The translations under genes were made by a program, and so were the position numbers. A stretch of DNA of 64,000 bases from assembly GCA_009377495.1 (NCBI GenBank), contig WHTZ01000001.1:116625-180624 (forward strand). The letters are read 5' to 3'. This stretch comes from Luteitalea sp. (lineage in GTDB: Bacteria > Acidobacteriota > Vicinamibacteria > Vicinamibacterales > Vicinamibacteraceae). The notes under the pieces are model-generated. The model saw only the letters and a program-made list of their open reading frames with translations, had not been told where the DNA came from and made no database searches. The number at the start of each line of letters is the position of its first letter. The first letter of the stretch is position 1. This document shows positions 1-64,000 of the stretch, piece by piece.

Positions 1-590
1 ACATCCTGATCGGCATCGCACGACGCGGGTTCAGCCTGCTCGCCGTCGACTACCGCGGGTACGGGCTCAGCACGGGACAGCCGTCGGAGCAAGGTCTTTA
101 CGCTGATGTCGACGCAACGATCCATTACGTCACACAGCATCCGCGTCGTGCCGATCGGCCCACCATCTACTGGGGCCGATCGCTGGGAGCCACGATGGCA
201 GCGCGGGCCGCACGTGTCGTACAGCCGGATGGCCTCGTGCTTGAATCCGGCTTTCCCGATGTCCACGCCCTGTTCGCTCGCAACCCCGTGATGTGGTCGC
301 TGGCATGGCTGTCGAGCTATCGGTTCCCCACCGCCCGCTGGCTCGAAGGTGTCACCTGCCCCATCCTCGCGCTCCATGGCACGGCAGATTCGGTGGTGCC
401 GTTTCGGGTCGGCCGCGAGCTCTTCGACCGCATCACGTCGCCGCGCAAGCGGTTCGTGGCCATCGACGGCGGCGACCACAACGATCCGACACCCCGCCAC
501 GCCGAGCACTACTGGGACGCTGTTGAGCAGCTCGTCGCCGAATCCACGACCTCCACCAAACACGTGCGACCCCGGACCCCGGACCCCTGA
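1..590 (+). CDS. alpha/beta hydrolase (C-terminal part; 5' end outside window)
   Basis: The reading frame is open from base 3, so the start lies upstream of the window. The visible part carries the serine-hydrolase landmarks in order: a DYRGYG strand-turn, the nucleophile elbow GRSLG (Ser codon 180-182), an acid region LHGTADSVVPF and a terminal catalytic His in GGDHND. This resembles the membrane-associated BEM46/ABHD13-like hydrolases. The substrate cannot be told from sequence. The last residues are encoded by the tandem CCCGGACCCC repeat that continues past the stop, so the tail is probably not conserved. The next gene starts 168 bp downstream with its own regulatory region, so the two are unlikely to share an operon. 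Confidence 0.85.
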   Translation, partial: ILIGIARRGFSLLAVDYRGYGLSTGQPSEQGLYADVDATIHYVTQHPRRADRPTIYWGRSLGATMAARAARVVQPDGLVLESGFPDVHALFARNPVMWSLAWLSSYRFPTARWLEGVTCPILALHGTADSVVPFRVGRELFDRITSPRKRFVAIDGGDHNDPTPRHAEHYWDAVEQLVAESTTSTKHVRPRTPDP

Positions 591-598
591 CCCCTGAC
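571..598. repeat. tandem GGACCCC/TGACCCC heptamer array at hydrolase 3' end
   Basis: Consecutive 7-bp words (GGACCCC, GGACCCC, TGACCCC, TGACAC) span the stop codon of the hydrolase. The same word family, read on the other strand as GGGGTCA, recurs near 34490, 45690 and 50300. Confidence 0.8.
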
Positions 599-618
599 AC
601 CTTCCCGTGTGACGACCA

Positions 619-657
619 ATTAACCGAGATTTAACCAGACTGTCACGGACGGGTAAC
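619..657 (+). promoter_or_regulatory. candidate tandem Pho box upstream of the PhoB-like regulator
   Basis: Four hexamers sit exactly 11 bp apart: ATTAAC (619-624), TTTAAC (630-635), TGTCAC (641-646) and GGTAAC (652-657). All fit N(T/G)TNAC. An 11-bp direct-repeat period is the hallmark of PhoB/PhoP-family operators, and TGTCAC is close to the E. coli half-site. The array ends about 100 bp before the regulator start, suggesting autoregulation. Function is inferred. The same half-site and spacing recur before pstS and before the small gene at 3906-4133. Confidence 0.6.
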
Positions 658-758
658 GCGCACTCGATACCTTATGTCAGGCCGTCACTGTCCACTAGGG
701 TGCAGGTAGGCCTCGCGGCCCGCTACGGCCGTGGAGGGTCCTGCTTGGGAGCGTCGCC

Positions 759-1502
759 GTGATCCATGCCACGATGCCTCGGACCAGCCAGCCGCAACCG
801 GATCGTCTCGCGGACAGCCGGACACGCATTCTGGTCGTCGAGGACGAACAAGACCTCGCCGATTTGATTCGCCACGCGCTCGAGCGCGAGAAGCACATGA
901 CCGTCGACACGGTCACGAGCGGTGATGCCGCGCTTCAGCTCGTCGCCCAGCACGTGCCTGACCTGGTCCTCCTCGATCTGAACTTGCCTGGCGTCGATGG
1001 TTTCGAGGTCTGCCGACTGTTGCGTGCGCGCCCGACGACCTCGCAAGTGCCCATCATCATGCTCACGGCGCGCGCGGGCGAGCCAGATCGTATCGCCGGT
1101 CTGGATCTAGGTGCCGATGACTACATCGTCAAGCCCTTTAGCCTGCGCGAGCTGGCGGCACGCGTGCGCGCTGTGCTACGACGGCGCCAGCCACAGGCGG
1201 CGCCCCCGCTCAGCCTGTATCGAGGGAAGCATCTCGTGGCCGACTTCGACGCCGTGGCGGTCCAGGTCGAGGGGCAGGCGGTGCGCCTGACCCGCCGCGA
1301 GTTCGAGCTGCTCCGCTGCCTGGTCGAAAACAGAAATCGTGTGCTCTCGCGAGATCGACTCCTCGAGATCGTGTGGGGCTACGATCAGTTCATCGAAACA
1401 CGCTCGGTCGACGTGCACATCGGCCGCCTCCGCGCGAAGCTCGGGCCGGCAGGCAACCAGATCGAGACGGTCGTCGGCCTCGGGTACCGATTCGTCGAAT
1501 AA
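759..1502 (+). CDS. phoB: OmpR/PhoB-family response regulator
   Basis: A 247-residue two-domain regulator. The receiver domain (about 23-140) has the acidic pocket E28/D29, phospho-acceptor D73 in LLDLNLPG, T103 and K125 in VKPF. A winged-helix DNA-binding domain (about 150-246) ends in the typical VVGLGYRF strand. The GTG start at 759 is preceded by GGGAG (747-751) at 7 nt spacing; an ATG at 774 is the alternative. Its place next to ppk, with Pho-box-like repeats upstream and a pst operon 12 kb away, makes it the likely phosphate regulator PhoB. No histidine kinase gene is adjacent; the sensor must be encoded elsewhere. The OmpR-family call is certain, the PhoB role is inferred. Confidence 0.85.
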   Translation: MIHATMPRTSQPQPDRLADSRTRILVVEDEQDLADLIRHALEREKHMTVDTVTSGDAALQLVAQHVPDLVLLDLNLPGVDGFEVCRLLRARPTTSQVPIIMLTARAGEPDRIAGLDLGADDYIVKPFSLRELAARVRAVLRRRQPQAAPPLSLYRGKHLVADFDAVAVQVEGQAVRLTRREFELLRCLVENRNRVLSRDRLLEIVWGYDQFIETRSVDVHIGRLRAKLGPAGNQIETVVGLGYRFVE

Positions 1503-1520
1503 GTGAAAAAAGGAAAAAGG

Positions 1521-1545
1521 GAAAAAGGGGCCAGGCCCCTTTTTC
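1521..1545. repeat. AAAAAGGGGCC palindrome, copy 1
   Basis: A near-perfect palindrome with arms AAAAAGGGGCC / GGCCCCTTTTT around a single A, about 20 bp after the regulator stop. It ends in a T-tract on both strands, so it could terminate transcription. It is paired with copy 2 at 1564-1585. Confidence 0.75.
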
Positions 1546-1563
1546 GAGAACCAACGCCGACCC

Positions 1564-1585
1564 AAAAGGGGCCTGGCCCCTTTTT
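1564..1585. repeat. AAAAGGGGCC palindrome, copy 2
   Basis: A second copy of the same palindrome with central T instead of A. Together the two hairpins fill the phoB-ppk gap, and a third diverged copy lies at 21948-21974. A dual rho-independent terminator or an interspersed repeat are both plausible. Confidence 0.75.
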
Positions 1586-1648
1586 CCGTCCCCGGTTCCT
1601 TTTTCCGTCTGTGATATGGTGGACAAGTAGACACGTTCCTACCACGTT

Positions 1649-3904
1649 ATGCCTCCGACCGATCCTGTTGCAGGTCCCGCTTCCGAGCCTGCGGAGCAGG
1701 CGGGCGCGTCCGCGCATACCCTGGCACTCGTTCAGCCGCGCGTCACCGCACGTGCACGGGGCCGGCGCCGAGGCGAAGCGCCCTCGCATCTGCCAGCGCC
1801 AGACTGGAGCCAGGTCGATCCGCACAACCTGAGCGACCCGGCCCTGTACATCAACCGGGAGTTGAGCTGGCTCGAATTCAATGAGCGGGTGCTCGATCAG
1901 GCGCGCGACGCCGCGCACCCGCTGCTCGAGCGGGTGAAGTTCCTCGCGATTGCCGCGAACAACCTGGATGAGTTCTTCATGGTCCGGGTGGCGACGCTCT
2001 TGAAGAAGTACCGAGCGGGCATCGAGGACGTGTCGCCCGACGGCTTGCACACGGAGCAGCAGCTTCAGGCGGTACGGCTGCGAGCCGGCGAGATGTTTGC
2101 GGAGATGACGGCCTGCTGGCGCGAGACGCTGCGGCCGCTGCTGACGGGCGTGGGCGTGCACTTCTTGGAGCCCACGGACTACACGCCCGAAATCCGCGCG
2201 TTTCTGTCGGCGCTGTTCAAACGCGAGATCTTCCCGGTGCTGACGCCGCTCGCCTTCGATCCGGGACACCCGTTTCCGTACATTTCGAATCTGAGCAAGA
2301 ACCTCGCGGTCGTCGTCAAGCACAACGGGCGGACGAAATTCGCGCGCGTGAAGGTTCCGGACGTGCTGCCGCAGTTCGTCCAGGTTCCAGATGGCCTGGC
2401 GCCAAGGCCGGGCGCCACGTTCGCGTTCCTGGAGGACGTCATCCGCGCGAACGTCCAAGAGCTGTTTCCCGGCACCGAGGTACAGGAGGCACACCTGTTC
2501 CGCATCATCCGGGACACCGACATGGTGATCCAGGAGGACGAAGCGGACGACCTGCTGGAGTCGGTCGATCGCAGCCTCAAGCAACTCCGGTACGGGGCGC
2601 TCTCGCTCCTTCAGGTCGAGGGCGCGATGCCGCGTCGCGTGCTACGCATTCTCGTCGAGAACTTCGAGGTAGACGAGGACGCCGTGCTGCGGACGCCCGA
2701 CCGGCTGGGATTTCGCGATTGGATGGAGCTCACGCGGCTACACTTGCCACAGTTCAAGGACGCGCCGTTCTCTCCGCGTGTGCTCTGGCCGAATCCCGAT
2801 AGCGATCTCTTCGACGAGCTCCACTACGAGGACCAGCTCCTCCACCATCCATTCGACTCGTTCGCCTCGGTCGAGTCCTTTCTCAAGGTGGCGGTCACGG
2901 ATCCACAAGTGATTGCCATCAAGATGACGCTCTATCGCATCGGCGCGAACTCGCCGCTCGTCGACATGCTCATCGAGGCCGCCGAGCAGGGCAAACAGGT
3001 CGCCGTGCTCGTGGAGCTCAAGGCGCGCTTCGACGAGCGAAACAACATCGCCTGGGCAACGCGTCTGGAATCGGCGGGTGTGCACGTCGTGTACGGCCTC
3101 CTCAACCTGAAAACGCACTGCAAGTTGTGCCTGGTCATTCGGAAGGAACCAGACGGCATCACGCGGTACGCGCACATCGGGACGGGCAACTACAGCCGCG
3201 AGACCTCACAGATCTACACCGACCTCGGCATGTTCACCGCCGACGAGACGATCGTCGACGACATCAGCGAGGTCTTCAACTACCTGACCGGCTACTCGAA
3301 CCGCCGGAGCTTTCTGGAGCTGCTGGTCGCCCCAGTGTCGCTGCGCGCGCAGCTCACGGCGTTGATCGATCGCGAATGCGAGCACGGACAGTCGGGCCGC
3401 CCCGCTCGACTCATCTTCAAGAACAACGCCATCACAGACCCCGCGATGATTCGCGTCCTGTACCGAGCCTCTCAGTGCGGCGTGCCGGTTGATCTCATCA
3501 CGCGCGGCGTGTGTTGCCTGCGGCCAGGTGTCACAGGTGTCAGTGAGACCATTCGTGTGCGCTCGATCGTCGGCCGATTTCTCGAGCACTCACGCATCTA
3601 CTATTTCGAGAACGGCGGAGAGTCCGAAGTGTACATCGGCAGCGCTGATCTGATGGAACGGAACCTGGATCGCCGCGTCGAGACACTGTGCCCGGTGAAG
3701 AATCTACAGGTCCGCAGCCACCTGCGCGAGACCGTGCTCGAAGCGTATCTGGCAGACACGGATCGCGCGAGAGTGCTCATGCCCGACGGACGGTACACGC
3801 GCGCCACATCCGCACCCGAGACCGCGCCGCTCAACGCGCAGCAGGGGTTGCTCGATTACTACACGTCGGAAAAGGGATCGGGGACCTTCTTTCGCATCAC
3901 GTAG
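1649..3904 (+). CDS. ppk1: polyphosphate kinase PPK1
   Basis: The enzyme reversibly transfers the gamma phosphate of ATP to polyphosphate. The protein has 751 residues, slightly longer than the usual 690-720 because of a roughly 60-residue Pro/Ala/Arg-rich N-terminal extension before the conserved YINRELSWLEFNERVL segment. The two histidines essential in PPK1 are present: H490 in KTHCK and H509 in YAHIGTGNYS. Their 19-residue spacing is the same as H435/H454 of E. coli PPK. Phospholipase-D-like C-terminal domains follow. The start is the first ATG after the palindromes and no strong ribosome site is seen. It is convergent with the small gene at 3906 and lies beside phoB, consistent with a phosphate-storage role. 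Confidence 0.97.
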   Translation: MPPTDPVAGPASEPAEQAGASAHTLALVQPRVTARARGRRRGEAPSHLPAPDWSQVDPHNLSDPALYINRELSWLEFNERVLDQARDAAHPLLERVKFLAIAANNLDEFFMVRVATLLKKYRAGIEDVSPDGLHTEQQLQAVRLRAGEMFAEMTACWRETLRPLLTGVGVHFLEPTDYTPEIRAFLSALFKREIFPVLTPLAFDPGHPFPYISNLSKNLAVVVKHNGRTKFARVKVPDVLPQFVQVPDGLAPRPGATFAFLEDVIRANVQELFPGTEVQEAHLFRIIRDTDMVIQEDEADDLLESVDRSLKQLRYGALSLLQVEGAMPRRVLRILVENFEVDEDAVLRTPDRLGFRDWMELTRLHLPQFKDAPFSPRVLWPNPDSDLFDELHYEDQLLHHPFDSFASVESFLKVAVTDPQVIAIKMTLYRIGANSPLVDMLIEAAEQGKQVAVLVELKARFDERNNIAWATRLESAGVHVVYGLLNLKTHCKLCLVIRKEPDGITRYAHIGTGNYSRETSQIYTDLGMFTADETIVDDISEVFNYLTGYSNRRSFLELLVAPVSLRAQLTALIDRECEHGQSGRPARLIFKNNAITDPAMIRVLYRASQCGVPVDLITRGVCCLRPGVTGVSETIRVRSIVGRFLEHSRIYYFENGGESEVYIGSADLMERNLDRRVETLCPVKNLQVRSHLRETVLEAYLADTDRARVLMPDGRYTRATSAPETAPLNAQQGLLDYYTSEKGSGTFFRIT

Positions 3905-3905
3905 C

Positions 3906-4133
3906 CTAGGCGCGGCGCCACCCCTGATCACTCGGCGTGTCCAAGTCAAAGAGCCATCGCGCGCGCTCCACTCGATGCCAGTCTGAGCACACCGTCTCGC
4001 GTACGACGCGATTGTCTTGCTCCTCGAGCACGCACCACCCAGTTTCCGCGGTGTGCACGATCAGGCGCTTGATGCTGCCGGCCACGTGTCGCCTGCAGAC
4101 CTCGACCGGTCGGCTAGGGGGGGCTGGATTCAT
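3906..4133 (-). CDS. 75-residue unknown protein behind a candidate Pho box
   Basis: I do not recognise this family. The ATG at 4133 is preceded by a strong Shine-Dalgarno GGAGG at 4 nt (reverse strand 4138-4142), which argues that it is translated. The protein is soluble, with two Cys (in EVCRRH and GWCVLEE), a third in ETVCSDW, and several Trp in its second half (DWHRVERARW). The Cys/His set could bind a metal but forms no classical motif. A direct repeat matching the Pho-box candidates lies about 60 nt upstream on the same strand. It ends 1 bp from ppk1, tail to tail. A phosphate-starvation-induced small protein is the working inference. Confidence 0.6.
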   Translation of the reverse strand: MNPAPPSRPVEVCRRHVAGSIKRLIVHTAETGWCVLEEQDNRVVRETVCSDWHRVERARWLFDLDTPSDQGWRRA

Positions 4134-4193
4134 AAGACCTCCGAAGGGGGCACGAAGAGCGCCTATCATCGCGCGAGATGCCGGTCGCGGGAT

Positions 4194-4210
4194 GTAAATT
4201 CTTTGTAACG
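4194..4210 (-). promoter_or_regulatory. candidate Pho box of the small unknown gene
   Basis: On the minus strand the order is CGTTAC (4210-4205), AAAGA, ATTTAC (4199-4194). The two half-sites fit N(T/G)TNAC and are 11 bp apart, as before pstS (GTTTAC, ATTTAC). The site is about 61 nt upstream of the ATG at 4133. The rest of the 4134-4322 gap shows no gene. Confidence 0.5.
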
Positions 4211-4322
4211 ACGGCTGGGGAAGCCGGACCTACTGAGTCGCCGCCCCCCTGTTACTGCTGAGCTTACGACTTCATTCCCCGGGCGACGTCACACGCAAGC
4301 TGGATGTGCTCTTTCGGGGGGT

Positions 4323-5582
4323 TCATCTGTGGGCCAGGAGCGGTACCGCCCAGCGCGTGCGATCCACCGTCAGCCGCCGTCGGTGCAGCTCGTGATATAG
4401 CGCAAAAATACGAGCCGTAACCTGTGGCCACGCAAAGCGCTCGGCGGTCAGACGCGCGGCCTCGACCCTCGCGGCGCGTTCGACGGGCGCCCTCAGCATC
4501 TCATCGAGCGCCGTGGCCAAGCCACGGTCGGTCGGTGCCGCCAGCCACGCGTTTTCGAGGCTCGCATAGCTGAGCACGCCGCCAGCGTTCGGCACAATGA
4601 CCGGCAGGCCCGAGGCCATGGCCTCCAGTGGTCCGATGCCAAACGGCTCGCGCGGGTTTGGGTGGACGAACGCATCCGCGCTCGCGTAGAACGCCGCGAG
4701 CGCGTGTCGATCGGCAACGTGGCCCCAGAACAGCACGCGGCCGGGCACGCGAGCGGCCGCCGCTTCGCGCAACGCCGGCGCATGGGGGCCGTCTCCGGCC
4801 ACCACCAGCCGCACGCGTCGCGCGGCATGGTCGGGCAACTGCTCGAGCATGCCGATCAGGCGTGCCAAATGTTTCTCGCGAGCCAATCGGCCCGCGTACA
4901 GCACGTAGACCGCGTCGAGAGGCGCGGCGAGTCGACTGGACCACTCTTCCCGGAGCCCGCCCGACCGGTGCTCTGGCCCAAAGACATCTGCATCGACACC
5001 CATCGGCACGACATGCACATCACGCGTGTGCCGTGGCACCAGTGCGCACCGGATCTCTTGTGCCGTGTAGTCAGAGTTCGCGAGATGGTAGTCGAACTGC
5101 GGCGTGTACACGTAGCCCATGTACCACCGCGCCAGCGCACGCACGCTGCTCGACGACCAGCCCAGCACCGCCACGTTGTCGTCGAAGCGCTCGCAGCTCA
5201 GGCCCACGAGCGTGGGCCGGGCAACACCCGCCACGCCCAGCCGGCGCAGCACACCGGCCAAGTAGCAGAGCGCGTACTTGTCACATACCTCGAGAAGATC
5301 CGGCTGTTCGGCGCGCAGGATCTCTTGGAGGGCGGCCCTGGGCCACAGATACCGGTGTGGCAGCAGCACACGGTAGCGGCGGTCCACAATTGGCGCCCGC
5401 GGCGCCTTGACATAGTAGATGCGCCCCCAGGTGCCGACCTCTTCCACGCCGCCACGCTCCGCCGGGACGATGAGACGCATGGCGCTCCCGGCAGCGTTCG
5501 CCGCCCGGAGCATCGCGAGATAGAACGTGCGAATGCCGCCAGATGCCGGGTGCCACGCGTTGGTCACGTGCAGTGTCTTCAT
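4323..5582 (-). CDS. family 4 glycosyltransferase
   Basis: A 419-residue GT-B fold enzyme of the GT4 type. The N-terminal half opens with MKTLHVTNAW and a GGI glycine loop. The C-terminal half has YAGRLAREK, a GDGP turn and the donor-binding E-x7-E motif (EPFGIGPLE). The start at 5582 was chosen because its ATG overlaps the stop of the upstream membrane-protein gene (ATGA), a sign of translational coupling; the frame is open further upstream but there encodes low-complexity residues. It is the last gene of the glycosyltransferase/PHP operon. The sugar and acceptor are unknown; retaining transfer from a nucleotide sugar is expected for the family. Confidence 0.88.
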   Translation of the reverse strand: MKTLHVTNAWHPASGGIRTFYLAMLRAANAAGSAMRLIVPAERGGVEEVGTWGRIYYVKAPRAPIVDRRYRVLLPHRYLWPRAALQEILRAEQPDLLEVCDKYALCYLAGVLRRLGVAGVARPTLVGLSCERFDDNVAVLGWSSSSVRALARWYMGYVYTPQFDYHLANSDYTAQEIRCALVPRHTRDVHVVPMGVDADVFGPEHRSGGLREEWSSRLAAPLDAVYVLYAGRLAREKHLARLIGMLEQLPDHAARRVRLVVAGDGPHAPALREAAAARVPGRVLFWGHVADRHALAAFYASADAFVHPNPREPFGIGPLEAMASGLPVIVPNAGGVLSYASLENAWLAAPTDRGLATALDEMLRAPVERAARVEAARLTAERFAWPQVTARIFALYHELHRRRLTVDRTRWAVPLLAHR

Positions 5583-6175
5583 GGCTCCCGCACGCGGTGG
5601 AGCAGCGCCCGTTTGTGGGGAGCGAACGGGCGCCTGGCTCCGGCTGCGACTGCCCGGCCGATCGTGAGCACGAAGCTGACCAGTAACAGCGGCAGGCGGC
5701 GCAGATCGTCGACGAGCGACGCGCGGCCTTCGCCGACGATGAGCGCACCGCGTCGCATGGCGAAGAGGTTGAACAACGTCGAGAGGCCCGTAAACGCGGC
5801 CGAGGCGAGGATGCTCTCCGCCAAGCGCACCGTGCCGCGCAACCAGTGCACCACGAGCTCCAGCGTGTGCGTGCACAGCGGCAACAGCAGTATGACGCTC
5901 AGTGAGGCGAGCCACGCAGGCTGGCCGTGCCGGAACGCCTGCGTGAGCGCGCCGTAGAATCCAGCCGTGATGCCCCGAAATGCGAGCTCGGTCATCATGG
6001 CCGCCATGGCTGCTTCGAGCCCCGCGGAGAGGTTGGCCGAAAAAAAGATGACCGATCTGAACCCCGCGCTCAGCAGCGCAGACTTCCAGTTCCAGCGTCG
6101 AACGATGCGACGGATGGGATGCCGCACGAGGCCGCGCAACACCTCACGGACCCGCTCCTCTCTGGGCTCAATCAT
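5579..6175 (-). CDS. multi-spanning membrane protein of unknown function
   Basis: A 198-residue protein with about four hydrophobic stretches (roughly 32-65, 85-110, 120-140 and 155-180) separated by Arg-rich loops, and a basic N-terminus (MIEPREERVREV). No catalytic motif is recognised. It lies between two GT4 genes and overlaps the following one by 4 bp. A role in glycolipid assembly or export is plausible from context only. A GAGAGG ribosome site lies about 9 nt before the ATG. Confidence 0.75.
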   Translation of the reverse strand: MIEPREERVREVLRGLVRHPIRRIVRRWNWKSALLSAGFRSVIFFSANLSAGLEAAMAAMMTELAFRGITAGFYGALTQAFRHGQPAWLASLSVILLLPLCTHTLELVVHWLRGTVRLAESILASAAFTGLSTLFNLFAMRRGALIVGEGRASLVDDLRRLPLLLVSFVLTIGRAVAAGARRPFAPHKRALLHRVREP

Positions 6176-6212
6176 GAGGGGTGCCTCTCTGGTCAGGAAG
6201 GTGCAAGGGACA

Positions 6213-6260
6213 AGGTGCGAGGTCTACGGGCTGTCTCAGGCTCTAGGGACCCTCGCACCT
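6213..6260. terminator. intercistronic hairpin with CTGTCTCAG loop
   Basis: Arms AGGTGCGAGGTC (6213-6224) and GACCCTCGCACCT (6248-6260) pair with one bulge and reach the stop codon of the upstream GT4 gene. The loop holds GGGCTGTCTCAGG (6228-6240), a word also found at 19451, 19492, 19667 (inverted) and 62554. It may attenuate or protect the operon transcript. Confidence 0.5.
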
Positions 6261-7422
6261 ACCGGACGGCAGGTACCGGCAACGCCCCCGCTACCCTCGA
6301 GTCCGCTGCCACCTCCCGATACGTCTCGTACAGCGGCACCAGTGCGCGTTTCCAGGTCCGGCCGAGCGCGTACTGACGCGCGGCCTCGCCCATTCGCTGG
6401 CGAAGCGCCGTGTCCGCCACGAGGCGACACACGCTATCGGCCATGAGCTGGGGACCTTCGCCTTCGCACATCAAGCCGGTCTCACCTGGCCGCATGTTCT
6501 CGCGCGGACCCCCACGGTCCGAGACGATCACGGGCAAGCCGGATGCCTGCGCTTCGAGCACGACATTGCCGGCCGTGTCCGTTCGGCTTGGAAACAAGAA
6601 GACATCCGCAGATGCCATGGCGCGCGCGACTTCCGCGTGCGGCAGCTCGCCGGTGAACACCGCATCCGGACAGGTGCGCTGCAGGGCCGTGCGCATGGGG
6701 CCATCCCCGACGAACACGAACCGCGCCAGATGGCCCCGTCGGCTCAGCGCCCGCTCGAGCACTGGAACAATGTCGAGACCTTTCTCGCGCGAGATACGCC
6801 CGACGTAGAGCACCGCCGGTCTCGTTGGTGACACCCGCCAGGCGGCGCGCAGCTCCTCCGATCGCGCCACGGGCGAGAACTGCATCGTGTCGACACCGCG
6901 TGGCCACAGCCGCAGCTTCTCTGGCCGGAGCTTCCCGCGAACGAGTAGCCGTCGCGTGGCCTCGGAGGGCGCGAGAATGCGCTCACACTTCCCGTACGGC
7001 CACCGTAGGTACTCGCGCATGAGTTGTCCCAGCCGGCGCGAGCCGCTGAGCACCTCGGTGTACTCGGCCAACTGGGTGTGAAAGCTACCCACCATGGGCA
7101 CGCCCAGTCGCCCGGCCACGTACATGGCCGCCAGCCCGACAGGACCCGGCGTCGTGAGGTGGACCAGCGTAATGCCGTCGCGCCGTGCGTTCGAGACGTA
7201 GGACAAGAACCGGGGCACGTACATCTGCATGCCACGGTAGAAGGGAACGCCAACGCCCACCGAGCGCAGCGCCAGGTAGTCTGGCTGAGCGATGCCCGTG
7301 TGGGACGCGGTATAGACACGCACGCTGATGTCAGCCGGCGCGCACCGCAGCACCGCCTTGAGCGTCGTCGTCACGCCGTTGACTTTCTCGAAGTCGTTAT
7401 CGGTGAAGATCGCGACGTTCAT
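6259..7422 (-). CDS. family 4 glycosyltransferase (SQD2/PimA-like)
   Basis: A 387-residue GT-B enzyme. The N-terminus MNVAIFTDNDFEKVNGV is typical of sulfoquinovosyl/mannosyl diacylglycerol transferases, in which this loop binds the acceptor lipid headgroup. SFHTQ follows near 115. The C-terminal donor domain has YVGRISREKGL, FVGDGPM and a TDTAGNVVLE segment in place of the canonical E-x7-E, as in other SQD2-like enzymes. Its ATG overlaps the stop of the upstream PHP gene by one base (TAATG), so the two are co-translated. Membrane glycolipid synthesis is the most likely job and would suit the neighbouring phosphate genes, since glycolipids can replace phospholipids. That link is inference. 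Confidence 0.88.
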   Translation of the reverse strand: MNVAIFTDNDFEKVNGVTTTLKAVLRCAPADISVRVYTASHTGIAQPDYLALRSVGVGVPFYRGMQMYVPRFLSYVSNARRDGITLVHLTTPGPVGLAAMYVAGRLGVPMVGSFHTQLAEYTEVLSGSRRLGQLMREYLRWPYGKCERILAPSEATRRLLVRGKLRPEKLRLWPRGVDTMQFSPVARSEELRAAWRVSPTRPAVLYVGRISREKGLDIVPVLERALSRRGHLARFVFVGDGPMRTALQRTCPDAVFTGELPHAEVARAMASADVFLFPSRTDTAGNVVLEAQASGLPVIVSDRGGPRENMRPGETGLMCEGEGPQLMADSVCRLVADTALRQRMGEAARQYALGRTWKRALVPLYETYREVAADSRVAGALPVPAVR

Positions 7423-8327
7423 TACGCTGCCTTCAGTAACCGTCCCGCCGGTCGTGCCACCAGATCCACGAGCAGTGACTGGTTGAATCGCTCTTCCAGC
7501 ACGAAGTGTGCGTAGGCCAGCGCGAGTGGAATGGTCACGAGCGGGAGTCCCACGGCCGCGCCGAGCACCATGGCATGGCGACGCCAGTGAAACGGGTTCT
7601 GCAGGAGACGACCGAGTTGCTCCCAGTAGAATCCGCAGGCCAGCCGGACGATGTCTGACGCCATCGTGAAGTAGTGGCCGTGCCAGCCCTCCACTCGCAC
7701 CCGGCCGGCGCGCAGCTCTCGCATGAACTCCACCCGTGTCGTGGCGCGATCCGCGACGACGTAGGTTCGGCCAATGCCACGCTGGGTGTGTGCGTCGCTA
7801 CCACCCACGCCGATTCTTCCGCACGCCTCGGCAAGCGCGGCTGCCGTAACGTTCTGAGCCGCGAGCCGCGACCCATTACGGATCTCGAGCGCATCGATCC
7901 ACGGCATCAGCCAGGCGACATGCCTGGCGGTGATTCTTCCGTTCACACGCGACGCGACGTGGTTGAGGCTCGTGAACACACCCTGATGTCTGAGATACGG
8001 CATCAGTTGGTGGATGTCGTGCCGCAAGCGGTCGATCTCAGCGAACTGCGCTTCGGTGATGTCGAGCACGTTGAGGTGCACCTTCACCTCATCATCGGGA
8101 AACACCGCCGTCACCTCGCAGCCAACGATGACGTCCGGCCGGTCTGCGATGGTCAGCGCGCCCGCGATGGTGTCGTGGTCCGTGATGGCCACGAGGTCCA
8201 TGCCCCGCGCCTTGGCGCACCGATACACGCCCTCGGGCGTGTTGTACGACTCCTTCATGATCAGGCTCAGCGGATACAGCGACGTGTGGCCGGAGAAGTA
8301 CGTGTGCACGTGCGTGTCCAGCTTCAC
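7422..8327 (-). CDS. PHP-domain metal-dependent phosphoesterase with C-terminal membrane segment
   Basis: The metal ligands of the PHP fold are all visible: DTHVHT near the N-terminus, ITDHDT, GCEV, SLNH and GGSDAH. A hydrophobic helix (AMVLGAAVGLPLVTIPLALAY, split by short turns) follows near 250, so the enzyme is probably tethered to the membrane. The GTG at 8327 was chosen because GGAGGG lies 3 nt upstream (8331-8336); a longer frame exists but lacks support. It is co-translated with the downstream GT4 gene. It probably hydrolyses a phosphate monoester in glycan or lipid synthesis; the substrate is unknown. Confidence 0.85.
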   Translation of the reverse strand: MKLDTHVHTYFSGHTSLYPLSLIMKESYNTPEGVYRCAKARGMDLVAITDHDTIAGALTIADRPDVIVGCEVTAVFPDDEVKVHLNVLDITEAQFAEIDRLRHDIHQLMPYLRHQGVFTSLNHVASRVNGRITARHVAWLMPWIDALEIRNGSRLAAQNVTAAALAEACGRIGVGGSDAHTQRGIGRTYVVADRATTRVEFMRELRAGRVRVEGWHGHYFTMASDIVRLACGFYWEQLGRLLQNPFHWRRHAMVLGAAVGLPLVTIPLALAYAHFVLEERFNQSLLVDLVARPAGRLLKAA

Positions 8328-8366
8328 TGTCCCTCCTTCGGAGACGTGACGAGATGACAAGCTGAT

Positions 8367-8407
8367 GGCGCCCCTAAAGGGGCGCCCTACCTAAAGGGGC
8401 GCCCTAC
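8367..8407. repeat. REP-like palindrome, GGCGCCCC type
   Basis: A 20-bp perfect palindrome, GGCGCCCCTAAAGGGGCGCC, is followed by CTAC, then a repeated half (CTAAAGGGGCGCCCTAC). Read on the minus strand it begins with GTAG, the tetranucleotide that precedes REP hairpins. It lies between the two PHP genes. The rest of 8328-8452 holds GTCACC-type words and no gene. Confidence 0.8.
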
Positions 8408-8452
8408 GGCTCGCTGGTCACCTCGTCACCCGTGGTCACCGTCCCGTCATTG

Positions 8453-9232
8453 TCACGAAGCTGCCTCTACCGTGAGGGGCGCGGCCGCCGCATTCCAGGC
8501 TGCGCCCCGGTACAGCATCAAGCCCACGTCCACATTCGATCGCAGCGCGTCCCTGATCGACGTCCAGGTCTTACCCGCCCTGAGCAAGGTCTTCCACGAG
8601 TAGAGATGGCGCGGCTTGTGGAAGTCGCTATTGGCGATGTACGGGTAGTGCTTCAGGCTCGTCACCGAGAACAGATCGTCGCGGTTGGCGGCTTCCCAGA
8701 CGTCGACCAGCTCGGCCAGCTCCTTTCGGTGTTCCCACAGATAGCATGTGGAGATCTCCAGCCGCATCCGCGTGCGATGGTGTGGGTGGCAGGCGATGCT
8801 GACTGCCTCCTGTCGCCGAATCTCGCGCAGAATCGCGTCAGCGGACTGATCGGCACTGATGTACTCTCTGACGCCGAGCGCAATGATGTGCGAGTTCTTC
8901 TTGCTGCGCAGGTGGTTTTGTGTGATCTCGGCGCCTGGCAAGACGAGGAGCCCGTAGCGCTCCATCGCGCGCGCGGCTTCCGCTTCGATCTCGGCGAGGT
9001 ATTCCGGGAAGGCGGCGGCCGTTAACGAGAAGTGCCGCCCGCCGAGCGTGAGCAGGCGTCCCGCCTGCGCCAGCAGGTCGCGCTCCATGAGAATGTGATC
9101 GGTAATGGCAATGACGTCGAAGTGACCGGTCTGACCGTAGAGATCGCACACGTCGCGCAGCGTGAGCTGTCCGTCGCTCCACCGCGTGTGGATGTGGAAG
9201 TCGCACAGCAGAAATGGGCCGTAGCCAGGCAT
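8453..9232 (-). CDS. PHP-domain phosphoesterase
   Basis: A 259-residue soluble PHP protein. Metal-binding motifs appear in order: CDFHIHT (10-16), WSDG, ITDH, GAEI, CHPHH and a terminal NSDFH. Unlike its neighbour it has no membrane segment. It starts 3 bp after the stop of the GT2 gene, so the two belong to one transcript. Two different PHP enzymes interleaved with three glycosyltransferases suggest successive dephosphorylation steps in one glycan or glycolipid route, although PHP proteins also occur as DNases and histidinol phosphatases. Confidence 0.87.
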   Translation of the reverse strand: MPGYGPFLLCDFHIHTRWSDGQLTLRDVCDLYGQTGHFDVIAITDHILMERDLLAQAGRLLTLGGRHFSLTAAAFPEYLAEIEAEAARAMERYGLLVLPGAEITQNHLRSKKNSHIIALGVREYISADQSADAILREIRRQEAVSIACHPHHRTRMRLEISTCYLWEHRKELAELVDVWEAANRDDLFSVTSLKHYPYIANSDFHKPRHLYSWKTLLRAGKTWTSIRDALRSNVDVGLMLYRGAAWNAAAAPLTVEAAS

Positions 9233-9235
9233 CGG

Positions 9236-9982
9236 TCAGTTCCTCACGTCCACGTGCGTCGTGTCTTTCGCGCGCGCGTGGATGATCTGCGACCAGTAGT
9301 TCCGGACATAGAGTCGGAAGACCTGCCACATCCCCATGGCCCGATAGCGCCGCGCGGAGGTCCGAAGATAGCAGTTGTGCGCCAGCACCAGCCGGCCGTG
9401 CGGCCGCAGCCGTCGCGCCAGGTTCGTGTCCTCGCCGTGGAACTCGATTGAGGTGTCGAAGCCACCTATCGCCGCGAGCGTCTCTCGCCGCACGCCGAAG
9501 TTGCCGCCATACAGGATGGCGCCACGACGCAGCGCGTGATGAACGAGCAGGTGTGTGAGCGGCGCCACGGTGTGGTCGTACGCCCAGAGCACGACGCGCC
9601 CAAAGGGGTGCCAGTCGTAGAAACGGCACGGCCCACTCACGGCCACGACACGCGGGTCGGCCTCGAACCGTCGAACCAGACGATCCACCCACTCTCGGGG
9701 CGCCCGGCAGTCGGCGTCGAGCCACAAGAGCAGTTCCCCCGTGGCCGCGTGGCGAGCCGCTTCGCGCGCGACAACCAAGCCTCGTCTCGGCTCGTCGAGC
9801 AGGTGCACACCAGGCACGGCGGCTGCCACCTGCCCGGTGCCGTCACTGCTCGCGTTGTTGACAACGATGATTTGATCGGGAAGAAGAGTCTGGCTTTGCA
9901 GGGACTGAAGGCACGCGCCGAGGTATCGCTCCTCGTTATAGGCACAAACAATGACGGTCACCGTGGGCCGTGAAGGCTTCAT
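9236..9982 (-). CDS. family 2 glycosyltransferase
   Basis: A GT-A enzyme of about 248 residues: VIVCAYNEE nucleotide-binding start, NNASSDGT, the DXD-type motif LDADCRAP and the catalytic-base region HGEDTNLARRL. The ATG at 9982 (MKPSRPTV) is preferred over the GTG at 10000 because the conserved strand begins directly after it; neither has a strong ribosome site. No transmembrane segments are seen, so it works in the cytoplasm or at the membrane face. It is the first gene of the minus-strand glycan operon. Confidence 0.87.
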   Translation of the reverse strand: MKPSRPTVTVIVCAYNEERYLGACLQSLQSQTLLPDQIIVVNNASSDGTGQVAAAVPGVHLLDEPRRGLVVAREAARHAATGELLLWLDADCRAPREWVDRLVRRFEADPRVVAVSGPCRFYDWHPFGRVVLWAYDHTVAPLTHLLVHHALRRGAILYGGNFGVRRETLAAIGGFDTSIEFHGEDTNLARRLRPHGRLVLAHNCYLRTSARRYRAMGMWQVFRLYVRNYWSQIIHARAKDTTHVDVRN

Positions 9983-10176
9983 ATGCGCGCAAGCCGGCAC
10001 CGGCCGCCCGCTCGAGCGGCCACCAACCTCGTCACCTCACGGAAATGTTGCCCTCTGGTCATCACGCGCTCGTTACTGGACTCCAGGGTACCCTGCTGCC
10101 GTAACGACGCCGTCTCGGGTAGGTGTCAGGTGGGTTAAAACTTGCGACCGTGGCGTGGGGCGCTGGTGCGCAGTCG
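9983..10176. other. gap upstream of the glycan operon, no gene seen
   Basis: Holds the presumed promoter of the minus-strand glycosyltransferase operon and the 3' flank of sixA. I see no convincing promoter hexamers, terminator hairpin or small gene. Confidence 0.5.
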
Positions 10177-10680
10177 CTACGAATCGCCCAGCTTCCGGAG
10201 AATCTTCGGCGTCGCGAACCAGCGGAGCGTTCCGGGAGTCGACGGGGGGAGCGCCGTCACTTCAACGCAGCAGACGGCGCCTTTCTTGAACGGCACGGCT
10301 TCGCGCGTCCCGAGCAGCCGGGCCGCCAACTCGCTCATCGACGGCTCGTGACCGACCAGAGCAATACTGCGCTGGCGGGGACGAACGGGTAAGGCCGCGA
10401 GCATTTCTCCGATGCGGGTGCTGGGCGCGAGCTGGGCAACCTCGACGACCGGTGGACGCGGAGAGAGCCCTTCGGCAATCAGATCCGCCGTCTGCCGGGC
10501 TCGCTGGTAAGGGCTCGTGAACACCACGTCGATGACCACATCGAGCGCGGCGAGACCACGCACCACGCGCCGCATGCGAGCAATGCCTTCGGCCGTAAGT
10601 GGACGCTTGCTATCGTCCGGCCAAGCAGGCCCGCGCTGTTCGGCAATGGCGTGGCGAATCAGATAGACGTCGATGGACAC
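10177..10680 (-). CDS. sixA: SixA-type phosphohistidine phosphatase
   Basis: A histidine-phosphatase-superfamily protein of 167 residues with the catalytic RHA motif (R9-H10 in YLIRHAIAEQ), the second arginine in SPYQRARQTA and the second catalytic His in LVGHEPSM. SixA enzymes remove phosphate from histidine phosphotransfer proteins. The GTG at 10680 starts 2 bp after the CHAD gene stop. The longer open frame upstream would overlap CHAD by over 100 bp and encodes Arg/Pro-rich residues, so it is rejected. Pairing with a CHAD protein and divergence from an exopolyphosphatase suggest a link to polyphosphate metabolism. Confidence 0.85.
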   Translation of the reverse strand: MSIDVYLIRHAIAEQRGPAWPDDSKRPLTAEGIARMRRVVRGLAALDVVIDVVFTSPYQRARQTADLIAEGLSPRPPVVEVAQLAPSTRIGEMLAALPVRPRQRSIALVGHEPSMSELAARLLGTREAVPFKKGAVCCVEVTALPPSTPGTLRWFATPKILRKLGDS

Positions 10681-10682
10681 CG

Positions 10683-11552
10683 TTAGAATTGGCTCGCTTC
10701 GCTCGCCGACTCGAGGCGCGGGGCGACGCGTGCGCTGATCTCCCCGGCAAGCCGGATGAGCGCCTGCGCACGCTGGACGTACCGCGCGTGCAGGATGCGG
10801 CACTCGCGCGTGATCTCACCCACCAACTGGCGCAATCCGGCCTCGAGCTGGGGCTGCACCTGCTGCTCGATCTCGAGCTCGCGCCCGTACGAGGCCAGCA
10901 CGTCGAGATCGTGCAGCCGACCCAACACATCCTGCATCCCCTTGAGCCGCCCAATCAGCCGACCCACGGCCGCCACGTCTGTCTCATCGGCCAGCTCCAA
11001 CGCGTAGCGGAGCCGCTTGCTCGCAATGCGGACTGCGTGGAGCGCCTCGGTGGCGTACAACGCGCCCGCGCTGTCCACCGCTGCCACGAGCGCCTCCGCC
11101 TGTCGGGACAAGTGCACCGCCAGCGCGTCGGTCCAGGCCACGTCTCCAGCGTCCGTCAGGCGATCGATGAGCGCGCCGACGTGCTCGCGCAGGCGCCGCA
11201 CACGCTGGCCCGACAATCGACTGCGGGCCTCGCGGAACGCCCGCTCGCGTTTCGCGCGCAGCCGCGCCTCCAGGGTGGCACACGCCGCGTGCGTCTCCGG
11301 CCAGCGTGCCGAGAGCTCGGCTAAGTCCGTGAGCGCCACGTCGAGCTCGCGCACCGGGCCGAGCGCTCGTGTGAGCCGTCGCAGTCGACGCTCGAGCTTT
11401 CGTCGCCCTATGCCGGTCAAGCCGGCGGCCATGACGGGCACCGCTTCGCGCAGCCGCCGAGAGGCCACACGCACCTGATGAATGCCCTCGACGTCGCCGG
11501 CCATCGCGCCCGGGAGTCGCCGATCGAGCGCCCGGAGTCGACGCTCGACCAC
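10683..11552 (-). CDS. CHAD-domain protein (polyphosphate-associated)
   Basis: An all-helical protein with the conserved His/Arg/Lys pattern of two CHAD repeats: IHQVRVASRRLRE near the N-terminus and LHAVRIASKRLRYALEL past the middle. CHAD domains bind polyphosphate and locate to polyphosphate granules. The start is uncertain. The GTG at 11552 opens directly before the domain; a GTG at 11579 and an ATG at 11657 are alternatives. The gene is followed within 2 bp by sixA and is divergent from the exopolyphosphatase gene. The context fits a granule-associated function. Confidence 0.82.
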   Translation of the reverse strand: MVERRLRALDRRLPGAMAGDVEGIHQVRVASRRLREAVPVMAAGLTGIGRRKLERRLRRLTRALGPVRELDVALTDLAELSARWPETHAACATLEARLRAKRERAFREARSRLSGQRVRRLREHVGALIDRLTDAGDVAWTDALAVHLSRQAEALVAAVDSAGALYATEALHAVRIASKRLRYALELADETDVAAVGRLIGRLKGMQDVLGRLHDLDVLASYGRELEIEQQVQPQLEAGLRQLVGEITRECRILHARYVQRAQALIRLAGEISARVAPRLESASEASQF

Positions 11553-11727
11553 TGCCGCACACCTGCACCCTCCACCCACGCCGTCGATCTTAATTGAGAA
11601 AACGGCGAACTGTCCCTCGTTTTCGGGATGCTTGGCGGAAAGCGTCGCGAAGGTCACACAATCGACACCGATCCCCCGATCTCGCGCGCCTCCTAGACGG
11701 AAGGTCAGATTGGCGGCCGTTTGCCTT

Positions 11728-11733
11728 TACAAT
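11728..11733 (+). promoter_or_regulatory. -10 element TACAAT of the exopolyphosphatase gene
   Basis: TACAAT lies 11 nt before the ATG at 11745, so transcription should begin about 5 nt before the start codon, giving an almost leaderless mRNA. No clear -35 hexamer is seen. Confidence 0.4.
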
Positions 11734-11744
11734 CGGGGACCTGT

Positions 11745-13292
11745 ATGCGCATTGCCGCAATCGATATCGGGACCAACTCGGTCCACATGATTGTCGTCCA
11801 GGTTCGGCCCGATCTGTCGTTCGAGGTCGTCGACCGCGAGAAGGAGATGGTCCGGCTCGGGGCTGGCGGTCTCGACGGGCGATCGCTCGCCCCGACCGCC
11901 ATGACCGCGGCCCTGCAAGCGCTCGCCAAGTTTCGCCGGCTGGCTGACTCGCGCGAGGTGGACGAGATCGTGGCCACAGCGACGAGCGCCGTCCGCGAAG
12001 CAGTCAACGGTGCGCTGTTTCTCCGTCGCGTGGCCGCGGAGACCGGTATTCGGGTGCGTGTCATCTCCGGCACGGAAGAGGCACATCTCATCCATCATGC
12101 CGCCGCGTATGGCACGGCCGTGGGTCGGGGCTCGGCGGTGGTCATCGATATTGGTGGTGGCAGCGTCGAGATCACCCACGGCTCTGCCACACGTGTCCGG
12201 TTGGCGCGCAGCTTCAAGGTGGGTGTCATCCGACTCACGGAACGCTTCGTCCACAGCGACCCGCTCAGCCGGCGCGATGAGCGACGGCTTGCGCGGTATG
12301 TCACGGAACAGACCGGCGCATTCGTGGCGCGCGCTCGTGATCGCGGATTCACGCGCGTCATTGGAACGTCCGGCACCATCCTCAGCCTGGGCGCCTTGGG
12401 AGCGATGGAGACGACGGGCACGCCGCCGGGCGACCTACGCAACTTACGGGTGAGCGCGAAGGCGATCCATCGCGTGCGCAAGCGGCTGCTGGAGCTGGAC
12501 CTCGAGGAGCGGCTGCAGTTGCCAGGGCTCGATCCGCGGCGCGCCGATCTCGCGGTGACTGGTGCCATCCTCCTCGATACCTTGCTCGCCGAGCTTGGCG
12601 CCGACGAGATCACGCTCTGCGACCTGGCGCTCCGCGAGGGCCTGGTGCTCGACTACATTCGCCGCAATCCGCGCCATATTGCGACCATCGAGCACTATCC
12701 CGATGTGCGGCGCCGCAGCGTGGTCGAGCTCGCCGACCGGTGTCAAGCGTGGACGGACCACGCTCGCCACGTCTCGTATCTCGCGCTACGCCTCTTCGAC
12801 CAAACGCGCCAGCGCCATGGTCTCTCTGCGCGCGAGCGCGAGTGGCTGGAGTTCGGATCGCTGCTCCATGACATTGGGGGGCACATCAGCTACAAGGCGC
12901 ATCACAAGCATTCGCAGTACCTCATTCTGAACGGCGACCTCCGGGGCTTCGAGCCTGAAGAGATCGAGGTCATCGGGCTGGTCGCGCGCTATCACCGACA
13001 GGCGACACCCAAGAAGTCACACGATGGCTTCGGTCAGCTCGCCGCCGACACGCGGAAGGCCGTTCGCGTGCTGGCGGCCTGCCTGCGGCTTGCCGAAGGT
13101 CTCGATCGCAGTCACGCGCAGGTGGTGCGCGACCTGCGGGTGGTCGAACGCCGTGACGAGTGCGTCATCCGGATCCGCACGCAGGGAGATCCGGAGCTCG
13201 AGTTGTGGGCGGCCAGCCGGCACCGTAAACCGTTCGAGCGCGAGGTCGCCGGGGGACCGGTGCGGTTGGAGGTCGGTTCTCGGAAGGGATAA
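11745..13292 (+). CDS. ppx: exopolyphosphatase, Ppx/GppA family
   Basis: A 515-residue enzyme that hydrolyses terminal phosphate from polyphosphate and possibly pppGpp. An actin-like ATPase fold starts at once (AAIDIGTNSVHM), with the second phosphate loop VIDIGGGSVEI near 135 and GTSGT near 210. The C-terminal part is an HD-type helical domain (CQAWTDHARH, LLHDIGGHI, ARYHRQ), as in long Ppx proteins. The ATG at 11745 is preferred to a GTG/TTG region upstream because the fold begins there. The final residues SRKG and the stop are supplied by the AAGGGGTA repeat. Divergent from CHAD/sixA and followed by pst genes. Confidence 0.93.
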   Translation: MRIAAIDIGTNSVHMIVVQVRPDLSFEVVDREKEMVRLGAGGLDGRSLAPTAMTAALQALAKFRRLADSREVDEIVATATSAVREAVNGALFLRRVAAETGIRVRVISGTEEAHLIHHAAAYGTAVGRGSAVVIDIGGGSVEITHGSATRVRLARSFKVGVIRLTERFVHSDPLSRRDERRLARYVTEQTGAFVARARDRGFTRVIGTSGTILSLGALGAMETTGTPPGDLRNLRVSAKAIHRVRKRLLELDLEERLQLPGLDPRRADLAVTGAILLDTLLAELGADEITLCDLALREGLVLDYIRRNPRHIATIEHYPDVRRRSVVELADRCQAWTDHARHVSYLALRLFDQTRQRHGLSAREREWLEFGSLLHDIGGHISYKAHHKHSQYLILNGDLRGFEPEEIEVIGLVARYHRQATPKKSHDGFGQLAADTRKAVRVLAACLRLAEGLDRSHAQVVRDLRVVERRDECVIRIRTQGDPELELWAASRHRKPFEREVAGGPVRLEVGSRKG

Positions 13293-13317
13293 AGGGGTAA
13301 AGGGGTAAAGGGGTAAA
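13287..13317. repeat. tandem AAGGGGTA octamers
   Basis: About three and a half copies of AAGGGGTA lie between ppx and pstS. The first copy contains the ppx stop codon. The same word ends the rhomboid gene (22620-22640) and the homocysteine methyltransferase gene (57061-57075). Confidence 0.85.
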
Positions 13318-13321
13318 GTCG

Positions 13322-13338
13322 GTTTACATGAAATTTAC
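13322..13338 (+). promoter_or_regulatory. candidate Pho box of the pst operon
   Basis: GTTTAC (13322-13327) and ATTTAC (13333-13338) are 11 bp apart, 46 bp before the pstS ATG. They match the half-sites before phoB and before the 75-residue gene. A TANNNT element (TACCGT, 13371-13376) sits 7 nt before the ATG and could be the -10. Confidence 0.6.
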
Positions 13339-13383
13339 AGGCGCGAAACCCGTGTGAAATCCGCCAGGGCTACCGTTGGGGCT

Positions 13384-14388
13384 ATGAGCATCAGCGTTCA
13401 TGCTGCCACTGCTGGCACCTGGGCGGCCGTGACGGTGGCCGGATTGGGCGCCGTCGCGTGCGGCGCGCCCCAGACCATCGAGATCGACGGCTCGAGCACC
13501 GTCTATCCCATCACCGAGGCGGTTGCCGAAGAATTTCGAAACGAGCAACCCGAAACGCTCGTGACGGTCGGCATTTCCGGTACCGGCGGCGGGTTCCAAA
13601 GGTTTTGTCGCGGTGAGACGGACATTTCCGACGCCTCCCGGCCGATTCGGCAGCCTGAGATCGACGCGTGCGCGTCGCGGCAAATTGAGTTCATCGAGCT
13701 CCCTGTCGCGTACGATGGGCTCACGGTTGTCGTGAACCCCAAGAACACCTGGGCCACGTCGATGACCGTTGCGGAGCTGAAGATGCTCTGGGAGCCGGAG
13801 GCCGAGGGAAAGGTGACGCGGTGGAGTCAGATCCGCGAGGGCTGGCCCGATCGTGAGGTGCACCTGTTCGGCGCCGGCGTCGACTCGGGCACATTCGACT
13901 ACTTCACCGAAGCAGTGGTCGGGACAGAGGACGCTAGCCGAGGCGACTTCACGTCTAGTGAGGACGACAACGTGCTCGTGCAGGGCGTCGGCGGCGATGA
14001 GCTAGCCCTTGGGTTCTTTGGGTACGCGTACTATGCGGAAAACAAGACGCGCCTCAAGGCAGTCGCCATTGCCGAGGGTGCTGACACATCCGCGGCCGTC
14101 CTGCCGTCGCCAGAGACCGTCCGAGACGGCACCTATACACCGCTCTCTCGACCGGTGTTCATTTACGTGCGCCAGGCGAGCCTCGAGCGCCCAGAGGTTG
14201 CGCAGTTCGTCGAGTTCTATCTGGAACAGGGGCCCAAGTTGATCCCCGAGGTTGGTTACGTCCCGCTCAACGACACGCTACAAGCGCTCGTTGGACGGCG
14301 GCTCGAGGCCCGGACGACCGGTAGCGCTTTTGCGGCCCATGGGGGGAGCTCGCGCGTTTCGTTGGAAGAGATCTACGCTGATCAGTAG
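13384..14388 (+). CDS. pstS: phosphate-binding protein PstS
   Basis: The periplasmic receptor of the high-affinity phosphate ABC importer. The 334-residue protein has a hydrophobic N-terminus ending at C26 (AVAC), a likely lipobox, so it is probably a lipoprotein. The phosphate-binding loop DGSSTVYP (35-42) follows, then SGTGGGFQRFCRGETD and a SGTFDYF loop, both typical of PstS. The ATG at 13384 was chosen over a GTG at 13354 because it directly precedes the signal sequence. It is the first gene of pstSCAB-phoU and lies 46 bp downstream of a Pho-box-like repeat. Confidence 0.95.
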   Translation: MSISVHAATAGTWAAVTVAGLGAVACGAPQTIEIDGSSTVYPITEAVAEEFRNEQPETLVTVGISGTGGGFQRFCRGETDISDASRPIRQPEIDACASRQIEFIELPVAYDGLTVVVNPKNTWATSMTVAELKMLWEPEAEGKVTRWSQIREGWPDREVHLFGAGVDSGTFDYFTEAVVGTEDASRGDFTSSEDDNVLVQGVGGDELALGFFGYAYYAENKTRLKAVAIAEGADTSAAVLPSPETVRDGTYTPLSRPVFIYVRQASLERPEVAQFVEFYLEQGPKLIPEVGYVPLNDTLQALVGRRLEARTTGSAFAAHGGSSRVSLEEIYADQ

Positions 14389-14469
14389 CCGCGCGTTTGA
14401 GAGGCCAATCGCCGCACGTCATTTGCGTACCGCACGATCAAACCCTGCACGCTCGGCCTTTTAGCCCGC

Positions 14470-15360
14470 ATGACCAGACGATTCCGCCAACGCTTCGAGA
14501 CGGTGATCGAGCGCACGTTGTTCGTATCCGCCGCGCTCTCGGTGCTCGTGACGGCCGGCATCATTGGCGTGCTACTGGCCGAGACGATCGGATTTTTTCG
14601 TGAAGTGCGCGTGACCGAGTTCTTGTTCGGCACGACGTGGACGCCGCTCTTCTTCAACAAGCAATTTGGTGTGCTACCGCTGGTGGCCGGCACCATGCTG
14701 GTGACGGCCATCGCGATGACGGTGGCGCTGCCCGCCGGTCTGCTGAGCGCGGTTTACCTGAGTGAGTATGCGTCACCCGGTGCGCGTCGGGTCGTCAAGC
14801 CCATCCTCGAAGTACTCGCGGGTGTGCCCACGGTCGTGTACGGGTACTTCGCGTTGCTCTTCGTCACGCCGCTGCTCCAGGGCATCGTGCCGCAGCTCGG
14901 CGGGTTCAACGCGCTGAGCCCGGGGATCGTGATGGGCATCATGATTCTGCCGCTCGTGTCCTCGTTGAGCGAGGACGCGTTGCAGAGCGTGCCGGGCGGC
15001 CTCCGCGAGGCGTCGTACGCCCTCGGTGCGACCAAGGCGCAAACGTCGGTGAAGGTGGTCGTGCCCGCGGCCTTCTCCGGTATTTCGGCTGCCGCCATCC
15101 TGGCCGTGTCGCGCGCGATTGGGGAAACGATGATCGTCGCGATTGCGGCGGGCCAACAGCCGCGCCTGACCGCGAATCCGTTGGTGCCGATTGAAACCAT
15201 CACCGCGTACATCGTTCAGGTGAGCCTGGGTGACACGCCGACCGGAACCATCGAGTACCGGACGATCTTTGCCGTCGGCATGCTGCTCTTTGTCGGCACG
15301 TTTGGGCTGAACCTCTTCAGCACCTGGTTGCGCGGCCGCTACCGGGAGGTCTACCAGTAA
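14470..15360 (+). CDS. pstC: phosphate ABC transporter permease PstC
   Basis: A 296-residue inner-membrane permease with about six transmembrane helices. The conserved cytoplasmic EAA-type loop ([15 protein letters not shown]) contacts PstB, and the following AISRAIGET-like segment is diagnostic of Pst permeases (here VSRAIGETM). It lies 81 bp after pstS, and its stop overlaps the pstA start by one base (TAATG). Confidence 0.95.
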
Positions 15361-16226
15361 TGGAGATGCTCCGGACCACCACACGCGCGCGTCGGCTGAG
15401 CGACGCCCTGCTGGCCGGCTGCGGTCTCGTTGTTTTGGGTCTCGCGCTCCTTGCCCTCGCCTCGCTGCTGGTCGACGTCGTCCTCGACGGCGCGGGCCGC
15501 GTGTCCTGGCAGTTCCTCACCAGTATGCCGTCGCGGCGGGCCGCCACCGCGGGTCTGCTGCCGGCTCTGGTCGGCAGCGTGTATCTCATCCTCCTGACGG
15601 TGCTGATCGCGCTGCCAATTGGCGTGGGGGCGGCAATCTATCTGGAGGAGTATGCGACACAGGGACCCGTCGCGCGGTTTATCGAGCTGAACATCTCGAA
15701 CCTCGCGGCCGTGCCCTCGATCATTTACGGTCTGCTCGGCCTGGGGCTGTTCGTGCGCGTGTTCGCGATGGGTCAAAGTCTGCTCGCGGGCGCGTGCACG
15801 TTGTCGCTCTTGTTGCTGCCCATCGTTATTCTCTCGACCCGCGAGGCGCTGCGGGCCGTTCCGGGATCGCTGCGTGAAGGATCTTACGCGCTGGGCGCAA
15901 CCAGGTGGCAGACGATCTGGCACCAGGTGCTGCCGGTTGCCACACCAGGGATCCTGACGGGCGTCATTCTCGCGATCTCGCGCGCCATCGGTGAGACAGC
16001 CCCTCTCATCACGATGGGGGCGCTGACCTACGTGCCGTTCGTCCCAAACAGCATTTGGTCGCCCTTTACGGTCCTGCCGATTCAGATCTTCAATTGGGTC
16101 TCGCGGCCCCAAGCTGAGTTTCTCACGAACGCTGCCGGGGGTATCCTGGTATTGTTGGTGCTTCTGTTGTCGTTGAACGCGGCGGCCATTGTGCTGCGGG
16201 ATCGTTATCGAAATCAGAGGACGTAA
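15360..16226 (+). CDS. pstA: phosphate ABC transporter permease PstA
   Basis: A 288-residue partner permease of PstC with about six transmembrane helices, the EAA loop [14 protein letters not shown] and the [10 protein letters not shown] motif. [21 protein letters not shown], split here by spacing, matches the cytoplasmic loop of PstA, and [14 protein letters not shown] is also typical. Start and stop overlap pstC and pstB by single bases, so the three are translationally coupled. Confidence 0.95.
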
Positions 16227-17134
16227 TGACGTCGAACGCGCGGTCGCTACCGTCATTGTCTCCCAACGTTTCTTCGTCGTCGCCCGGAGCGCCGGATGCG
16301 GCTGCGGGGTCGGGGGTCTCAGCGCCCGTGCCCGGCGTGGCGGCCTCGGCTGCGTCGCACGCAGACTTGGGCGCGCTCACGCCGAAGATCGAGGTCACGG
16401 CGCTCGACTTCTACTACGATGCTGCGCATGTGCTGCACGACATCCACATGCGCATCCCGGAACGTCTCGTGACGGCGTTCATCGGGCCGTCAGGATGCGG
16501 CAAGAGCACATTTCTGCGGACGCTGAACCGGATGAACGACATTATTCCCGGTGCGCGCGTCGCGGGCACCGTGGAGATCGACGGCATCGACATCTACGGG
16601 CGCGAGATCGACGTTGTCGACCTTCGTCGGCGCATCGGGATGGTCTTCCAGAAGTCGAATCCGTTCCCGAAGTCCGTCTACGACAACGTCGCGTATGGGC
16701 CACGCATCAACGGCATGGTCACGAGTCGCGGCCAGCTCGACGAGATCGTCGAGAGCAGCTTGCATGCCGCGGCATTGTGGGACGAGGTCAAGGATCGCTT
16801 GCAGGCCTCCGCGCTCGCGCTCTCGGGTGGTCAGCAGCAGCGCCTGTGTATCGCCCGGGCGTTGGCGGTGAAGCCCGAGATCGTGCTGATGGACGAACCG
16901 GCATCGGCGCTCGATCCGATCGCCACGCAGCGCATCGAGGAGCTCGTGCACCAGCTCAAACGTGACTACACCATCGTGATCGTGACGCACAACATGCAGC
17001 AGGCGGCACGCATCTCCGATTTCACCGCGTTCTTCTGGTTGGGTCGCCTCGTGGAGTTCGATCGCACGGAGCGCATCTTCACCGCGCCAGGAGAACAGCT
17101 CACGGAAGACTACGTGACGGGCCGGTTCGGCTAG
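16226..17134 (+). CDS. pstB: phosphate ABC transporter ATPase PstB
   Basis: A 302-residue ATPase with Walker [10 protein letters not shown] (87-95), ABC signature LSGGQQQR and Walker [13 protein letters not shown], followed by [13 protein letters not shown]. About 50 Ser/Pro/Ala-rich residues precede the domain, whereas PstB is normally near 250-260 residues. The extension is retained because the ATG overlaps the pstA stop (TAATG). The last catalytic gene of the importer. Confidence 0.95.
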
Positions 17135-17141
17135 CCACATC

Positions 17142-17147
17142 TATAAT
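17142..17147 (+). promoter_or_regulatory. TATAAT overlapping the first phoU ATG
   Basis: A consensus -10 hexamer spans the first possible phoU start. If active it would give a separate phoU transcript starting near 17154 and using the ATG at 17167. It may equally be chance. Confidence 0.3.
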
Positions 17148-17850
17148 GGACCCATCGCCTACGCCTATGGAACCCGTGGAACGCGTCGTTTCGCAACTGC
17201 ACGAATCCCTGGAGCACCTCAAAGAGCGCTTGCTCGTGATGGGCGGCGTGGCGGAGGAGCGCGTCCGCACGGTCATCCAAGCGCTGGTCGACCGCGAGGT
17301 GGCGCAGGTGGAGACGATCCGAACGGGCGACGAGCCGCTCAACGAACTCCACATGGAGATCGACGACCGCTGCTTCAAGATGCTCGCGCTGCATCAACCG
17401 ATGGCCGTCGACCTGCGCGGCATCGTGGGCGCTGTCAAGATCAACACCGACCTCGAGCGCGTGGGCGATCTCGCGGTCAACATTGCCGAGGCGACGCAGC
17501 GGTACTTGCTCCACCCGCCGGTCAAGGAGCTCATCGACATTCCGAGGATGGCGGCGCTCGCGCAGGCGATGCTGCGCGACGCGCTCGACGCCTATGTGCG
17601 ACGCGACATCGAGCTTGCGCGTCACGTCCTCAACGAGGACGACACGTTGGACGCGCTCAAGACACAGGTCTTTCGCGAGCTGCTGACCTACATGCTGCAG
17701 GACCCGCGCACGATAGAGCCGGCCCTCGACCTCATTCTCATCTCACGCCACTTGGAGCGCATCGGCGATCACGCCACGAACATTGCCGAAGACGTCATCT
17801 TCATGGTCTCCGCCCAGGACGTCCGGCACCACGCTGGTGAACGGGACTAG
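17146..17850 (+). CDS. phoU: phosphate signalling protein PhoU
   Basis: A 234-residue all-helical protein with two PhoU repeats. Each carries the metal-cluster signature: DLERVGDLAVNIAE in the first half and HLERIGDHATNIAEDVI in the second. PhoU relays the Pst transport state to the PhoR/PhoB pathway and restrains uptake. It starts 11 bp after pstB. An alternative start is M8 (17167), just before VERVVSQLHESL. The sensor kinase it would normally act on is not encoded in this window. Confidence 0.95.
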   Translation: MDPSPTPMEPVERVVSQLHESLEHLKERLLVMGGVAEERVRTVIQALVDREVAQVETIRTGDEPLNELHMEIDDRCFKMLALHQPMAVDLRGIVGAVKINTDLERVGDLAVNIAEATQRYLLHPPVKELIDIPRMAALAQAMLRDALDAYVRRDIELARHVLNEDDTLDALKTQVFRELLTYMLQDPRTIEPALDLILISRHLERIGDHATNIAEDVIFMVSAQDVRHHAGERD

Positions 17851-17872
17851 CCTGGTCATTGGGCGTTGAGCA

Positions 17873-18076
17873 TTGACCCTGTGTGTATACTGTCGCCAGC
17901 AGCCCATGAGCGAGCGGTGGCGACCGTTCTGTAGCGAACGCTGCAAGCTCCTCGATCTCTCCCGCTGGCTCGATGGCAGCTATCGGATCCGTGGCACGGA
18001 GCCCGCCGGCTCGGCCGGAAGTCCCGAGCCCTCGGCGCCCCAAGACGAAGACAAGACGGACGCCGCCGACGAGTGA
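17873..18076 (+). CDS. yacG: YacG-like zinc protein (DNA gyrase inhibitor family)
   Basis: A 67-residue protein with C4, C7, C20 and C24 (CVYC...RPFCSERCK), followed by [14 protein letters not shown], which is the YacG pattern. E. coli YacG binds GyrB and inhibits gyrase. The TTG at 17873 is the only start directly before the first Cys. The C-terminal 25 residues are acidic and low complexity. It lies 22 bp after phoU and upstream of citrate synthase. Confidence 0.85.
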
Positions 18077-18116
18077 CGATCGGACCCTCGACTTGTCACC
18101 TGCGTCCAGATTGCGT

Positions 18117-19400
18117 ATGCCCGACACACTGACCATCACCGATAACCGCACCGGCCGGCAGTATGACGTTCCCGTCGCCGACGGGACCATCCGCGCGATG
18201 GATCTTCGCCAGATCAAGGTCAACGAGGAGGATTTCGGCCTCATGACGTACGATCCGGCGCTGCAGAACACCGCATCCTGTCGCAGCGGCATCACGTTCA
18301 TCGACGGCGACCGCGGCATCCTGATGTACCGCGGCTATCCCATCGAGCAGCTCGCGGAGCACAGCACGTACCTCGAGACGGCGTACGTGCTTCTCCACGG
18401 GAAGCTCCCCAGTGCCGCGGCCCTCGAGACCTGGACCGAGCAGGTGACGCTCCATACGATGCTCCACGAGAACATCAAGCATCTCATGCGCGCGTTTCGC
18501 TACAACGCGCACCCCATGGGTGTGTTCCTGAGCACGGTCGGAGCGCTGTCGACCTTCTATCCTGACGCGAAGCAGATCTTCGACGAAGGCTTGCGCGAGC
18601 TCCACATCCAGCGGCTCATCGCCAAGACGCCGAGCATCGCGGCGTACGCGTATCGTCACATGACGGGCCGCTTCTACGTGTATCCCGACAACGACCTGAG
18701 CTTCACGGGCAATTTCTTGAACATGCTGTTCAAGATGGCAGAGGCCAAGTATCGGCCCAACCCGACGCTCGAGCGCGCGCTCGAGGTGCTGTTCATCCTG
18801 CACGCCGACCATGAACAGAACTGCAGCACCAATGCGATGCGGAGCATCGGCAGCTCCCAGGCGGATCCGTACTCGGCGATGGCGGGCGCCGCAGCGGCCC
18901 TCTACGGGCCGTTACACGGCGGCGCGAACGAAGCGGTGCTGCGCATGCTGGAGCAGATCGGGTCGGTCGCGAACGTGGCGGGATTCATCAAGCGCGTCAA
19001 GGCCGGCGAGACGCGGCTCATGGGCTTTGGCCACCGCGTCTACAAATCGTACGACCCGCGCGCGAAGATCATCAAGAAGACAGCCGATGAGGTGTTCGAG
19101 GTCACGGGCAAGAACCCGCTGCTCGACATCGCCCTCGAGTTGGAGCGGATCGCGCTCGAAGACGACTACTTCGTGAGCCGGAAGCTCTACCCGAACGTCG
19201 ATTTCTATTCGGGCCTGATCTATCAGGCAATGGGCTTCCCGCTCGAAATGTTCTCGGTGCTCTTTGCGATCCCACGCACCGCCGGGTGGCTCGCCCAGTG
19301 GGAGGAGATGCTCGCCGACTCGGAGCAGAAGATCGCGCGCCCGCGGCAGATCTACACCGGTTCGGAACAGCGCGACTACGTAGGCATGGGAGAAAGGTAG
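18117..19400 (+). CDS. gltA: citrate synthase
   Basis: Condenses acetyl-CoA and oxaloacetate in the TCA cycle. The 427-residue protein has the three catalytic regions: an HADHEQNCST segment, GPLHGGANE and the Asp-containing PNVDFYSGL, plus FGHRVYKSYDPR for substrate binding. The length fits type II (hexameric, bacterial) enzymes. The ATG at 18117 (MPDTLTITDN) is preferred; the open frame further upstream overlaps yacG. It ends just before a repeat-rich convergent intergenic region. Confidence 0.96.
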   Translation: MPDTLTITDNRTGRQYDVPVADGTIRAMDLRQIKVNEEDFGLMTYDPALQNTASCRSGITFIDGDRGILMYRGYPIEQLAEHSTYLETAYVLLHGKLPSAAALETWTEQVTLHTMLHENIKHLMRAFRYNAHPMGVFLSTVGALSTFYPDAKQIFDEGLRELHIQRLIAKTPSIAAYAYRHMTGRFYVYPDNDLSFTGNFLNMLFKMAEAKYRPNPTLERALEVLFILHADHEQNCSTNAMRSIGSSQADPYSAMAGAAAALYGPLHGGANEAVLRMLEQIGSVANVAGFIKRVKAGETRLMGFGHRVYKSYDPRAKIIKKTADEVFEVTGKNPLLDIALELERIALEDDYFVSRKLYPNVDFYSGLIYQAMGFPLEMFSVLFAIPRTAGWLAQWEEMLADSEQKIARPRQIYTGSEQRDYVGMGER

Positions 19401-19695
19401 CAGCGGCGGGGGCAGGGCTCACATAGGGGCCAGGGGACAGGTGCGAGGGGCCAGGGCTGTCTCAGGATCTAAAGGGGGCGAGGTGCCAGGTCCCAGGGCT
19501 GTCTCAGGGAATAGGGGCGAGTGCTCAAGGGATCAGGGCTGGTAGGGGCTTCTTCGAGCAGTACGCTCTCCTGTGCGCAGACCACGATGCATTCAACGTG
19601 CGCCTCATTGCCGTACGCCCGAAGGAGCTACAACCAGCCCTGGCCCCTGAGAACTGATCCCTGGAGCCTGAGACAGCCCTGGCACCTGGCACCTG
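19401..19695. repeat. convergent intergenic region with large imperfect inverted repeat
   Basis: No gene is seen in these 295 bp between two convergent genes. Arms at 19533-19566 (CAGGGCTGGTAGGGGCTTCT...) and 19614-19647 pair with few mismatches. The loop holds a smaller stem GCGCA (19575-19579) / TGCGC (19599-19603). Outside the arms, CCAGGGCTGTCTCAGG occurs twice on the plus strand (19451, 19492) and once inverted (19667-19682). It could be a bidirectional terminator, a decayed mobile repeat or a structured RNA. Confidence 0.7.
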
Positions 19696-20928
19696 TCACC
19701 TGGCCCCTCTGTTTACCATCGCCCAGACTTCGTCCTCACGAAGCACCCTGGATGCCTGCTTGGCAGCTGCGAAGAGGCGATCCACGAGCGCGTCGCTCAC
19801 CTCGACACCACGACGCTCCAACCAGTAGACGACATTCGAGCGGCCCGACATGGGACCGATCTCGATCTCCTGCTCACGGCCGACGACGCGGGCGGGGATG
19901 CTGGAGTAGATGGCATCTGCCAGATCCGGCTCGCGCTTGCGGAAGGCCTTGATGATGGCGGCCGCGTGCACACCGGTGGCCGTTCGGAACGCGTCGCGCC
20001 CAAAGATCGGGTAGTTGATGGGAATGGGCCGGCCGCACGCTTCCGACACCGCGACGCAGTACTCGTGGAGCCGCGTCAGATCGCGCTCCACGTAGCCGAG
20101 CAACACGAGATTGACGAGCAAGAGGTCCATAGGCGTATTGCCCACACGCTCTCCAATTCCGAGGGCCGTGGCATGAATGCGCGTGGCACCCGCGTCGATG
20201 GCGGCCAGCGAGTTGGCAACGGCCAGCCCACGGTCGTCGTGACCATGCCAGTCGACGCCCGCCTCGACGCCGCACGCCTCGACAATCGATCGTACGAACC
20301 GCACGACCGCGCGCGTGCCGATAGGCGTCGCGTGCCCGACCGTATCAGCGACACAGATACGGCGAGCGCCCGCTCGCAACGCCGCGCCGTAGATGCGGCG
20401 GAGGCTTTCCGGCTCGGCGCGCGTGGTGTCCTCCGTGACCAGAAAGATCGGCAGCCCCTCACGCACGCCAAACGAGACGGCCGCCTCCGTGGTCCGTTCG
20501 AGGTGGTCGATGGTCCAATCCTCGACGAACTGCCGAATAGGGCTCGAACCGATGAAGGCTGCAATCTCAATCGGATAGCCCACCCGCTGCGAGATCTCCA
20601 CGATGGGCCGGATGTCCCCGACGACGGTGCGCGCCGCACAATTGGGTCGGATCCGCATGCCGGCGCGGACAATCTCGCGCGCGATGTGCTCGACATCACG
20701 AGCCGCTTGATCGCCGGCTCCGGGAAACCCGATGTCGGCACAGTCCATACCGAGGGCCTCCATGAGCCGGAGGATCTCGAGCTTTCTCTCGATGGTGGGG
20801 CTCTCAATCGACGGAGACTGCAACCCGTCGCGCAACGTCTCGTCGTCCAGCAACACGTGCGGCGCCGGGCTTGCCTGGTCGACCCTGTTCCAGTCGTAGA
20901 TGAGTGAACGCATGGACCCTTGCGTCAT
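19696..20928 (-). CDS. 2-isopropylmalate/homocitrate synthase-like DRE-TIM metallolyase
   Basis: A 410-residue acyl-CoA/2-oxoacid condensing enzyme of the LeuA/NifV/citramalate family. [12 protein letters not shown] near 28 is the DRE-TIM metal and substrate signature, and [12 protein letters not shown] carries the metal-binding His pair. [10 protein letters not shown] is the acyl-CoA-loop region. The LeuA C-terminal allosteric dimer domain is short or absent, so leucine feedback is unlikely. The ATG at 20928 overlaps the stop of the upstream zinc-ribbon gene (ATGA). The ATG at 20913, which has AAGGG upstream, is an equal alternative. Whether the product is isopropylmalate, citramalate or homocitrate cannot be told. 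Confidence 0.82.
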
Positions 20929-21197
20929 CTCCGCAACCGCAGCACTCGCCAGAGAAGCAGAAGGAACGCGACGCCGCCGATCACCCACGGCACCCACGTG
21001 GGAACCCTGTCCGTGTCTGTAGCGCCGAGGAACAGCGCGGCGAGCGTGAGCGCCATGAGCGCCAGCACCGACAAGAGTGGACCTAGGGTTGCTCGCGGGG
21101 CGGGTGGCTTGCGCAGCGGCTCGAAGGTGGCACGGCCACACTTGTAACAAATGAGCGCCTTATCGGCGATTTCAGTTCCGCAGTTACTGCAAAACAT
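20925..21197 (-). CDS. zinc-ribbon membrane protein
   Basis: A 90-residue protein. An N-terminal zinc ribbon (FCSNCG...CYKCG) is followed by a basic, Pro-rich linker and two hydrophobic helices (about 40-58 and 67-85) ending in an Arg-rich tail. Such DUF-type proteins sit in the inner membrane with the ribbon in the cytoplasm. The function is unknown. Its stop overlaps the start of the condensing enzyme by 4 bp. Confidence 0.75.
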
Positions 21198-21242
21198 ATC
21201 CGGTTTCGCCTGCGCGAAAATGAAGAAAACGGGGACAGTCCG

Positions 21243-21300
21243 GTAGGGCGCCCTTTAGGGGCGCCGTTCCGCATCCGGCGCGGCTAAAGCCGCGCCCTAC
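21243..21300. repeat. composite REP element (A+B palindromes) with GTAG ends
   Basis: Palindrome A (GTAGGGCGCC CTTT AGGGGCGCC, 21243-21265) and palindrome B (GGCGCGGCTAAAGCCGCGCC, 21277-21296, then CTAC) are joined by 11 bp. The whole unit starts GTAGGGCG and ends CGCCCTAC. The same A+B order occurs at 60900-60960. Confidence 0.85.
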
Positions 21301-21311
21301 TCCGCTTTCAT

Positions 21312-21899
21312 CTAGAGCTGGTCTACGGCCACGCCGGCCCCGGCGCTCGCTCGTGGCGGCATGGCCGCGACGAGCCGATCCAGGAGGCGCTCGATGTTCG
21401 CGTCGACCAGCAGCGTCGCGCGGGCGTCGGGTCGGACGAATCCTTCGGCAACAGCATGGTCGAGGAACCGAACGAGCGGCCGATAGAACCCCTCGACGTC
21501 CGCCAAGCCGCAGGGCTTCCGATGCAGGCCGAGGTGGAGCCATGTCCACACCTCGAACAGCTCCTCGAGTGTGCCAATGCCGCCTGGTAGCGCGACAAAC
21601 GCGTCGCCGAGCTCCGCCATGCGCGCCTTCCGTGCATGGATGCCATCGACGACTCGCAGGTCGGCTAGGCCGGTGTGTGCCACCTCACGATCGACGAGCG
21701 CTTGCGGGATCACGCCGATGACCTTTCCTCCCGCCGCGAGCATCGCATCGGCCAACTCGCCCATGAGGCCGACATGTGCGCCACCGTAAACCAATCCAAG
21801 CTCGCGCGCCACGAGCGCCCGGGCCAATTGGCGAGCCGAGGCGGCGTGGCCGGACCGCCGGCCTCGGCTCGACCCGCAAAACACGCATACCCACCGCAT
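21312..21899 (-). CDS. LOG-family nucleotide 5'-monophosphate nucleosidase (TIGR00730 type)
   Basis: A 195-residue Rossmann-like protein with PGGIGTLEE (105-113), the signature of LOG-type phosphoribohydrolases, preceded by [11 protein letters not shown] (38-48) and a GVIP strand. Such enzymes cleave cytokinin riboside monophosphate or AMP to base and ribose 5-phosphate. The bacterial role is usually purine salvage. The ATG start [11 protein letters not shown] is the family's standard opening. A single gene between a REP element and the rhomboid promoter. Confidence 0.88.
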
Positions 21900-21947
21900 T
21901 TAACTCAACCTCCGGCTCACGTCGCATCGCCACATGCAAGGATACGC

Positions 21948-21974
21948 GCAAAAAGGGGCCTGTCCCCTTTTTGC
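21948..21974. repeat. AAAAAGGGGCC palindrome, copy 3
   Basis: GCAAAAAGGGG / CCCCTTTTTGC arms around CCTGT, the same family as 1521-1585. It sits between the divergent LOG and rhomboid genes and abuts the rhomboid -10. Confidence 0.75.
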
Positions 21975-21975
21975 A

Positions 21976-21981
21976 TACAAT
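21976..21981 (+). promoter_or_regulatory. -10 element TACAAT of the rhomboid gene
   Basis: TACAAT ends 6 nt before the ATG at 21988 and no Shine-Dalgarno fits between them, so the mRNA is probably leaderless. Confidence 0.45.
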
Positions 21982-21987
21982 GAACGA

Positions 21988-22632
21988 ATGATTCCGATCC
22001 GGGATGTCATCCCCACCCGGACGACGCCATGGGTGACGTGGACGATTCTCGTGAGCAACATTCTTGTGTATTTCATCACGCCGAATCTCGAGACGCCTGC
22101 CGGCGAAGTGTTTCTATCGCGCTATGGCCTCGTGCCGCAGTACTTCAACGTCGAAGCCCTGCTCACGTCCATGTTCGTCCACGGTGGGCTGGCGCACCTC
22201 TTCGGGAACATGCTGTACCTCTGGATCTTTGGCGATAACGTCGAAGACCGAATGGGACACGTGCGCTTCATCGTCTTCTACGTGATGTGCGGCACGCTGG
22301 CGGCGCTCGTCCAAACGCTCATCAAGCCGGACTCGCTGATTCCCATGGTAGGCGCGAGCGGTGCGATCTCCGGCGTCCTGGGCGCCTATTTCGTGCTGTT
22401 TCCCCGTGCTCGCGTGCTCACGCTGGTGCCGCTGTTCATCTTCGTCACGTTCGTGGAGATTCCGGCCGTAATCCTGCTCGGCCTGTGGTTCCTGTACCAA
22501 CTGCTCATCGGCGTCGGTACGCTCGCGGCCGCGCGCGCGCAGGACGTCGGCGGCGTGGCCTTTTGGGCACACGCGGGCGGCTTCGTGGCGGGGATGGTCG
22601 CAGTGAGGGCGTTTAGCTCCAGAAAGGGGTGA
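21988..22632 (+). CDS. rhomboid family intramembrane serine protease
   Basis: A 214-residue polytopic membrane protein. The catalytic dyad is Ser124 in GASGAISG and His195 in FWAHAGGF; H70 and N74 (AHLFGNM) form the oxyanion side. About six transmembrane helices are seen. Rhomboids cleave transmembrane substrates within the bilayer. The ATG at 21988 was chosen from the -10 position and the family-typical MIPIRDVIPT opening. The C-terminal SRKG and stop lie in an AAGGGGT repeat shared with ppx. Confidence 0.92.
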   Translation: MIPIRDVIPTRTTPWVTWTILVSNILVYFITPNLETPAGEVFLSRYGLVPQYFNVEALLTSMFVHGGLAHLFGNMLYLWIFGDNVEDRMGHVRFIVFYVMCGTLAALVQTLIKPDSLIPMVGASGAISGVLGAYFVLFPRARVLTLVPLFIFVTFVEIPAVILLGLWFLYQLLIGVGTLAAARAQDVGGVAFWAHAGGFVAGMVAVRAFSSRKG

Positions 22633-22641
22633 AGGGGTAAA

Positions 22642-23742
22642 TCAACTCTTTGCCTTCCTTCGAATCTCCCGTGACACGCGCGCGAGGCTCACGAGAACGC
22701 GCTCGAGCTCGCGCTCGTAGTCGCCAGGTGGCATGAAGCTGCGCTTGCGCTTCAGCTCGTCGAGCTCCAGTTCGAGCTGGTCGCGCCGGCTGACCAGCAC
22801 GGCAATGGTCGGATCACCACTCGCCATGGCCGGCTCTGCATCGAAGAATGTCCGGCTTGCCAGCAGCCCGTCCTCGCCTTCTGTTGCGACGTCGCGACCA
22901 ACACCATCGCCTGTGTCATCGAGCATGGCGCGTTCGGTCGCGAGCTGTCCCTGCTGATCGTACCAGCGCCTGACCCCACTGCTCGCCCGAGCAAACGCTT
23001 CCCAAACGGAGATCCGGCCGTTGCGATCGAGGTCTGTCTCGGCACTCGCGAGCGCCTCGACCCAGAATTGCGGGAAGACGGTATCGTACTTCTGGGCGGG
23101 CGAGTGTGTGGCGGTGATGACCACCCGGTTGCGTGCGGCCAGCCGCTTGATAAACGGAGAGCTGCCGCCCGTCGTGTTGACGAACACCACGCGGCCGGCG
23201 AGCGACGTCAATAGCTGGTTCCATTCCCCAGCCTCCATGTCCGGACCCACGAGATTGAACTTCGCGTCCACACCATCGAAGCTGGAGTGCCCGATCAACA
23301 CGACGAGAACGACGTCGGTGGCGGTCAGACGCGACGCGAGGCCGCGGATCGCTCGGCGAACAGACGTGCGCGTCGCCCGCGCCGCGGGGTCTGGCGCGTC
23401 CTCGGAGAGAACGACGATGCGATCGGTGGGCGTCCCGTAATGATCTCGCAGCGCCTCCACGAGCGCCTCGCGCCACTGGCGCTGCTGCTGGCCGTGCTCG
23501 TCGCTGCCGGAGGCACCGGTGACGATAAGAGCATAAGAGGAGGGGCGAGGGGCGAGGGGGGAGGGGCGAGGAGGGGAAGAGGGCTTAGGGGAGGAGGGCT
23601 GATCGGAAGAAGCAGGCAGGTCGACTGCGAAGGCGCACCAAACGATGCCAAGGAGGATAAAGACGCGCGCGAGACGCGAACCTCGTACCTCGCCCCTCGC
23701 GTTTCGTACCTCGCCCCTCGCACCTCGTACCTCGCCCCTCAC
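22642..23742 (-). CDS. caspase/C13-fold secreted protein lacking the catalytic Cys
   Basis: About 366 residues. An Arg-rich N-terminus leads into a hydrophobic signal-like segment (VFILLGIVWCAFA), a Pro/Ser-rich linker, then a caspase-like domain with the His motif LIGHSSFDG. Where a DxC would be expected the sequence reads VFVNTTGGSSPF, with Thr/Ser and no Cys, so it is a pseudo-protease or uses Ser/Thr. A calcium-loop-like DLDRNGRISVWEAF follows, then an acidic C-terminal coil. The GTG at 23742 overlaps the VWA gene stop (GTGA); an ATG at 23754 is an alternative. It is the last gene of the MoxR/VWA operon. Confidence 0.7.
   Translation of the reverse strand: MRGEVRGARGEVRNARGEVRGSRLARVFILLGIVWCAFAVDLPASSDQPSSPKPSSPPRPSPLAPRPSSYALIVTGASGSDEHGQQQRQWREALVEALRDHYGTPTDRIVVLSEDAPDPAARATRTSVRRAIRGLASRLTATDVVLVVLIGHSSFDGVDAKFNLVGPDMEAGEWNQLLTSLAGRVVFVNTTGGSSPFIKRLAARNRVVITATHSPAQKYDTVFPQFWVEALASAETDLDRNGRISVWEAFARASSGVRRWYDQQGQLATERAMLDDTGDGVGRDVATEGEDGLLASRTFFDAEPAMASGDPTIAVLVSRRDQLELELDELKRKRSFMPPGDYERELERVLVSLARVSREIRRKAKS
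23678..23741. repeat. tandem GAGGGGCGAGGTACGAG repeat encoding the leader of the caspase-fold gene
   Basis: Three 21-24-bp units of (minus strand) GCGAGGGGCGAGGTACGA lie exactly at the overlap of two genes. They are translated as repeated RGEVR units in front of the signal segment. A second stretch of GAGGGGC words (23535-23580) encodes the Pro/Ser linker of the same protein. Confidence 0.8.
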
Positions 23743-26084
23743 CTGAGCCCCCATCGCCGCCGCAACGCCCACTCCGTGCAGAGCATCGCAGCCACCAACA
23801 AGAACGTCCACGGGTTGTGCCACAGCTCACGCTGCACCCAGACACGCGGTGACGAGGTGCGCGCCGCAATCAACGCCGGCAACTGCGCGAGCTCTCGGGC
23901 GGCGAGCAGGCGGCCCCCGGTCGCCTCGGCCAGCCGCTCGAGCGCCGCATCGTTGCGCCGCGGGTCGGCCATCTCCGGGTCTGCGCCGCCCACGAGCCAC
24001 CATTCGCGTGACGCACCCAGCTCGGCGCCGGTCGTCTCATCGTCGGCGCCGGGGTCGCGCATGACCACGCGTGTGCGACGGATCGTGGGTTGATCCGCTC
24101 GCGGCGCCGACCGACGTTCCGCATCGTGGCCCGCCGCCTTCTCACGCGACGAGGCCGAGCCACGGGCAGCCTCCACGCGCACGTCGTACGTCCCGGAGGT
24201 TGGTGGTGTGAAGGTGGCGATGTACACGCCAGTCGACCCGGCACCTGTTGCGGGGACTGCGCGAAGCTCTCGCGACTGGCCTTCGGGGTCCGTGACCTGC
24301 ACGCGGACGGCCGCGTCGGCCACGGCCTTGAATTCAGCGTCGAACACTTGCACCATCAACGGCGCCGCGACCCCGGGCGGCACGGCCGTCACCTTTACCG
24401 AGACCGGATCAGGCGCCGCGGTCGCGAGCCAACGTCCCGCCTGCCGCCAGAAGGTCTCGTACACGTTATTGCTCGACGGCAGCTGCATGCGCCAACGCCA
24501 TGAGGCTTCGCCACCGAACACCAGGGTCCGTCCGCGACCGTAATGCTGGACCGCCACGAGTGGGCGCTCGTCCCCGCCTGCCCCTTCGGCCAGGGCGAGC
24601 ACCTGAGCGCCGGGACGCGGTTGTCCCATCGCCGAGGTCGCGGGCAGCGGCGGAAGCTCGGTCCAGAGGCGTTGGCTCGCCTCGCCGGATCCGCCAAGCT
24701 GCGTGATGGGATGCCGCTCGCCAGCCCGCGTGAGCAGGATGCGGCCGCCGCGTCTAGGCGTGCTCGTCTCGCCATCGGAGGCGATACGCCCGGTGAAGTC
24801 CACCGGCAGCACCGCTTCGATTGGCGTGCCGCGAAGGCCGGCCGCCGCAAACGTGCGCGCGCCGAGCACCAGCAAGCCACCTCCGCGCTCTTCGACGAAC
24901 GCCGCAGTCCACTCGGCTTGCGCGCGCGTCAGTTGGCTCGCGGTCATGTTGGCGAGCACGACCACGTCGTAGGCGAACAGCGCTTCACGCGATGCTGGAT
25001 AGCCGGAGCGAAGCATCGCGGCGCGTGGCGCAGCAGCCTGCACATAGTAGGTGGCCGCGCCGCTATCGTCGCGCCCCTTTTGCACGACCGAGTCCAGCTC
25101 GAGACCCGGGTCACGCGCCCACGCACGCTTCAGAAACGTGTGCTCGAACCCGGGGGCGCCCTCGACGAGCAACACCTGGCGCCGCCGACCCGCGGGGGGG
25201 ACGAGCACACTGCGCCGGTTGTTGGCGTTCGTGATCTCCCCCTCGGCCGTCGGGACCTCCACGGTGTAGACGGTTGGTCGGTCCCGCGGCGGCGACACAC
25301 GAAAGCGCTCGGTTGTCGGCGCGCCATCGCCCGGTGGCGCCACACGCCGCACTTGGATGGGCCGGCCATTTTCAAGCACCCGCACCGCGACAGGGGTCGT
25401 ACCGAAGCCATGGCTCACGACGGTCGCGGACAGCTCGACGATCGATCCTTCAACCCGTGCCTCGCCGACGCTGACCGCCGTAACCTCGCGGTCGCGCTCG
25501 ACACGGGTGGCGCCGAGGGGCACGGCAAACACCGGTGCACCGGGTGCAGCGAGACGACTCATCTGCGGCTCACCTGTCTGGCCGCCATCGGACACAACCA
25601 CGATCGCCACGGGCTCATCGTCGCCGGTCCGCGTCCGGACGAGGCGCGTTGCGCCGACGAGGTCTGTCAGTGGACCCGTGGTCGTAAGCTCATCGAGCGA
25701 GCGGCGGGTCACCGTGCGATCGAAGCCGAGGAGCTCGACGTCGTAGCGTCCGCGAAGCGCGGGTAGCAGGGTCTGACGCACGAGCGCCTGCGCGGCAGCC
25801 GATCGCGTCACGCCGCGGCCATCAGGCAACCCCATGCTGCGCGACGTGTCGACCAAGACCGCCACGCGCCGGCCCGTACCAGGTGGCTCTGGTCGAGCGA
25901 TGACCGGTCGAAGGATGAAGACGAGCAATAGAATCAGCGCCGTGGTCCGGAGCGCGACGAGGCCGACCCGCTGGGCCCGCGAAAGTGGAGGCACGGCGCG
26001 CACATAGGCCACCACGGCCACGACGACCGCGGCCATGATCCAAGCGGCGATCAGCCACCACGGGAGCGGCCATGCGAACGTCAT
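23739..26084 (-). CDS. membrane VWA protein with glutamine-amidotransferase-like domain
   Basis: A 781-residue protein. Two N-terminal transmembrane helices (about 8-28 and 42-60) precede a VWA domain with an intact MIDAS start, DTSRS (D79, S81, S83). A class I GATase-like domain follows in the middle (LLVEGAPGFEHTFL, then a GGGLLVLGAR turn) without an obvious catalytic Cys, as is usual in this family. An Ig-like domain and a C-terminal transmembrane helix (WTFLLVAAMLCTEWALRRR) close it. It overlaps both neighbours by 4 bp. Probably a periplasmic-facing partner of the MoxR system. Confidence 0.82.
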   Translation of the reverse strand: MTFAWPLPWWLIAAWIMAAVVVAVVAYVRAVPPLSRAQRVGLVALRTTALILLLVFILRPVIARPEPPGTGRRVAVLVDTSRSMGLPDGRGVTRSAAAQALVRQTLLPALRGRYDVELLGFDRTVTRRSLDELTTTGPLTDLVGATRLVRTRTGDDEPVAIVVVSDGGQTGEPQMSRLAAPGAPVFAVPLGATRVERDREVTAVSVGEARVEGSIVELSATVVSHGFGTTPVAVRVLENGRPIQVRRVAPPGDGAPTTERFRVSPPRDRPTVYTVEVPTAEGEITNANNRRSVLVPPAGRRRQVLLVEGAPGFEHTFLKRAWARDPGLELDSVVQKGRDDSGAATYYVQAAAPRAAMLRSGYPASREALFAYDVVVLANMTASQLTRAQAEWTAAFVEERGGGLLVLGARTFAAAGLRGTPIEAVLPVDFTGRIASDGETSTPRRGGRILLTRAGERHPITQLGGSGEASQRLWTELPPLPATSAMGQPRPGAQVLALAEGAGGDERPLVAVQHYGRGRTLVFGGEASWRWRMQLPSSNNVYETFWRQAGRWLATAAPDPVSVKVTAVPPGVAAPLMVQVFDAEFKAVADAAVRVQVTDPEGQSRELRAVPATGAGSTGVYIATFTPPTSGTYDVRVEAARGSASSREKAAGHDAERRSAPRADQPTIRRTRVVMRDPGADDETTGAELGASREWWLVGGADPEMADPRRNDAALERLAEATGGRLLAARELAQLPALIAARTSSPRVWVQRELWHNPWTFLLVAAMLCTEWALRRRWGLR

Positions 26085-29000
26085 CCTCCGGGCCCCGGCT
26101 TTTTTGCGATCGATCGATAGTAGCGCGCCACCGAGTCGCGGTACCGCTCCGGGGCCCGCTCGTCGCCGCCCGCATTCAGCCGGTTCCGGGCATCGCGCTC
26201 AGCGAGCTGTTCAGAGAGTGCGAGCTCGAGCGTCTCGAGCTCGGTCATGACCTCCTTGCGCAGGGCGTCCCAGCGCGAGAAATCCTGCTTGAACGCTTCG
26301 GTGCCCGGCGCGGAACGACTGAACTCTTGATGCTCTGGTGTCCCGCCAGCGGCGGCGCCCTCTGAATTCTGTTGGCCAGCCTCATCGACGAGTGATCGCG
26401 CCTCACGCAACAACTGCTCGCGCTCGGCCCCGAGCTCGGCCAGCTCGTCGCCGCGACCGGCACCTGATCCACGAGATTCACCGGCCGTCTCTCTACCGCT
26501 AGGCGAGGCGCCCGACCGGCCGTTCCCGCTTCCCGATTCCTGATTCCCGCTTCCCGATTCCCGTTTCCCGTTTCCCGCTTCCCGATTCCCGCTTCCCGAC
26601 TGCGCACCGCGCTCGGCGCCCTGTCCCTGCGCCCTGCGATCGCCGTTGCCTTGCTCGTTCTGCGCTTGCGACGGCTGGCCGTCTCTCTGGCCCGACCGCT
26701 CACGGTCAGCCTCGGCAAGACGCTGATCGATCTCTGCGAGCCGCTCCCGTACGCGCTGTGCCCTCGCGAGCTGCTCGGCCAGGCGTTCGGATGCTTCATC
26801 ACGGCGGGCTGACGTTCCGCCCAGCGCGCGCTCAGCCTCTCGAAGTCGCGCCAGCGACTCCTCGCTCCGACTCGCCGCCTCGCCGACATCGGCCTCGCGT
26901 AAGCCACGCGTCGCGCGACGCATGTCTTCGAGCGCTCGCTGCAGAGCCTCGGTCAGCTGACCCGTCCCCGCACGCGTCTCGCGCGCGGCCTCGGCTCCTC
27001 CGCTGCTGGCAGGCCTAGAGGCCCGCGCTGCGGTCTGCTGATCGCTCCTTGCTTCGCTACTCTCGTCTCGACGCGCGTTCTCTCCATTGCGCGCAGACTC
27101 GGGCTCTTCACCCCGCGTGCTCCCACCACGCGCAGACTCCGGCGTCTCACCCCGCGCACCCTGACCGCCCGCAGATTCCGATTCCGCACCCCGCGCCTCC
27201 TGGCCGCCCGCGGCCCCCTGAGACTCATTTGACCCGCTCGACGCGTTGCTGCCCTCATTCGCCTGACTACCATCGGCGCTACGCTCTTGATCGAGCTCAC
27301 GTGCAAGCTGCATGGCCTGGCGCTGGAGCTCTTCTTGTTCGCGCGTCAGCCGTTCGAGGCGACGCTTAATTTCTTCTTCGGCGGCGGGCCCGCGCTGGCG
27401 CGCCAGATCTCGCTGCGCCCGTGCGAGGTCGTCCTGGCGGCGCGCGAGCTCTCGGAGCCGCTCGAGCGCAGACGACTCGCGAGCCTCCTGGGCCTGATTG
27501 GCTGTACTCTGCTGCGCGTAGTTCGTGGTCTGCTCGCGAAGCAACTCCCGATCGAACAATGCCGAGAGATCCTCCGTCCCACTGCGGCCGCCACCGCCAC
27601 CGCCTTGCTGGCGCGCCACCAGCCGGCGTCGCACCTCAGCGTCGGCGCGCAGCAGCTCGTTGTACGCCTCCATCTCGTGTGGTAGGGCTCGAGCTGTTTG
27701 TTGGTTGGCCAGGGCATCAGCCGCGTGCGACATGGCCTCGGCTGCCCGCGCGATGGGCGGACGCGCGCTCTCCTCGCCCTCGTCATTACCACGGCGACCC
27801 CCAAGGCGTCCGAGCGCCGCGCGCGCGGCTTGCCGTGCCGCCTGGTCACGCAGCTCGGCTTGGGCACGTCCCAGGGATCGAATGTCGGCGGCAGACCGGC
27901 CACCAGCGGACCGCCGGTCCAATTTCCACGTCGCGATGATCAAATCTTTCTGGGCGGCCGCAAGATCTTCGAGACCACCCCCCGCGCCGCTCATGGCCAT
28001 GGCCTGACTCTGCGCCGCGGCGAACTCCTCGCTGAACGGTCGGACCTCGAGGAAGAAGATGTCGCTGCGCGCTTCGGTTGGCCGCTTTCCACGTCCCACG
28101 TCGACTGCGCGCGCATAGTACGAGATGAAGTCACCTGGCTGAACGTCCAGATCCTCGAGAAAGAGGGTGTGACGGCCCGTCACGGACGTGCGCCGCTGGT
28201 CGCGCGGCGCTTCTTCTGCACGGTCAGCCGATTTGGCCTCCTGGCCGCTCCCGAGCCGAACGCGCTGTTCCTTGTGACCGCGCACCGCATACACGAGCTC
28301 GAACTGCTCAACCCCGTAGTCGTCATCAGCACGCGCCTCGATAGCCACTTCCTCGAGCCGTGTGACGGCGCGATCTCCCTCTGGACGAATCACGCGAACC
28401 TCCGGGGGACGGTCGTCGACGACCCGGAGGAAGAACTCCGTGTCGCCTGGACTGTCCAGTCCGTCGCGGTCGCGCAGGGCGACGCGATACGCTCCGTTCC
28501 CGTCGAGTGTGAATGCCATCTCGGCGACCGTCTCTGTCACCACGCGCATGGGCGTAGTCCGCTCCGCGTCGGTTCGCACGAACGTCGCGCGGCTGAGCGA
28601 CTTGTTCGCATGGACTCGCAGCCGAATCTCGGTGCCGGCTGGTGCGTACACATCACCGCTGTCTTCCACCACGCGCGGCTCGAGACCCGTAAACGACGGA
28701 TACTTGTAGTCCACATCAATGCGTGTCACGTGCGGGCGAGGCAACGCGTCGACCCGATACTCGTCCGACGCCAACCTTCCGGCGGTCACCCGATACGTGA
28801 AACCACGCGTCACTTTGGGTATGCGGATCTCGAAGCGCCCATCGTTCGACCGTGTCATTCGCTCGGCATGACGCGCGGCGCCCGATCTCACCCGGAGCTC
28901 CGGGACGGCCAGCTCGACGTCGTGCGGCACGCCGCTGATGTGCGCCTGAATGGTCAGCGGATCATGCATCGCGATGCGGGCGTCACCCGGCGTCACCCTG

Positions 29001-29545
29001 ACCGTGATCGTCGGCGGCCACACCGCGAACCACACCGCACGGGCCGCGCGCGTCACGGCGTCTTGCGACGCGACGCCAATCGCCAGGAGCGCTACCAGCG
29101 CCAGCGCCGCTCCGCCCGCCGCCGCCCGCACGCGGCTCGCCGAGACGATCTGCTCGAGGTCGAGCCTGCTGGCCACCCGTGTCGCGTCGTCTTCCAGCAG
29201 CGTCCGAAGGGCGCTCGGACCAGCATCGATCGCGCTCACCAGGCGCTCCTCGCACTCCGGACAGCGCTCCTCCACGAGACGTGCCACGTCTCGATCCGTC
29301 GGTCGACGCCGATACGGCCACGCGCAATAGACTGCCGCCGCTGCTACCACTACGCCGATGATGGCCGTCAGGCGGGCTAGCCGATCAGTCGTCGGCGCCC
29401 ATGTCCGGTCCATGATGGCGAGGAGCACCACGGCCACCGCTGCCACAAGCAGCACACGTGTCATCACGCGCAGCCAGGCGACGCGCCGCCAGCGGCGTCG
29501 GACCTCGTCCAGAATGGTCAGGAACGTGGGACCGCGATCATTCAT
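26081..29545 (-). CDS. giant DUF4175-type membrane coiled-coil protein
   Basis: About 1154 residues. Two or three hydrophobic helices lie in the first 190 residues, then Ig-like beta domains (to about 480). A very long charged helical region follows, full of Gln/Arg/Glu heptads (450-1050), then a conserved C-terminal tail (FSRWDALRKEVMTELETLE). Low-complexity patches within the coil carry AGGQ/ARGE and GSGNRE-type repeats. The ATG at 29545 overlaps the BatA-like gene stop (ATGA) and is preferred over 29563. Proteins of this type accompany MoxR/VWA operons; the function is unknown, but a filamentous scaffold in the envelope is suggested by shape. Confidence 0.8.
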   Translation of the reverse strand: MNDRGPTFLTILDEVRRRWRRVAWLRVMTRVLLVAAVAVVLLAIMDRTWAPTTDRLARLTAIIGVVVAAAAVYCAWPYRRRPTDRDVARLVEERCPECEERLVSAIDAGPSALRTLLEDDATRVASRLDLEQIVSASRVRAAAGGAALALVALLAIGVASQDAVTRAARAVWFAVWPPTITVRVTPGDARIAMHDPLTIQAHISGVPHDVELAVPELRVRSGAARHAERMTRSNDGRFEIRIPKVTRGFTYRVTAGRLASDEYRVDALPRPHVTRIDVDYKYPSFTGLEPRVVEDSGDVYAPAGTEIRLRVHANKSLSRATFVRTDAERTTPMRVVTETVAEMAFTLDGNGAYRVALRDRDGLDSPGDTEFFLRVVDDRPPEVRVIRPEGDRAVTRLEEVAIEARADDDYGVEQFELVYAVRGHKEQRVRLGSGQEAKSADRAEEAPRDQRRTSVTGRHTLFLEDLDVQPGDFISYYARAVDVGRGKRPTEARSDIFFLEVRPFSEEFAAAQSQAMAMSGAGGGLEDLAAAQKDLIIATWKLDRRSAGGRSAADIRSLGRAQAELRDQAARQAARAALGRLGGRRGNDEGEESARPPIARAAEAMSHAADALANQQTARALPHEMEAYNELLRADAEVRRRLVARQQGGGGGGRSGTEDLSALFDRELLREQTTNYAQQSTANQAQEARESSALERLRELARRQDDLARAQRDLARQRGPAAEEEIKRRLERLTREQEELQRQAMQLARELDQERSADGSQANEGSNASSGSNESQGAAGGQEARGAESESAGGQGARGETPESARGGSTRGEEPESARNGENARRDESSEARSDQQTAARASRPASSGGAEAARETRAGTGQLTEALQRALEDMRRATRGLREADVGEAASRSEESLARLREAERALGGTSARRDEASERLAEQLARAQRVRERLAEIDQRLAEADRERSGQRDGQPSQAQNEQGNGDRRAQGQGAERGAQSGSGNREAGNGKRESGSGNQESGSGNGRSGASPSGRETAGESRGSGAGRGDELAELGAEREQLLREARSLVDEAGQQNSEGAAAGGTPEHQEFSRSAPGTEAFKQDFSRWDALRKEVMTELETLELALSEQLAERDARNRLNAGGDERAPERYRDSVARYYRSIAKKPGPGG
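26525..26590. repeat. in-frame tandem GATTCCCGCTTCCC repeat
   Basis: Alternating GATTCCC and GCTTCCC words inside the DUF4175 gene are translated as a GSGNREAGNGKRES-like stretch. The heptamer period keeps frame only through 21-bp units. Confidence 0.75.
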
Positions 29546-31449
29546 GGCTTCCCTCGCATCCACGGGACGTCGGTAGGGCGCCCCTTTGGTCGACGCCGGC
29601 GTCCAACCACGCTTTCGGCAACCAGCAAGCCAGCTAGCAGCATCAGCACGTAGCGCCAGAGTGCCTGGTTCGACTCGGCGCCACGCGGGCTCGCGCGCGG
29701 GGCATCCTCGGGCGACCCCGGCCCGGGTCGGACGTGAGCTTGGAACGCCTCGACCGACTCGCGATCGAGCGTCGATTCGCTCACATCGACGTTCAACGCC
29801 ACCCGCCGGCCGCGCGGCCCAATCGCGAACACGCCGGGGCGATCAGCCTGCTCAGGCGCCACTTCCTTCAACAACCAATCGGACTCGTCTCGCCTCGCGC
29901 GTGCGAGGTACCGTGTGACCTCGTGCACGAATGGCACGAACGCGGCGTGCACCGGAAAATCGTTCCACGCCAGATTCAGGTCTGAAGCAAACACCAGCAC
30001 ACGTCCGTCGCCAAGCGGCAACTCGACCAACGCCGGCCAGCCGTTGGTGAATTGCGCTAGCACACGCCCCGAGCCGTTCGCCTCGATGTGTGCGGCGCGG
30101 TCGAACCGGACGCTCATCAGGCCTCCAGCCGCATCGCCGAACGCTTCGAACACGGGATGCCGCGCGTCGAGCGGCGCGAGCGCCACCGGAAAACGATCAG
30201 GATTCCCAGGTCTGATGGCCACGCCGGCCGCGGCGAGCAGGCTCGACACCACCCCCACATCGGCATCAGGACCAATCGCCAGGAGCACACGGCCACCTCC
30301 ACGCGCATAGTCCCGAAGCCGGCCGCCCAACCCGCGGTCGACGCCTGCCGTGCCCAGCAGCAGCACCACGTCGACATCCTGGAGCTTCTCTGCGGTCAGG
30401 TCCCGCGCGGCCGTGGCACCCAGGACCTCCAGGCCAGACTCGCCACCTGCCGAGGCGGCTTCGAGCGCGCGCTGCAGATAGAAGACCCGCGACGAGGCAC
30501 CGGTCCCACCCACGATCGCCAGCAGGTGCGCCGGTGCCGGCGGATCCAGGAGCATCACCCGTTCGTCGTCAGCGGGCAGCCCGCCTGGATCATCGAGCGT
30601 CACGCGCGCGACGCCGTGTGTCGGAAGTGACGCCCGAATCTCAGCCGGCACGGCGCGGCCGGACGGAACGGTCACGCGTACGTCACCGAGTGCTTCATCG
30701 TCTACGGTCAAACGTGCGACGGTCTCTCGGGAACGTCCACCAAGGTTGTGAGCAATCATTCGGACACCAGCGGCCGTTCTCTCAGCTGCGGTGATCGCGA
30801 TGTTTTCCACGGGTCCACCGACGTCCTCCACGGTCACGTCCAACTCACCCCTGGTGGTGGCGTTGCCTGCTGCCCAACCCTCCCGCTGCAAATCGGTCAC
30901 GACGATGAGGCGGCCTGGCCGACGAGCCAAGAGCCCATCGACATGATCGACGAGGCGGCGATAGTCGGTGCCGCGGACGCCGGCGCGCAGCCGCTCGACG
31001 CCCGCAAGGGCAACGCCACGGTCGGCGACGGGCTCAACCACGGTCCGTGCGCGGTCATCGAACAGGACAAGGCCGACGGCACTGCCTGCCGGCACGCGAC
31101 GAATAGCGTCCGCCGCACGATTGCGCGCGGCCTCGAAGCGTCCGGGCGCGTCCATGCTGTACGAGATATCGACGGCCACGATGGTCGCCGGATTCGTCAC
31201 ACCTCGTCCCTGCACGTACGGTCGCGTGAAGGCCACAGCCAGTAGCAGGACCGCCGCCATACGCAGCGCGAGCAACAGCCAATCGGACGGACGCCGCCGG
31301 GCGCGGAAGAGGATCGGTGTCCGCTCGATGAACGCGACGGCGGTGAACCCGAGGCGCCGGGCTTCCTCGCGCCGGAGCAGGTGCAGCACGAACGGCACTG
31401 CCACTGCCAGCGCGCCGAACCAAAACCACGGGGACAGGAACGACAGCAT
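29542..31449 (-). CDS. BatA-domain and VWA membrane protein
   Basis: A 635-residue protein. The N-terminal BatA domain (MLSFLSPWFWFGALAVAVPFV, then HLLRREEARR) has two transmembrane helices, followed by a VWA domain with complete MIDAS DISYS (D94, S96, S98). A GATase-like Rossmann region lies in the middle (VLLLGTAGVDRGLG) and a C-terminal transmembrane helix ends it. Such proteins are clients or partners of MoxR ATPases and present VWA domains to the periplasm. The last residues (PKGRPTDVP) are encoded by half of a REP element at 29573-29589. It starts 77 bp after DUF58 across a GTCACC repeat array. Confidence 0.85.
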   Translation of the reverse strand: MLSFLSPWFWFGALAVAVPFVLHLLRREEARRLGFTAVAFIERTPILFRARRRPSDWLLLALRMAAVLLLAVAFTRPYVQGRGVTNPATIVAVDISYSMDAPGRFEAARNRAADAIRRVPAGSAVGLVLFDDRARTVVEPVADRGVALAGVERLRAGVRGTDYRRLVDHVDGLLARRPGRLIVVTDLQREGWAAGNATTRGELDVTVEDVGGPVENIAITAAERTAAGVRMIAHNLGGRSRETVARLTVDDEALGDVRVTVPSGRAVPAEIRASLPTHGVARVTLDDPGGLPADDERVMLLDPPAPAHLLAIVGGTGASSRVFYLQRALEAASAGGESGLEVLGATAARDLTAEKLQDVDVVLLLGTAGVDRGLGGRLRDYARGGGRVLLAIGPDADVGVVSSLLAAAGVAIRPGNPDRFPVALAPLDARHPVFEAFGDAAGGLMSVRFDRAAHIEANGSGRVLAQFTNGWPALVELPLGDGRVLVFASDLNLAWNDFPVHAAFVPFVHEVTRYLARARRDESDWLLKEVAPEQADRPGVFAIGPRGRRVALNVDVSESTLDRESVEAFQAHVRPGPGSPEDAPRASPRGAESNQALWRYVLMLLAGLLVAESVVGRRRRPKGRPTDVPWMRGKP

Positions 31450-31480
31450 AGCTTCTTAGACACGGGCACGGCGTGAAGGG

Positions 31481-31543
31481 GCCTTGTCACCCCCTCACCT
31501 TGTCACCCCCTCACCTTGTCACCCCCTCACCTTGTCACCCCTC
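31481..31543. repeat. tandem CACCCCCTCACCTTGT array
   Basis: Four to five units of (minus) GTGACAAGGTGAGGGG lie between the BatA and DUF58 genes. The TGA stop of DUF58 (31527-31529) lies inside the first unit. The same array recurs at 38755-38890 and 43105-43160. Confidence 0.85.
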
Positions 31544-32462
31544 GTCCGCGACCGGCCAAATACGTCAATAGCGTCAGATCAAGCGGGCGCGATGTGTCGA
31601 CGAGCTGGTAGTCGATGTCCGCACCCCGCAGCTCTCGCTCGTAGGAGCGGGTCAACTCGTCCATCCGCCGCAAATATCCGTCCCGCGCGCGTGCCGGATC
31701 CGCGAGCACCTCGTCGGCCGACTCTACGTCCTGAAAGCGGGCCGCACCTTCGAAGGGGAACGTCAGCTCGTCCGGGTCGAGCACCTGGAAGACGACCACC
31801 TCCATGCCGCGCGAGCGGACGTATCTGAGCGATCGCACGACACGGTCCGGCGCGTGCAGCAGGTCGGAGAAGACCATGATGAGACCACGCCGGGTGATCG
31901 AGTCGGCCAGTGCCTCGAGTGGCGCCGCGAGATTCGACCGCGTTCCAACCTGGACGCGTTCGAGCGCAACGAGCAAGGCGTGCACCTGTCCGCGTCGCGA
32001 GCTTGGCGCGATGCGTGTGACGATCCGATGATCGAAGGTCACCAAACCCACCGCGTCGTGCTGTCGCTGCAGCAGGTACGCGATCGACGCCGCGAGGCAA
32101 GACGCGTAGTCCAACTTGGTCATGCCAGCACGACCACCGTAGCCCATCGACGCGCTCACATCGACGAGGAGGTGGCAATCCAGGTTACGCTCCTCCTCGT
32201 ACTTTCGTACAACGTGACGGTCCGTACGCGCGTACACCTTCCAGTCCACGGTTGCCAGGTCGTCGCCGGGCAGGTACTGCCGGTACTCCGCGAACTCGAC
32301 GCTGTAGCCGCGAAAGGGACTCCGATGCAGGCCTTGCATCAGGCCTTCCACGATGGTCCGTGCTTTGAGATCCAGCGTGCCCAGGCCGGCCACCACGGCG
32401 GGTAGCAGGAACCGTGACGAAGGCGGGCCGCCTCCGCTCGACTTCGGCGAGTCGGTCATCAC
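31527..32462 (-). CDS. DUF58 domain protein (VWA-like)
   Basis: A 311-residue soluble protein of the DUF58 family. The signature is GYSVEFAEYRQYLPGDD followed by DWKVYARTD, then a VWA-like fold with DVSASM as metal-site loop. DUF58 proteins are constant partners of MoxR ATPases. The ATG overlaps the MoxR stop (ATGA). The final GVTR and stop come from a repeat unit. Confidence 0.92.
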   Translation of the reverse strand: MMTDSPKSSGGGPPSSRFLLPAVVAGLGTLDLKARTIVEGLMQGLHRSPFRGYSVEFAEYRQYLPGDDLATVDWKVYARTDRHVVRKYEEERNLDCHLLVDVSASMGYGGRAGMTKLDYASCLAASIAYLLQRQHDAVGLVTFDHRIVTRIAPSSRRGQVHALLVALERVQVGTRSNLAAPLEALADSITRRGLIMVFSDLLHAPDRVVRSLRYVRSRGMEVVVFQVLDPDELTFPFEGAARFQDVESADEVLADPARARDGYLRRMDELTRSYERELRGADIDYQLVDTSRPLDLTLLTYLAGRGRGVTR

Positions 32463-33481
32463 GTGAGGGTGCTCCGTGGAGGCGGGACGGTTTCAAGCAG
32501 TCGCTCGACGATCCCCTCGGGCGTGATGCCTTCGGCATCGGCATAGAAGTTCACGAGGATCCGGTGACGCAGCGTCGGCCCCGCGAGCACGCGAATGTCG
32601 CCGACCGACACGTTGAAACGGCCGTGCATCAGCGCCCGCGCTTTGCCGCCGAGCACGAGGGCCTGCGCCGCCCGGAGGCCCGCGCCCCACTTGACCCACT
32701 TCCGGACGAACTCCGGGGCATCCGGCGCACCCGGCCTCGACGTCGCCGCGAGTCGCACGGCGTAGCGTGCGACGTCCTCCGCCACGACCACATGCCGCAC
32801 CACCTCCTGAATCTGCAGGATCTCGGGCCCTTGCAAGACGCGCGCGAGTAACGGCTGCGCCTCCGACGTGGTCGCGGTGACCACGCGAACCTCGTCCTCC
32901 TCCGAGAGGTACGTCATCACGATGTTGAGCATGAAGCGATCGAGCTGCGCTTCCGGGAGCGGATACGTCCCTTCGAGCTCGATCGGGTTCTGCGTGGCGA
33001 GGACGAAGAACGGCGGCTCGAGCGGGAACGTTTGGCCCGCCGCGGTGACGTGACGCTCCTGCATCGCCTCGAGCAGCGCCGCCTGTGTCTTGGGGGGCGT
33101 GCGATTGATCTCGTCGGCCAACACCATCTGCGCGAAGATCGGTCCGCGGACAAAGCGCAGCGTGCGCCGGCCGTTCGTGTCGTCGAGGATTTCCGTGCCC
33201 GTGATGTCGGCTGGCATCAGGTCTGGCGTGAACTGGATGCGCTTGAAGCGGAGATCGAGGATCTCGGCCAGCGTCTTCACGAGCAACGTCTTCGCCAGGC
33301 CCGGCACGCCGGTGAGGAGACAATGGCCGCCCGAAAAGAGCGCCGCGAGCACGAGCTCGATGGTCTCCTCCTGCCCCACCACGACCTTGCGCAGCTCGTC
33401 GAGGATCTGTTGCCGTCCCGTCGCCACACGGTCGACGAGCTCATGGACCGCCTCCCGCGATTCAGTGCTGACTTGATGCAT
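32459..33481 (-). CDS. MoxR-family AAA+ ATPase
   Basis: A 340-residue ATPase with Walker A GVPGLAKT (58-65), Walker B MVLADEINRTPPKTQ, sensor 1 LATQNPIELEGTYPLPEAQLDRF (given here only as landmark) and a lid domain. MoxR proteins act as chaperones that mature or remodel VWA partners, and three VWA-type genes follow. A GGAG ribosome site lies 8 nt before the ATG at 33481. Confidence 0.95.
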   Translation of the reverse strand: MHQVSTESREAVHELVDRVATGRQQILDELRKVVVGQEETIELVLAALFSGGHCLLTGVPGLAKTLLVKTLAEILDLRFKRIQFTPDLMPADITGTEILDDTNGRRTLRFVRGPIFAQMVLADEINRTPPKTQAALLEAMQERHVTAAGQTFPLEPPFFVLATQNPIELEGTYPLPEAQLDRFMLNIVMTYLSEEDEVRVVTATTSEAQPLLARVLQGPEILQIQEVVRHVVVAEDVARYAVRLAATSRPGAPDAPEFVRKWVKWGAGLRAAQALVLGGKARALMHGRFNVSVGDIRVLAGPTLRHRILVNFYADAEGITPEGIVERLLETVPPPRSTLT

Positions 33482-33549
33482 CCCGTGCTCCGTCTCCGAG
33501 AGAGTCCGTATCGAGAGATCATTCGCGCTGTCAGATGGCGCTGTCAGAT

Positions 33550-33573
33550 GGCGCCCCTAAAGGGGCGCCCTAC
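33550..33573. repeat. REP-like palindrome between MoxR and DUF4159 genes
   Basis: GGCGCCCCTAAAGGGGCGCC followed by CTAC, identical to the core at 8367-8386. It fills most of the only sizeable gap (119 bp) in the upstream half of the MoxR operon. Confidence 0.85.
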
Positions 33574-33600
33574 AAAGCCATCCTGTCCCCTTATAGCGAA

Positions 33601-34512
33601 TCAATGTGTCAGCGCATACACCACCTCGTTGATCATGATCCTGTAGGCATTCGCTGTGTGGACGATGTAGCCAGGGTACTCTTCGGCGTTCGACCACTCC
33701 CAGCCATCGCCGATGTCCGTGTTCCAGTTGATGAGAGCCATGGCCCTTCCATGATCGTCCACGATGGCGCGCAGCTTCGGGTCAATCCCCCCCTTCTCCC
33801 ACATGCGACCTCGCATGAAGGAGCCCACACCTGGGATTTGCGGATACTCGTCGAGCGCGTAAAAGCAATGAAACACCGGGTGCTCTTGCGGCAGCTCCAC
33901 GATGGGGCGATCCGGGAACACGCGCTGGAGCTCACGCTGGAGGTTCTCCCATTCGATTGGCCCGTGGAAGTCGTCGAACACCGCCGTGCCACCCCGCAGC
34001 AGGAACTCACGAAGGATCGGTACTTCGTTCTCCTGCAGGGTGAGCGTCCCGGGCTCGACGAAGTAGATCCATGGGTTGTCCCACAACTCGGGATCCTCCA
34101 ACGTGAGGACGATCGGCTCGTCCACCTGAATCGAGGTCACGGTGCGGATGCGCCGCGACAGGTTCTGCTCGGCGGCGGGACCGTCGACGGCCCACGGCTC
34201 GCTCCAATACCGACGGCGGTACATCGCGGATTCGAGATCGTGCGACCGGTATCGAACGCGCGTGAACCGCCAGCGCAAGCCCGCAAAGCGCGCATCTGGC
34301 ACATCGAGGCCGGCCGTGACGGAACCAGGCTCCTGGGGGCCGATTGCCTCCGCGCTGGTCGGCGGCGGCTCAGACTCCTGCGCATCGGCCAACCGTACCG
34401 AGCCACTCGTGGTGAACAGCCACACGCCTACCCCGAGGCCCGCTGCGAGCGTCAGCACCCGGGGCCCTAATCCCTGCCTCCGTGATCCCTGCTGACCCCT
34501 GACGCCTGTCAC
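33601..34512 (-). CDS. DUF4159 domain exported protein
   Basis: A 303-residue protein. A signal-like segment (VLTLAAGLGVGVWLFTTSG) follows a basic N-terminus, and after a linker comes the DUF4159 domain: FTRVRYRSHD, WEWSNAEEYPGYIVHTANAYRIMINEVVYALTH at the end (landmarks WNTDIGDGW and INEVVYALTH). DUF4159 proteins have a GATase-like fold and travel with MoxR/VWA clusters. The GTG at 34512 overlaps the TPR gene stop (GTGA). The first dozen codons come from a GGGGTCAGCAGGG repeat, so the mature protein is unaffected. Confidence 0.82.
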   Translation of the reverse strand: MTGVRGQQGSRRQGLGPRVLTLAAGLGVGVWLFTTSGSVRLADAQESEPPPTSAEAIGPQEPGSVTAGLDVPDARFAGLRWRFTRVRYRSHDLESAMYRRRYWSEPWAVDGPAAEQNLSRRIRTVTSIQVDEPIVLTLEDPELWDNPWIYFVEPGTLTLQENEVPILREFLLRGGTAVFDDFHGPIEWENLQRELQRVFPDRPIVELPQEHPVFHCFYALDEYPQIPGVGSFMRGRMWEKGGIDPKLRAIVDDHGRAMALINWNTDIGDGWEWSNAEEYPGYIVHTANAYRIMINEVVYALTH

Positions 34513-37211
34513 CTGACACCTTTCTTTGTTTCACCGTCGACCACCGCGAGCAAGAGCTCTTGCGCGCGCTCGAGACGCGGCGCCACCTCGAGCGCCGCGA
34601 TGACGTGCTTCTTCGTCTCGGCTGGACGCCCGGTCTGCCAATAGACCTCCGCCAACTCGGTGTGCGCGGCGGCGACGTCGTCGGGACCAGCCTCAATCGC
34701 CGCCTGTAGCTCGCGTACGGCTGTCTCGAAATCTCGGCGCTTGAGCGCAAGATCACCGAGCGTCGAGTGCAGCTCGGCGTCGAACGGGGCGATCTCGATG
34801 AGGCGGCGAGCGGCCCGATCGAGCCGCGCCTCATCACCCCGCTCGCGGGCGATCTGCAGCAACTGCCGTACCGGCTCGATGCTTGTGGGATCCTGCGCGA
34901 GCTGTTGGTCGAGATGCGCCATCGCCGCATCCATTCGACCGGCTTTCGCCTCCAGGTTCGCCAACAGCGCGTGCGGGCCGTCCTCACCGCCCGCAAACGG
35001 AACCAGTCCTACGGCGCGCTCGAGTAGCGGCCGCGCCTCGTCCGGCCGACCGCTTTTTATCAGACGTCTGGCCATGGCCATCTGGACGAAATAGTGACCC
35101 GCATACCGTTTTGCAATGGCCACAAGCTGCTCGGGACTCCCTTCTGTCGGGATCTTCCCTTTGGGTGACCGCAGAGCCGGCAGGGCAGCAGCGTATCGGT
35201 GCCGTACATAAGCGTCGAAACCACGCTGCAGCTCGTCCAAGCCCACGCGCAGCGCTTGGCGCGCGGCCCCTTCCTCATCGAGGCCTTCGCCAAAGGCGCG
35301 GACGAACGCGCGGAGCCCTCTGTCTCCATACTTGTCAACGATGTGCGCCACGACGAGCGACGCTTGGAAGTACGCGCGGGTAATGGTCTTAGGGCTTGAA
35401 AACTCGGTGTTCAACTCCGCGATGGGCCCGATCTCGTCGTTCGCGAGCGCCTGCACGAACGCGAGTTGGGCGTCGCCGCCCCACGCGCGGCCGGCCCGTG
35501 ACTCTTCGAAGACCGACACCCCCTCGCTCAGCCAACGCGGGATCCTCTGGCGCGAGAGCTGGAGCGTGATGACGTGCGCCAGCTCATGCCACAAGGTCGC
35601 CGACCAGTTGAACGTGCCAGCCGGCCGCGCCCGCGGCGAATCCATGGTCACGACTCGCCCAAAGCACGCCCCCAGGCCCCCGAGCAGTCCGGGCAATCCC
35701 AGCGTCCGCACGGCAAAGTCGTCGTGGCGCGGGAACACTTCAATCAAGATTGGCCCCTGCGGTTTGAACTCGTAGCGGGCGGACAGTGTCGACAGCGCCT
35801 CTTGGGCGAGCGGCACGAGGTAGCGACCTAAGAGCGACGAATCGCGTGGGTCCATGCGGACAGTGAGCTCGCCTTCCTGCTTGGTCTGGAACCCGTCCAA
35901 GGTATCCAACAGCCCGAGTAGGTTGTAGGTGACGACGTCGTATGGGTCGAGGTCGAAGGCGCGCTCGAGCACCGCGCGCGCGGCGGCTTCATCGCCGGTC
36001 CGCATCAGGTGCAGGCCGAGCGCAGCCTGCGCGCCTGGGTGTTCGGGGTCGAGCTCGACCGCGCGCCGCAGGAACCCCACGGCCTCCTCGAAGCGGTACT
36101 GCCGCGCGAGGCGCTCGCCGATGATCCGATGGACGTCACCGCTTCGCGGATTCACGGTCAGGGCGCGCGCGACTTCGGTTTCGCCCGCCTTCGGTTGATC
36201 CTCGATGAACGCGATGGCAGCCGCGAGCGCAGCCGCCTCGGGGTTGGTCGGATCTTGCGCACGCGCGCGGCTGAGGGCTTGGCGCGCGGTCGCCACATCG
36301 TCCTCATCAATCGCGAGCGTCGCGAGCAGCAGGTGGGCGTCGGTGAGCGAGGGGTTGATCGCGAGCGCTTGCGACGCCGCCTCCCGCGCGGCGGACGGGT
36401 TCTCGTCGGCGTGCGCGCGCGCCACACCCATGATGGCCGGGCTCCAGCGCGGATCGAGCTTCAGCGCGGTCTGGAACGAGCCCACGGCCTCCGCGGTGTT
36501 GTGCTTCTCGAGAAACAGCTCTCCCCACCCAGTGTGAACGGCCGGATGGTTGGGCGACGCTTGCACCCCCGCGCGAAACAACGCGTTGGCCTGTCGCGGC
36601 TCACCTAGCGCCTGACGCGCACGCGCCGCTCGCGCGAAACCGAGGCCGTCGCGGTCGCCACGGAAGATCGCCTCGGTCAACCGCTCGAGCACCACTTCCG
36701 CCTCGGCTTGGCGACCGCGCACGATTAGCAGGAGGCCAAGATCGAGCGCGGCGTCGCCACCTGGTGAACGGCTGGCACCACGCTTGAACCACTGTTCCGC
36801 CTCATCCAGCGCGCCGCGCGCTGCGGCGACCCGCCCGCGTACGACGAAGGCGAGCTCCTCGTCCGCCCGGTCGGCCACCAGCGACAGCGCCTCGTCTAGC
36901 CGCCCTTCGAGCAGCGCGCGCTCGGCTGGGTCCACGCCCACCGCTGGGCGCTCGGACGTCTCTGGCGGTGCGTCCTCTGGCGCGACTGGCGGTGCGCGCT
37001 GCACACGCACGGGCTCGGGTGAGCCAGGGCCGGGGGGGGCAGGCGCGGGAATGGGCTGGACGGGGACGGTGTGCGCGTGAGGCCGCTCAGGAAGGGTCGC
37101 GAGCCACGTGCACAAGAGCATGAGTGTGATGCGAGTAACGGACCTTCGCCACGCGGGCCTCTCGAGGCCACTCGAAAGTTTGAGGCGGAGCTTCGTTACT
37201 GCGATCGACAT
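34509..37211 (-). CDS. TPR protein with peptidase-MA-like metalloprotease domain
   Basis: A 900-residue protein that opens the MoxR operon. After a signal or anchor segment (about 25-42) and a Pro-rich stretch come many TPR units (about 100-420). A gluzincin domain follows with an intact site: H542-E543-L-A-H546 and downstream E563 (RWLSEG). A second TPR block ends it (about 660-890). It is probably periplasmic. Whether it cleaves other operon products is unknown. The ATG at 37211 directly follows a promoter-like TATAAT. Confidence 0.85.
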   Translation of the reverse strand: MSIAVTKLRLKLSSGLERPAWRRSVTRITLMLLCTWLATLPERPHAHTVPVQPIPAPAPPGPGSPEPVRVQRAPPVAPEDAPPETSERPAVGVDPAERALLEGRLDEALSLVADRADEELAFVVRGRVAAARGALDEAEQWFKRGASRSPGGDAALDLGLLLIVRGRQAEAEVVLERLTEAIFRGDRDGLGFARAARARQALGEPRQANALFRAGVQASPNHPAVHTGWGELFLEKHNTAEAVGSFQTALKLDPRWSPAIMGVARAHADENPSAAREAASQALAINPSLTDAHLLLATLAIDEDDVATARQALSRARAQDPTNPEAAALAAAIAFIEDQPKAGETEVARALTVNPRSGDVHRIIGERLARQYRFEEAVGFLRRAVELDPEHPGAQAALGLHLMRTGDEAAARAVLERAFDLDPYDVVTYNLLGLLDTLDGFQTKQEGELTVRMDPRDSSLLGRYLVPLAQEALSTLSARYEFKPQGPILIEVFPRHDDFAVRTLGLPGLLGGLGACFGRVVTMDSPRARPAGTFNWSATLWHELAHVITLQLSRQRIPRWLSEGVSVFEESRAGRAWGGDAQLAFVQALANDEIGPIAELNTEFSSPKTITRAYFQASLVVAHIVDKYGDRGLRAFVRAFGEGLDEEGAARQALRVGLDELQRGFDAYVRHRYAAALPALRSPKGKIPTEGSPEQLVAIAKRYAGHYFVQMAMARRLIKSGRPDEARPLLERAVGLVPFAGGEDGPHALLANLEAKAGRMDAAMAHLDQQLAQDPTSIEPVRQLLQIARERGDEARLDRAARRLIEIAPFDAELHSTLGDLALKRRDFETAVRELQAAIEAGPDDVAAAHTELAEVYWQTGRPAETKKHVIAALEVAPRLERAQELLLAVVDGETKKGVR

Positions 37212-37229
37212 TGAACACGTTAAGGACTC

Positions 37230-37235
37230 ATTATA
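37230..37235 (-). promoter_or_regulatory. -10 element TATAAT of the MoxR operon
   Basis: A perfect TATAAT on the minus strand, 18 nt before the TPR-protease ATG, in the 105-bp gap that precedes the operon. The -35 region (near 37253-37259) is not consensus. Confidence 0.45.
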
Positions 37236-37316
37236 GCGGGTCCTGGTTTCCGATTCCGATTGGAGGCCGTCAGACGGGTGTGTCGGACACGATCACGTCC
37301 GTCCCCCGCACCCCCG

Positions 37317-38861
37317 TCAGACGAGCGGACGCCACGTGAAGTGGATCGCGGCAAACGCGCCCTGTAACAGCAACCCAACCGTCACCCAGTGTTGACAGAC
37401 CGCTGGGGACAGCCGCCATCCCAGGTACAAGAAGACCGGAAAGAGCGTGGCCACGATCCGGCCGGTCGACATGAAGCCACCGGCCAACAGCGGCGGGCCA
37501 AGATTCAGCCAGATAACCGCGGCATAGGGGAGACCGAATCGGCGGGCGATCGGCCAGCTCAAGCCGAGGGCACCGAGCACAGCCACCGCGTTGAGAAACC
37601 TGTACGGTTGGCCGCGCGCGAGGTCGTCTAGCTCCCTCGATTGCAGGACCTCGAAAAACTGGACCGTGCTCTCCTGCAGGCCCATGTACTCACGTCCCCA
37701 GGCCTGCTGGGCTTCCGCCCACGCGAACCACTGACCGGTCAGACCATAGAGCCAGGCCGTGTGCGCCAGCATCGTGAGGCCGGGCAGGGCTGCCACGAGG
37801 CCTGCAATGACCAACGTGCGCAGATCCCATCGGCGGCGACCGTCGTCGGTGTGCGTTGCGAGACCGAGACCCATGAGCGCCAGCGGCACGCTGAGGAAAC
37901 AGCCGTTCGGCCGGACGAGCCCGACGAGCGCGCCCCAGAGTGCCGCCTGGACCCACTCCCGTCGACGATAATGGTAGAAGGCGCCCAGTGACGCCAGCAG
38001 AAACAGCGCCTCCGTGTACACGGCGCTGAAGAACAGCGCGAACGGGAACGTTGCCGTCAAGAGGAGCGCGCGCGAGGCCGCCTGATCGTCGCCCACGAGC
38101 TCACGGCCCAGTCGGAACAAATATCGCTGCGCGAGGAGGAAGCTCCACAGCGAGATCACGACGCCTGCCCACAACCAGCTCAATTCACTACGCTCGCTGA
38201 GCGCGCCGTACGACTCATCCGACGCGGGCCGGCCCGCCGCGCCCAGCAGCGCGCCGCCGACCCGCATGAGCATGGGGTATGCCGGGAAGAACGCCACGTT
38301 TTGCTGCCCCGTGATGGCGGGGTCGTACTCAAAGCCCTCCTTGGCAATGCGGAGATACCACATCGCATCCCAACGTGCTGGCAGGTTCAGCCACTCGTCG
38401 TTGTTCACGCGGACGGGCGCATCAGCGCCCGGAAACCCAATGATGAGCGTGGCGAAGTACGCTGCTACGAGCACGGTCAGACGTGTGCTCAGCCACGTCG
38501 GCCAGGCCGCGCGCGTCGCAGGATCGCGCCAGAATCGCCGGGAGCGTTGCCACGCGTCGGCGGGCCACGACGGTCGGCGCACGAGTGCATGCCGGATGCC
38601 GACCACGACGACCAGCAGAACCACGATTCGCCACAGCGAGGTGGCCGAGATCCGGGTTTCGCCGATCGTCAGCCGAAAGCCGTTGTGTAGTGTGGCCGAG
38701 CAGAGTACGACGAAGAGAAGCGCGGCGAGGAGGTCCAACGCCCGTGCCCACCAGGGAAGGGTGACCAGGTGACCGGGTGACAAGGTGACCGGGTGATGGG
38801 GTGATTCGGTGATCGGGGTAGATGTCGGGCGAGACTCCGCTTCGTCCGAAAACCGGTTCAC
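37317..38861 (-). CDS. PIG-V-like membrane mannosyltransferase
   Basis: A 514-residue polytopic membrane protein with about ten helices. The lumenal-type catalytic loop NLPARWDAMWYLRIA and AFFPAYPMLMR match the bacterial PIG-V-like mannosyltransferases (GT-C fold), which use polyprenyl-phosphate sugars. The GTG at 38861 begins 4 bp after the stop of the ICMT-like gene, inside a GTGACAAGG repeat. Codons 24-36 (HPVTLSPGHLVTL) are also repeat-encoded, so the true start could be nearer WWARALDLLAALL. Confidence 0.78.
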   Translation of the reverse strand: MNRFSDEAESRPTSTPITESPHHPVTLSPGHLVTLPWWARALDLLAALLFVVLCSATLHNGFRLTIGETRISATSLWRIVVLLVVVVGIRHALVRRPSWPADAWQRSRRFWRDPATRAAWPTWLSTRLTVLVAAYFATLIIGFPGADAPVRVNNDEWLNLPARWDAMWYLRIAKEGFEYDPAITGQQNVAFFPAYPMLMRVGGALLGAAGRPASDESYGALSERSELSWLWAGVVISLWSFLLAQRYLFRLGRELVGDDQAASRALLLTATFPFALFFSAVYTEALFLLASLGAFYHYRRREWVQAALWGALVGLVRPNGCFLSVPLALMGLGLATHTDDGRRRWDLRTLVIAGLVAALPGLTMLAHTAWLYGLTGQWFAWAEAQQAWGREYMGLQESTVQFFEVLQSRELDDLARGQPYRFLNAVAVLGALGLSWPIARRFGLPYAAVIWLNLGPPLLAGGFMSTGRIVATLFPVFLYLGWRLSPAVCQHWVTVGLLLQGAFAAIHFTWRPLV

Positions 38862-38890
38862 CTTGTCACCCCCTCACCCTTGTCACCCCA
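38755..38890. repeat. GTGACC/GTGACAAGG repeat arrays flanking a gene junction
   Basis: Arrays of GGTGACCGGGTGACAAGG-type words lie both within the first codons of the mannosyltransferase gene (38758-38800) and across the preceding junction (38860-38890), providing one stop and one start codon. Confidence 0.8.
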
Positions 38891-39384
38891 TCGCCGAGCG
38901 CCCGTTCCTCAACGGCGATCCGCCGTCGCAGGATCATCAGAAACAGCAGGGATGATACCAGGCCCGCCACGGCCGCCCCCATCATCACCGCGACGCCAAT
39001 GATCTCGCCCATGACGCCGACATAGTTGGGATGACGCAGCCACCGATACGGACCGTGGAGCGTCCGCACGCTGCCCGGTGGCACGAGCACACGAAAGGTC
39101 CAACGCGGGCCGAGCGTCGCGATGGCCGCGTACTTCAACGCTTTCGCGATAGCGAAAATCGAGAGACCCACCGCAGCTTGGCCCGACCAGGCGACATCGT
39201 GGAGCACGCCCTCTGCAATCATCGCGACAAAGATCGTGGGGTACGCGACTCGCATCGCCGTATAGACATCGTCCGGCGGCTCGATGGCACCGGCGGCGCG
39301 CAAGCTGTGCTCGTTCGCCCGCGACCGGCGGGTCTCGAGGAGCATGGGGATTGCAACGAGGACCAACGTGACGAGTGGGAGCAT
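38866..39384 (-). CDS. isoprenylcysteine carboxyl methyltransferase-like membrane protein
   Basis: A small polytopic protein (about 172 residues) with the ICMT signature GPYRWLRHPNYVGVMGEI near 120, where SAM binds, and ending in EERALGDG. Bacterial homologues methylate lipids or small alkyl phenols and often sit beside polyketide or ketoacyl synthases, as here. The ATG at 39384 is preferred over a GTG one codon earlier. The last residues (GVTRVRG) are repeat-encoded. Confidence 0.8.
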   Translation of the reverse strand: MLPLVTLVLVAIPMLLETRRSRANEHSLRAAGAIEPPDDVYTAMRVAYPTIFVAMIAEGVLHDVAWSGQAAVGLSIFAIAKALKYAAIATLGPRWTFRVLVPPGSVRTLHGPYRWLRHPNYVGVMGEIIGVAVMMGAAVAGLVSSLLFLMILRRRIAVEERALGDGVTRVRG

Positions 39385-39402
39385 CACAGCAGTGGATGCG
39401 TG

Positions 39403-40533
39403 TCAAGGCACGTCACCGGCGAACAGGATGAGGTGCTCGAAGAGGCGCGGAGCCAGCACCGCGCTGTACTCGCCCATTCGCACGCCCCAGGGCGAGGCCA
39501 CCAGCGCCCGAACCGCACGGTTGAATCGCAGCTTGTTCGCCAGCATGGCCTGCCGACGCACGGTCAGACGCTCGTGCGCGGCGTCGCGCTGGCCATCGAG
39601 TGCCTCGAGCGCGGTCTCGGCCGCAAGCAGGGCGCTCGCAAACGCCAGCCGCAATCCATCACCCGTCATGGGGTCGACAAAGCCGGCCGCATCCCCAGCC
39701 AGCAGCAACCCCTTCGTTCCCGCAGCCCCGCCGTCCACCGCCAAGGGGCCGAGCGTGGTGGGCGCCGTGACGAGCCGTGCCCGCGCGAACCGCGGACCGA
39801 GCAGAGCATCCCTCTGTACAGTCTCGACGAGCCGCCGCGCTGGATCGGCGAAGCCGCGGCGGTCTGCGGTCACCACGCAGGCGTTCGCCAAACCACCCGG
39901 TACGGGCGCCACACCCAGATAGTGGTCTCGGCGAACGTGCATCTCCCCGAGCGCCTCGAGACCATCGACGCCCTCGAAGTAGCCGCCAATCGCCCAGCGG
40001 CGTGGCCGTTTCGGGTGGTGCGTCAGGCCCAGGCTCACGGCAAGCGCCGAGCGGCGGCCATCGGCGGCGATGGTGAGCGGTGCGGCGACGCGCAAGGGCT
40101 TGCCACCCGCTATCGCCAGCACGACACCACGGACGGTGGGCCGCCCCTCACGTGTCTCTACTAGCGGTCCCCGAACCACAACGCCCTCCTGAATGCGTGC
40201 ACCCGCTCGCGCGGCTGCTTCGACGAGCCGCGTATCGAGATCGCGCCGCGTGATCGATAGCCCGTAGCACGAGGCCGGATAGCGAGCACAGATCGATACG
40301 CCGCGCCCCGTCAATCGCATCCCCTCGATGCGTAACGCATCTCGCTCGATCGCGTCGGCCACACCGATCCGTCGCAGGAGCGCCACCGCACCAGGGTTCA
40401 GCGCGTCGCCACAGAGCTTATGGCGCGGGAACCGTGCGCGATCGACCACCAAGACGCGCGCACCCCGCTCGGCCAACACCTGCGCCGCGACGGCACCCGC
40501 GGGCCCCGCGCCGACGACGAGGACATCAATCAT
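39403..40533 (-). CDS. FAD-dependent oxidoreductase, geranylgeranyl-reductase-like
   Basis: A 376-residue flavoprotein: VLVVGAGPAGAVAAQVLAERG dinucleotide fold (2-22, given as landmark GAGPAG), RHKLCGDAL substrate-side motif and LLLAGDAAGFVDPMTGDG FAD-ribityl motif. The CG motif after RxK is typical of archaeal/bacterial geranylgeranyl reductases and related halogenase-like enzymes. It lies in one minus-strand run between a ketoacyl synthase and an ICMT-like methyltransferase. It probably tailors an acyl or isoprenoid product. Confidence 0.87.
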   Translation of the reverse strand: MIDVLVVGAGPAGAVAAQVLAERGARVLVVDRARFPRHKLCGDALNPGAVALLRRIGVADAIERDALRIEGMRLTGRGVSICARYPASCYGLSITRRDLDTRLVEAAARAGARIQEGVVVRGPLVETREGRPTVRGVVLAIAGGKPLRVAAPLTIAADGRRSALAVSLGLTHHPKRPRRWAIGGYFEGVDGLEALGEMHVRRDHYLGVAPVPGGLANACVVTADRRGFADPARRLVETVQRDALLGPRFARARLVTAPTTLGPLAVDGGAAGTKGLLLAGDAAGFVDPMTGDGLRLAFASALLAAETALEALDGQRDAAHERLTVRRQAMLANKLRFNRAVRALVASPWGVRMGEYSAVLAPRLFEHLILFAGDVP

Positions 40534-40563
40534 GCTGAATACTTGTCAATGCCCAATGCACAA

Positions 40564-41853
40564 TCACCCAGCCTTGCCCAAGACGATCGCGCTGTTCTTC
40601 GATCCGAAGCCGAGGCAGTTGCACAAGGCCGCCTCCGCGGCGGCCGGGCGGCCGGCGTTGGGAATGACATCGAGATCACATGCAGGGTCGGGATCGAACT
40701 GGTTGATCGTGGGTGGCAGGAACCCACGCTCGAGCGCGAGCGCGGTGGTCACGATGCCGCTGGCCCCGCTGGCGCCCTGAGGATGGCCGATCATCGACTT
40801 GGTGGACGAGCCGCACAGGCGCGTGGCATCCTGGCCGAAGAGGCGACGTACACACCGCATCTCAACGGCATCGTTGAGCGGTGTCGACGTGCCGTGGAAG
40901 TTCATGTAGCCGATGTCCTCGACCCGTCGGCCGGCGCGGTCGATGGCGAGGCGCATAGCCCGGACGATCTCATCACCGTTGGGATCCATCTGCACGCGAT
41001 GGTAGGCATCACACGTCGAGCCGTAGCCTTCCACGAACGCGTAGATGTGCGCGCCGCGGGCGCGCGCACGCGTTTCGCGCTCGAGGGCGACCATCCAGGC
41101 GCCCTCGCCCAAGACAAAGCCATCTCGGCCGCGATCGAACGGTCGCGAAGCCGTCTCGGGCGCGTCGTTGTACCGAGTGGACATCACGCGCATCCGCGAG
41201 AAGCCATAGATCATGCCGGGCGTGATACAGGCGTCGACGCCGCCCGAGAGCAGCGCGTCTGCCTCGCCGGCGCGAAGCTGTGCCATGGCGTAGCCTATCG
41301 CGTCGGTTGAGCTCGTGCAGCCGGTCGACAACACGTGGCTGATGCCCCGCAGCTGCAGCGCAATCGAGATCTCGCTCGACAGCATTCCGACGATGGAGAC
41401 GGGGATCGCGTAGGGGGTGACATGCCGGCCGCGGCCGGTGAAGAACTCGCGGTACTGTCGTTCGCCCAGCTCGATCCCGCCACCGCCGCTGCCGATAATG
41501 ACGCCGGCGTTGGGCTCGGCCAAGGCTAAGCCTGCGTCTGCCCACGCCTCACGGGCCGCAATCACACCGGCGAGCGACGCACGTGAGTAACGGCGCGGGT
41601 CGGCGCGCTCGGGGGTTGCGTCATGCCCATGGTCGGCGCCCGGACCGGCCAGCACAGCCGGCGCATCGTCAACCGACAGCGCCGGAAGCGGCGCCGCCAC
41701 CTGACAGGAAAACGGCGACGGGTCGAACTCCTCGATGCGGCGCGTTCCGCTCACGCCGCGAACAATGTGATCCCAGAACCGCTCGCGACCCACGCCGTAC
41801 GGCGAGACAACACCGATGCCTGTGATCGCGACGCGCGGCGCGGCGGGAGACAT
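40564..41853 (-). CDS. beta-ketoacyl synthase (KAS II/FabF-like)
   Basis: A 429-residue condensing enzyme with complete catalytic triad: C179 (STGCTSS), H320 (NFHGTSTP) and H357 (SMIGHPQGASG), with K352. It differs from housekeeping FabF by a 30-residue insertion (about 55-88) rich in Ala/Asp/Pro. No acyl carrier protein or other fab gene is adjacent. The neighbours are a flavoprotein and a methyltransferase, so it probably serves a dedicated lipid or polyketide route. The ATG at 41853 follows the family start TGIGVVSPYG. Confidence 0.9.
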   Translation of the reverse strand: MSPAAPRVAITGIGVVSPYGVGRERFWDHIVRGVSGTRRIEEFDPSPFSCQVAAPLPALSVDDAPAVLAGPGADHGHDATPERADPRRYSRASLAGVIAAREAWADAGLALAEPNAGVIIGSGGGGIELGERQYREFFTGRGRHVTPYAIPVSIVGMLSSEISIALQLRGISHVLSTGCTSSTDAIGYAMAQLRAGEADALLSGGVDACITPGMIYGFSRMRVMSTRYNDAPETASRPFDRGRDGFVLGEGAWMVALERETRARARGAHIYAFVEGYGSTCDAYHRVQMDPNGDEIVRAMRLAIDRAGRRVEDIGYMNFHGTSTPLNDAVEMRCVRRLFGQDATRLCGSSTKSMIGHPQGASGASGIVTTALALERGFLPPTINQFDPDPACDLDVIPNAGRPAAAEAALCNCLGFGSKNSAIVLGKAG

Positions 41854-41864
41854 GAGTCGACTTC

Positions 41865-41870
41865 TATAAT
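41865..41870 (+). promoter_or_regulatory. -10 element TATAAT of the NnrU/MddA-like gene
   Basis: A consensus TATAAT ends 9 nt before the ATG at 41880 in the 26-bp gap between divergent genes. Transcription would start at or within a few bases of the ATG. Confidence 0.5.
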
Positions 41871-41879
41871 AGACGCACC

Positions 41880-42668
41880 ATGGCCTCGGCTCCCCCGGGA
41901 GCTGACGACAGGCCCCGTGGAGCCGTCTCCGTGGAGCAGTCTCCCACACCCGTGCCGCGAACCAAGAGCCAGAGCCTAGGGACGTTGTTGTTCGTCTGGG
42001 GTGGCGCCTTCAGCTTTCTCGCCTCGCTCGCCTACGGCGTCACGTTCTACCTAGGACCACTCGGACGAACGATCCCGATGCGTTCATGGGCCGATGAGGC
42101 AGAGGCCGTGGCCACAAATATCGTGCTCTTCACGCTCTTTGCCGCACATCACAGTCTCATGGCGCGCGCGCGTGCGAAGGTGTGGCTGACACGTGTGGTG
42201 CCGAGCCACCTCGAGCGCACGACGTACGTCTGGGTTGCCAGCCTACTGTTCCTCTTGGTGTGTTGGCTGTGGCGGCCGGTCGGAGGCGAGCTGTATCGCC
42301 TCGAGGGCGCGCTCGCCTGGGGAGCGGTTGGTGTCCAAGTGACGGGCGTGCTGCTGACGGGGGCGGGCGTACACGTCTTGAATTGGTCTGAGCTCGCGGG
42401 TGTTCAAGCCGCGCGCACATCCGGCGAGCTGGTCTTTTCGCGCGGTGTTTACGGATTCGTGCGACATCCACTCTATCTCGGGTGGATGCTCATGACGTGC
42501 GGCACGCCGCACCTCACGGGGGGGCGCCTGGTGTTCGCCGCGGTCAGCGCCTTGTATCTGCTGCTCGCGATTCCTTGGGAGGAACGCTCGCTGGTCGCGG
42601 AGCATGGCGAGTCATACGAGCGCTATCGCGCCCGGATTCGGTGGCGCGTCATGCCGGGGATCTATTGA
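41880..42668 (+). CDS. NnrU/MddA-like membrane methyltransferase
   Basis: A 262-residue polytopic protein with about five to six helices. AAHHSLMARARAKVWL after the second helix and a C-terminal ICMT-type SAM region (YGFVRHPLYLGWML, then WEERSLVAEHGESYERYR). This pattern is shared by NnrU-family proteins and methanethiol S-methyltransferase MddA. Methylation of methanethiol to dimethylsulfide is possible but cannot be concluded. The first 30 residues are Pro/Ser-rich and may be shorter in vivo. Confidence 0.78.
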   Translation: MASAPPGADDRPRGAVSVEQSPTPVPRTKSQSLGTLLFVWGGAFSFLASLAYGVTFYLGPLGRTIPMRSWADEAEAVATNIVLFTLFAAHHSLMARARAKVWLTRVVPSHLERTTYVWVASLLFLLVCWLWRPVGGELYRLEGALAWGAVGVQVTGVLLTGAGVHVLNWSELAGVQAARTSGELVFSRGVYGFVRHPLYLGWMLMTCGTPHLTGGRLVFAAVSALYLLLAIPWEERSLVAEHGESYERYRARIRWRVMPGIY

Positions 42669-42682
42669 CGAAACCGTGTTTC

Positions 42683-42721
42683 GTAGCGCGCGGCCTTCAG
42701 GCCGCGCGGGCCGCGCCCTAC
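42683..42721. repeat. REP-like palindrome with GTAG/CTAC ends
   Basis: GTAGCGCGCGGCC TTCA GGCCGCGCGG followed by GCCGCGCCCTAC, a variant of the B palindrome. It lies 15 bp after the MddA-like gene and between convergent genes, so it may also terminate transcription. Confidence 0.75.
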
Positions 42722-42737
42722 AGTCACCACGCGATCG

Positions 42738-43010
42738 TCACAGAAACACGAGCGACTGCTGCGACGGGATCTCGAAGCGCCGGCGGCAACGCGCACAGAC
42801 CACTTCGTCGTCGACGCGAAGCAGATAGTCGCGGAGCTTCGCAAACAGCGCCCGATCCCGTGCGTCGGCACCCGCCGGCACACGCTCCTTGCGAACCCGC
42901 CTGACCCAGCGAACCTGGTACTCTCCGCGGTGTCTGCACCGCGGGCAGGCGAGCTGCATCGGCCGTTGCTCGGCCCGCTCGCGGAAGAACTCGCGTTCAG
43001 GAATCGCCAT
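42738..43010 (-). CDS. small two-knuckle zinc-ribbon protein
   Basis: A 90-residue soluble protein with two CPRC/CARC knuckles: LACPRCRHRG near 22 and VVCARCRRRF near 74, separated by a basic, helical stretch. Function unknown; nucleic-acid or metal binding is plausible. The ATG at 43010 has GAGG 5 nt upstream, and longer frames lack such support. Confidence 0.72.
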   Translation of the reverse strand: MAIPEREFFRERAEQRPMQLACPRCRHRGEYQVRWVRRVRKERVPAGADARDRALFAKLRDYLLRVDDEVVCARCRRRFEIPSQQSLVFL

Positions 43011-43104
43011 AGCACCTCGCATCTCGCACGCGAGCCATTCTAGCCTATGACCCAATGTTGAGCGGCCGCGCCGAGCGAGCCTGTGATAGAACTGGGGTTG
43101 GGGA

Positions 43105-43160
43105 TGACAGGCTCACAGGTTGACAAGGTCACCGCCTCACCGTGTCACCCCCGCACCCTG
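43105..43160. repeat. GTCACC repeat array upstream of lon
   Basis: GTTGACAAGGTCACCGCCTCACCGTGTCACCCCC-type words (43112-43150) fill the lon upstream region, the same family as 31481-31543. A TAACCT at 43168-43173 could be the -10 of lon. Confidence 0.65.
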
Positions 43161-43186
43161 CTGGTGGTAACCTTTCGCGTCTACTC

Positions 43187-45745
43187 ATGTCCGACACGCT
43201 GCCCCAGTCTCCGGATCAGGCATTGCCAGCCGAGCTAGCAGTGCTCCCCTTGCGCAATACCGTGGTGCTGCCGCTCACGATCCAGCCGCTGGCCGTGAAC
43301 CGCCCGCAGTCGACGGAAGCCGTGAATCGCGCGCTCACGGCCGACCGGATGATCCTGCTCGTCCTGCAGCGCGGCGACGACGACCCGCCGACCGAGGCCG
43401 ATTTGCGTCGTGTCGCAACCGTCGGTGTCATCCGCCAGATGGCCAAAGGTCAAGCGGGATTGCAGGTGCTCGTGGAAGGGCTGGCGCGCGTGCAAGTCAC
43501 GGCCTTCGCCCAGGCAGACGGGCACCTCAGAGCGAGCATCACGCCGGCGCCGGAGCCCACGTACCCCTCGCTCGAGATCGAAGCGTACATTCGGCAACTC
43601 CGAGAGCTCACCGACCGCGCGCTCTCGCTCGCCACTGGTATCCCCTCAGACCTCCGACCCTTGCTGGCGAGCATCGATGACCCGCTCCGCCTTTGTTACG
43701 TCCTCGCCTCAATGCTCGACATGAAGGCCGAAGACAAGCAACTGCTCCTCGAGGAGGACGACCTCCTCGTCAAGGTGCGGGCAGTCACGCAGTCGCTCAA
43801 CCGCGAGGTCGAGCTGCTCGCGCTCAAGGGCAAGATCGAGTCCGAGGCGCAACAGGAGATGTCGGATCAACAGCGACAGTACTACCTGCGCCAGCAGTTG
43901 AAGAAGATCCGCGAGGAGCTCGGCGAGACAGAAGGTGAGGAGACCCAGGAGCTTCGGCGCCGGATTGACGAAGCCAAGCTCCCCGATCACGTGGCACCGA
44001 CGATTGGGCGCGAGATCGATCGGCTCGAGCGCATGCCGCCAGCGTCGCCCGATTACCAGATGATCCGCACCTATATCGACTGGGTGCTGGACGTCCCCTG
44101 GTCGGTGACGACCGAGGACCGCCTCGATCCGGTCGAGGCGCGACGCGTGCTGGACGAAGATCACTACGATCTCGAGAAAGTCAAAGAGCGCATTGTCGAA
44201 TACTTGGCCGTTCGAAAGCTCAAGGGCGACCTCAAGGGCCCTATCCTCTGTTTCGTCGGCCCGCCGGGCGTCGGCAAGACCTCCCTTGGTCAGTCGATTG
44301 CGCGCGCGATGAATCGCAAGTTCGTCCGCATGTCGCTGGGCGGCGTGCGTGACGAAGCGGAGATCCGCGGCCACCGTCGCACCTACATTGGCTCGTTGCC
44401 AGGCCGCATCATCCAGGCGCTCAGAACCGCGGGATCCGCGAACCCGGTGTTGATGCTCGACGAGATTGACAAGGTGGCCGTGGGCTTTCAGGGCGACCCG
44501 GCGGCCGCGCTGCTCGAAGTGCTCGACCCGGCGCAGAACAACTCGTTCCGCGATCACTATCTCGAGGTTCCCTTCGATTTGTCGCGCGTGCTGTTCATCA
44601 CCACGGCCAACCAGCTCGGTCCCGTCCATCCGGCGCTGCTCGACCGGATGGAGGTCATCCCGTTGGGCGGCTACACCGAGGGTGAGAAGGTCCACATCGC
44701 GCGGCGATACCTCATCCCCCGCCAACTGCAGGAACACGGGCTGCATGAGGGCAGCGTCGAGATCACCGAGCCCGCGCTCCGGCGAATCATCGCCGAGTAC
44801 ACCCGGGAGGCGGGCGTACGAAATCTCGAGCGTCAGATCGGCACAATTGCGCGGAAGATCGCCGCGCGCATCGCGGGCGTGCGCCCTCCGGTTGAGGAGG
44901 CCGCGACCGACGGCGGCACGACCTCGTCCCACACACCCTTGTCCATGGTGACGGAAGCCCGCGAGCGGATCGAGGCCCGCGTCGCGGGCGAGACCGCGCA
45001 ACCGCCCGCACCCGGGCAGGCCGACACCTCGTCCACGAGCCTCCCAGAGCGCTGGACAGTGGACCGTGACGAGGTGCCTCGATACTTGGGCCCGCCGCGG
45101 ATTCGATCTGAAACGGCGTTCCGAACGTCCCGCCCTGGGGTGGCGACCGGCGTGGCATGGACGGACGCGGGCGGCGATGTGCTGTTCGTCGAAGCCACGC
45201 TGCTACCGGGCGGCAAGGGCGACCTCGTGTTGACAGGCCAGCTGGGCGATGTCATGCAGGAGTCTGCACGTGCCGCCCTCAGCCACGTGCGTGCGTCGGT
45301 CGCCATGTTGGGCATTGCCGAGAATCTGCTGCGCACACACGACATCCACGTCCACGTGCCGGCAGGGGCCACTCCCAAAGATGGTCCCTCGGCGGGCGTG
45401 ACCATGGCTACGGCCATGGTCTCTGCCGCCACCAATATAACCGTGCGCGACGATGTGGCGATGACCGGCGAGATCACCCTCTCGGGCCTCGTCCTTCCTA
45501 TCGGCGGTATTCGCGAAAAGGCGCTTGCGGCGAAACGCCATGGAATCAAGACGGTCATCTTGCCGGAGCTCAACCGCCAGGATCTCGACGAGCTACCTGC
45601 CGAGGCGCGCGACGAGATGACCTTCGTGCCCGTGGCGACATTCGAGGACGTGCTGAAGGCCGCGATGCCCGCCCCAAGCAAGGGGTCAGGGGTCAGGGGT
45701 CAGGGGTCCGCAGGGGTCAAGGGTCAGCAGGGATCAGACATGTAG
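43187..45745 (+). CDS. lon: ATP-dependent protease La (Lon)
   Basis: An 852-residue protease: N-terminal substrate domain (20-215), AAA+ domain with Walker A GPPGVGKTS near 365 and Walker B VLMLDEIDK, then the proteolytic domain. The catalytic dyad is Ser735 (KDGPSAGV) and Lys778 (GIREKALAAK), 43 residues apart as in E. coli Lon. Between ATPase and protease domains an extra Ala/Pro/Thr-rich insert of about 60 residues (near 565-630) is present. The last 20 residues are encoded by a GGGGTCA tandem repeat. The ATG at 43187 starts the usual N-domain. Confidence 0.96.
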   Translation: MSDTLPQSPDQALPAELAVLPLRNTVVLPLTIQPLAVNRPQSTEAVNRALTADRMILLVLQRGDDDPPTEADLRRVATVGVIRQMAKGQAGLQVLVEGLARVQVTAFAQADGHLRASITPAPEPTYPSLEIEAYIRQLRELTDRALSLATGIPSDLRPLLASIDDPLRLCYVLASMLDMKAEDKQLLLEEDDLLVKVRAVTQSLNREVELLALKGKIESEAQQEMSDQQRQYYLRQQLKKIREELGETEGEETQELRRRIDEAKLPDHVAPTIGREIDRLERMPPASPDYQMIRTYIDWVLDVPWSVTTEDRLDPVEARRVLDEDHYDLEKVKERIVEYLAVRKLKGDLKGPILCFVGPPGVGKTSLGQSIARAMNRKFVRMSLGGVRDEAEIRGHRRTYIGSLPGRIIQALRTAGSANPVLMLDEIDKVAVGFQGDPAAALLEVLDPAQNNSFRDHYLEVPFDLSRVLFITTANQLGPVHPALLDRMEVIPLGGYTEGEKVHIARRYLIPRQLQEHGLHEGSVEITEPALRRIIAEYTREAGVRNLERQIGTIARKIAARIAGVRPPVEEAATDGGTTSSHTPLSMVTEARERIEARVAGETAQPPAPGQADTSSTSLPERWTVDRDEVPRYLGPPRIRSETAFRTSRPGVATGVAWTDAGGDVLFVEATLLPGGKGDLVLTGQLGDVMQESARAALSHVRASVAMLGIAENLLRTHDIHVHVPAGATPKDGPSAGVTMATAMVSAATNITVRDDVAMTGEITLSGLVLPIGGIREKALAAKRHGIKTVILPELNRQDLDELPAEARDEMTFVPVATFEDVLKAAMPAPSKGSGVRGQGSAGVKGQQGSDM
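45679..45740. repeat. tandem GGGGTCA repeat encoding the Lon tail
   Basis: Six to seven GGGGTCA-like heptamers supply the final codons of lon (GSGVRGQGSAGVKGQQG) up to its stop. Confidence 0.85.
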
Positions 45746-45833
45746 GATCAGGGCTGCATATCCGATCCTCAAGCTTTATAATGTCTGCTAAACAATAACA
45801 TCCATTTCTGCAGCGCGGCGCGCTCAGCCCGAC

Positions 45834-46190
45834 TCACGCGTCACCGCTACCCGGGTTCGGCTGGTCCGCCATGGCCCCGAGCAGCCACACGCGCGCCAGG
45901 CGCGAGTCGCGTTGCACGGTATCGGGCGACACCTCCAGAACGGCGGCGGTCTCCTCAATCGTCAATCCCTCGAAGAAGCGCAGCTCGATCACCCTGTGCT
46001 TCCGCTGATCGACCGCCGCCAGTCCCTTGAGCGCCTCGTCCAGCGCGAGCAGCTCACGAGATGGATCCTGCGCCAGCTCCAACGCATCGTCGAGCGGTAC
46101 GTGCACCGCATCACCACCACGCTTCTGGTAGCGCTGGGCGCGCGCCATGTCGACGGATGCTACAAGGTCGGAGTCCTTCCACCGTCGCAA
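45834..46190 (-). pseudogene. truncated ECF-type sigma factor, region 4 only
   Basis: The fragment keeps VDMARAQRYQKRGGDAVHVPLD and the region-4 helix-turn-helix (IELRFFEGLTIEETAAVLEVSPDTVQRD), typical of the large ECF group found in acidobacteria beside protein kinases (landmarks QKRGGD and GLTIEETA). Region 2 and the N-terminal half are missing: upstream of about 46150 similarity stops and a stop codon lies in frame at 46224. The usual Trp after VQRD is Ser. It is most likely a remnant cut by the DNA rearrangement that placed the vgrG cassette next to it. Confidence 0.65.
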
Positions 46191-46293
46191 TCGCCGAGCG
46201 TCTGCCCAATGCCGTCCCCCCAGTTTATGTAGCTAGTCAGGCGAGTACTGACGTGGTAAGACTGGGTGGCTCAAAGGTGGTTCGGAGAACATT
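46191..46293. other. gap between sigma remnant and vgrG
   Basis: No gene. It contains the presumed left junction of the vgrG cassette (about 46150-46230) and the vgrG ribosome site GGAG (46283-46286). Confidence 0.5.
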
Positions 46294-48519
46294 ATGCCTC
46301 GAGTGATGGAGATGCGCAGAGTGATGGACATCACCACGCCCCTCGGCGATGATGTGCTGCTCTTCCATGGCATGCACGCACGCGAGGAGATGAGCCGGTT
46401 GTTCGAGTATCAGCTCGACCTGCTGAGCACGCGCGGCGACATCGACCTAGACGAGATTCTCGGCAAGAACGTGACCGTGAATGTGGCGCTGCCCGACAAC
46501 AGCACGCGCGCCTTCAACGGCCATGTGACCCGCTTTGCCCAGAGCGGGATGTCCGGCCGCTATCACCGCTATCTCGCGGTGGTTCGGCCGTGGCTGTGGT
46601 TTCTCACACGGACGACCGATTGCCGCATTTTTCAGGACATGACGGTGCCGGACATCGTCAAGGCGGTGTTCAACGATCACACGACCGCCGATTTCACGTT
46701 CGAGCTGACGAGCACGTATCGGACCTGGAGCTACTGCGTGCAGTATCGCGAGACGGACTTCAATTTCGTGAGTCGCTTGCTGGAACATGAAGGTATCTAC
46801 TACTACTTCAGGCATACCGACGGCCGCAACACGATGGTGCTCACCGATTCGACGGCCAAGCACACGACGTCGCCCGGCTACGAGGAGCTACCGTTCATCG
46901 CGCCGGAGCAGATGGTGAGGCCGGACATCGAGCACGTCAGCAGCTGGGATTTTTCCCGTGAGATCCAGCCGGGCGTCTACGTGCACGACGACTACGATTT
47001 CGAGCGCCCCAGCGTGGCGCTCAGGACCAGGAAAGCGCTCCCACGCAACTACGCGCCGAGCAACTATGAGGTCTACGACTACCCGGGCCACTACGCGCAG
47101 CGGTCGAATGGCGAGCACTACGCGGAGGTGCGTATCGACGAGTACGGTAGCCAGTTCGAAACCGCGAACGCCTCGACCAACGCCAGGGGTGTCCACGTCG
47201 GCTCGCTGTTCACGCTCGATCGCCACCCGCGCGCTGATCAGAATCGCGAGCACCTCATCCTGGCGGCCAGCTATGACCTGCAATTTAGCGAGTACGAGGC
47301 ACTGTCCGACGCCGAAGGCTCGAGCTATCGGTGCAATTTCGTGGCCATGTCGAGCCAGCAACAGTTCCGCCCGAAGCGCCGCACGCCCAAGCCGTTCATG
47401 CAGGGGCCGCAAACCGCGGTGGTGGTGGGTCCAGAGGGAGAAGAGATCTCGACGGACCGGTACGGGCGGGTGAAGGTCCAGTTCCATTGGGACCGGGAGG
47501 GCCGGCGAGATCAGGGGAGCTCCTGCTGGGTGCGGGTCTCGACTCTCTGGGCGGGCAAGGGTTGGGGCGCGATCCACATCCCGCGGATCGGCCAGGAAGT
47601 CATCGTGGACTTCCTCGAAGGCGACCCGGACAGGCCTATTGTCACGGGACGCGTGTACAACGCCGAGTTCATGCCGCCGTATACGCTTCCGGACAACAAG
47701 ACACAGAGCGGCATCAAGTCGCGCAGCACGCCGGACGGCACCACCGAGACATTCAACGAGCTGCGCTTCGAGGACAAGAAGGGCGCGGAGGAGGTGTACC
47801 TGCACGCGGAGCGCAATCTCCGCGTCGACGTCGAGCGAAACGACGTCTGCACCATCGGCCGCCATGCCATCAGCGAGGTGAAGGGCACGCGCGCCGTCGT
47901 CATCAAGAGCGCGCACGCGGTCGACGCGTCGGACCTACCCAGTGAGATAGATTACCCGGAAGGCAGCTGGATCGAGGGCGACTACCTCGAAGTGGAGGGT
48001 GACCGCCGGGTGTACGTTGGTAAGGCGGAAGTCCACGAAGTAAAAGATGACCACACACTACAGGTCACGGAGGGCCACCACTGGGTCGAGGTCTTCAAGG
48101 GCGATCAGACCATCGACATCCGGGAGGGCGATCAGAAGGTAGACATCCAGCAGGGCGACCAGACACTCGAGATCGGGCTAGGCAATCAGACCATCGACAT
48201 CACGTTGGGCAATCAGAAGGTCACGTTGGGCCAGGGGAACCAGGAGATCACGCTGAAGGTCGGCAACCGGACCGTGAAGCTCGATGGGGGCAATCAGGAG
48301 ACGAAGGCCAGCCTGGGGAAGATCACGGAAGAGGCGATGGTGGGGATCGAGATGAAGGTCGGCCAGAACTCGGTGAAGATCGATCATACGGGCGTGACGA
48401 TCAAGGGCATGATGCTCAGGCTGGAAGGACAAATCTCGACGCAAATCAAGGGTACGATGACGAATATCGATGGCACCGCCATGCTCACGGCGAAGGGCGG
48501 CTTGATTTCGATCGGGTGA
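46294..48519 (+). CDS. vgrG: VgrG-type spike protein
   Basis: A 741-residue spike of contractile injection systems. The gp27-like base is at 10-380 (MHAREEMSRLFEYQLDLLS, YRETDFNFVSRLLEHEGIYYYF as landmarks RETDFNF and EGIYYYF). The gp5 OB-fold follows at about 395-475 (DRYGRVKVQFHWDREG, SSCWVRVST). The C-terminal beta-needle is made of regular ten-residue units (GDQTIDI, GDQKVDI, GDQTLEI, GNQTIDI, GNQKVTL) near 605-670. No effector domain is fused. GGAG lies 7 nt before the ATG. It forms a cassette with an unknown protein and a PAAR tip. Confidence 0.95.
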   Translation: MPRVMEMRRVMDITTPLGDDVLLFHGMHAREEMSRLFEYQLDLLSTRGDIDLDEILGKNVTVNVALPDNSTRAFNGHVTRFAQSGMSGRYHRYLAVVRPWLWFLTRTTDCRIFQDMTVPDIVKAVFNDHTTADFTFELTSTYRTWSYCVQYRETDFNFVSRLLEHEGIYYYFRHTDGRNTMVLTDSTAKHTTSPGYEELPFIAPEQMVRPDIEHVSSWDFSREIQPGVYVHDDYDFERPSVALRTRKALPRNYAPSNYEVYDYPGHYAQRSNGEHYAEVRIDEYGSQFETANASTNARGVHVGSLFTLDRHPRADQNREHLILAASYDLQFSEYEALSDAEGSSYRCNFVAMSSQQQFRPKRRTPKPFMQGPQTAVVVGPEGEEISTDRYGRVKVQFHWDREGRRDQGSSCWVRVSTLWAGKGWGAIHIPRIGQEVIVDFLEGDPDRPIVTGRVYNAEFMPPYTLPDNKTQSGIKSRSTPDGTTETFNELRFEDKKGAEEVYLHAERNLRVDVERNDVCTIGRHAISEVKGTRAVVIKSAHAVDASDLPSEIDYPEGSWIEGDYLEVEGDRRVYVGKAEVHEVKDDHTLQVTEGHHWVEVFKGDQTIDIREGDQKVDIQQGDQTLEIGLGNQTIDITLGNQKVTLGQGNQEITLKVGNRTVKLDGGNQETKASLGKITEEAMVGIEMKVGQNSVKIDHTGVTIKGMMLRLEGQISTQIKGTMTNIDGTAMLTAKGGLISIG

Positions 48520-48523
48520 CAGG

Positions 48524-49147
48524 ATGCATGCTCCCGCTCCACCGGCACCGCAACCCCCGCATCCCGTCTTCCTGATCGAGGCGGCGGAGCTGGGGAAAGA
48601 AGCGCGCGCGCTGCTCCGGGACGAGCACGATGCGCGCGGGTACATGGCCGCGCTCATCGAGACCGTGCAGCTTGTGGACGCGATCCGGTTCCTGGCACAC
48701 GCGCTGCCAGTGCGCGAGGCGATCTGGTGGGCGTGGTGCTGCGCCCGCCTAAGCGCGGCCGAGGAGCTGCCGGCCAACCAGCAGGCCGCGCTGGGCGCCA
48801 CCGAACGTTGGATCAGGCAGCCCACAGACGAGCATCGCCGCTCGATGCTCGCTATCGCCGAGCAGGCGGAGCTCGGCTCGCCGGCGGGGGCCGCGGCATT
48901 GGCCGTCTTCTTCAGCGGTGGCAGCATCACGCCGCCGGACGCACCCGAGGTCGCGCCGCCGTCGTACGCCGCGGCCAAGCTGATCGCCGGCAGCGTGATC
49001 CTGGCCGGCGTTGTCGCTGAGCCCGAACTGGCGCCCGAGAAGTACCGCGGCTTCATCACGCAGGGGCTGACGGTGGTGGACCGCTTGAACCTCTGGCCGC
49101 CGGCCCCCGACAGGTATCAGCGGAAAGTTGAGGTGCTGAGAAAATGA
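48524..49147 (+). CDS. unknown protein between vgrG and PAAR
   Basis: A 207-residue, Ala-rich, mostly helical protein. A Pro-rich start is followed by VFLIEAAELGKEARALL, a Trp pair IWWAWCCARLS near 70 and a terminal Leu/Pro/Trp segment. No membrane helix, enzymatic motif or toxin signature is seen. Its position, with 4 bp to vgrG and a 4-bp overlap with the PAAR gene, suggests an adaptor or chaperone that loads the tip, rather than an effector. I am not sure of any named family. Confidence 0.7.
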   Translation: MHAPAPPAPQPPHPVFLIEAAELGKEARALLRDEHDARGYMAALIETVQLVDAIRFLAHALPVREAIWWAWCCARLSAAEELPANQQAALGATERWIRQPTDEHRRSMLAIAEQAELGSPAGAAALAVFFSGGSITPPDAPEVAPPSYAAAKLIAGSVILAGVVAEPELAPEKYRGFITQGLTVVDRLNLWPPAPDRYQRKVEVLRK

Positions 49148-49440
49148 TGCCGGCCGCCCGTCTCACCGATATGCACGTGTGCCCGATGGTCACGCCCGGC
49201 ACGCCGCCTGTCCCGCACGTCGGCGGGCCCATCGTGGGCCCCGGCTGCCCGACCGTACTGATCAGCGGCATGCCTGCGGCGCGGGTCAGCGACATGTGCG
49301 TGTGCGTCGGTCCGCCCGACAGCATCGTCATCGGGTCGCCAAAGGTGATGATCGGCGGTCTGCCCGCCGCGAGGATGGGAGACCTAACAGCGCACGGCGG
49401 AGCGATCGCGCAGGGTGCACCGACGGTGCTGATCGGATAG
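49144..49440 (+). CDS. PAAR-domain spike tip protein
   Basis: A 98-residue protein made only of a PAAR domain: PAARLTDMHVCPMV, PAARVSDMCVCVGPPD and PAARMGDLTAHGG, with His/Cys ligands for the tip metal. It caps VgrG. Its ATG overlaps the preceding stop (ATGA). No C-terminal toxin is attached. Confidence 0.93.
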   Translation: MMPAARLTDMHVCPMVTPGTPPVPHVGGPIVGPGCPTVLISGMPAARVSDMCVCVGPPDSIVIGSPKVMIGGLPAARMGDLTAHGGAIAQGAPTVLIG

Positions 49441-49445
49441 GCGGA

Positions 49446-50291
49446 CTAAGGACTCGTCTGCCGCACGAACAGATACGCGCCGGCCCTTGACTGTGGAAAC
49501 GGTACGAACCGAACGCCCCTGTAGGCCGCGGCCAAGATCTTCGAGAAAAGAGGGCGTGTGGCGAGACGCCAGTGGATCGCACGCTCCGGCGCTTCGAGGA
49601 GCATACGCGAGAACTCGTCCGGCACGCACACGAGCAACCGCGCCGCTCCCACAGGTACGCGGAGCACGTCATTGCACACTGGCCATCCTGCCTCCACGCG
49701 TACAGGGTTCACCACAGGCACCTTCTCCAGATCGCGCACGTCCTCGGGTGACCCCAGCGGCTCGCCGGCTGCCGTCCAGTGCACGATGAGCCGATCGGTT
49801 GGCGTGCCGCGATGCAGCGGGCTCGTCGACTCACCGTAGGCGTTCTCGACGAACTCGGCGGCCACCGCACCGAGCTTGTTCAAGTTGAGATGCGCGTTCG
49901 GCGCCTGTAACGGATCGAAGGTCCAGTGGATCTCCGCAAAGCCCCGCACGGTCACCAGACGTCGCTGCTCGAGCTTGAGCCGATGACCAACACCGGACCC
50001 GCGATATGCAGGCAGCACGCCCAGCATGTGCGACCAATGGATCCGGCGGCCCAGGCGCTTGCCCGGCAGTGAGTACGCGAATCCAATCATCCGTCCTTCG
50101 TCGAATGCGCCCAGTACGAGGGCACCGCACTTGACTGTCGCGACGAGCATCGTGACGGGAATCACGTCGATATCGTCGTACCGCCACACCGCTCGCTCGA
50201 GCGCACTGACTTGGGACAGCTCGTCAGCGGTCGTCAGCACGCGGAGCTCCACCGCCTGATGGCACGCCGTGATTTCCTGGGTATTCTCCAT
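49446..50291 (-). CDS. GNAT-like acyltransferase, probable D-amino-acid N-succinyltransferase
   Basis: A 281-residue GNAT-fold protein (COG3375-like). The acyl-CoA pocket is seen in HMLGVLPAYRGSGVGHRLK near 90-108, followed by a long C-terminal part with DPLQAPNAHLNLNKLG. Homologues sit next to N-succinylamino-acid racemase genes and have been shown elsewhere to transfer succinyl from CoA to D-amino acids. Here it is divergent from exactly such an enolase-superfamily gene, with an M20 hydrolase nearby. Function is therefore inferred from context. It ends 5 bp from the PAAR stop. Confidence 0.75.
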   Translation of the reverse strand: MENTQEITACHQAVELRVLTTADELSQVSALERAVWRYDDIDVIPVTMLVATVKCGALVLGAFDEGRMIGFAYSLPGKRLGRRIHWSHMLGVLPAYRGSGVGHRLKLEQRRLVTVRGFAEIHWTFDPLQAPNAHLNLNKLGAVAAEFVENAYGESTSPLHRGTPTDRLIVHWTAAGEPLGSPEDVRDLEKVPVVNPVRVEAGWPVCNDVLRVPVGAARLLVCVPDEFSRMLLEAPERAIHWRLATRPLFSKILAAAYRGVRFVPFPQSRAGAYLFVRQTSP

Positions 50292-50295
50292 TGCG

Positions 50296-50332
50296 AGGTG
50301 TCAAGGGTCAGGGGTCAGGGCAAGGGACCAGC
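50296..50332. repeat. GGGGTCA-type repeat in the divergent promoter region
   Basis: AGGTGTCAAGGGTCAGGGGTCAGGGC and flanking bases lie directly upstream of the GNAT start, between it and the racemase gene. Promoter signals for both genes must lie in 50292-50412, but no clear hexamers are seen. Confidence 0.6.
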
Positions 50333-50412
50333 AGGTGCCCCTGTCTTTTGTTGCATCACCTCCTACAGTGTGTCAACGTATGGCGCCAATTTGCACCCTT
50401 TTCCCCCAAGAT

Positions 50413-51585
50413 ATGACCGTCACTGCTTCGGCTCGCTCGCTCGCCCTTCCCGCACCCGTCACGATTGATTGCATCGAGCTCCGCCTGCTTCGGCTCGAGC
50501 TCGTTCGGCCATTCGAGACCAGCTTCGGGCGCACGGAGTCTCGTCTCATCCCCCTCGTTGTGCTTCATGCAGACGGTCTCACGGGCTGGGGCGAGATTGT
50601 CGCATTGGAAGAACCACTCTTCAACTATGAGACGGTTCGTACAGCCTGTGTGGTCATCGAGCATCACTTCGCGCCAGCATTGCTCGGCGCCGCATTCCGG
50701 GCGCTCGATGATGTCGGCGTTGCGCTGCGGCGTTTTCGGGGTCACCCGATGGCACGCGCAGGGCTGGAGTTGGCATGGGTCGACCTCATGGCTCGCGCCA
50801 ACGGCCAGTCGGTCTCCCAGGTCCTTGGTGGCGTCCGCGCACGGGTGGAGGTGGGTGTAAGCCTTGGCATCGAGGCGACCTTCGACGCGCTGATCGACCT
50901 GGTCGCAGAGCATCTTGCCCAGGGCTATCGTCGGATCAAGGTCAAGATCAAGCCCGGCTGGGACGTGGATGTCCTGCGAAGGATTCGCGCTCGCTTTCCG
51001 AGCATCCTCCTCTCGGTGGATGCGAATGCGGCGTACACCCTGGCCGATGCGGATCACCTCGCGGCGCTGGACGCCTACGCGCTGCTCATGATCGAGCAAC
51101 CGCTCGCGCACGACGACCTGGTCGATCACTCCGTGTTACAGGGTCGCGTGCGCACATCTCTCTGCCTCGACGAGAGCATTACGAGCCAGCGGGTGGCGCG
51201 ACACGCGCTGGACCTGGGAAGCTGCCGCATCATCAACATGAAGATGAGCCGCGTGGGCGGTTATGGCGAGGCGCTCGCCATTCACGACCTTTGTGCCGCG
51301 CGCAGTGTGCCGCTCTGGTGCGGCGGTATGCTCGAGACCGGCATCGGACGGGCTCACAACCTGGCCCTGGCCAGCCTACCCGGTTTCACGCTGCCGGGCG
51401 ATATCTCAGCCAGCCGCCGGTACTATGCGCGCGATGTCTTGGCGCAGCCCATTGAGGTAGCCCCGGATGGAACGGTCGAAGTACCCGCCGGCCTCGGCAT
51501 CGGCGTCGAAATCGACACCGACTACATCGAGTCACAAATGGTCGATCGTTTGGAGGTTGGCCGACGCAGGCGGGTCGCACGGTGA
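50413..51585 (+). CDS. menC: N-succinylamino-acid racemase / o-succinylbenzoate synthase
   Basis: A 390-residue enolase-superfamily enzyme with all catalytic residues in the expected places: K176-x-K178 (RIKVKIKPG), metal ligands D203 (VDANAAY), E228 (IEQPL) and D253 (CLDES), and K277 (NMKMSR). Spacings equal those of Amycolatopsis NSAR/OSBS. The family either makes o-succinylbenzoate for menaquinone or racemises N-succinyl amino acids, and many members do both. No other men gene is seen here; GNAT and M20 neighbours favour the racemase role. The ATG at 50413 begins just before the barrel cap (TIDCIELRLL). Confidence 0.9.
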   Translation: MTVTASARSLALPAPVTIDCIELRLLRLELVRPFETSFGRTESRLIPLVVLHADGLTGWGEIVALEEPLFNYETVRTACVVIEHHFAPALLGAAFRALDDVGVALRRFRGHPMARAGLELAWVDLMARANGQSVSQVLGGVRARVEVGVSLGIEATFDALIDLVAEHLAQGYRRIKVKIKPGWDVDVLRRIRARFPSILLSVDANAAYTLADADHLAALDAYALLMIEQPLAHDDLVDHSVLQGRVRTSLCLDESITSQRVARHALDLGSCRIINMKMSRVGGYGEALAIHDLCAARSVPLWCGGMLETGIGRAHNLALASLPGFTLPGDISASRRYYARDVLAQPIEVAPDGTVEVPAGLGIGVEIDTDYIESQMVDRLEVGRRRRVAR

Positions 51586-51665
51586 CAGGTGCGGAGGTGC
51601 TGGGGTGCCGGGTGCTGGGTGCTGAAGTGCCGGGTTGGCGCGCCTAACACAGGTCACCTCCGGGA

Positions 51666-53261
51666 TCAGAGCCGACGCGCTAACAGGACCGTTGTGTCGT
51701 CCTGATTCTCTGGATCGTGCGCCCAACCTCGGACGCTCTCAGTGACGATCCGAACGATCTCGTCGAGCGGCTCGCCGGCGTGACGAACTAGCAATTCCTC
51801 CAGGCGTCCCTCTCCAAACTGTTCGCCCGAGGCATTCTCGGCTTCGGTGATGCCGTCCGTGAAGACCGCCAACAGGTCGCCCCGCTCCATAGCCACCTGT
51901 TGCTGTTCATACGAATAGACCGGCAATAGCCCCACGACCATGCCCCCGACATCCAGCCGGCTCGTGTGACCTCCACGAACGAGGATCGGCGGGGAGGTGT
52001 CCGGCATTCGTGTACAGCAGATGCCCGCTTCGATCGTCGTAGACGGAGCAGAAGAAGGTCGCGTACTTCTCCGCGGGCGTGTTCTCGTACAGCTGCTCGC
52101 TGAGCCGCGCCATCAACGCTGCGGTGGAGAGCGGCACGTCGTTCGAGGCCGATCCGCTCACGCCTCCATATTTGAGCTGCGCGTGCAGCGCCGCTTGAAG
52201 GCTGGCCATGACGAGCGCCGCGGAAATGCCCTTGCCGGAGACATCTCCAAGAGCGAGTACCATGCATTGATTGTCTAGCGAGACGTAGTCGTAGTAATCG
52301 CCGCTGACGAAACGGCTGGGGATGCAGAGCCCTGCGACCTCCAGGGTCTCGAGCCTCGGGACGAGCCTCGGGAACAGCTGCTTCTGCACGTCTCGGGCGA
52401 TCTCGAGCTCTGATTCCAGTCTCTCTTTCTTGCGCACTTCGGCAATCAGCTGCCGAATGCGCTCGACCATTCCGTTAAACGAGCTGGCCAGCTCGCTCAA
52501 CTGGTCCTTGCCGCGTACTGGAGTGCGGTGGGACAAGTTTGCCAGCGGCGACCTGGCGCGTGCCCTCGTACAGGTCGTGCACCGATCGCGTGATTGTCCG
52601 CGTGAGGATCAGGCTCCAGAGCAGCGATCCGGTCTCGATGACAAGGAGCAGGCTACCAACCAAGAGCAGCAGCGTGGGAAGCACGTCGGCGGGACCGGGG
52701 CCGCTGGTTAGTCGCTCCACGAGAAGGGAGGGCCTCCAAGTCGGCGTTATCAGGAATCGACAAAACCTTGTCGCCGACAGCCACGATCGCGCTCAGATGA
52801 GGAACCCGCCGCTGCAACTCGTTCGGTAACCGTGCCAACACCGCAGTTTCAGTGCTCTGTCCATAAGAAGCTGCCATTGCTAGATGGTTGGCGGCGGCGT
52901 GGACGGCGTCGATCCGCCTGTTGAGCCCCTCACGCACACGATCGGCTGCGAGCTGTCCGAATAGCGTCGAAGCACTGGAGAGCACCATCACGACCACGAG
53001 GCAGAGCGGCACGACACCGAAGAGGAAGTAGGTAACGAGGAGACGGTTTCGGAGGCGCCACAGCAGCGCCCGGGAGCGGCTCAAGACAAAGAGGAGAACA
53101 GAGAGAACGAAAGTCGCCGTATGACTCGCCACGCGCGTGGAGCCGATCGCGTACTGCAACAGCAGATTCGACGCCGTAACGATCACTAGCGCGAATGTGA
53201 TGCGCTGCCAGATCGTCAGCGTGCGAACCCAAGAGACGAGTGGCATCGCCGGCACCACCAT
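51666..53261 (-). pseudogene. SpoIIE/PP2C-type phosphatase with membrane sensor, three frameshifts
   Basis: A single gene is readable across three +1 shifts, near 52725, 52541 and 51990. Segment 1 has about four N-terminal membrane helices. Segment 2 has one more helix and a HAMP start (LILTRTITRSVHDLYEGT). Segment 3 continues the HAMP end and the PP2C core (ELEIARDVQKQLFPR, FVSGDYYDYV, ALGDVSGKGISAALVM). Segment 4 is the C-terminal core (LLAVFTDGITEAEN). All the metal Asp are kept, so decay is recent or the shifts are sequencing errors. It begins 4 bp after the M20 gene stop. Confidence 0.8.
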
Positions 53262-53264
53262 CTC

Positions 53265-54401
53265 CTAGGCCCGAACCACCCGTGCGATGAGTCCGGCAGC
53301 CAATGCAGCCCGCGGCACCAGGGCGTCCAAGACGACGTGCTCGTGCCGTGCGTGTGCCCCTCCGCCCAGGGCTCCGAGGCCATCGAGTGTCGGGATGCCG
53401 AGCGCCGCGGTAAAGTTGCCATCCGATGCGCCGCCCGTCGAGCCCTCCGTGAGGGTAAGTCCGAGCTCGGATGCGGCTTCCGACGCCGTGGCGACCAGTG
53501 CCGCAATGTGCGGTCCGCGCTCCATCGGCGGGCGATTGAAACCGCCGCGAACCGTAACCCGAGCGCCGGCCAGTGTGGGGGTCAGCCCCGCCAGCGCACG
53601 GCTCATGCGCTCCGCTTCTGCCGCGGTGGTAACGCGCACGTCCACGACCGCCCGCGCGTGCTCCGCGACGACGTTCACGCGGCTGCCGCCTTCGATGATC
53701 CCCACGTTGAGCGTCGTCCCGCGCGCCGGATCCGCCAGGCGCTGGGCGGCAATGACCTGATGAGCCAACTCGCTGACGGCACTGACGCCTGCGCCCGGAT
53801 CGACGCCCGCGTGCGCCGCCACACCCTGAACGTCGATGACGAACTCGCCGACGCCCTTGCGCCTCGTTTTGAGAGCGCCACCCGACAAGGATGGCTCGAA
53901 GACGAGCACCGCGAGGCTTGCCCGCGCCTCGCGCTCGATTAGCGACCGCGACGCGCCGCTGCCAATCTCTTCATCGGTTGTGATCAACAGCCGCAACCTG
54001 GTCTGCTCGACGAGACCACGCTGAGCCGTAGCACACGCCGCGAGCATCGCAATGGCGAGACCTGCCTTCATGTCGAACACGCCGGGGCCGAACAATCGCC
54101 CATCGCGCCGCGTGACCGGCATCTCCGCAAGCGTGCCCACTGGCCAGACCGTATCGCAATGACCGAGGAGGAGCAGTTGACGCGGGCCACCGCCGAAGTC
54201 TGCGACTACGATGTCTCCCACCGTTGATCGCGCCACGGTTTCGACGCGGGCGCCGAGCTCGGTGAGGCAGCCCACCAGCTCGTGACCACAGCGATCGACG
54301 GCCGCCTTGTCGAAACTCGGCGACTCGCTGCACGCGAGGCGCTCGATCGCCTCAATCAGCCACGCTTCACGCGCGCGGCAGAACTCGAGGAAGTGGCTCA
54401 T
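53265..54401 (-). CDS. M20-family metallopeptidase (glutamate-carboxypeptidase-like)
   Basis: A 378-residue zinc hydrolase with the M20 ligands in order: LLGHCDTVWP, GPGVFDMKAG, ITTDEEIGS, FEPSL and a C-terminal HARHEH. The dimerisation domain (VAAHAGVDPGAG) is present. It is cytoplasmic, with no signal. Near a GNAT and an N-succinylamino-acid racemase it is a candidate for the N-succinyl-L-amino-acid hydrolase that closes the D-to-L route. The ATG at 54401 lies 6 nt after a TATCAT element; a longer frame upstream overlaps the divergent gene. Confidence 0.87.
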   Translation of the reverse strand: MSHFLEFCRAREAWLIEAIERLACSESPSFDKAAVDRCGHELVGCLTELGARVETVARSTVGDIVVADFGGGPRQLLLLGHCDTVWPVGTLAEMPVTRRDGRLFGPGVFDMKAGLAIAMLAACATAQRGLVEQTRLRLLITTDEEIGSGASRSLIEREARASLAVLVFEPSLSGGALKTRRKGVGEFVIDVQGVAAHAGVDPGAGVSAVSELAHQVIAAQRLADPARGTTLNVGIIEGGSRVNVVAEHARAVVDVRVTTAAEAERMSRALAGLTPTLAGARVTVRGGFNRPPMERGPHIAALVATASEAASELGLTLTEGSTGGASDGNFTAALGIPTLDGLGALGGGAHARHEHVVLDALVPRAALAAGLIARVVRA

Positions 54402-54418
54402 GGCCGTATGATAAACAT
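54402..54418. promoter_or_regulatory. bidirectional -10 element in a 17-bp divergent gap
   Basis: TATGAT (54407-54412, plus) and TATCAT (54413-54408, minus) overlap. Each lies 6 nt before the start codon of the gene it faces (GTG 54419, ATG 54401), so both mRNAs would be leaderless. Confidence 0.45.
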
Positions 54419-55525
54419 GTGTCAGTGTCAGCGGTGGCGTTTTACATTTCCGGCCACGGTCTCGGTCACGCTTCACGACAAATTGCCGTCATCAACGCGC
54501 TGGGTCGCCTTCGACCCGACGTCCGTGTCGAGGTGCGGACCTCTGCCCCGGCCTGGCTGTTCGAGCGGACGTTGCGCGTGCCGGCCCAGCTCACCGCCCG
54601 GGCGTGCGACACGGGCGCCGTCCAGCGCGGCAGCCTTGCCCAGGATGAGCTCGCGACACTCCGCGCGGCAGCAACATTTCATGCCGCGCTCCCAAGAGTG
54701 GCCGAAGCGGAAGCGCGGGCGCTCACCGCGGCCGGCATCCGCCTCGTCGTCGGCGACATCCCGCCACTGGCCTTCGCCGCGGCCGCGCGTGCTGGCGTGC
54801 GGTCGGTGGCGATTGCGAACTTTACCTGGGACTGGATCTACGAAGACTACGTCCGGGACTTCCCGGAGTACGCGGGCGTACCAGGTGCCCTCCGCGAGAC
54901 CTACACCGCTGCATCCGCTGCCTGGCGACTGCCCATGGCCGGTGGCTTCGACGGCTTTTCGCTCGTTGTCGATCTGCCGTGGATTGCACGGCGATCCCCG
55001 CACCATCGCGCGGACGTGCGCACACGACTCTGCCTGCCACACGATCGCGCGGTGGTGCTCGTCTATCTAGGACACTACGGTGTCGCGGCCTTGCAGCTCG
55101 CGCAGCACCGCGGCGCACCGTATACGCTCATCGCAGCCGAGAACAGCGGCCTGCCACAGGATAGCTCCGTCCACGATGTTCACGTCGTGCCCGAGGCACG
55201 CTTGCTGGAGTGCGGTCTTGACTACGAGGATCTCGTCCGCGCCTCGGACGTCGTGCTGACCAAGCCCGGCTACGGCATCATCGCGTCGTGCGTGGCCAAC
55301 GATACGGCCATTCTCTACACTGACCGCGGCCACTTTCGGGAATACGGCGTCCTCGTCGATCACATGCCGCGCGTGCTCAGGTGTGCGCACATCGAGAATG
55401 ACCTCGTCATCTCACAACGCTGGGATGCCGAGATCGCGCACGTGCTGAGCCTGCCGTCGCCACCGGAACGTCCGCTGGTCAACGGTGCCGAGGTTGCCGC
55501 CGGCATGATCGCCACCTTCCTCTAG
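54419..55525 (+). CDS. MurG-like glycosyltransferase (GT-B fold)
   Basis: A 368-residue protein opening with the glycine-rich loop YISGHGLGHASR, which is typical of MurG/GT28-type and arabinokinase-N-terminal-type proteins. The C-terminal half has VYLGHYG, a donor-site ASDVVLTKPGYGIIASC and a terminal GTEVAAGMI-like helix. The acceptor is unknown. The GTG at 54419 or one of the GTGs within 15 nt is the start; all precede the first strand. Divergent from the M20 gene, convergent with the methyltransferase (4-bp overlap of the ends). Confidence 0.8.
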   Translation: MSVSAVAFYISGHGLGHASRQIAVINALGRLRPDVRVEVRTSAPAWLFERTLRVPAQLTARACDTGAVQRGSLAQDELATLRAAATFHAALPRVAEAEARALTAAGIRLVVGDIPPLAFAAAARAGVRSVAIANFTWDWIYEDYVRDFPEYAGVPGALRETYTAASAAWRLPMAGGFDGFSLVVDLPWIARRSPHHRADVRTRLCLPHDRAVVLVYLGHYGVAALQLAQHRGAPYTLIAAENSGLPQDSSVHDVHVVPEARLLECGLDYEDLVRASDVVLTKPGYGIIASCVANDTAILYTDRGHFREYGVLVDHMPRVLRCAHIENDLVISQRWDAEIAHVLSLPSPPERPLVNGAEVAAGMIATFL

Positions 55526-56157
55526 AACCGGAGGTGGTGGACCCAAGCCGGTGGGACGTTGGGCCAGACCCAGTCACGGCGGAACTCGGTCGCGTCAAGG
55601 GCGCGCCGCAGAACCGCATCGACCGCACGCAGCCGCTCGCGCTCTTTCGGCAGGCTCACCCACGTCTTCGCTGAGCGCACGGCGATGTACTCGAAGAACG
55701 AGAGGACGCCGCCAGGCTTGAGCAGTCGCGCGAATCCGTGCAGAATCCGATCGACCTCGGGAGCCGTGAAGTTGTTCAGCGGCAGGCCAGAGATGATCAG
55801 GTCGTAGCCTTCGCGCGACAGGTCCTCGACGCGGCCGTGAACGAGCGCGACACGGGGGGCTTTGGACCGCAACTGCGGACGCTCCTTGAACGCCTCCTGC
55901 AAGTACGCCACGAACATCTCGTTGATCTCGACCAGGCACAGATCATCGTCGTCGCGCATGCGTTCGACGAGCGTCATGGTCACGGCACCAACGCCCGGTC
56001 CCACTTCCAGGATGCGCTGCGGCCCCGGCGCCCCACCGACGTAGCGGCAGAGCGCGGCCGCGAGCGGGCGCCCGCTCGGCATCACTGCGCCGGTCGTATG
56101 GTACCGTTGGATGAACTGCCTGAAAAAGATCCCGTAGCCGGCGAGCGCACGTGGCAT
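55522..56157 (-). CDS. phospholipid N-methyltransferase-like SAM enzyme
   Basis: A 211-residue class I methyltransferase. It opens with FFRQFIQRYHTTGAVMPSG, the substrate-side segment shared by bacterial PmtA (Sinorhizobium type) and rRNA dimethylase-like enzymes. Then follow motif I LEVGPGVGAVT, VEINEMF and motif IV ISGLPLNNF. Methylation of phosphatidylethanolamine is likely. The ATG at 56157 is preferred: the longer GTG start at 56199 overlaps the upstream gene by 34 bp. Second gene of a two-methyltransferase operon. Confidence 0.8.
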   Translation of the reverse strand: MPRALAGYGIFFRQFIQRYHTTGAVMPSGRPLAAALCRYVGGAPGPQRILEVGPGVGAVTMTLVERMRDDDDLCLVEINEMFVAYLQEAFKERPQLRSKAPRVALVHGRVEDLSREGYDLIISGLPLNNFTAPEVDRILHGFARLLKPGGVLSFFEYIAVRSAKTWVSLPKERERLRAVDAVLRRALDATEFRRDWVWPNVPPAWVHHLRF

Positions 56158-56165
56158 CGCTGACT

Positions 56166-56873
56166 TCAGTGTTCCTCGACGCACGTGACGAGGGACCAAA
56201 TGCGCGGAATGTTGACCTTCTCGATCGAGGTCGGCTTCAGCTCTGCCTGCGCGAGGAAGGCGGGCAAATCCAGATCGGATCGGAACCCGATGTGGATCGT
56301 CAACGGCGACAGCATGCGCTCCGCGCGCGACATCACGGGACCGGCGCTGAGGAAGTGGTTCAGGAAGACGATGCGCCCGCCAGGTCGGCAGACACGCCGC
56401 ATCTCGCGGGCCACCCGCACCGGGTCGGGCACGACGCTAATGAGATAGGGCGCGTAGACGATATCGAATCGCCGATCGGCGAACTTGAGATCCGCAGCGT
56501 CCATCTGGACGAGGCGAACGTGTGACATCCGCTCACGGACGACCCGCTCGCGGGCTTTCTCCAGCATCGAGCTCGAGAGGTCGATACCAACCACCTGACC
56601 GTGCCGTGGATACAGCGAAAGATTACTGCCCGTCCCGACGCCCACTTCCAGGATCGTGTCTCCGGGGTTGATCGCCATCCGCTGGATCGCACGGATTCGC
56701 CCGGCCTGCAGCGCGGGACCAAATGTCAGGTCGTACACCGACGCGAGCTTCTCGTAGACGCCTTCGACGAACTCGTTTTCGACGACGGTCACCGAAAGCG
56801 CCCGCGTTGCAGCATCCGAGCCTGTCACCAGCTCGTCGTCGCGACGGGTCGTATCACGGGGGAACAACGTCAT
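56166..56873 (-). CDS. PmtA (Rhodobacter-type)-like SAM methyltransferase
   Basis: A 235-residue class I methyltransferase. FVEGVYEKLASVYDLTFGP near 30-48 (landmark YEKLASVYDLTF) is typical of Rhodobacter-type phosphatidylethanolamine N-methyltransferases and UbiE-like enzymes. Motif I is LEVGVGTGSNLSLYP, with post-I VGIDLSSSM. Motif VI CRPGGRIVFLNHF follows. The ATG at 56873 was chosen: GGAG lies 10 nt upstream and the frame further up is Arg-rich. The next methyltransferase starts 9 bp after its stop. Confidence 0.8.
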   Translation of the reverse strand: MTLFPRDTTRRDDELVTGSDAATRALSVTVVENEFVEGVYEKLASVYDLTFGPALQAGRIRAIQRMAINPGDTILEVGVGTGSNLSLYPRHGQVVGIDLSSSMLEKARERVVRERMSHVRLVQMDAADLKFADRRFDIVYAPYLISVVPDPVRVAREMRRVCRPGGRIVFLNHFLSAGPVMSRAERMLSPLTIHIGFRSDLDLPAFLAQAELKPTSIEKVNIPRIWSLVTCVEEH

Positions 56874-57037
56874 CACTTTCACACTCCGTTCCGTGAGGAC
56901 CGAGTGTCCACACCGAGATCCTCTCCGGCGGCACGGACGATATCGCGCGTCCACGCAAGCCATTCGCCAAGCCAGCATCTAACGGCCCAGTATCTCGAGG
57001 ACTATACAGTTATGGGGGCCCTGGGGCAACCGTTTGC

Positions 57038-57070
57038 AAAGGGATAGAGGGATAGCTCCTTTATCCCTTT
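57038..57070 (-). terminator. hairpin at the end of the homocysteine methyltransferase gene
   Basis: Arms AAAGGGATA (57038-57046) and TATCCCTTT (57062-57070) flank 15 nt and overlap the stop codon of the minus-strand gene. It is built from the AAGGGGTA/AAGGGATA repeat word. The gap 56874-57037 otherwise shows no gene. Confidence 0.45.
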
Positions 57071-58977
57071 ACCCCTTCCACCAACTCGAGCGCACTCTCG
57101 AGCTCGCCACGCGCCGGCACCACCAGCACGCCCTGTGTGAGGGGCCGCAGGGCCACGATGAGCTCGCGCGCGATCTCGAGCCCCTCGCCAACCACCGAGC
57201 CTGTTTCCTCGGCGCGAGCCATGCGTTCGACGAGCGCTGCGGGCACGCGAACGCCAGGCACCTCATGCGCAAGCTCCTCGGCCTCGCGCACGCTTGTGAG
57301 CGGCTGAACACTGGCAATGGCCGGCAGGCGCGGCGCGCCGAGCCGATCGAGAAAGGCGGCCAGGTCGGCGGCATCGAAGATCGGCTGCAGAACGAGGAAC
57401 TCAGCACCGGCATCTACCTTGTAGCGGTAGCGGCGCACCTCGTGGTCTGGCACGACGGCGGTGGGGTTCGCGGCCACGCCAATGTGGAACGCGGTGGGTC
57501 GGCCAATGGACTGGCTGCCGATATCTTCACCCCGGTTGAGCGTCGCGACGGCATGGGTCAACCCGATCGAGTCGACGTCGAAGACAAGGGTTGCATCCGG
57601 ATAGTCGTGCTGTCTGAGCGGCTCACCGGTCACGAGCAGGACGTTGCGCAACCCCATCGCGTGCGCACCCAAGAGATCGGCCTGAATGGCGGGTAAGCTG
57701 TGGTCGCGACAGGCGTACTGCAACAGCGTCTCGATGCCCGTACGCTGCTCCACCAGCAACGCCGCCGCAATCGCGCTCATGCGGGCGACGCCGTTGCCGT
57801 GCTCAGGGACATAGACGAAGTCGGCGCCACGTGCCTTCACCGTGCGAGCCGCTTCCAGGAGGGCGCCGCATTCGTAGCCACGCGGCGGCACCAACTGAAC
57901 GCCAATGACGAAGTCGCCGCGCGCGAACGCCGCGGCGGCACTCGACTTCTCAGCGCGCGGAACGGGCGTGACGGCAGGCCGAGCCGTTCGAGCGTCATGA
58001 CGGTAGGGCTTGGCCGCGCCCTGAGCGCGCACGGGATCGGTGGCGCCCCTCAAGGGACGCCCTTCAGAGGGGCGGCCTACGCTTTGTTGTCCTCGAGCTG
58101 CGGGGGCCGGGAGTGCGCCGACCGCCGCCCGCATCTGCCTGATGTGCTCGGGCGTGGTTCCGCAGCACCCACCGACGAGACGAACGCCACTCGTCACGAA
58201 CCGGCTCGCGTATGACGCCATGTACTCGGGCGAGCAGAGATAGATGTTGCGCCCTTCGATGTCGCGCGGCCTGCCGGCGTTCGGTTGCGCGGCGAGCCGC
58301 CGGTCGGTGAGCGCGGCCATGTGCTCGATGGTGTCGAGCATCGCGGCTGGTCCGACGCTGCAGTTCACCCCAATGACGTCAGCGCCAAACGCCTCGAGCT
58401 GTGGCGTGAATTCCTCGGGCGGCACACCGTCGTGCGTGCTGCCATCCTCCCCCGTCGTGAGCAGCGCAACGATCGGCGCGGCTGACACGCGACCGACGGC
58501 CCTGACGGCTGCCCCGAGCTCGCTCACGTCGCGAAACGTCTCGAGGATGAACAGGTCGACGCCGCCTTCGGCGAGCGCCGCCGCCTGCTCGCGGAAATAC
58601 TCCTCGGCCTCGTCCAGACCTGTCTTTCCCCAGGGCTCCACACGAACGCCGAGCGGCCCCATGGAGCCAGCGATGAACGTGGCCCCGCGCGCGGCGTGAC
58701 GTGCCAAGTGCACGCCGGCGATGTTGATGTCGCCCAGCCGTTCCACCAAGCCAAATGATGCAAGCTTGACACGGTTCGCGCCAAACGTGTTCGTCTCGAT
58801 GACGTCCGCACCGGCGCGAACGTACCCCCTGTGAACATCCCCGACCTCGTCTGGTCTGGTCAGGTTCAGCTCGTCAAAGCAGCGATTGAGAAACACGCCG
58901 CGCGTGTAGAGCTCAGTGCCCATCGCACCATCGCAGATGAGCACCCGCTCGTCGAGCGCTTCACGGAAGTCCTGCAT
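57061..58977 (-). CDS. yitJ: bifunctional homocysteine S-methyltransferase / methylenetetrahydrofolate reductase
   Basis: A 638-residue fusion of the YitJ type. Domain 1 (1-285) is a homocysteine methyltransferase with DGAMGTELY, GVNCSVGP and the zinc site GGCCGTTPEHI near 275. Domain 2 (about 345-630) is a MTHFR-like TIM barrel (GVQLVPPRG, FVYVPEHG, ETLLQYACRD, LLVTGEP). The linker (about 295-345) is Ala/Arg/Pro-rich, and residues 300-313 are encoded by a REP-like palindrome, so the linker has grown by repeat insertion. The ATG at 58977 overlaps the nuoI end by 17 bp. Confidence 0.92.
   Translation of the reverse strand: MQDFREALDERVLICDGAMGTELYTRGVFLNRCFDELNLTRPDEVGDVHRGYVRAGADVIETNTFGANRVKLASFGLVERLGDINIAGVHLARHAARGATFIAGSMGPLGVRVEPWGKTGLDEAEEYFREQAAALAEGGVDLFILETFRDVSELGAAVRAVGRVSAAPIVALLTTGEDGSTHDGVPPEEFTPQLEAFGADVIGVNCSVGPAAMLDTIEHMAALTDRRLAAQPNAGRPRDIEGRNIYLCSPEYMASYASRFVTSGVRLVGGCCGTTPEHIRQMRAAVGALPAPAARGQQSVGRPSEGRPLRGATDPVRAQGAAKPYRHDARTARPAVTPVPRAEKSSAAAAFARGDFVIGVQLVPPRGYECGALLEAARTVKARGADFVYVPEHGNGVARMSAIAAALLVEQRTGIETLLQYACRDHSLPAIQADLLGAHAMGLRNVLLVTGEPLRQHDYPDATLVFDVDSIGLTHAVATLNRGEDIGSQSIGRPTAFHIGVAANPTAVVPDHEVRRYRYKVDAGAEFLVLQPIFDAADLAAFLDRLGAPRLPAIASVQPLTSVREAEELAHEVPGVRVPAALVERMARAEETGSVVGEGLEIARELIVALRPLTQGVLVVPARGELESALELVEGVKG
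58042..58080. repeat. REP-like element inside the yitJ coding sequence
   Basis: GGCGCCCCTCAAGGGACGCC followed by CTTCAGAGGGGCGGCCTAC, a diverged A palindrome plus half unit, read in frame as GRPSEGRPLRGA. It disrupts neither domain. Confidence 0.75.
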
Positions 58978-59398
58978 GTTTCTCAGGCAACGGAATCGTC
59001 AGGTCTTCCTTGTCCCAAATGAAGTCGTCTTTGCTGTAGACCGCGAGCTCGTAGTCCTTGCCCATGAAGATGGCACCCACCGGACACGCCTCTTCGCAGT
59101 AGCCGCAGAAGATGCAGCGCGTGTTGTGGATCTGATAGACCTTCGCGTACCGGGGCCCCGCCATGACGGTGCCGTCGTTCTCGGCCGGCTCGAGATAAAT
59201 GGCGTCGGCCGGACACGCCACGGCGCAGAGCCCGCACGCGACGCACTTTTCGAGGCCATTCTCGTCCCGCATCAACACTTGCTTGCCGCGATACCGGGGA
59301 AACATCGGGACCTTCTGGTCAGGGTAGTTCACGCTCACCGGCTTCCTGAACATGTGCTTGAGCGTGGTCGCAAACCCGATGATGAAGGGACGAATCAT
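58961..59398 (-). CDS. nuoI: NADH-quinone oxidoreductase subunit I (4Fe-4S)
   Basis: A 145-residue ferredoxin-like subunit with two complete 4Fe-4S sites: C52-C55-C58-C62P (KCVACGLCAVACP) and C95-C98-C101-C105P (RCIFCGYCEEACP). The N-terminus (GFATTLKHMFRKPVSVNYP) is the NuoI membrane-association helix. It normally sits between nuoH and nuoJ, but here no other nuo gene is seen within the window. It may be a dispersed subunit gene or a second copy. It overlaps yitJ by 17 bp. Confidence 0.9.
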   Translation of the reverse strand: MIRPFIIGFATTLKHMFRKPVSVNYPDQKVPMFPRYRGKQVLMRDENGLEKCVACGLCAVACPADAIYLEPAENDGTVMAGPRYAKVYQIHNTRCIFCGYCEEACPVGAIFMGKDYELAVYSKDDFIWDKEDLTIPLPEKHAGLP

Positions 59399-59450
59399 GC
59401 ACGGTCCTCCACAAATAGGTACATCAAAGCCAGGATATCACGCGGACAGG

Positions 59451-59510
59451 ACACGAGGGGCGAGGCACGAGGTCCCGACGTCGCTCGCCCTCGCCCCTCG
59501 CCCCTCGTGT
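59451..59510. repeat. 15-bp perfect inverted repeat between nuoI and lytS
   Basis: ACACGAGGGGCGAGG (59451-59465) and its complement CCTCGCCCCTCGTGT (59496-59510) flank 30 nt in the divergent gap. It is built from the GAGGGGC word family. The right arm touches a TAGACT (59511-59516) that could be the lytS -10, 8 nt before the GTG. Confidence 0.7.
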
Positions 59511-59524
59511 TAGACTCGGCGAAA

Positions 59525-60856
59525 GTGTCGCGCGGGCCCACGCTCCTCTCGGCCAACCAGGTGCTGCTGACCACCCTGCTGGTGCAAATCGCGGTGGTGG
59601 CGGTGGTTGCCACCATGCTGGTGCGCTTCTGGCGATTCCGTCGCATCCTCTTGTCGGAGCGGCGCCCATGGTCCGACCGCTTCATCTTCGCGCTCGCGCT
59701 TGGCGTACCGCTGTCCCTTGGCGTCATCTCGCGCTTGCTACTGGGGTACAACGCCGCCGACGTCTCGCTTGCGGGCCCTTTCCTCGCCGGGCTCATCGCC
59801 GGTCCGTACGCTGGTGCCTTGGTCGGCGCCATGGTGGGCATTCCTGCGCTGGCCGCGCACGAGATCATTGCCGTGCCCTTCGCCGTCGGCTGCGGTTTCG
59901 CCGGCGGCGGCCTGCGTGAGCTGTGTCCGAAGGAAGCGATTTGGCATTTCTCGCCGTTCGTGTTCGCCCGCGTCCTGCGCTATCTCTGGGCGGCGTTGCG
60001 CCGGTTTCAAATCGATTGGCAGGTCGCCCTCATTACCGCACCCATTGGCCTGGAGTTGCTGCGCCAAGCCCTGGGCCGACGCTTTGGCGAGGAGCGCCTC
60101 TTCTACTTGCCTGCCGACACACCGTGGCTCCTCGCCCTCGCGCTGCTGGGAACGATGCTGTCGGTGGCGATTCCCATCAAGATTTGGAACGGCGCCCGGA
60201 TTGAGCACAAGCTCGAGGAGCAGGAAAAACTGCTGATGGCGGCGCGCATCCAGGCGCTGACCAACCAGATCAATCCACATTTCCTCTTCAACACGCTGGC
60301 ATCGATCTCGTCGTTGATCCGGTCGCAGCCAGAAATCGCACGGCTGCTGATCATTCGACTGTCAACGTTGCTGCGGCGGCTGTTGCGCAGCCAGGATCAA
60401 TTCGTCACGCTTCGTGAGGAGCTGTCGGCGGTGGACGAGTACCTCGATATCGAATGCGTCCGCTTCGGTCCGAGCCTGCACGTTGACAAGGACATCGCGC
60501 CGAACACACTCGAGCAAATCGTGCCGAGCATGATCCTCCAGCCACTGGTCGAGAATTCCATCAAGCACGGCCTCGCGAACAAGATCGGTGGCGGGCGCGT
60601 TCTCATCCGGAGCAGTCGCTATCGGGGGCAGACCGTTGTCGAAGTCATCGACAATGGGCTCGGCATGACGCATGAACAGATCGAGGGTGCCCTCTCGCGT
60701 GACGGGCATGGCATCGGGTTACAGAACGTGAACGAGCGGTTGCAAGTCATCTACGGGGCGCACTGCCGACTATCGATTCATACCATCCCTGGCGAAGGCA
60801 CGCTGGTGCGTGTCGAGATTCCGGAGGTCGTGCTGCCTGATCGGCGGAGTGCGTGA
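59525..60856 (+). CDS. LytS-type sensor histidine kinase
   Basis: A 443-residue membrane kinase. About six N-terminal helices form a 5TM-LYT-like sensor (LGVPLSLGVISRLLLGY, FLAGLIAGPYAGALVGAMVG). The His_kinase domain has phospho-acceptor H252 in INPHFLFNTLASIS, followed by an ATPase domain with N box LQPLVENSIKHG and GHGIGLQNVNERL. The GTG at 59525 is the last start before the first helix; the upstream frame is repeat-derived. It partners the LytTR regulator 121 bp downstream, across two REP palindromes. Confidence 0.9.
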   Translation: MSRGPTLLSANQVLLTTLLVQIAVVAVVATMLVRFWRFRRILLSERRPWSDRFIFALALGVPLSLGVISRLLLGYNAADVSLAGPFLAGLIAGPYAGALVGAMVGIPALAAHEIIAVPFAVGCGFAGGGLRELCPKEAIWHFSPFVFARVLRYLWAALRRFQIDWQVALITAPIGLELLRQALGRRFGEERLFYLPADTPWLLALALLGTMLSVAIPIKIWNGARIEHKLEEQEKLLMAARIQALTNQINPHFLFNTLASISSLIRSQPEIARLLIIRLSTLLRRLLRSQDQFVTLREELSAVDEYLDIECVRFGPSLHVDKDIAPNTLEQIVPSMILQPLVENSIKHGLANKIGGGRVLIRSSRYRGQTVVEVIDNGLGMTHEQIEGALSRDGHGIGLQNVNERLQVIYGAHCRLSIHTIPGEGTLVRVEIPEVVLPDRRSA

Positions 60857-60882
60857 ACACCCGCAGCAGTGACCAGCAGGGG

Positions 60883-60960
60883 GTAGGGCGCCCCCCTTTG
60901 TAGGGCGCCCCCTTTAGGGGCGCCGTCGATGGTGTTGGCGCGGCTAAAGCCGCGCCCTAC
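60883..60960. repeat. composite REP element between the LytS and LytTR genes
   Basis: A half unit (GTAGGGCGCCCCCCTTT, 60883-60898), a full A palindrome (60900-60924) and a B palindrome (60937-60956, then CTAC) lie in tandem, 12 bp between A and B. The A+B order is the same as at 21243-21300. It may separate expression of kinase and regulator. Confidence 0.85.
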
Positions 60961-60977
60961 GTGGAACCGAAGAACTC

Positions 60978-61760
60978 ATGAACGTCCGCGCACTGGTCGT
61001 CGACGATGAGCAACTCGGGCGCGATGAGCTGTGTTTCCTCCTGCGTGGTCTCGACGGCGTGGAGGTGGTGGGACACGCCAGCAATGGCCTGGAGGCGCTG
61101 AGCCTGCTCCAATCGCTCGCGCCGGACGTCGTCTTCCTGGACGTCCAGATGCCAGGGATGAACGGCTTCGAGGTGGCTCGACGCGCCCTGGACCGCCAGC
61201 TCCTGACCGAGATTGTCTTCGTGACCGCGTTCGATCAGTACGCGCTCGATGCGTTCCAGGTGAACGCCGTGGACTACCTGCTCAAACCGGTGGATCTCGC
61301 CCGGCTCGAGCAGGCGGTGCAGCGGGCTCGTCGGCGGGTCGCCTCGGATCGCGCGGCTCCCGCGCGGGCGAACCAGGAGCTGGAACGTCTCGTCCAAATG
61401 GTGGCAGGCCAGCAATCGCGACGGACGCCGCAGCTGGCCGTCCGCGTTGGCGAACGGTTCGTCCTGACGCAAGCCGACGAGCTGATTTACGCGTCGCTCG
61501 CCGACGAAGTCGTCACCATCGTGGCGAGCACTCTCACGGGCTCGTCGAGCTGCCGGACGCTCGACGAGCTGCAAGCTCAGCTAGACCCGGAGGTTTTCTG
61601 GCGCGTTCACCGCTCGTATCTGGTAAATATAAACAAGATTAAGGAGATCGTCCCCTGGTTCAGTCGAAACTTTATCCTGAGGATGAAAGACGCCAAGGCG
61701 ACGGAAATCCCGGTCAGCCGCACACAGACCAAGCGGCTGCGGGAGTACCTGAAGCTGTAG
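60978..61760 (+). CDS. LytTR-family response regulator
   Basis: A 260-residue regulator. The receiver domain has D9/D10, phospho-acceptor D55 (FLDVQMPG), T83 and K103 (LLKPVD). A LytTR DNA-binding domain is at about 150-258 (VLTQADELIYASLADEVVTI, WRVHRSYLVNINKIKEIVPW as landmarks HRSYLVNI and IPVSRTQTKRL). It is the cognate partner of the upstream LytS-type kinase. Target genes are unknown. Confidence 0.93.
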   Translation: MNVRALVVDDEQLGRDELCFLLRGLDGVEVVGHASNGLEALSLLQSLAPDVVFLDVQMPGMNGFEVARRALDRQLLTEIVFVTAFDQYALDAFQVNAVDYLLKPVDLARLEQAVQRARRRVASDRAAPARANQELERLVQMVAGQQSRRTPQLAVRVGERFVLTQADELIYASLADEVVTIVASTLTGSSSCRTLDELQAQLDPEVFWRVHRSYLVNINKIKEIVPWFSRNFILRMKDAKATEIPVSRTQTKRLREYLKL

Positions 61761-61834
61761 CTCGGGATCCGCGGCCCGACGAAACGAGCGGGGTTGCCGG
61801 CGCGGCAGCCGCGCTGGGCGCCCCGGCCGGGTCG

Positions 61835-62524
61835 TTGGGCGCTCGAGATCCGGCGTTCGCCGACATCCCGTCGGGATGGGCGATGCCGGCTCCGGCACCG
61901 ATCGAGCCCTCGTACAGCGGTGACATCCAGCCAGGCGCGCGGCCCCCTGTGGCTGACGCCGGGGCCGCGGAGCGGTCCGAGCCCAGCGGCCTCTCGCTGT
62001 TCTGGAAGCGGTTCGCAGACGAGCTGTTCACCTGGTTCAAGACTCTCGCCTCGGCTGCCATCTACGCCACGCTCATCGTCACGTTTGGCATGCAGGTGGC
62101 ACGCGTGGAGGGGCAGAGCATGGCGCCGACGCTGGCCGATCAAGACCGGCTCATCGTGAACAAGCTGGTCTACCGCATGCACGACCCGCAACGCGGGGAC
62201 ATCGTGATGCTGTGGTTCCCACAGAATCCAGAGAAATCCTTCGTCAAGCGCATCATCGGCGAGCCTGGGGACGAGGTCCAGGTGGTCGATGGCCATCTCT
62301 TCGTCAACAAGGTGCCACTGCGTGACGACTATGTCCCGCGGGAATATCGCGGCCACGACGACTGGGGGCCCCAACTGATCCCAGACGGCTATTACTTCGT
62401 CCTGGGCGATCATCGCAACAACAGCTCCGACAGCCGCCACTGGGGTTTTGTGCCGAAGAAGTACGTCATCGGGAAAGTTCAATTGCGCTGGTGGCCGGTC
62501 GGCCACGCCCGGATTTTCGAGTAG
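61835..62524 (+). CDS. lepB: signal peptidase I
   Basis: A 229-residue (from TTG) membrane serine protease that removes signal peptides. One transmembrane helix (about 68-88) precedes the catalytic Ser95 in EGQSMAPTL. The general base is K138 in KSFVKRIIGEPGD, and box E is LGDHRNNSSDSRHWG. The Pro/Ala-rich first 50 residues are unusual, and an ATG at 61883 is the more conservative start. It lies 74 bp after the LytTR gene. Confidence 0.93.
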   Translation: MGARDPAFADIPSGWAMPAPAPIEPSYSGDIQPGARPPVADAGAAERSEPSGLSLFWKRFADELFTWFKTLASAAIYATLIVTFGMQVARVEGQSMAPTLADQDRLIVNKLVYRMHDPQRGDIVMLWFPQNPEKSFVKRIIGEPGDEVQVVDGHLFVNKVPLRDDYVPREYRGHDDWGPQLIPDGYYFVLGDHRNNSSDSRHWGFVPKKYVIGKVQLRWWPVGHARIFE

Positions 62525-62550
62525 CAGAAGGGGCGAGGGGCCAGGGGCGA

Positions 62551-62581
62551 GGTCCCAGGGCTGTCTCAGCGATCAGGGACC
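62551..62581. repeat. hairpin with conserved CAGGGCTGTCTCAG loop
   Basis: Arms GGTCCC (62551-62556) and GGGACC (62576-62581) enclose AGGGCTGTCTCAGCGATCA. The loop word is the one seen in the hairpin at 6213-6260 and at 19451, 19492 and 19667. GAGGGGC words precede it. Confidence 0.65.
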
Positions 62582-62596
62582 AGTGGTGACCTCCTT

Positions 62597-63904
62597 ATGA
62601 AGCTCGGCTCTTCGCCGGATCGGCTGCTGCGACTCGCGCATCTCCGTCCCCAGCTGGCCGGACATCTTGACCGTGTCGAGTACGACACGCTCACCGGATG
62701 GGCGGCCGATCTCGCACACCCTGGTCGCCGTGTCGTCGTCGAGTGCTGTCACAACGACCGGGTTCTCGCCGCGACGGTCGCGAACGAGCCTCGGGAAGAC
62801 TTGAAGGCGGCGGCCATCGGCGACGGCGCCTGCGGGTTCACGTGCGTCCTCCCGGATAGCTGCGCCGAGATTCCGAATCTGCGCGTCAAGGTGCGCATCC
62901 AAGGCACGCTTACGTCACTCCCGCACCATGACGCGTCCGACGTCCCGATCGCGATGACCGAGTTCCTCTGGTTCGTCTCGGCGGACATCACCAACAACTG
63001 CAACCTGCGGTGCCCGTTCTGCCTGGTCGACTACAATGCCGTCACGCGCACCCAGTTGATGAGCGAGGAGACGTACCGTAACCTGCTCCGTCTCGTCCCG
63101 TGCGTGCCCGATGGCAGCTTCTATCTCTCCTGCCTTCACGAACCCACGTTGCACCCGCGCTTGAACGCGTTTCTCGAGCTCATCCCGGACAACGCGCGCC
63201 GGAAGATCTTCTTCACGACCAATCTCGCAAGGCCGCTCAAGGCAGCGGACTTCGACGCCTGGGCGCAGTCTGGCCTGCATCACATCAACGTCTCGCTCGA
63301 CACCCTCGAGGCAAATCGCTTCGCCGAGCTTCGCAAGTTCGGGCGCTTCGACGTGTTCAAGAAGAATCTCGATCTGCTCACGGAGGTCTTTCGCCGGACG
63401 ACCGGCGCGCCGCGACTCCGCTACATCACCATGGCGTTCAAGTCGAACTTCGACGAGCTTCCGGAGATCGTCCGGTACTCTCGCGAGCACTGGCTGGCGA
63501 GCGAGAACGAGATTCGCTACACCTTCAACGTCGCTCACATTACCGACGACTTCCGCCGCCGGGAATACCTGCACAAGGACGAGTGGGGCCTCTTGACGGA
63601 ACGGCTGCATCAGACCGGTTACCCGGTGCTGATTACCTATCCGCCAGAGGACGGCTATGAAGAAACGATTGAGCCGGCGCAGAACTACTACGAGTTCCAG
63701 GGCCCAACGGGTGACCCCAGCCGGCTGCAGTTCTTGAAGCCGCTGGGCCTGCGGGCGCGTCCGGACGGGACGCTGCTGGTTGTTGGCGCCGAGGACGCAT
63801 TCCGCATCAACATCAACGCCCTCGACAACCCCGCGCGCTTCTTTCGCTCGCTGTTGAAGCAGTGCCAGCCCCGGGACGCAGCACCGACATCCCCTCCTCT
63901 CTAG
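62597..63904 (+). CDS. radical SAM protein with N-terminal beta-module
   Basis: A 435-residue protein. Residues 20-112 form a beta-rich module (GHLDRVEYDTLTGWAADL, then VVVECCHNDRVLAATVA and GDGACGFTCVLP) like the module often attached to glycosyltransferases and surface-glycan proteins. The radical SAM core starts at 123 with the cluster motif C135-x3-C139-x2-C142 (CNLRCPFC), then SLDTLEANRFAELRKFG. A SPASM-like Cys-rich tail is absent. The substrate is unknown; the fusion suggests sugar or glycan modification. No ribosome site is clear before the ATG. Confidence 0.85.
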   Translation: MKLGSSPDRLLRLAHLRPQLAGHLDRVEYDTLTGWAADLAHPGRRVVVECCHNDRVLAATVANEPREDLKAAAIGDGACGFTCVLPDSCAEIPNLRVKVRIQGTLTSLPHHDASDVPIAMTEFLWFVSADITNNCNLRCPFCLVDYNAVTRTQLMSEETYRNLLRLVPCVPDGSFYLSCLHEPTLHPRLNAFLELIPDNARRKIFFTTNLARPLKAADFDAWAQSGLHHINVSLDTLEANRFAELRKFGRFDVFKKNLDLLTEVFRRTTGAPRLRYITMAFKSNFDELPEIVRYSREHWLASENEIRYTFNVAHITDDFRRREYLHKDEWGLLTERLHQTGYPVLITYPPEDGYEETIEPAQNYYEFQGPTGDPSRLQFLKPLGLRARPDGTLLVVGAEDAFRININALDNPARFFRSLLKQCQPRDAAPTSPPL

Positions 63905-63945
63905 GACAGGGGCGAGGGGCCAGGGACCAGGGTCGGTTGGAGCTG

Positions 63946-64000
63946 TCAGAGGACCCGGAGCAAGGTGTGAAACTCGTCTGAGAACGGATAGGTCACAGGA
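63946..64000 (-). CDS. possible C-terminal end of a minus-strand gene running off the window
   Basis: One minus-strand frame is open from the window edge to a TGA at 63946 and reads PVTYPFSDEFHTLLRVL, a composition like a real protein end. Eighteen codons are too few to be sure. GAGGGGC/CCAGGG words fill 63905-63940. Confidence 0.3.
   Translation of the reverse strand, partial: PVTYPFSDEFHTLLRVL

Follow-up and report, generated by a model that had tools for sequence, protein, structure and literature searches.

A strong candidate for a new small phosphate-uptake regulator: a conserved 70-odd-residue protein family of Vicinamibacterales

Within the window, by which we mean the whole 64,000-nucleotide stretch of Luteitalea sp. 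contig WHTZ01000001.1 that was analysed, a small gene on the minus strand (4133–3906, including the stop codon) encodes a 75-residue protein with the signature GWEV...DWHRVERA (MNPAPPSRPVEVCRRHVAGSIKRLIVHTAETGWCVLEEQDNRVVRETVCSDWHRVERARWLFDLDTPSDQGWRRA), preceded, as had been predicted, by a GGAGG ribosome-binding site (4138–4142, minus strand) 4 nt 5' of the ATG. Its convergent neighbour is the polyphosphate kinase gene ppk1 (1649–3904, plus strand; four PP_kinase domains found), and because the ppk1 stop codon ends at 3904 and that of the small gene at 3906, the two genes lie tail-to-tail with 1 nt between them, an arrangement also recognised from the start. Beyond ppk1 lies a gene for a PhoB-like response regulator (Response_reg plus Trans_reg_C; 759–1502, plus strand) to which the family is linked, with a Na/Pi cotransporter, two phosphate-binding-type proteins and a phosphate-selective porin encoded upstream of it, and the remainder of the conserved locus comprises SixA-like (minus strand), CHAD (minus) and Ppx/GppA-like (plus) genes at 10177–13292. 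Three Pho boxes stand out in the window: GTTACAAAGAATTTACA upstream of the small gene (4193–4209, minus strand; two TTACA half-sites 11 bp apart), TTTACATGAAATTTACA upstream of pstS (13323–13339, plus strand), and the weaker TTAACCGAGATTTAACC upstream of the PhoB-like gene (620–636, plus strand). Two repeats were also seen, namely two almost identical palindromes (AAAAGGGGCCAGGCCCCTTTTT-like) between phoB and ppk1 (1503–1600), which resemble dispersed repeats of the REP or terminator-like kind, and a short tandem GGGGTAAA run (13289–13319) immediately before the pstS box.

Evaluating the small gene for coding signatures, we found a homologue in the same genus that is likewise 75 residues long (68% identity, E 4e-31), with dN 0.177, dS 1.18 and dN/dS 0.15 between the two genes and with differences at codon positions 1, 2 and 3 numbering 13, 12 and 34; none of the alternative frames was coding-like in this comparison. 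Six other homologue pairs gave dN/dS values of about 0.08 to 0.32, and for every pair the proposed frame had the lowest dN/dS among the six frames. Given the homologue's E-value, the low dN/dS and a positionally conserved box upstream, the ORF is more than chance, and we conclude that it is a genuine protein-coding gene under purifying selection. GC-rich DNA commonly yields chance short ORFs, and one might suppose a spurious ORF here, conserved through overlapping DNA constraints, but we give this next to no probability: purifying selection is confined to the proposed frame, homologues at 30–50% identity keep the invariant residues, and the predicted fold is confident, such that the invariant residues and the frame-specific dN/dS together refute it. 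An alternative in-frame ATG upstream, at 4169, would yield an 87-residue version; the 75-residue start is preferred because that ATG falls within the conserved −10 position of the promoter. An Rfam scan of the region returned no RNA family. The original prediction had claimed an unrecognised 75-residue protein and staked the claim on there being a homologue and on a dN/dS not near 1; both were found, and the protein is genuine, conserved and without a database family. It had also called the protein Cys/Trp-rich, a fair description given its 3 Cys and 4 Trp, although across the family as a whole only three Trp (positions 33, 52 and 72) and no Cys are conserved.

A profile search gave matches in 56 of the order's 162 genomes; in about 50 the match clearly belongs to the main family (E < 1e-14), and there is almost always one copy per genome. 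A phylum-wide draw of 297 Acidobacteriota genomes held it in 13, all Vicinamibacterales, and when 84,980 species were scanned for the DWHRVERA stretch, 36 loci came back, with Acidobacteria or Vicinamibacteria as the label of nearly all of them, so that neither the phylum draw nor the motif scan placed the family outside Vicinamibacterales. Three public MAG records (L062, L063, L082) carry Cyanobacteria or Acidimicrobiia labels that look mistaken, since their contigs equal in length those of order members (G030, G025, G050). Across 47 members, W33, D51, W52, H53, V55 and E56 (window numbering) are invariant and G32, D40, R54, R57, G71 and W72 nearly so. Searches of Pfam (covering the 47 members), NCBIfam, PHROGs and the PDB gave no trusted-score match, and by sequence comparison this is a new family, uncatalogued in these resources and, across the genomes searched, confined to one Acidobacteriota order. 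Hits to DUF5995 (E 0.0014), IsiD (E 0.0011) and DUF2555 (E 0.0021) involved one or two of the 47 members each and were set aside as chance-level, for IsiD and DUF2555 after a literature check and a rescan of further members, while matches to small heat-shock proteins in a PDB sequence profile search were weak (E 0.02–0.06) and fell in the strand region. A second, more distant group of small proteins bears a DWHRVER/DWRRIER stretch (L151, 9739–10074, plus strand; L152, 216–395, minus; L154, 6189 onwards, plus; L157, 3689–3919, minus), with no Pho box detected at its members; because both kinds occur side by side in one genome (L120 and L157 of G119), a paralogous branch with a different role may exist.

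AlphaFold2 models of the window protein (pLDDT 83, pTM 0.66) and of a canonical member (L037; pLDDT 94.7, pTM 0.79) both comprise four strands, one helix beginning at DWHRVER and a short final strand. The predicted fold, confident for the canonical member, is a four-stranded antiparallel sheet followed by a helix (beta4-alpha), in which the charged residues conserved where the helix begins are suggestive of a binding surface. Foldseek searches of both models against the PDB yielded nothing significant (best E 0.4), nor did a structure search of one model against viral models. Pur-alpha of Borrelia (PDB 3nm7, 3n8b) has a similar beta4-alpha element order in a 70-residue unit, but with a Foldseek E of about 2 and a TM of 0.44 the likeness is not significant and is one of topology only.

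We then come to the promoter, where Pho-like repeats had been placed 61 nt upstream of the start: the box is real and conserved in 43–44 of 49 cases, but it ends 59 nt before the ATG, with a −10-like hexamer, GATGAT (4165–4170, minus strand), 22 nt downstream of it. Pho boxes are defined as tandem direct repeats with an 11-bp period, situated 5' of the promoter (PMC4415409), and the Vicinamibacterales consensus at the small gene, GTTACANAGWRTTTACA, is a 17-bp element with that period. Scoring above 13 against a 99th percentile of 9.4 in random 170-nt windows (the PWM thresholds being our own choice), the element lies upstream of 43 of 49 homologues, or 44 once the start of L137 is corrected, the L146 site being doubtful; a convincing box is absent at L139 and L146–L148. 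When 41 promoters were aligned on the element, conservation was restricted to its 17 columns and a −10-like _A_RAT block 22 nt beyond it, with flat flanks, a layout that would put the box immediately 5' of the −35 position, where the site of a PhoB-type activator would be expected. Because this motif had been trained on small-gene promoters and was in that respect circular, a second was learned de novo from 18 pstS promoters alone, revealing TTAACACGGAATTAACA in 18 of 18 and recovering the identical site in 38 of 49 small-gene promoters (score cut 6; random windows, 95th percentile 1.5 and 99th 12.7, with weak sites individually not all significant).

Scanning 911 kb of collected loci with the small-gene matrix (cut-off 17 bits) recovered 40 small-gene promoters plus those of the window and L137, and besides these five sites at pstS, two at phoB and one each at L048, L149 and L153. 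The L149 match may belong to a divergent copy of the small gene, and the L153 box (8359–8375, plus strand) sits beside a divergent family member but faces the other way; it may serve the gene on its far side, or both genes. A pattern search of 161 genomes for the exact form KTTACRNMGWRTTTACA found 27 occurrences versus 2 for the reversed pattern, and all 27 precede phosphate genes: the small gene (18), pstS (4), pstB-phoU (3) and DUF47 (2, identified by similarity to the Pfam-confirmed L043 protein). Allowing up to one mismatch, the window's own genome has 3 sites, the small gene and pstS being two of them. With a tandem box of 11-bp period at the small gene and boxes also at the pstS, phoB, pstB-phoU and DUF47 promoters of the same genomes, the small gene is very probably a member of the Pho regulon, and from these sequence signals we infer with high confidence that PhoB drives its induction at low phosphate. 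The Pho link first proposed for the gene thus holds, through the site that the pstS-derived motif finds and through the gene's genomic linkage with phoB, pst, ppx and pitA.

This linkage is seen across 51 loci, in counts that treat related genomes as independent. A PhoB-like gene lies directly tail-to-tail with the small gene, within 120 bp, in 32 of them, and phoB is linked by other arrangements in 7 further loci; it adjoins the small gene in another orientation in L048, L132 and L144. Two loci, both from the window's genus (G000, G001), have ppk1 between the small gene and phoB, and L143 shows a different arrangement of ppk1. Three contigs end at the small gene, and the characteristic neighbourhood is absent at L139, L146, L148 and L150. 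The typical order runs phoB, small gene, diacylglycerol-kinase-like, SixA, CHAD, ppx, pstSCAB and phoU, with the SixA, CHAD and ppx genes 1–4 kb from the small gene in other genomes, and the window retains this order, interrupted by ppk1 and a glycosyltransferase block. One locus (L044 10900–12300, genome G048) keeps ppx, CHAD and SixA upstream of the small gene and has a glgC-like gene in place of phoB downstream; G048 yielded no PhoB orthologue.

Other neighbours belong to phosphate transport. In L043 and L049 a DUF47-pitA pair lies between the small gene and phoB on the small gene's strand, so the three genes, the small gene first, could share one Pho-boxed promoter, and in L051, L147 and L149 the adjoining gene is pstA, phoU or pstS. 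Such loci would suit an accessory protein of phosphate transport that modulates the activity of Pst or of the Pit/DUF47 transporter, but most genomes have the small gene alone facing phoB rather than within a pst or pit operon, and the protein sequence shows no evident membrane segment, leaving this an unlikely role.

Gene content was also compared across the order. A PhoB orthologue (at least 245 bits) is present in 43 of 50 genomes with the small protein versus 29 of 111 without it (Fisher p 7e-13), and PPK1 in 38 of 50 versus 53 of 111 (p 0.001), both tests counting genomes as independent in a set that includes some incomplete ones. Since 29 genomes possess a PhoB orthologue without the small protein, the latter is not essential to PhoB signalling. 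The original prediction had taken the place beside ppk1 to suggest a modulator of polyphosphate or of Pst/Pho signalling, and the latter is still our leading hypothesis. A protein that modulates polyphosphate kinase or the turnover of polyphosphate would suit the tail-to-tail pairing in the window's genus and the presence of ppx, CHAD and SixA in the wider conserved locus. The proposed check of synteny with ppk1 went against such a role, however: elsewhere the neighbour is mostly the PhoB-like regulator, and an intervening ppk1 is confined to the two loci of the window's genus. Moreover, the ppk1 association is far weaker than that with phoB, and 12 of the 50 genomes bearing the protein gave no PPK1 match, among them G008, G010, G022 and G050, which are 96–98% complete, such that the ppk1 adjacency in the window is a local rearrangement rather than a functional link. 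Co-occurrence leads us to reject a PPK1 partnership as the main role, and a modulating role in polyphosphate metabolism is improbable.

The gene most regularly found next to the small gene is phoB, in several orientations; elsewhere it is pst, phoU or pitA-DUF47, and this is why we favour an accessory or feedback role for the small protein. A PhoB-induced accessory or feedback factor is our best overall explanation, with roughly an even chance of being correct, and feedback exerted on the signalling proteins specifically falls a little short of that. More broadly, we infer with moderate confidence that the protein acts on the phosphate signalling or uptake machinery, which is reasonable in view of the DUF1127 and YtfK precedents below. 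As we picture it, the protein would be cytosolic and part of the Pho regulon; under phosphate shortage, phosphorylated PhoB would bind the tandem 11-bp repeat immediately 5' of the −35 position, driving transcription from the conserved −10. The first turns of the helix would then present the invariant D-W-H-R-V-E-R motif, through which the protein may bind a phosphate-signalling component (PhoR, PhoB, PhoU or the Pst/Pit machinery) and tune the kinase/phosphatase balance or uptake. A sharper version makes the family a feedback regulator peculiar to this lineage, induced by PhoB and of a fold absent from the PDB, that acts directly on PhoB, PhoR or PhoU via the DWHRVER helix start. This we put forward only tentatively; if true, it would mean a new kind of brake or amplifier for the Pho system. 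The motif itself is a clear target for mutagenesis.

Linkage to phoB, pst, phoU and pitA would also fit an uptake role or another starvation process. Rather unlikely, to our minds, is a Pho-regulon effector standing outside Pho signalling and coupling phosphate starvation to another process, much as YtfK of E. coli links it to SpoT and (p)ppGpp. The small protein shares size class and, very probably, PhoB control with YtfK (PMC6917717) as well as lineage restriction, and its motif resembles a binding surface more than an enzyme site. Yet the steady adjacency to phoB, pst, phoU and pitA better fits an actor inside phosphate handling, and no known family is related to the protein in sequence.

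In Proteobacteria and Firmicutes the Pho system is textbook knowledge, but our literature search for an Acidobacteriota Pho system found no paper. The present analysis supplies a box consensus for Vicinamibacterales (GTTACANAGWRTTTACA for the small gene, TTAACACGGAATTAACA for pstS), a promoter layout and the linked new protein family. Among known phosphate-signalling accessories, PhoU and DUF47 (PhoU_div) share both their loci and their box with the small gene, but the small protein, a predicted beta4-alpha unit of 70 residues, matches neither family. PhoU and DUF47 are larger and all-helical. Unlike the small gene, ytfK is not known to be linked to phoB or pst. YtfK of E. coli, a PhoB-controlled small activator of (p)ppGpp synthesis by SpoT, is like the small protein, as pictured here, in being about 8 kDa, cytosolic, encoded by a PhoB-controlled gene and restricted to a few related orders (PMC6917717), but the two are unrelated in sequence, the 47 members giving no Pfam match above cut-off. 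The DUF1127 small proteins (SDPs of A. tumefaciens, YjiS of E. coli) bind PhoR and restrain phosphate uptake (PMC12501420); they too are very small, and PhoR binding is the kind of activity we propose here, but they differ in family and fold, with no DUF1127 match in our Pfam scans, and contrast with the predicted mostly beta-sheet, Pho-boxed family described here. Should the small protein indeed act on PhoR or PhoB, it would stand beside DUF1127 and YtfK as another lineage-invented small regulator of the same pathway.
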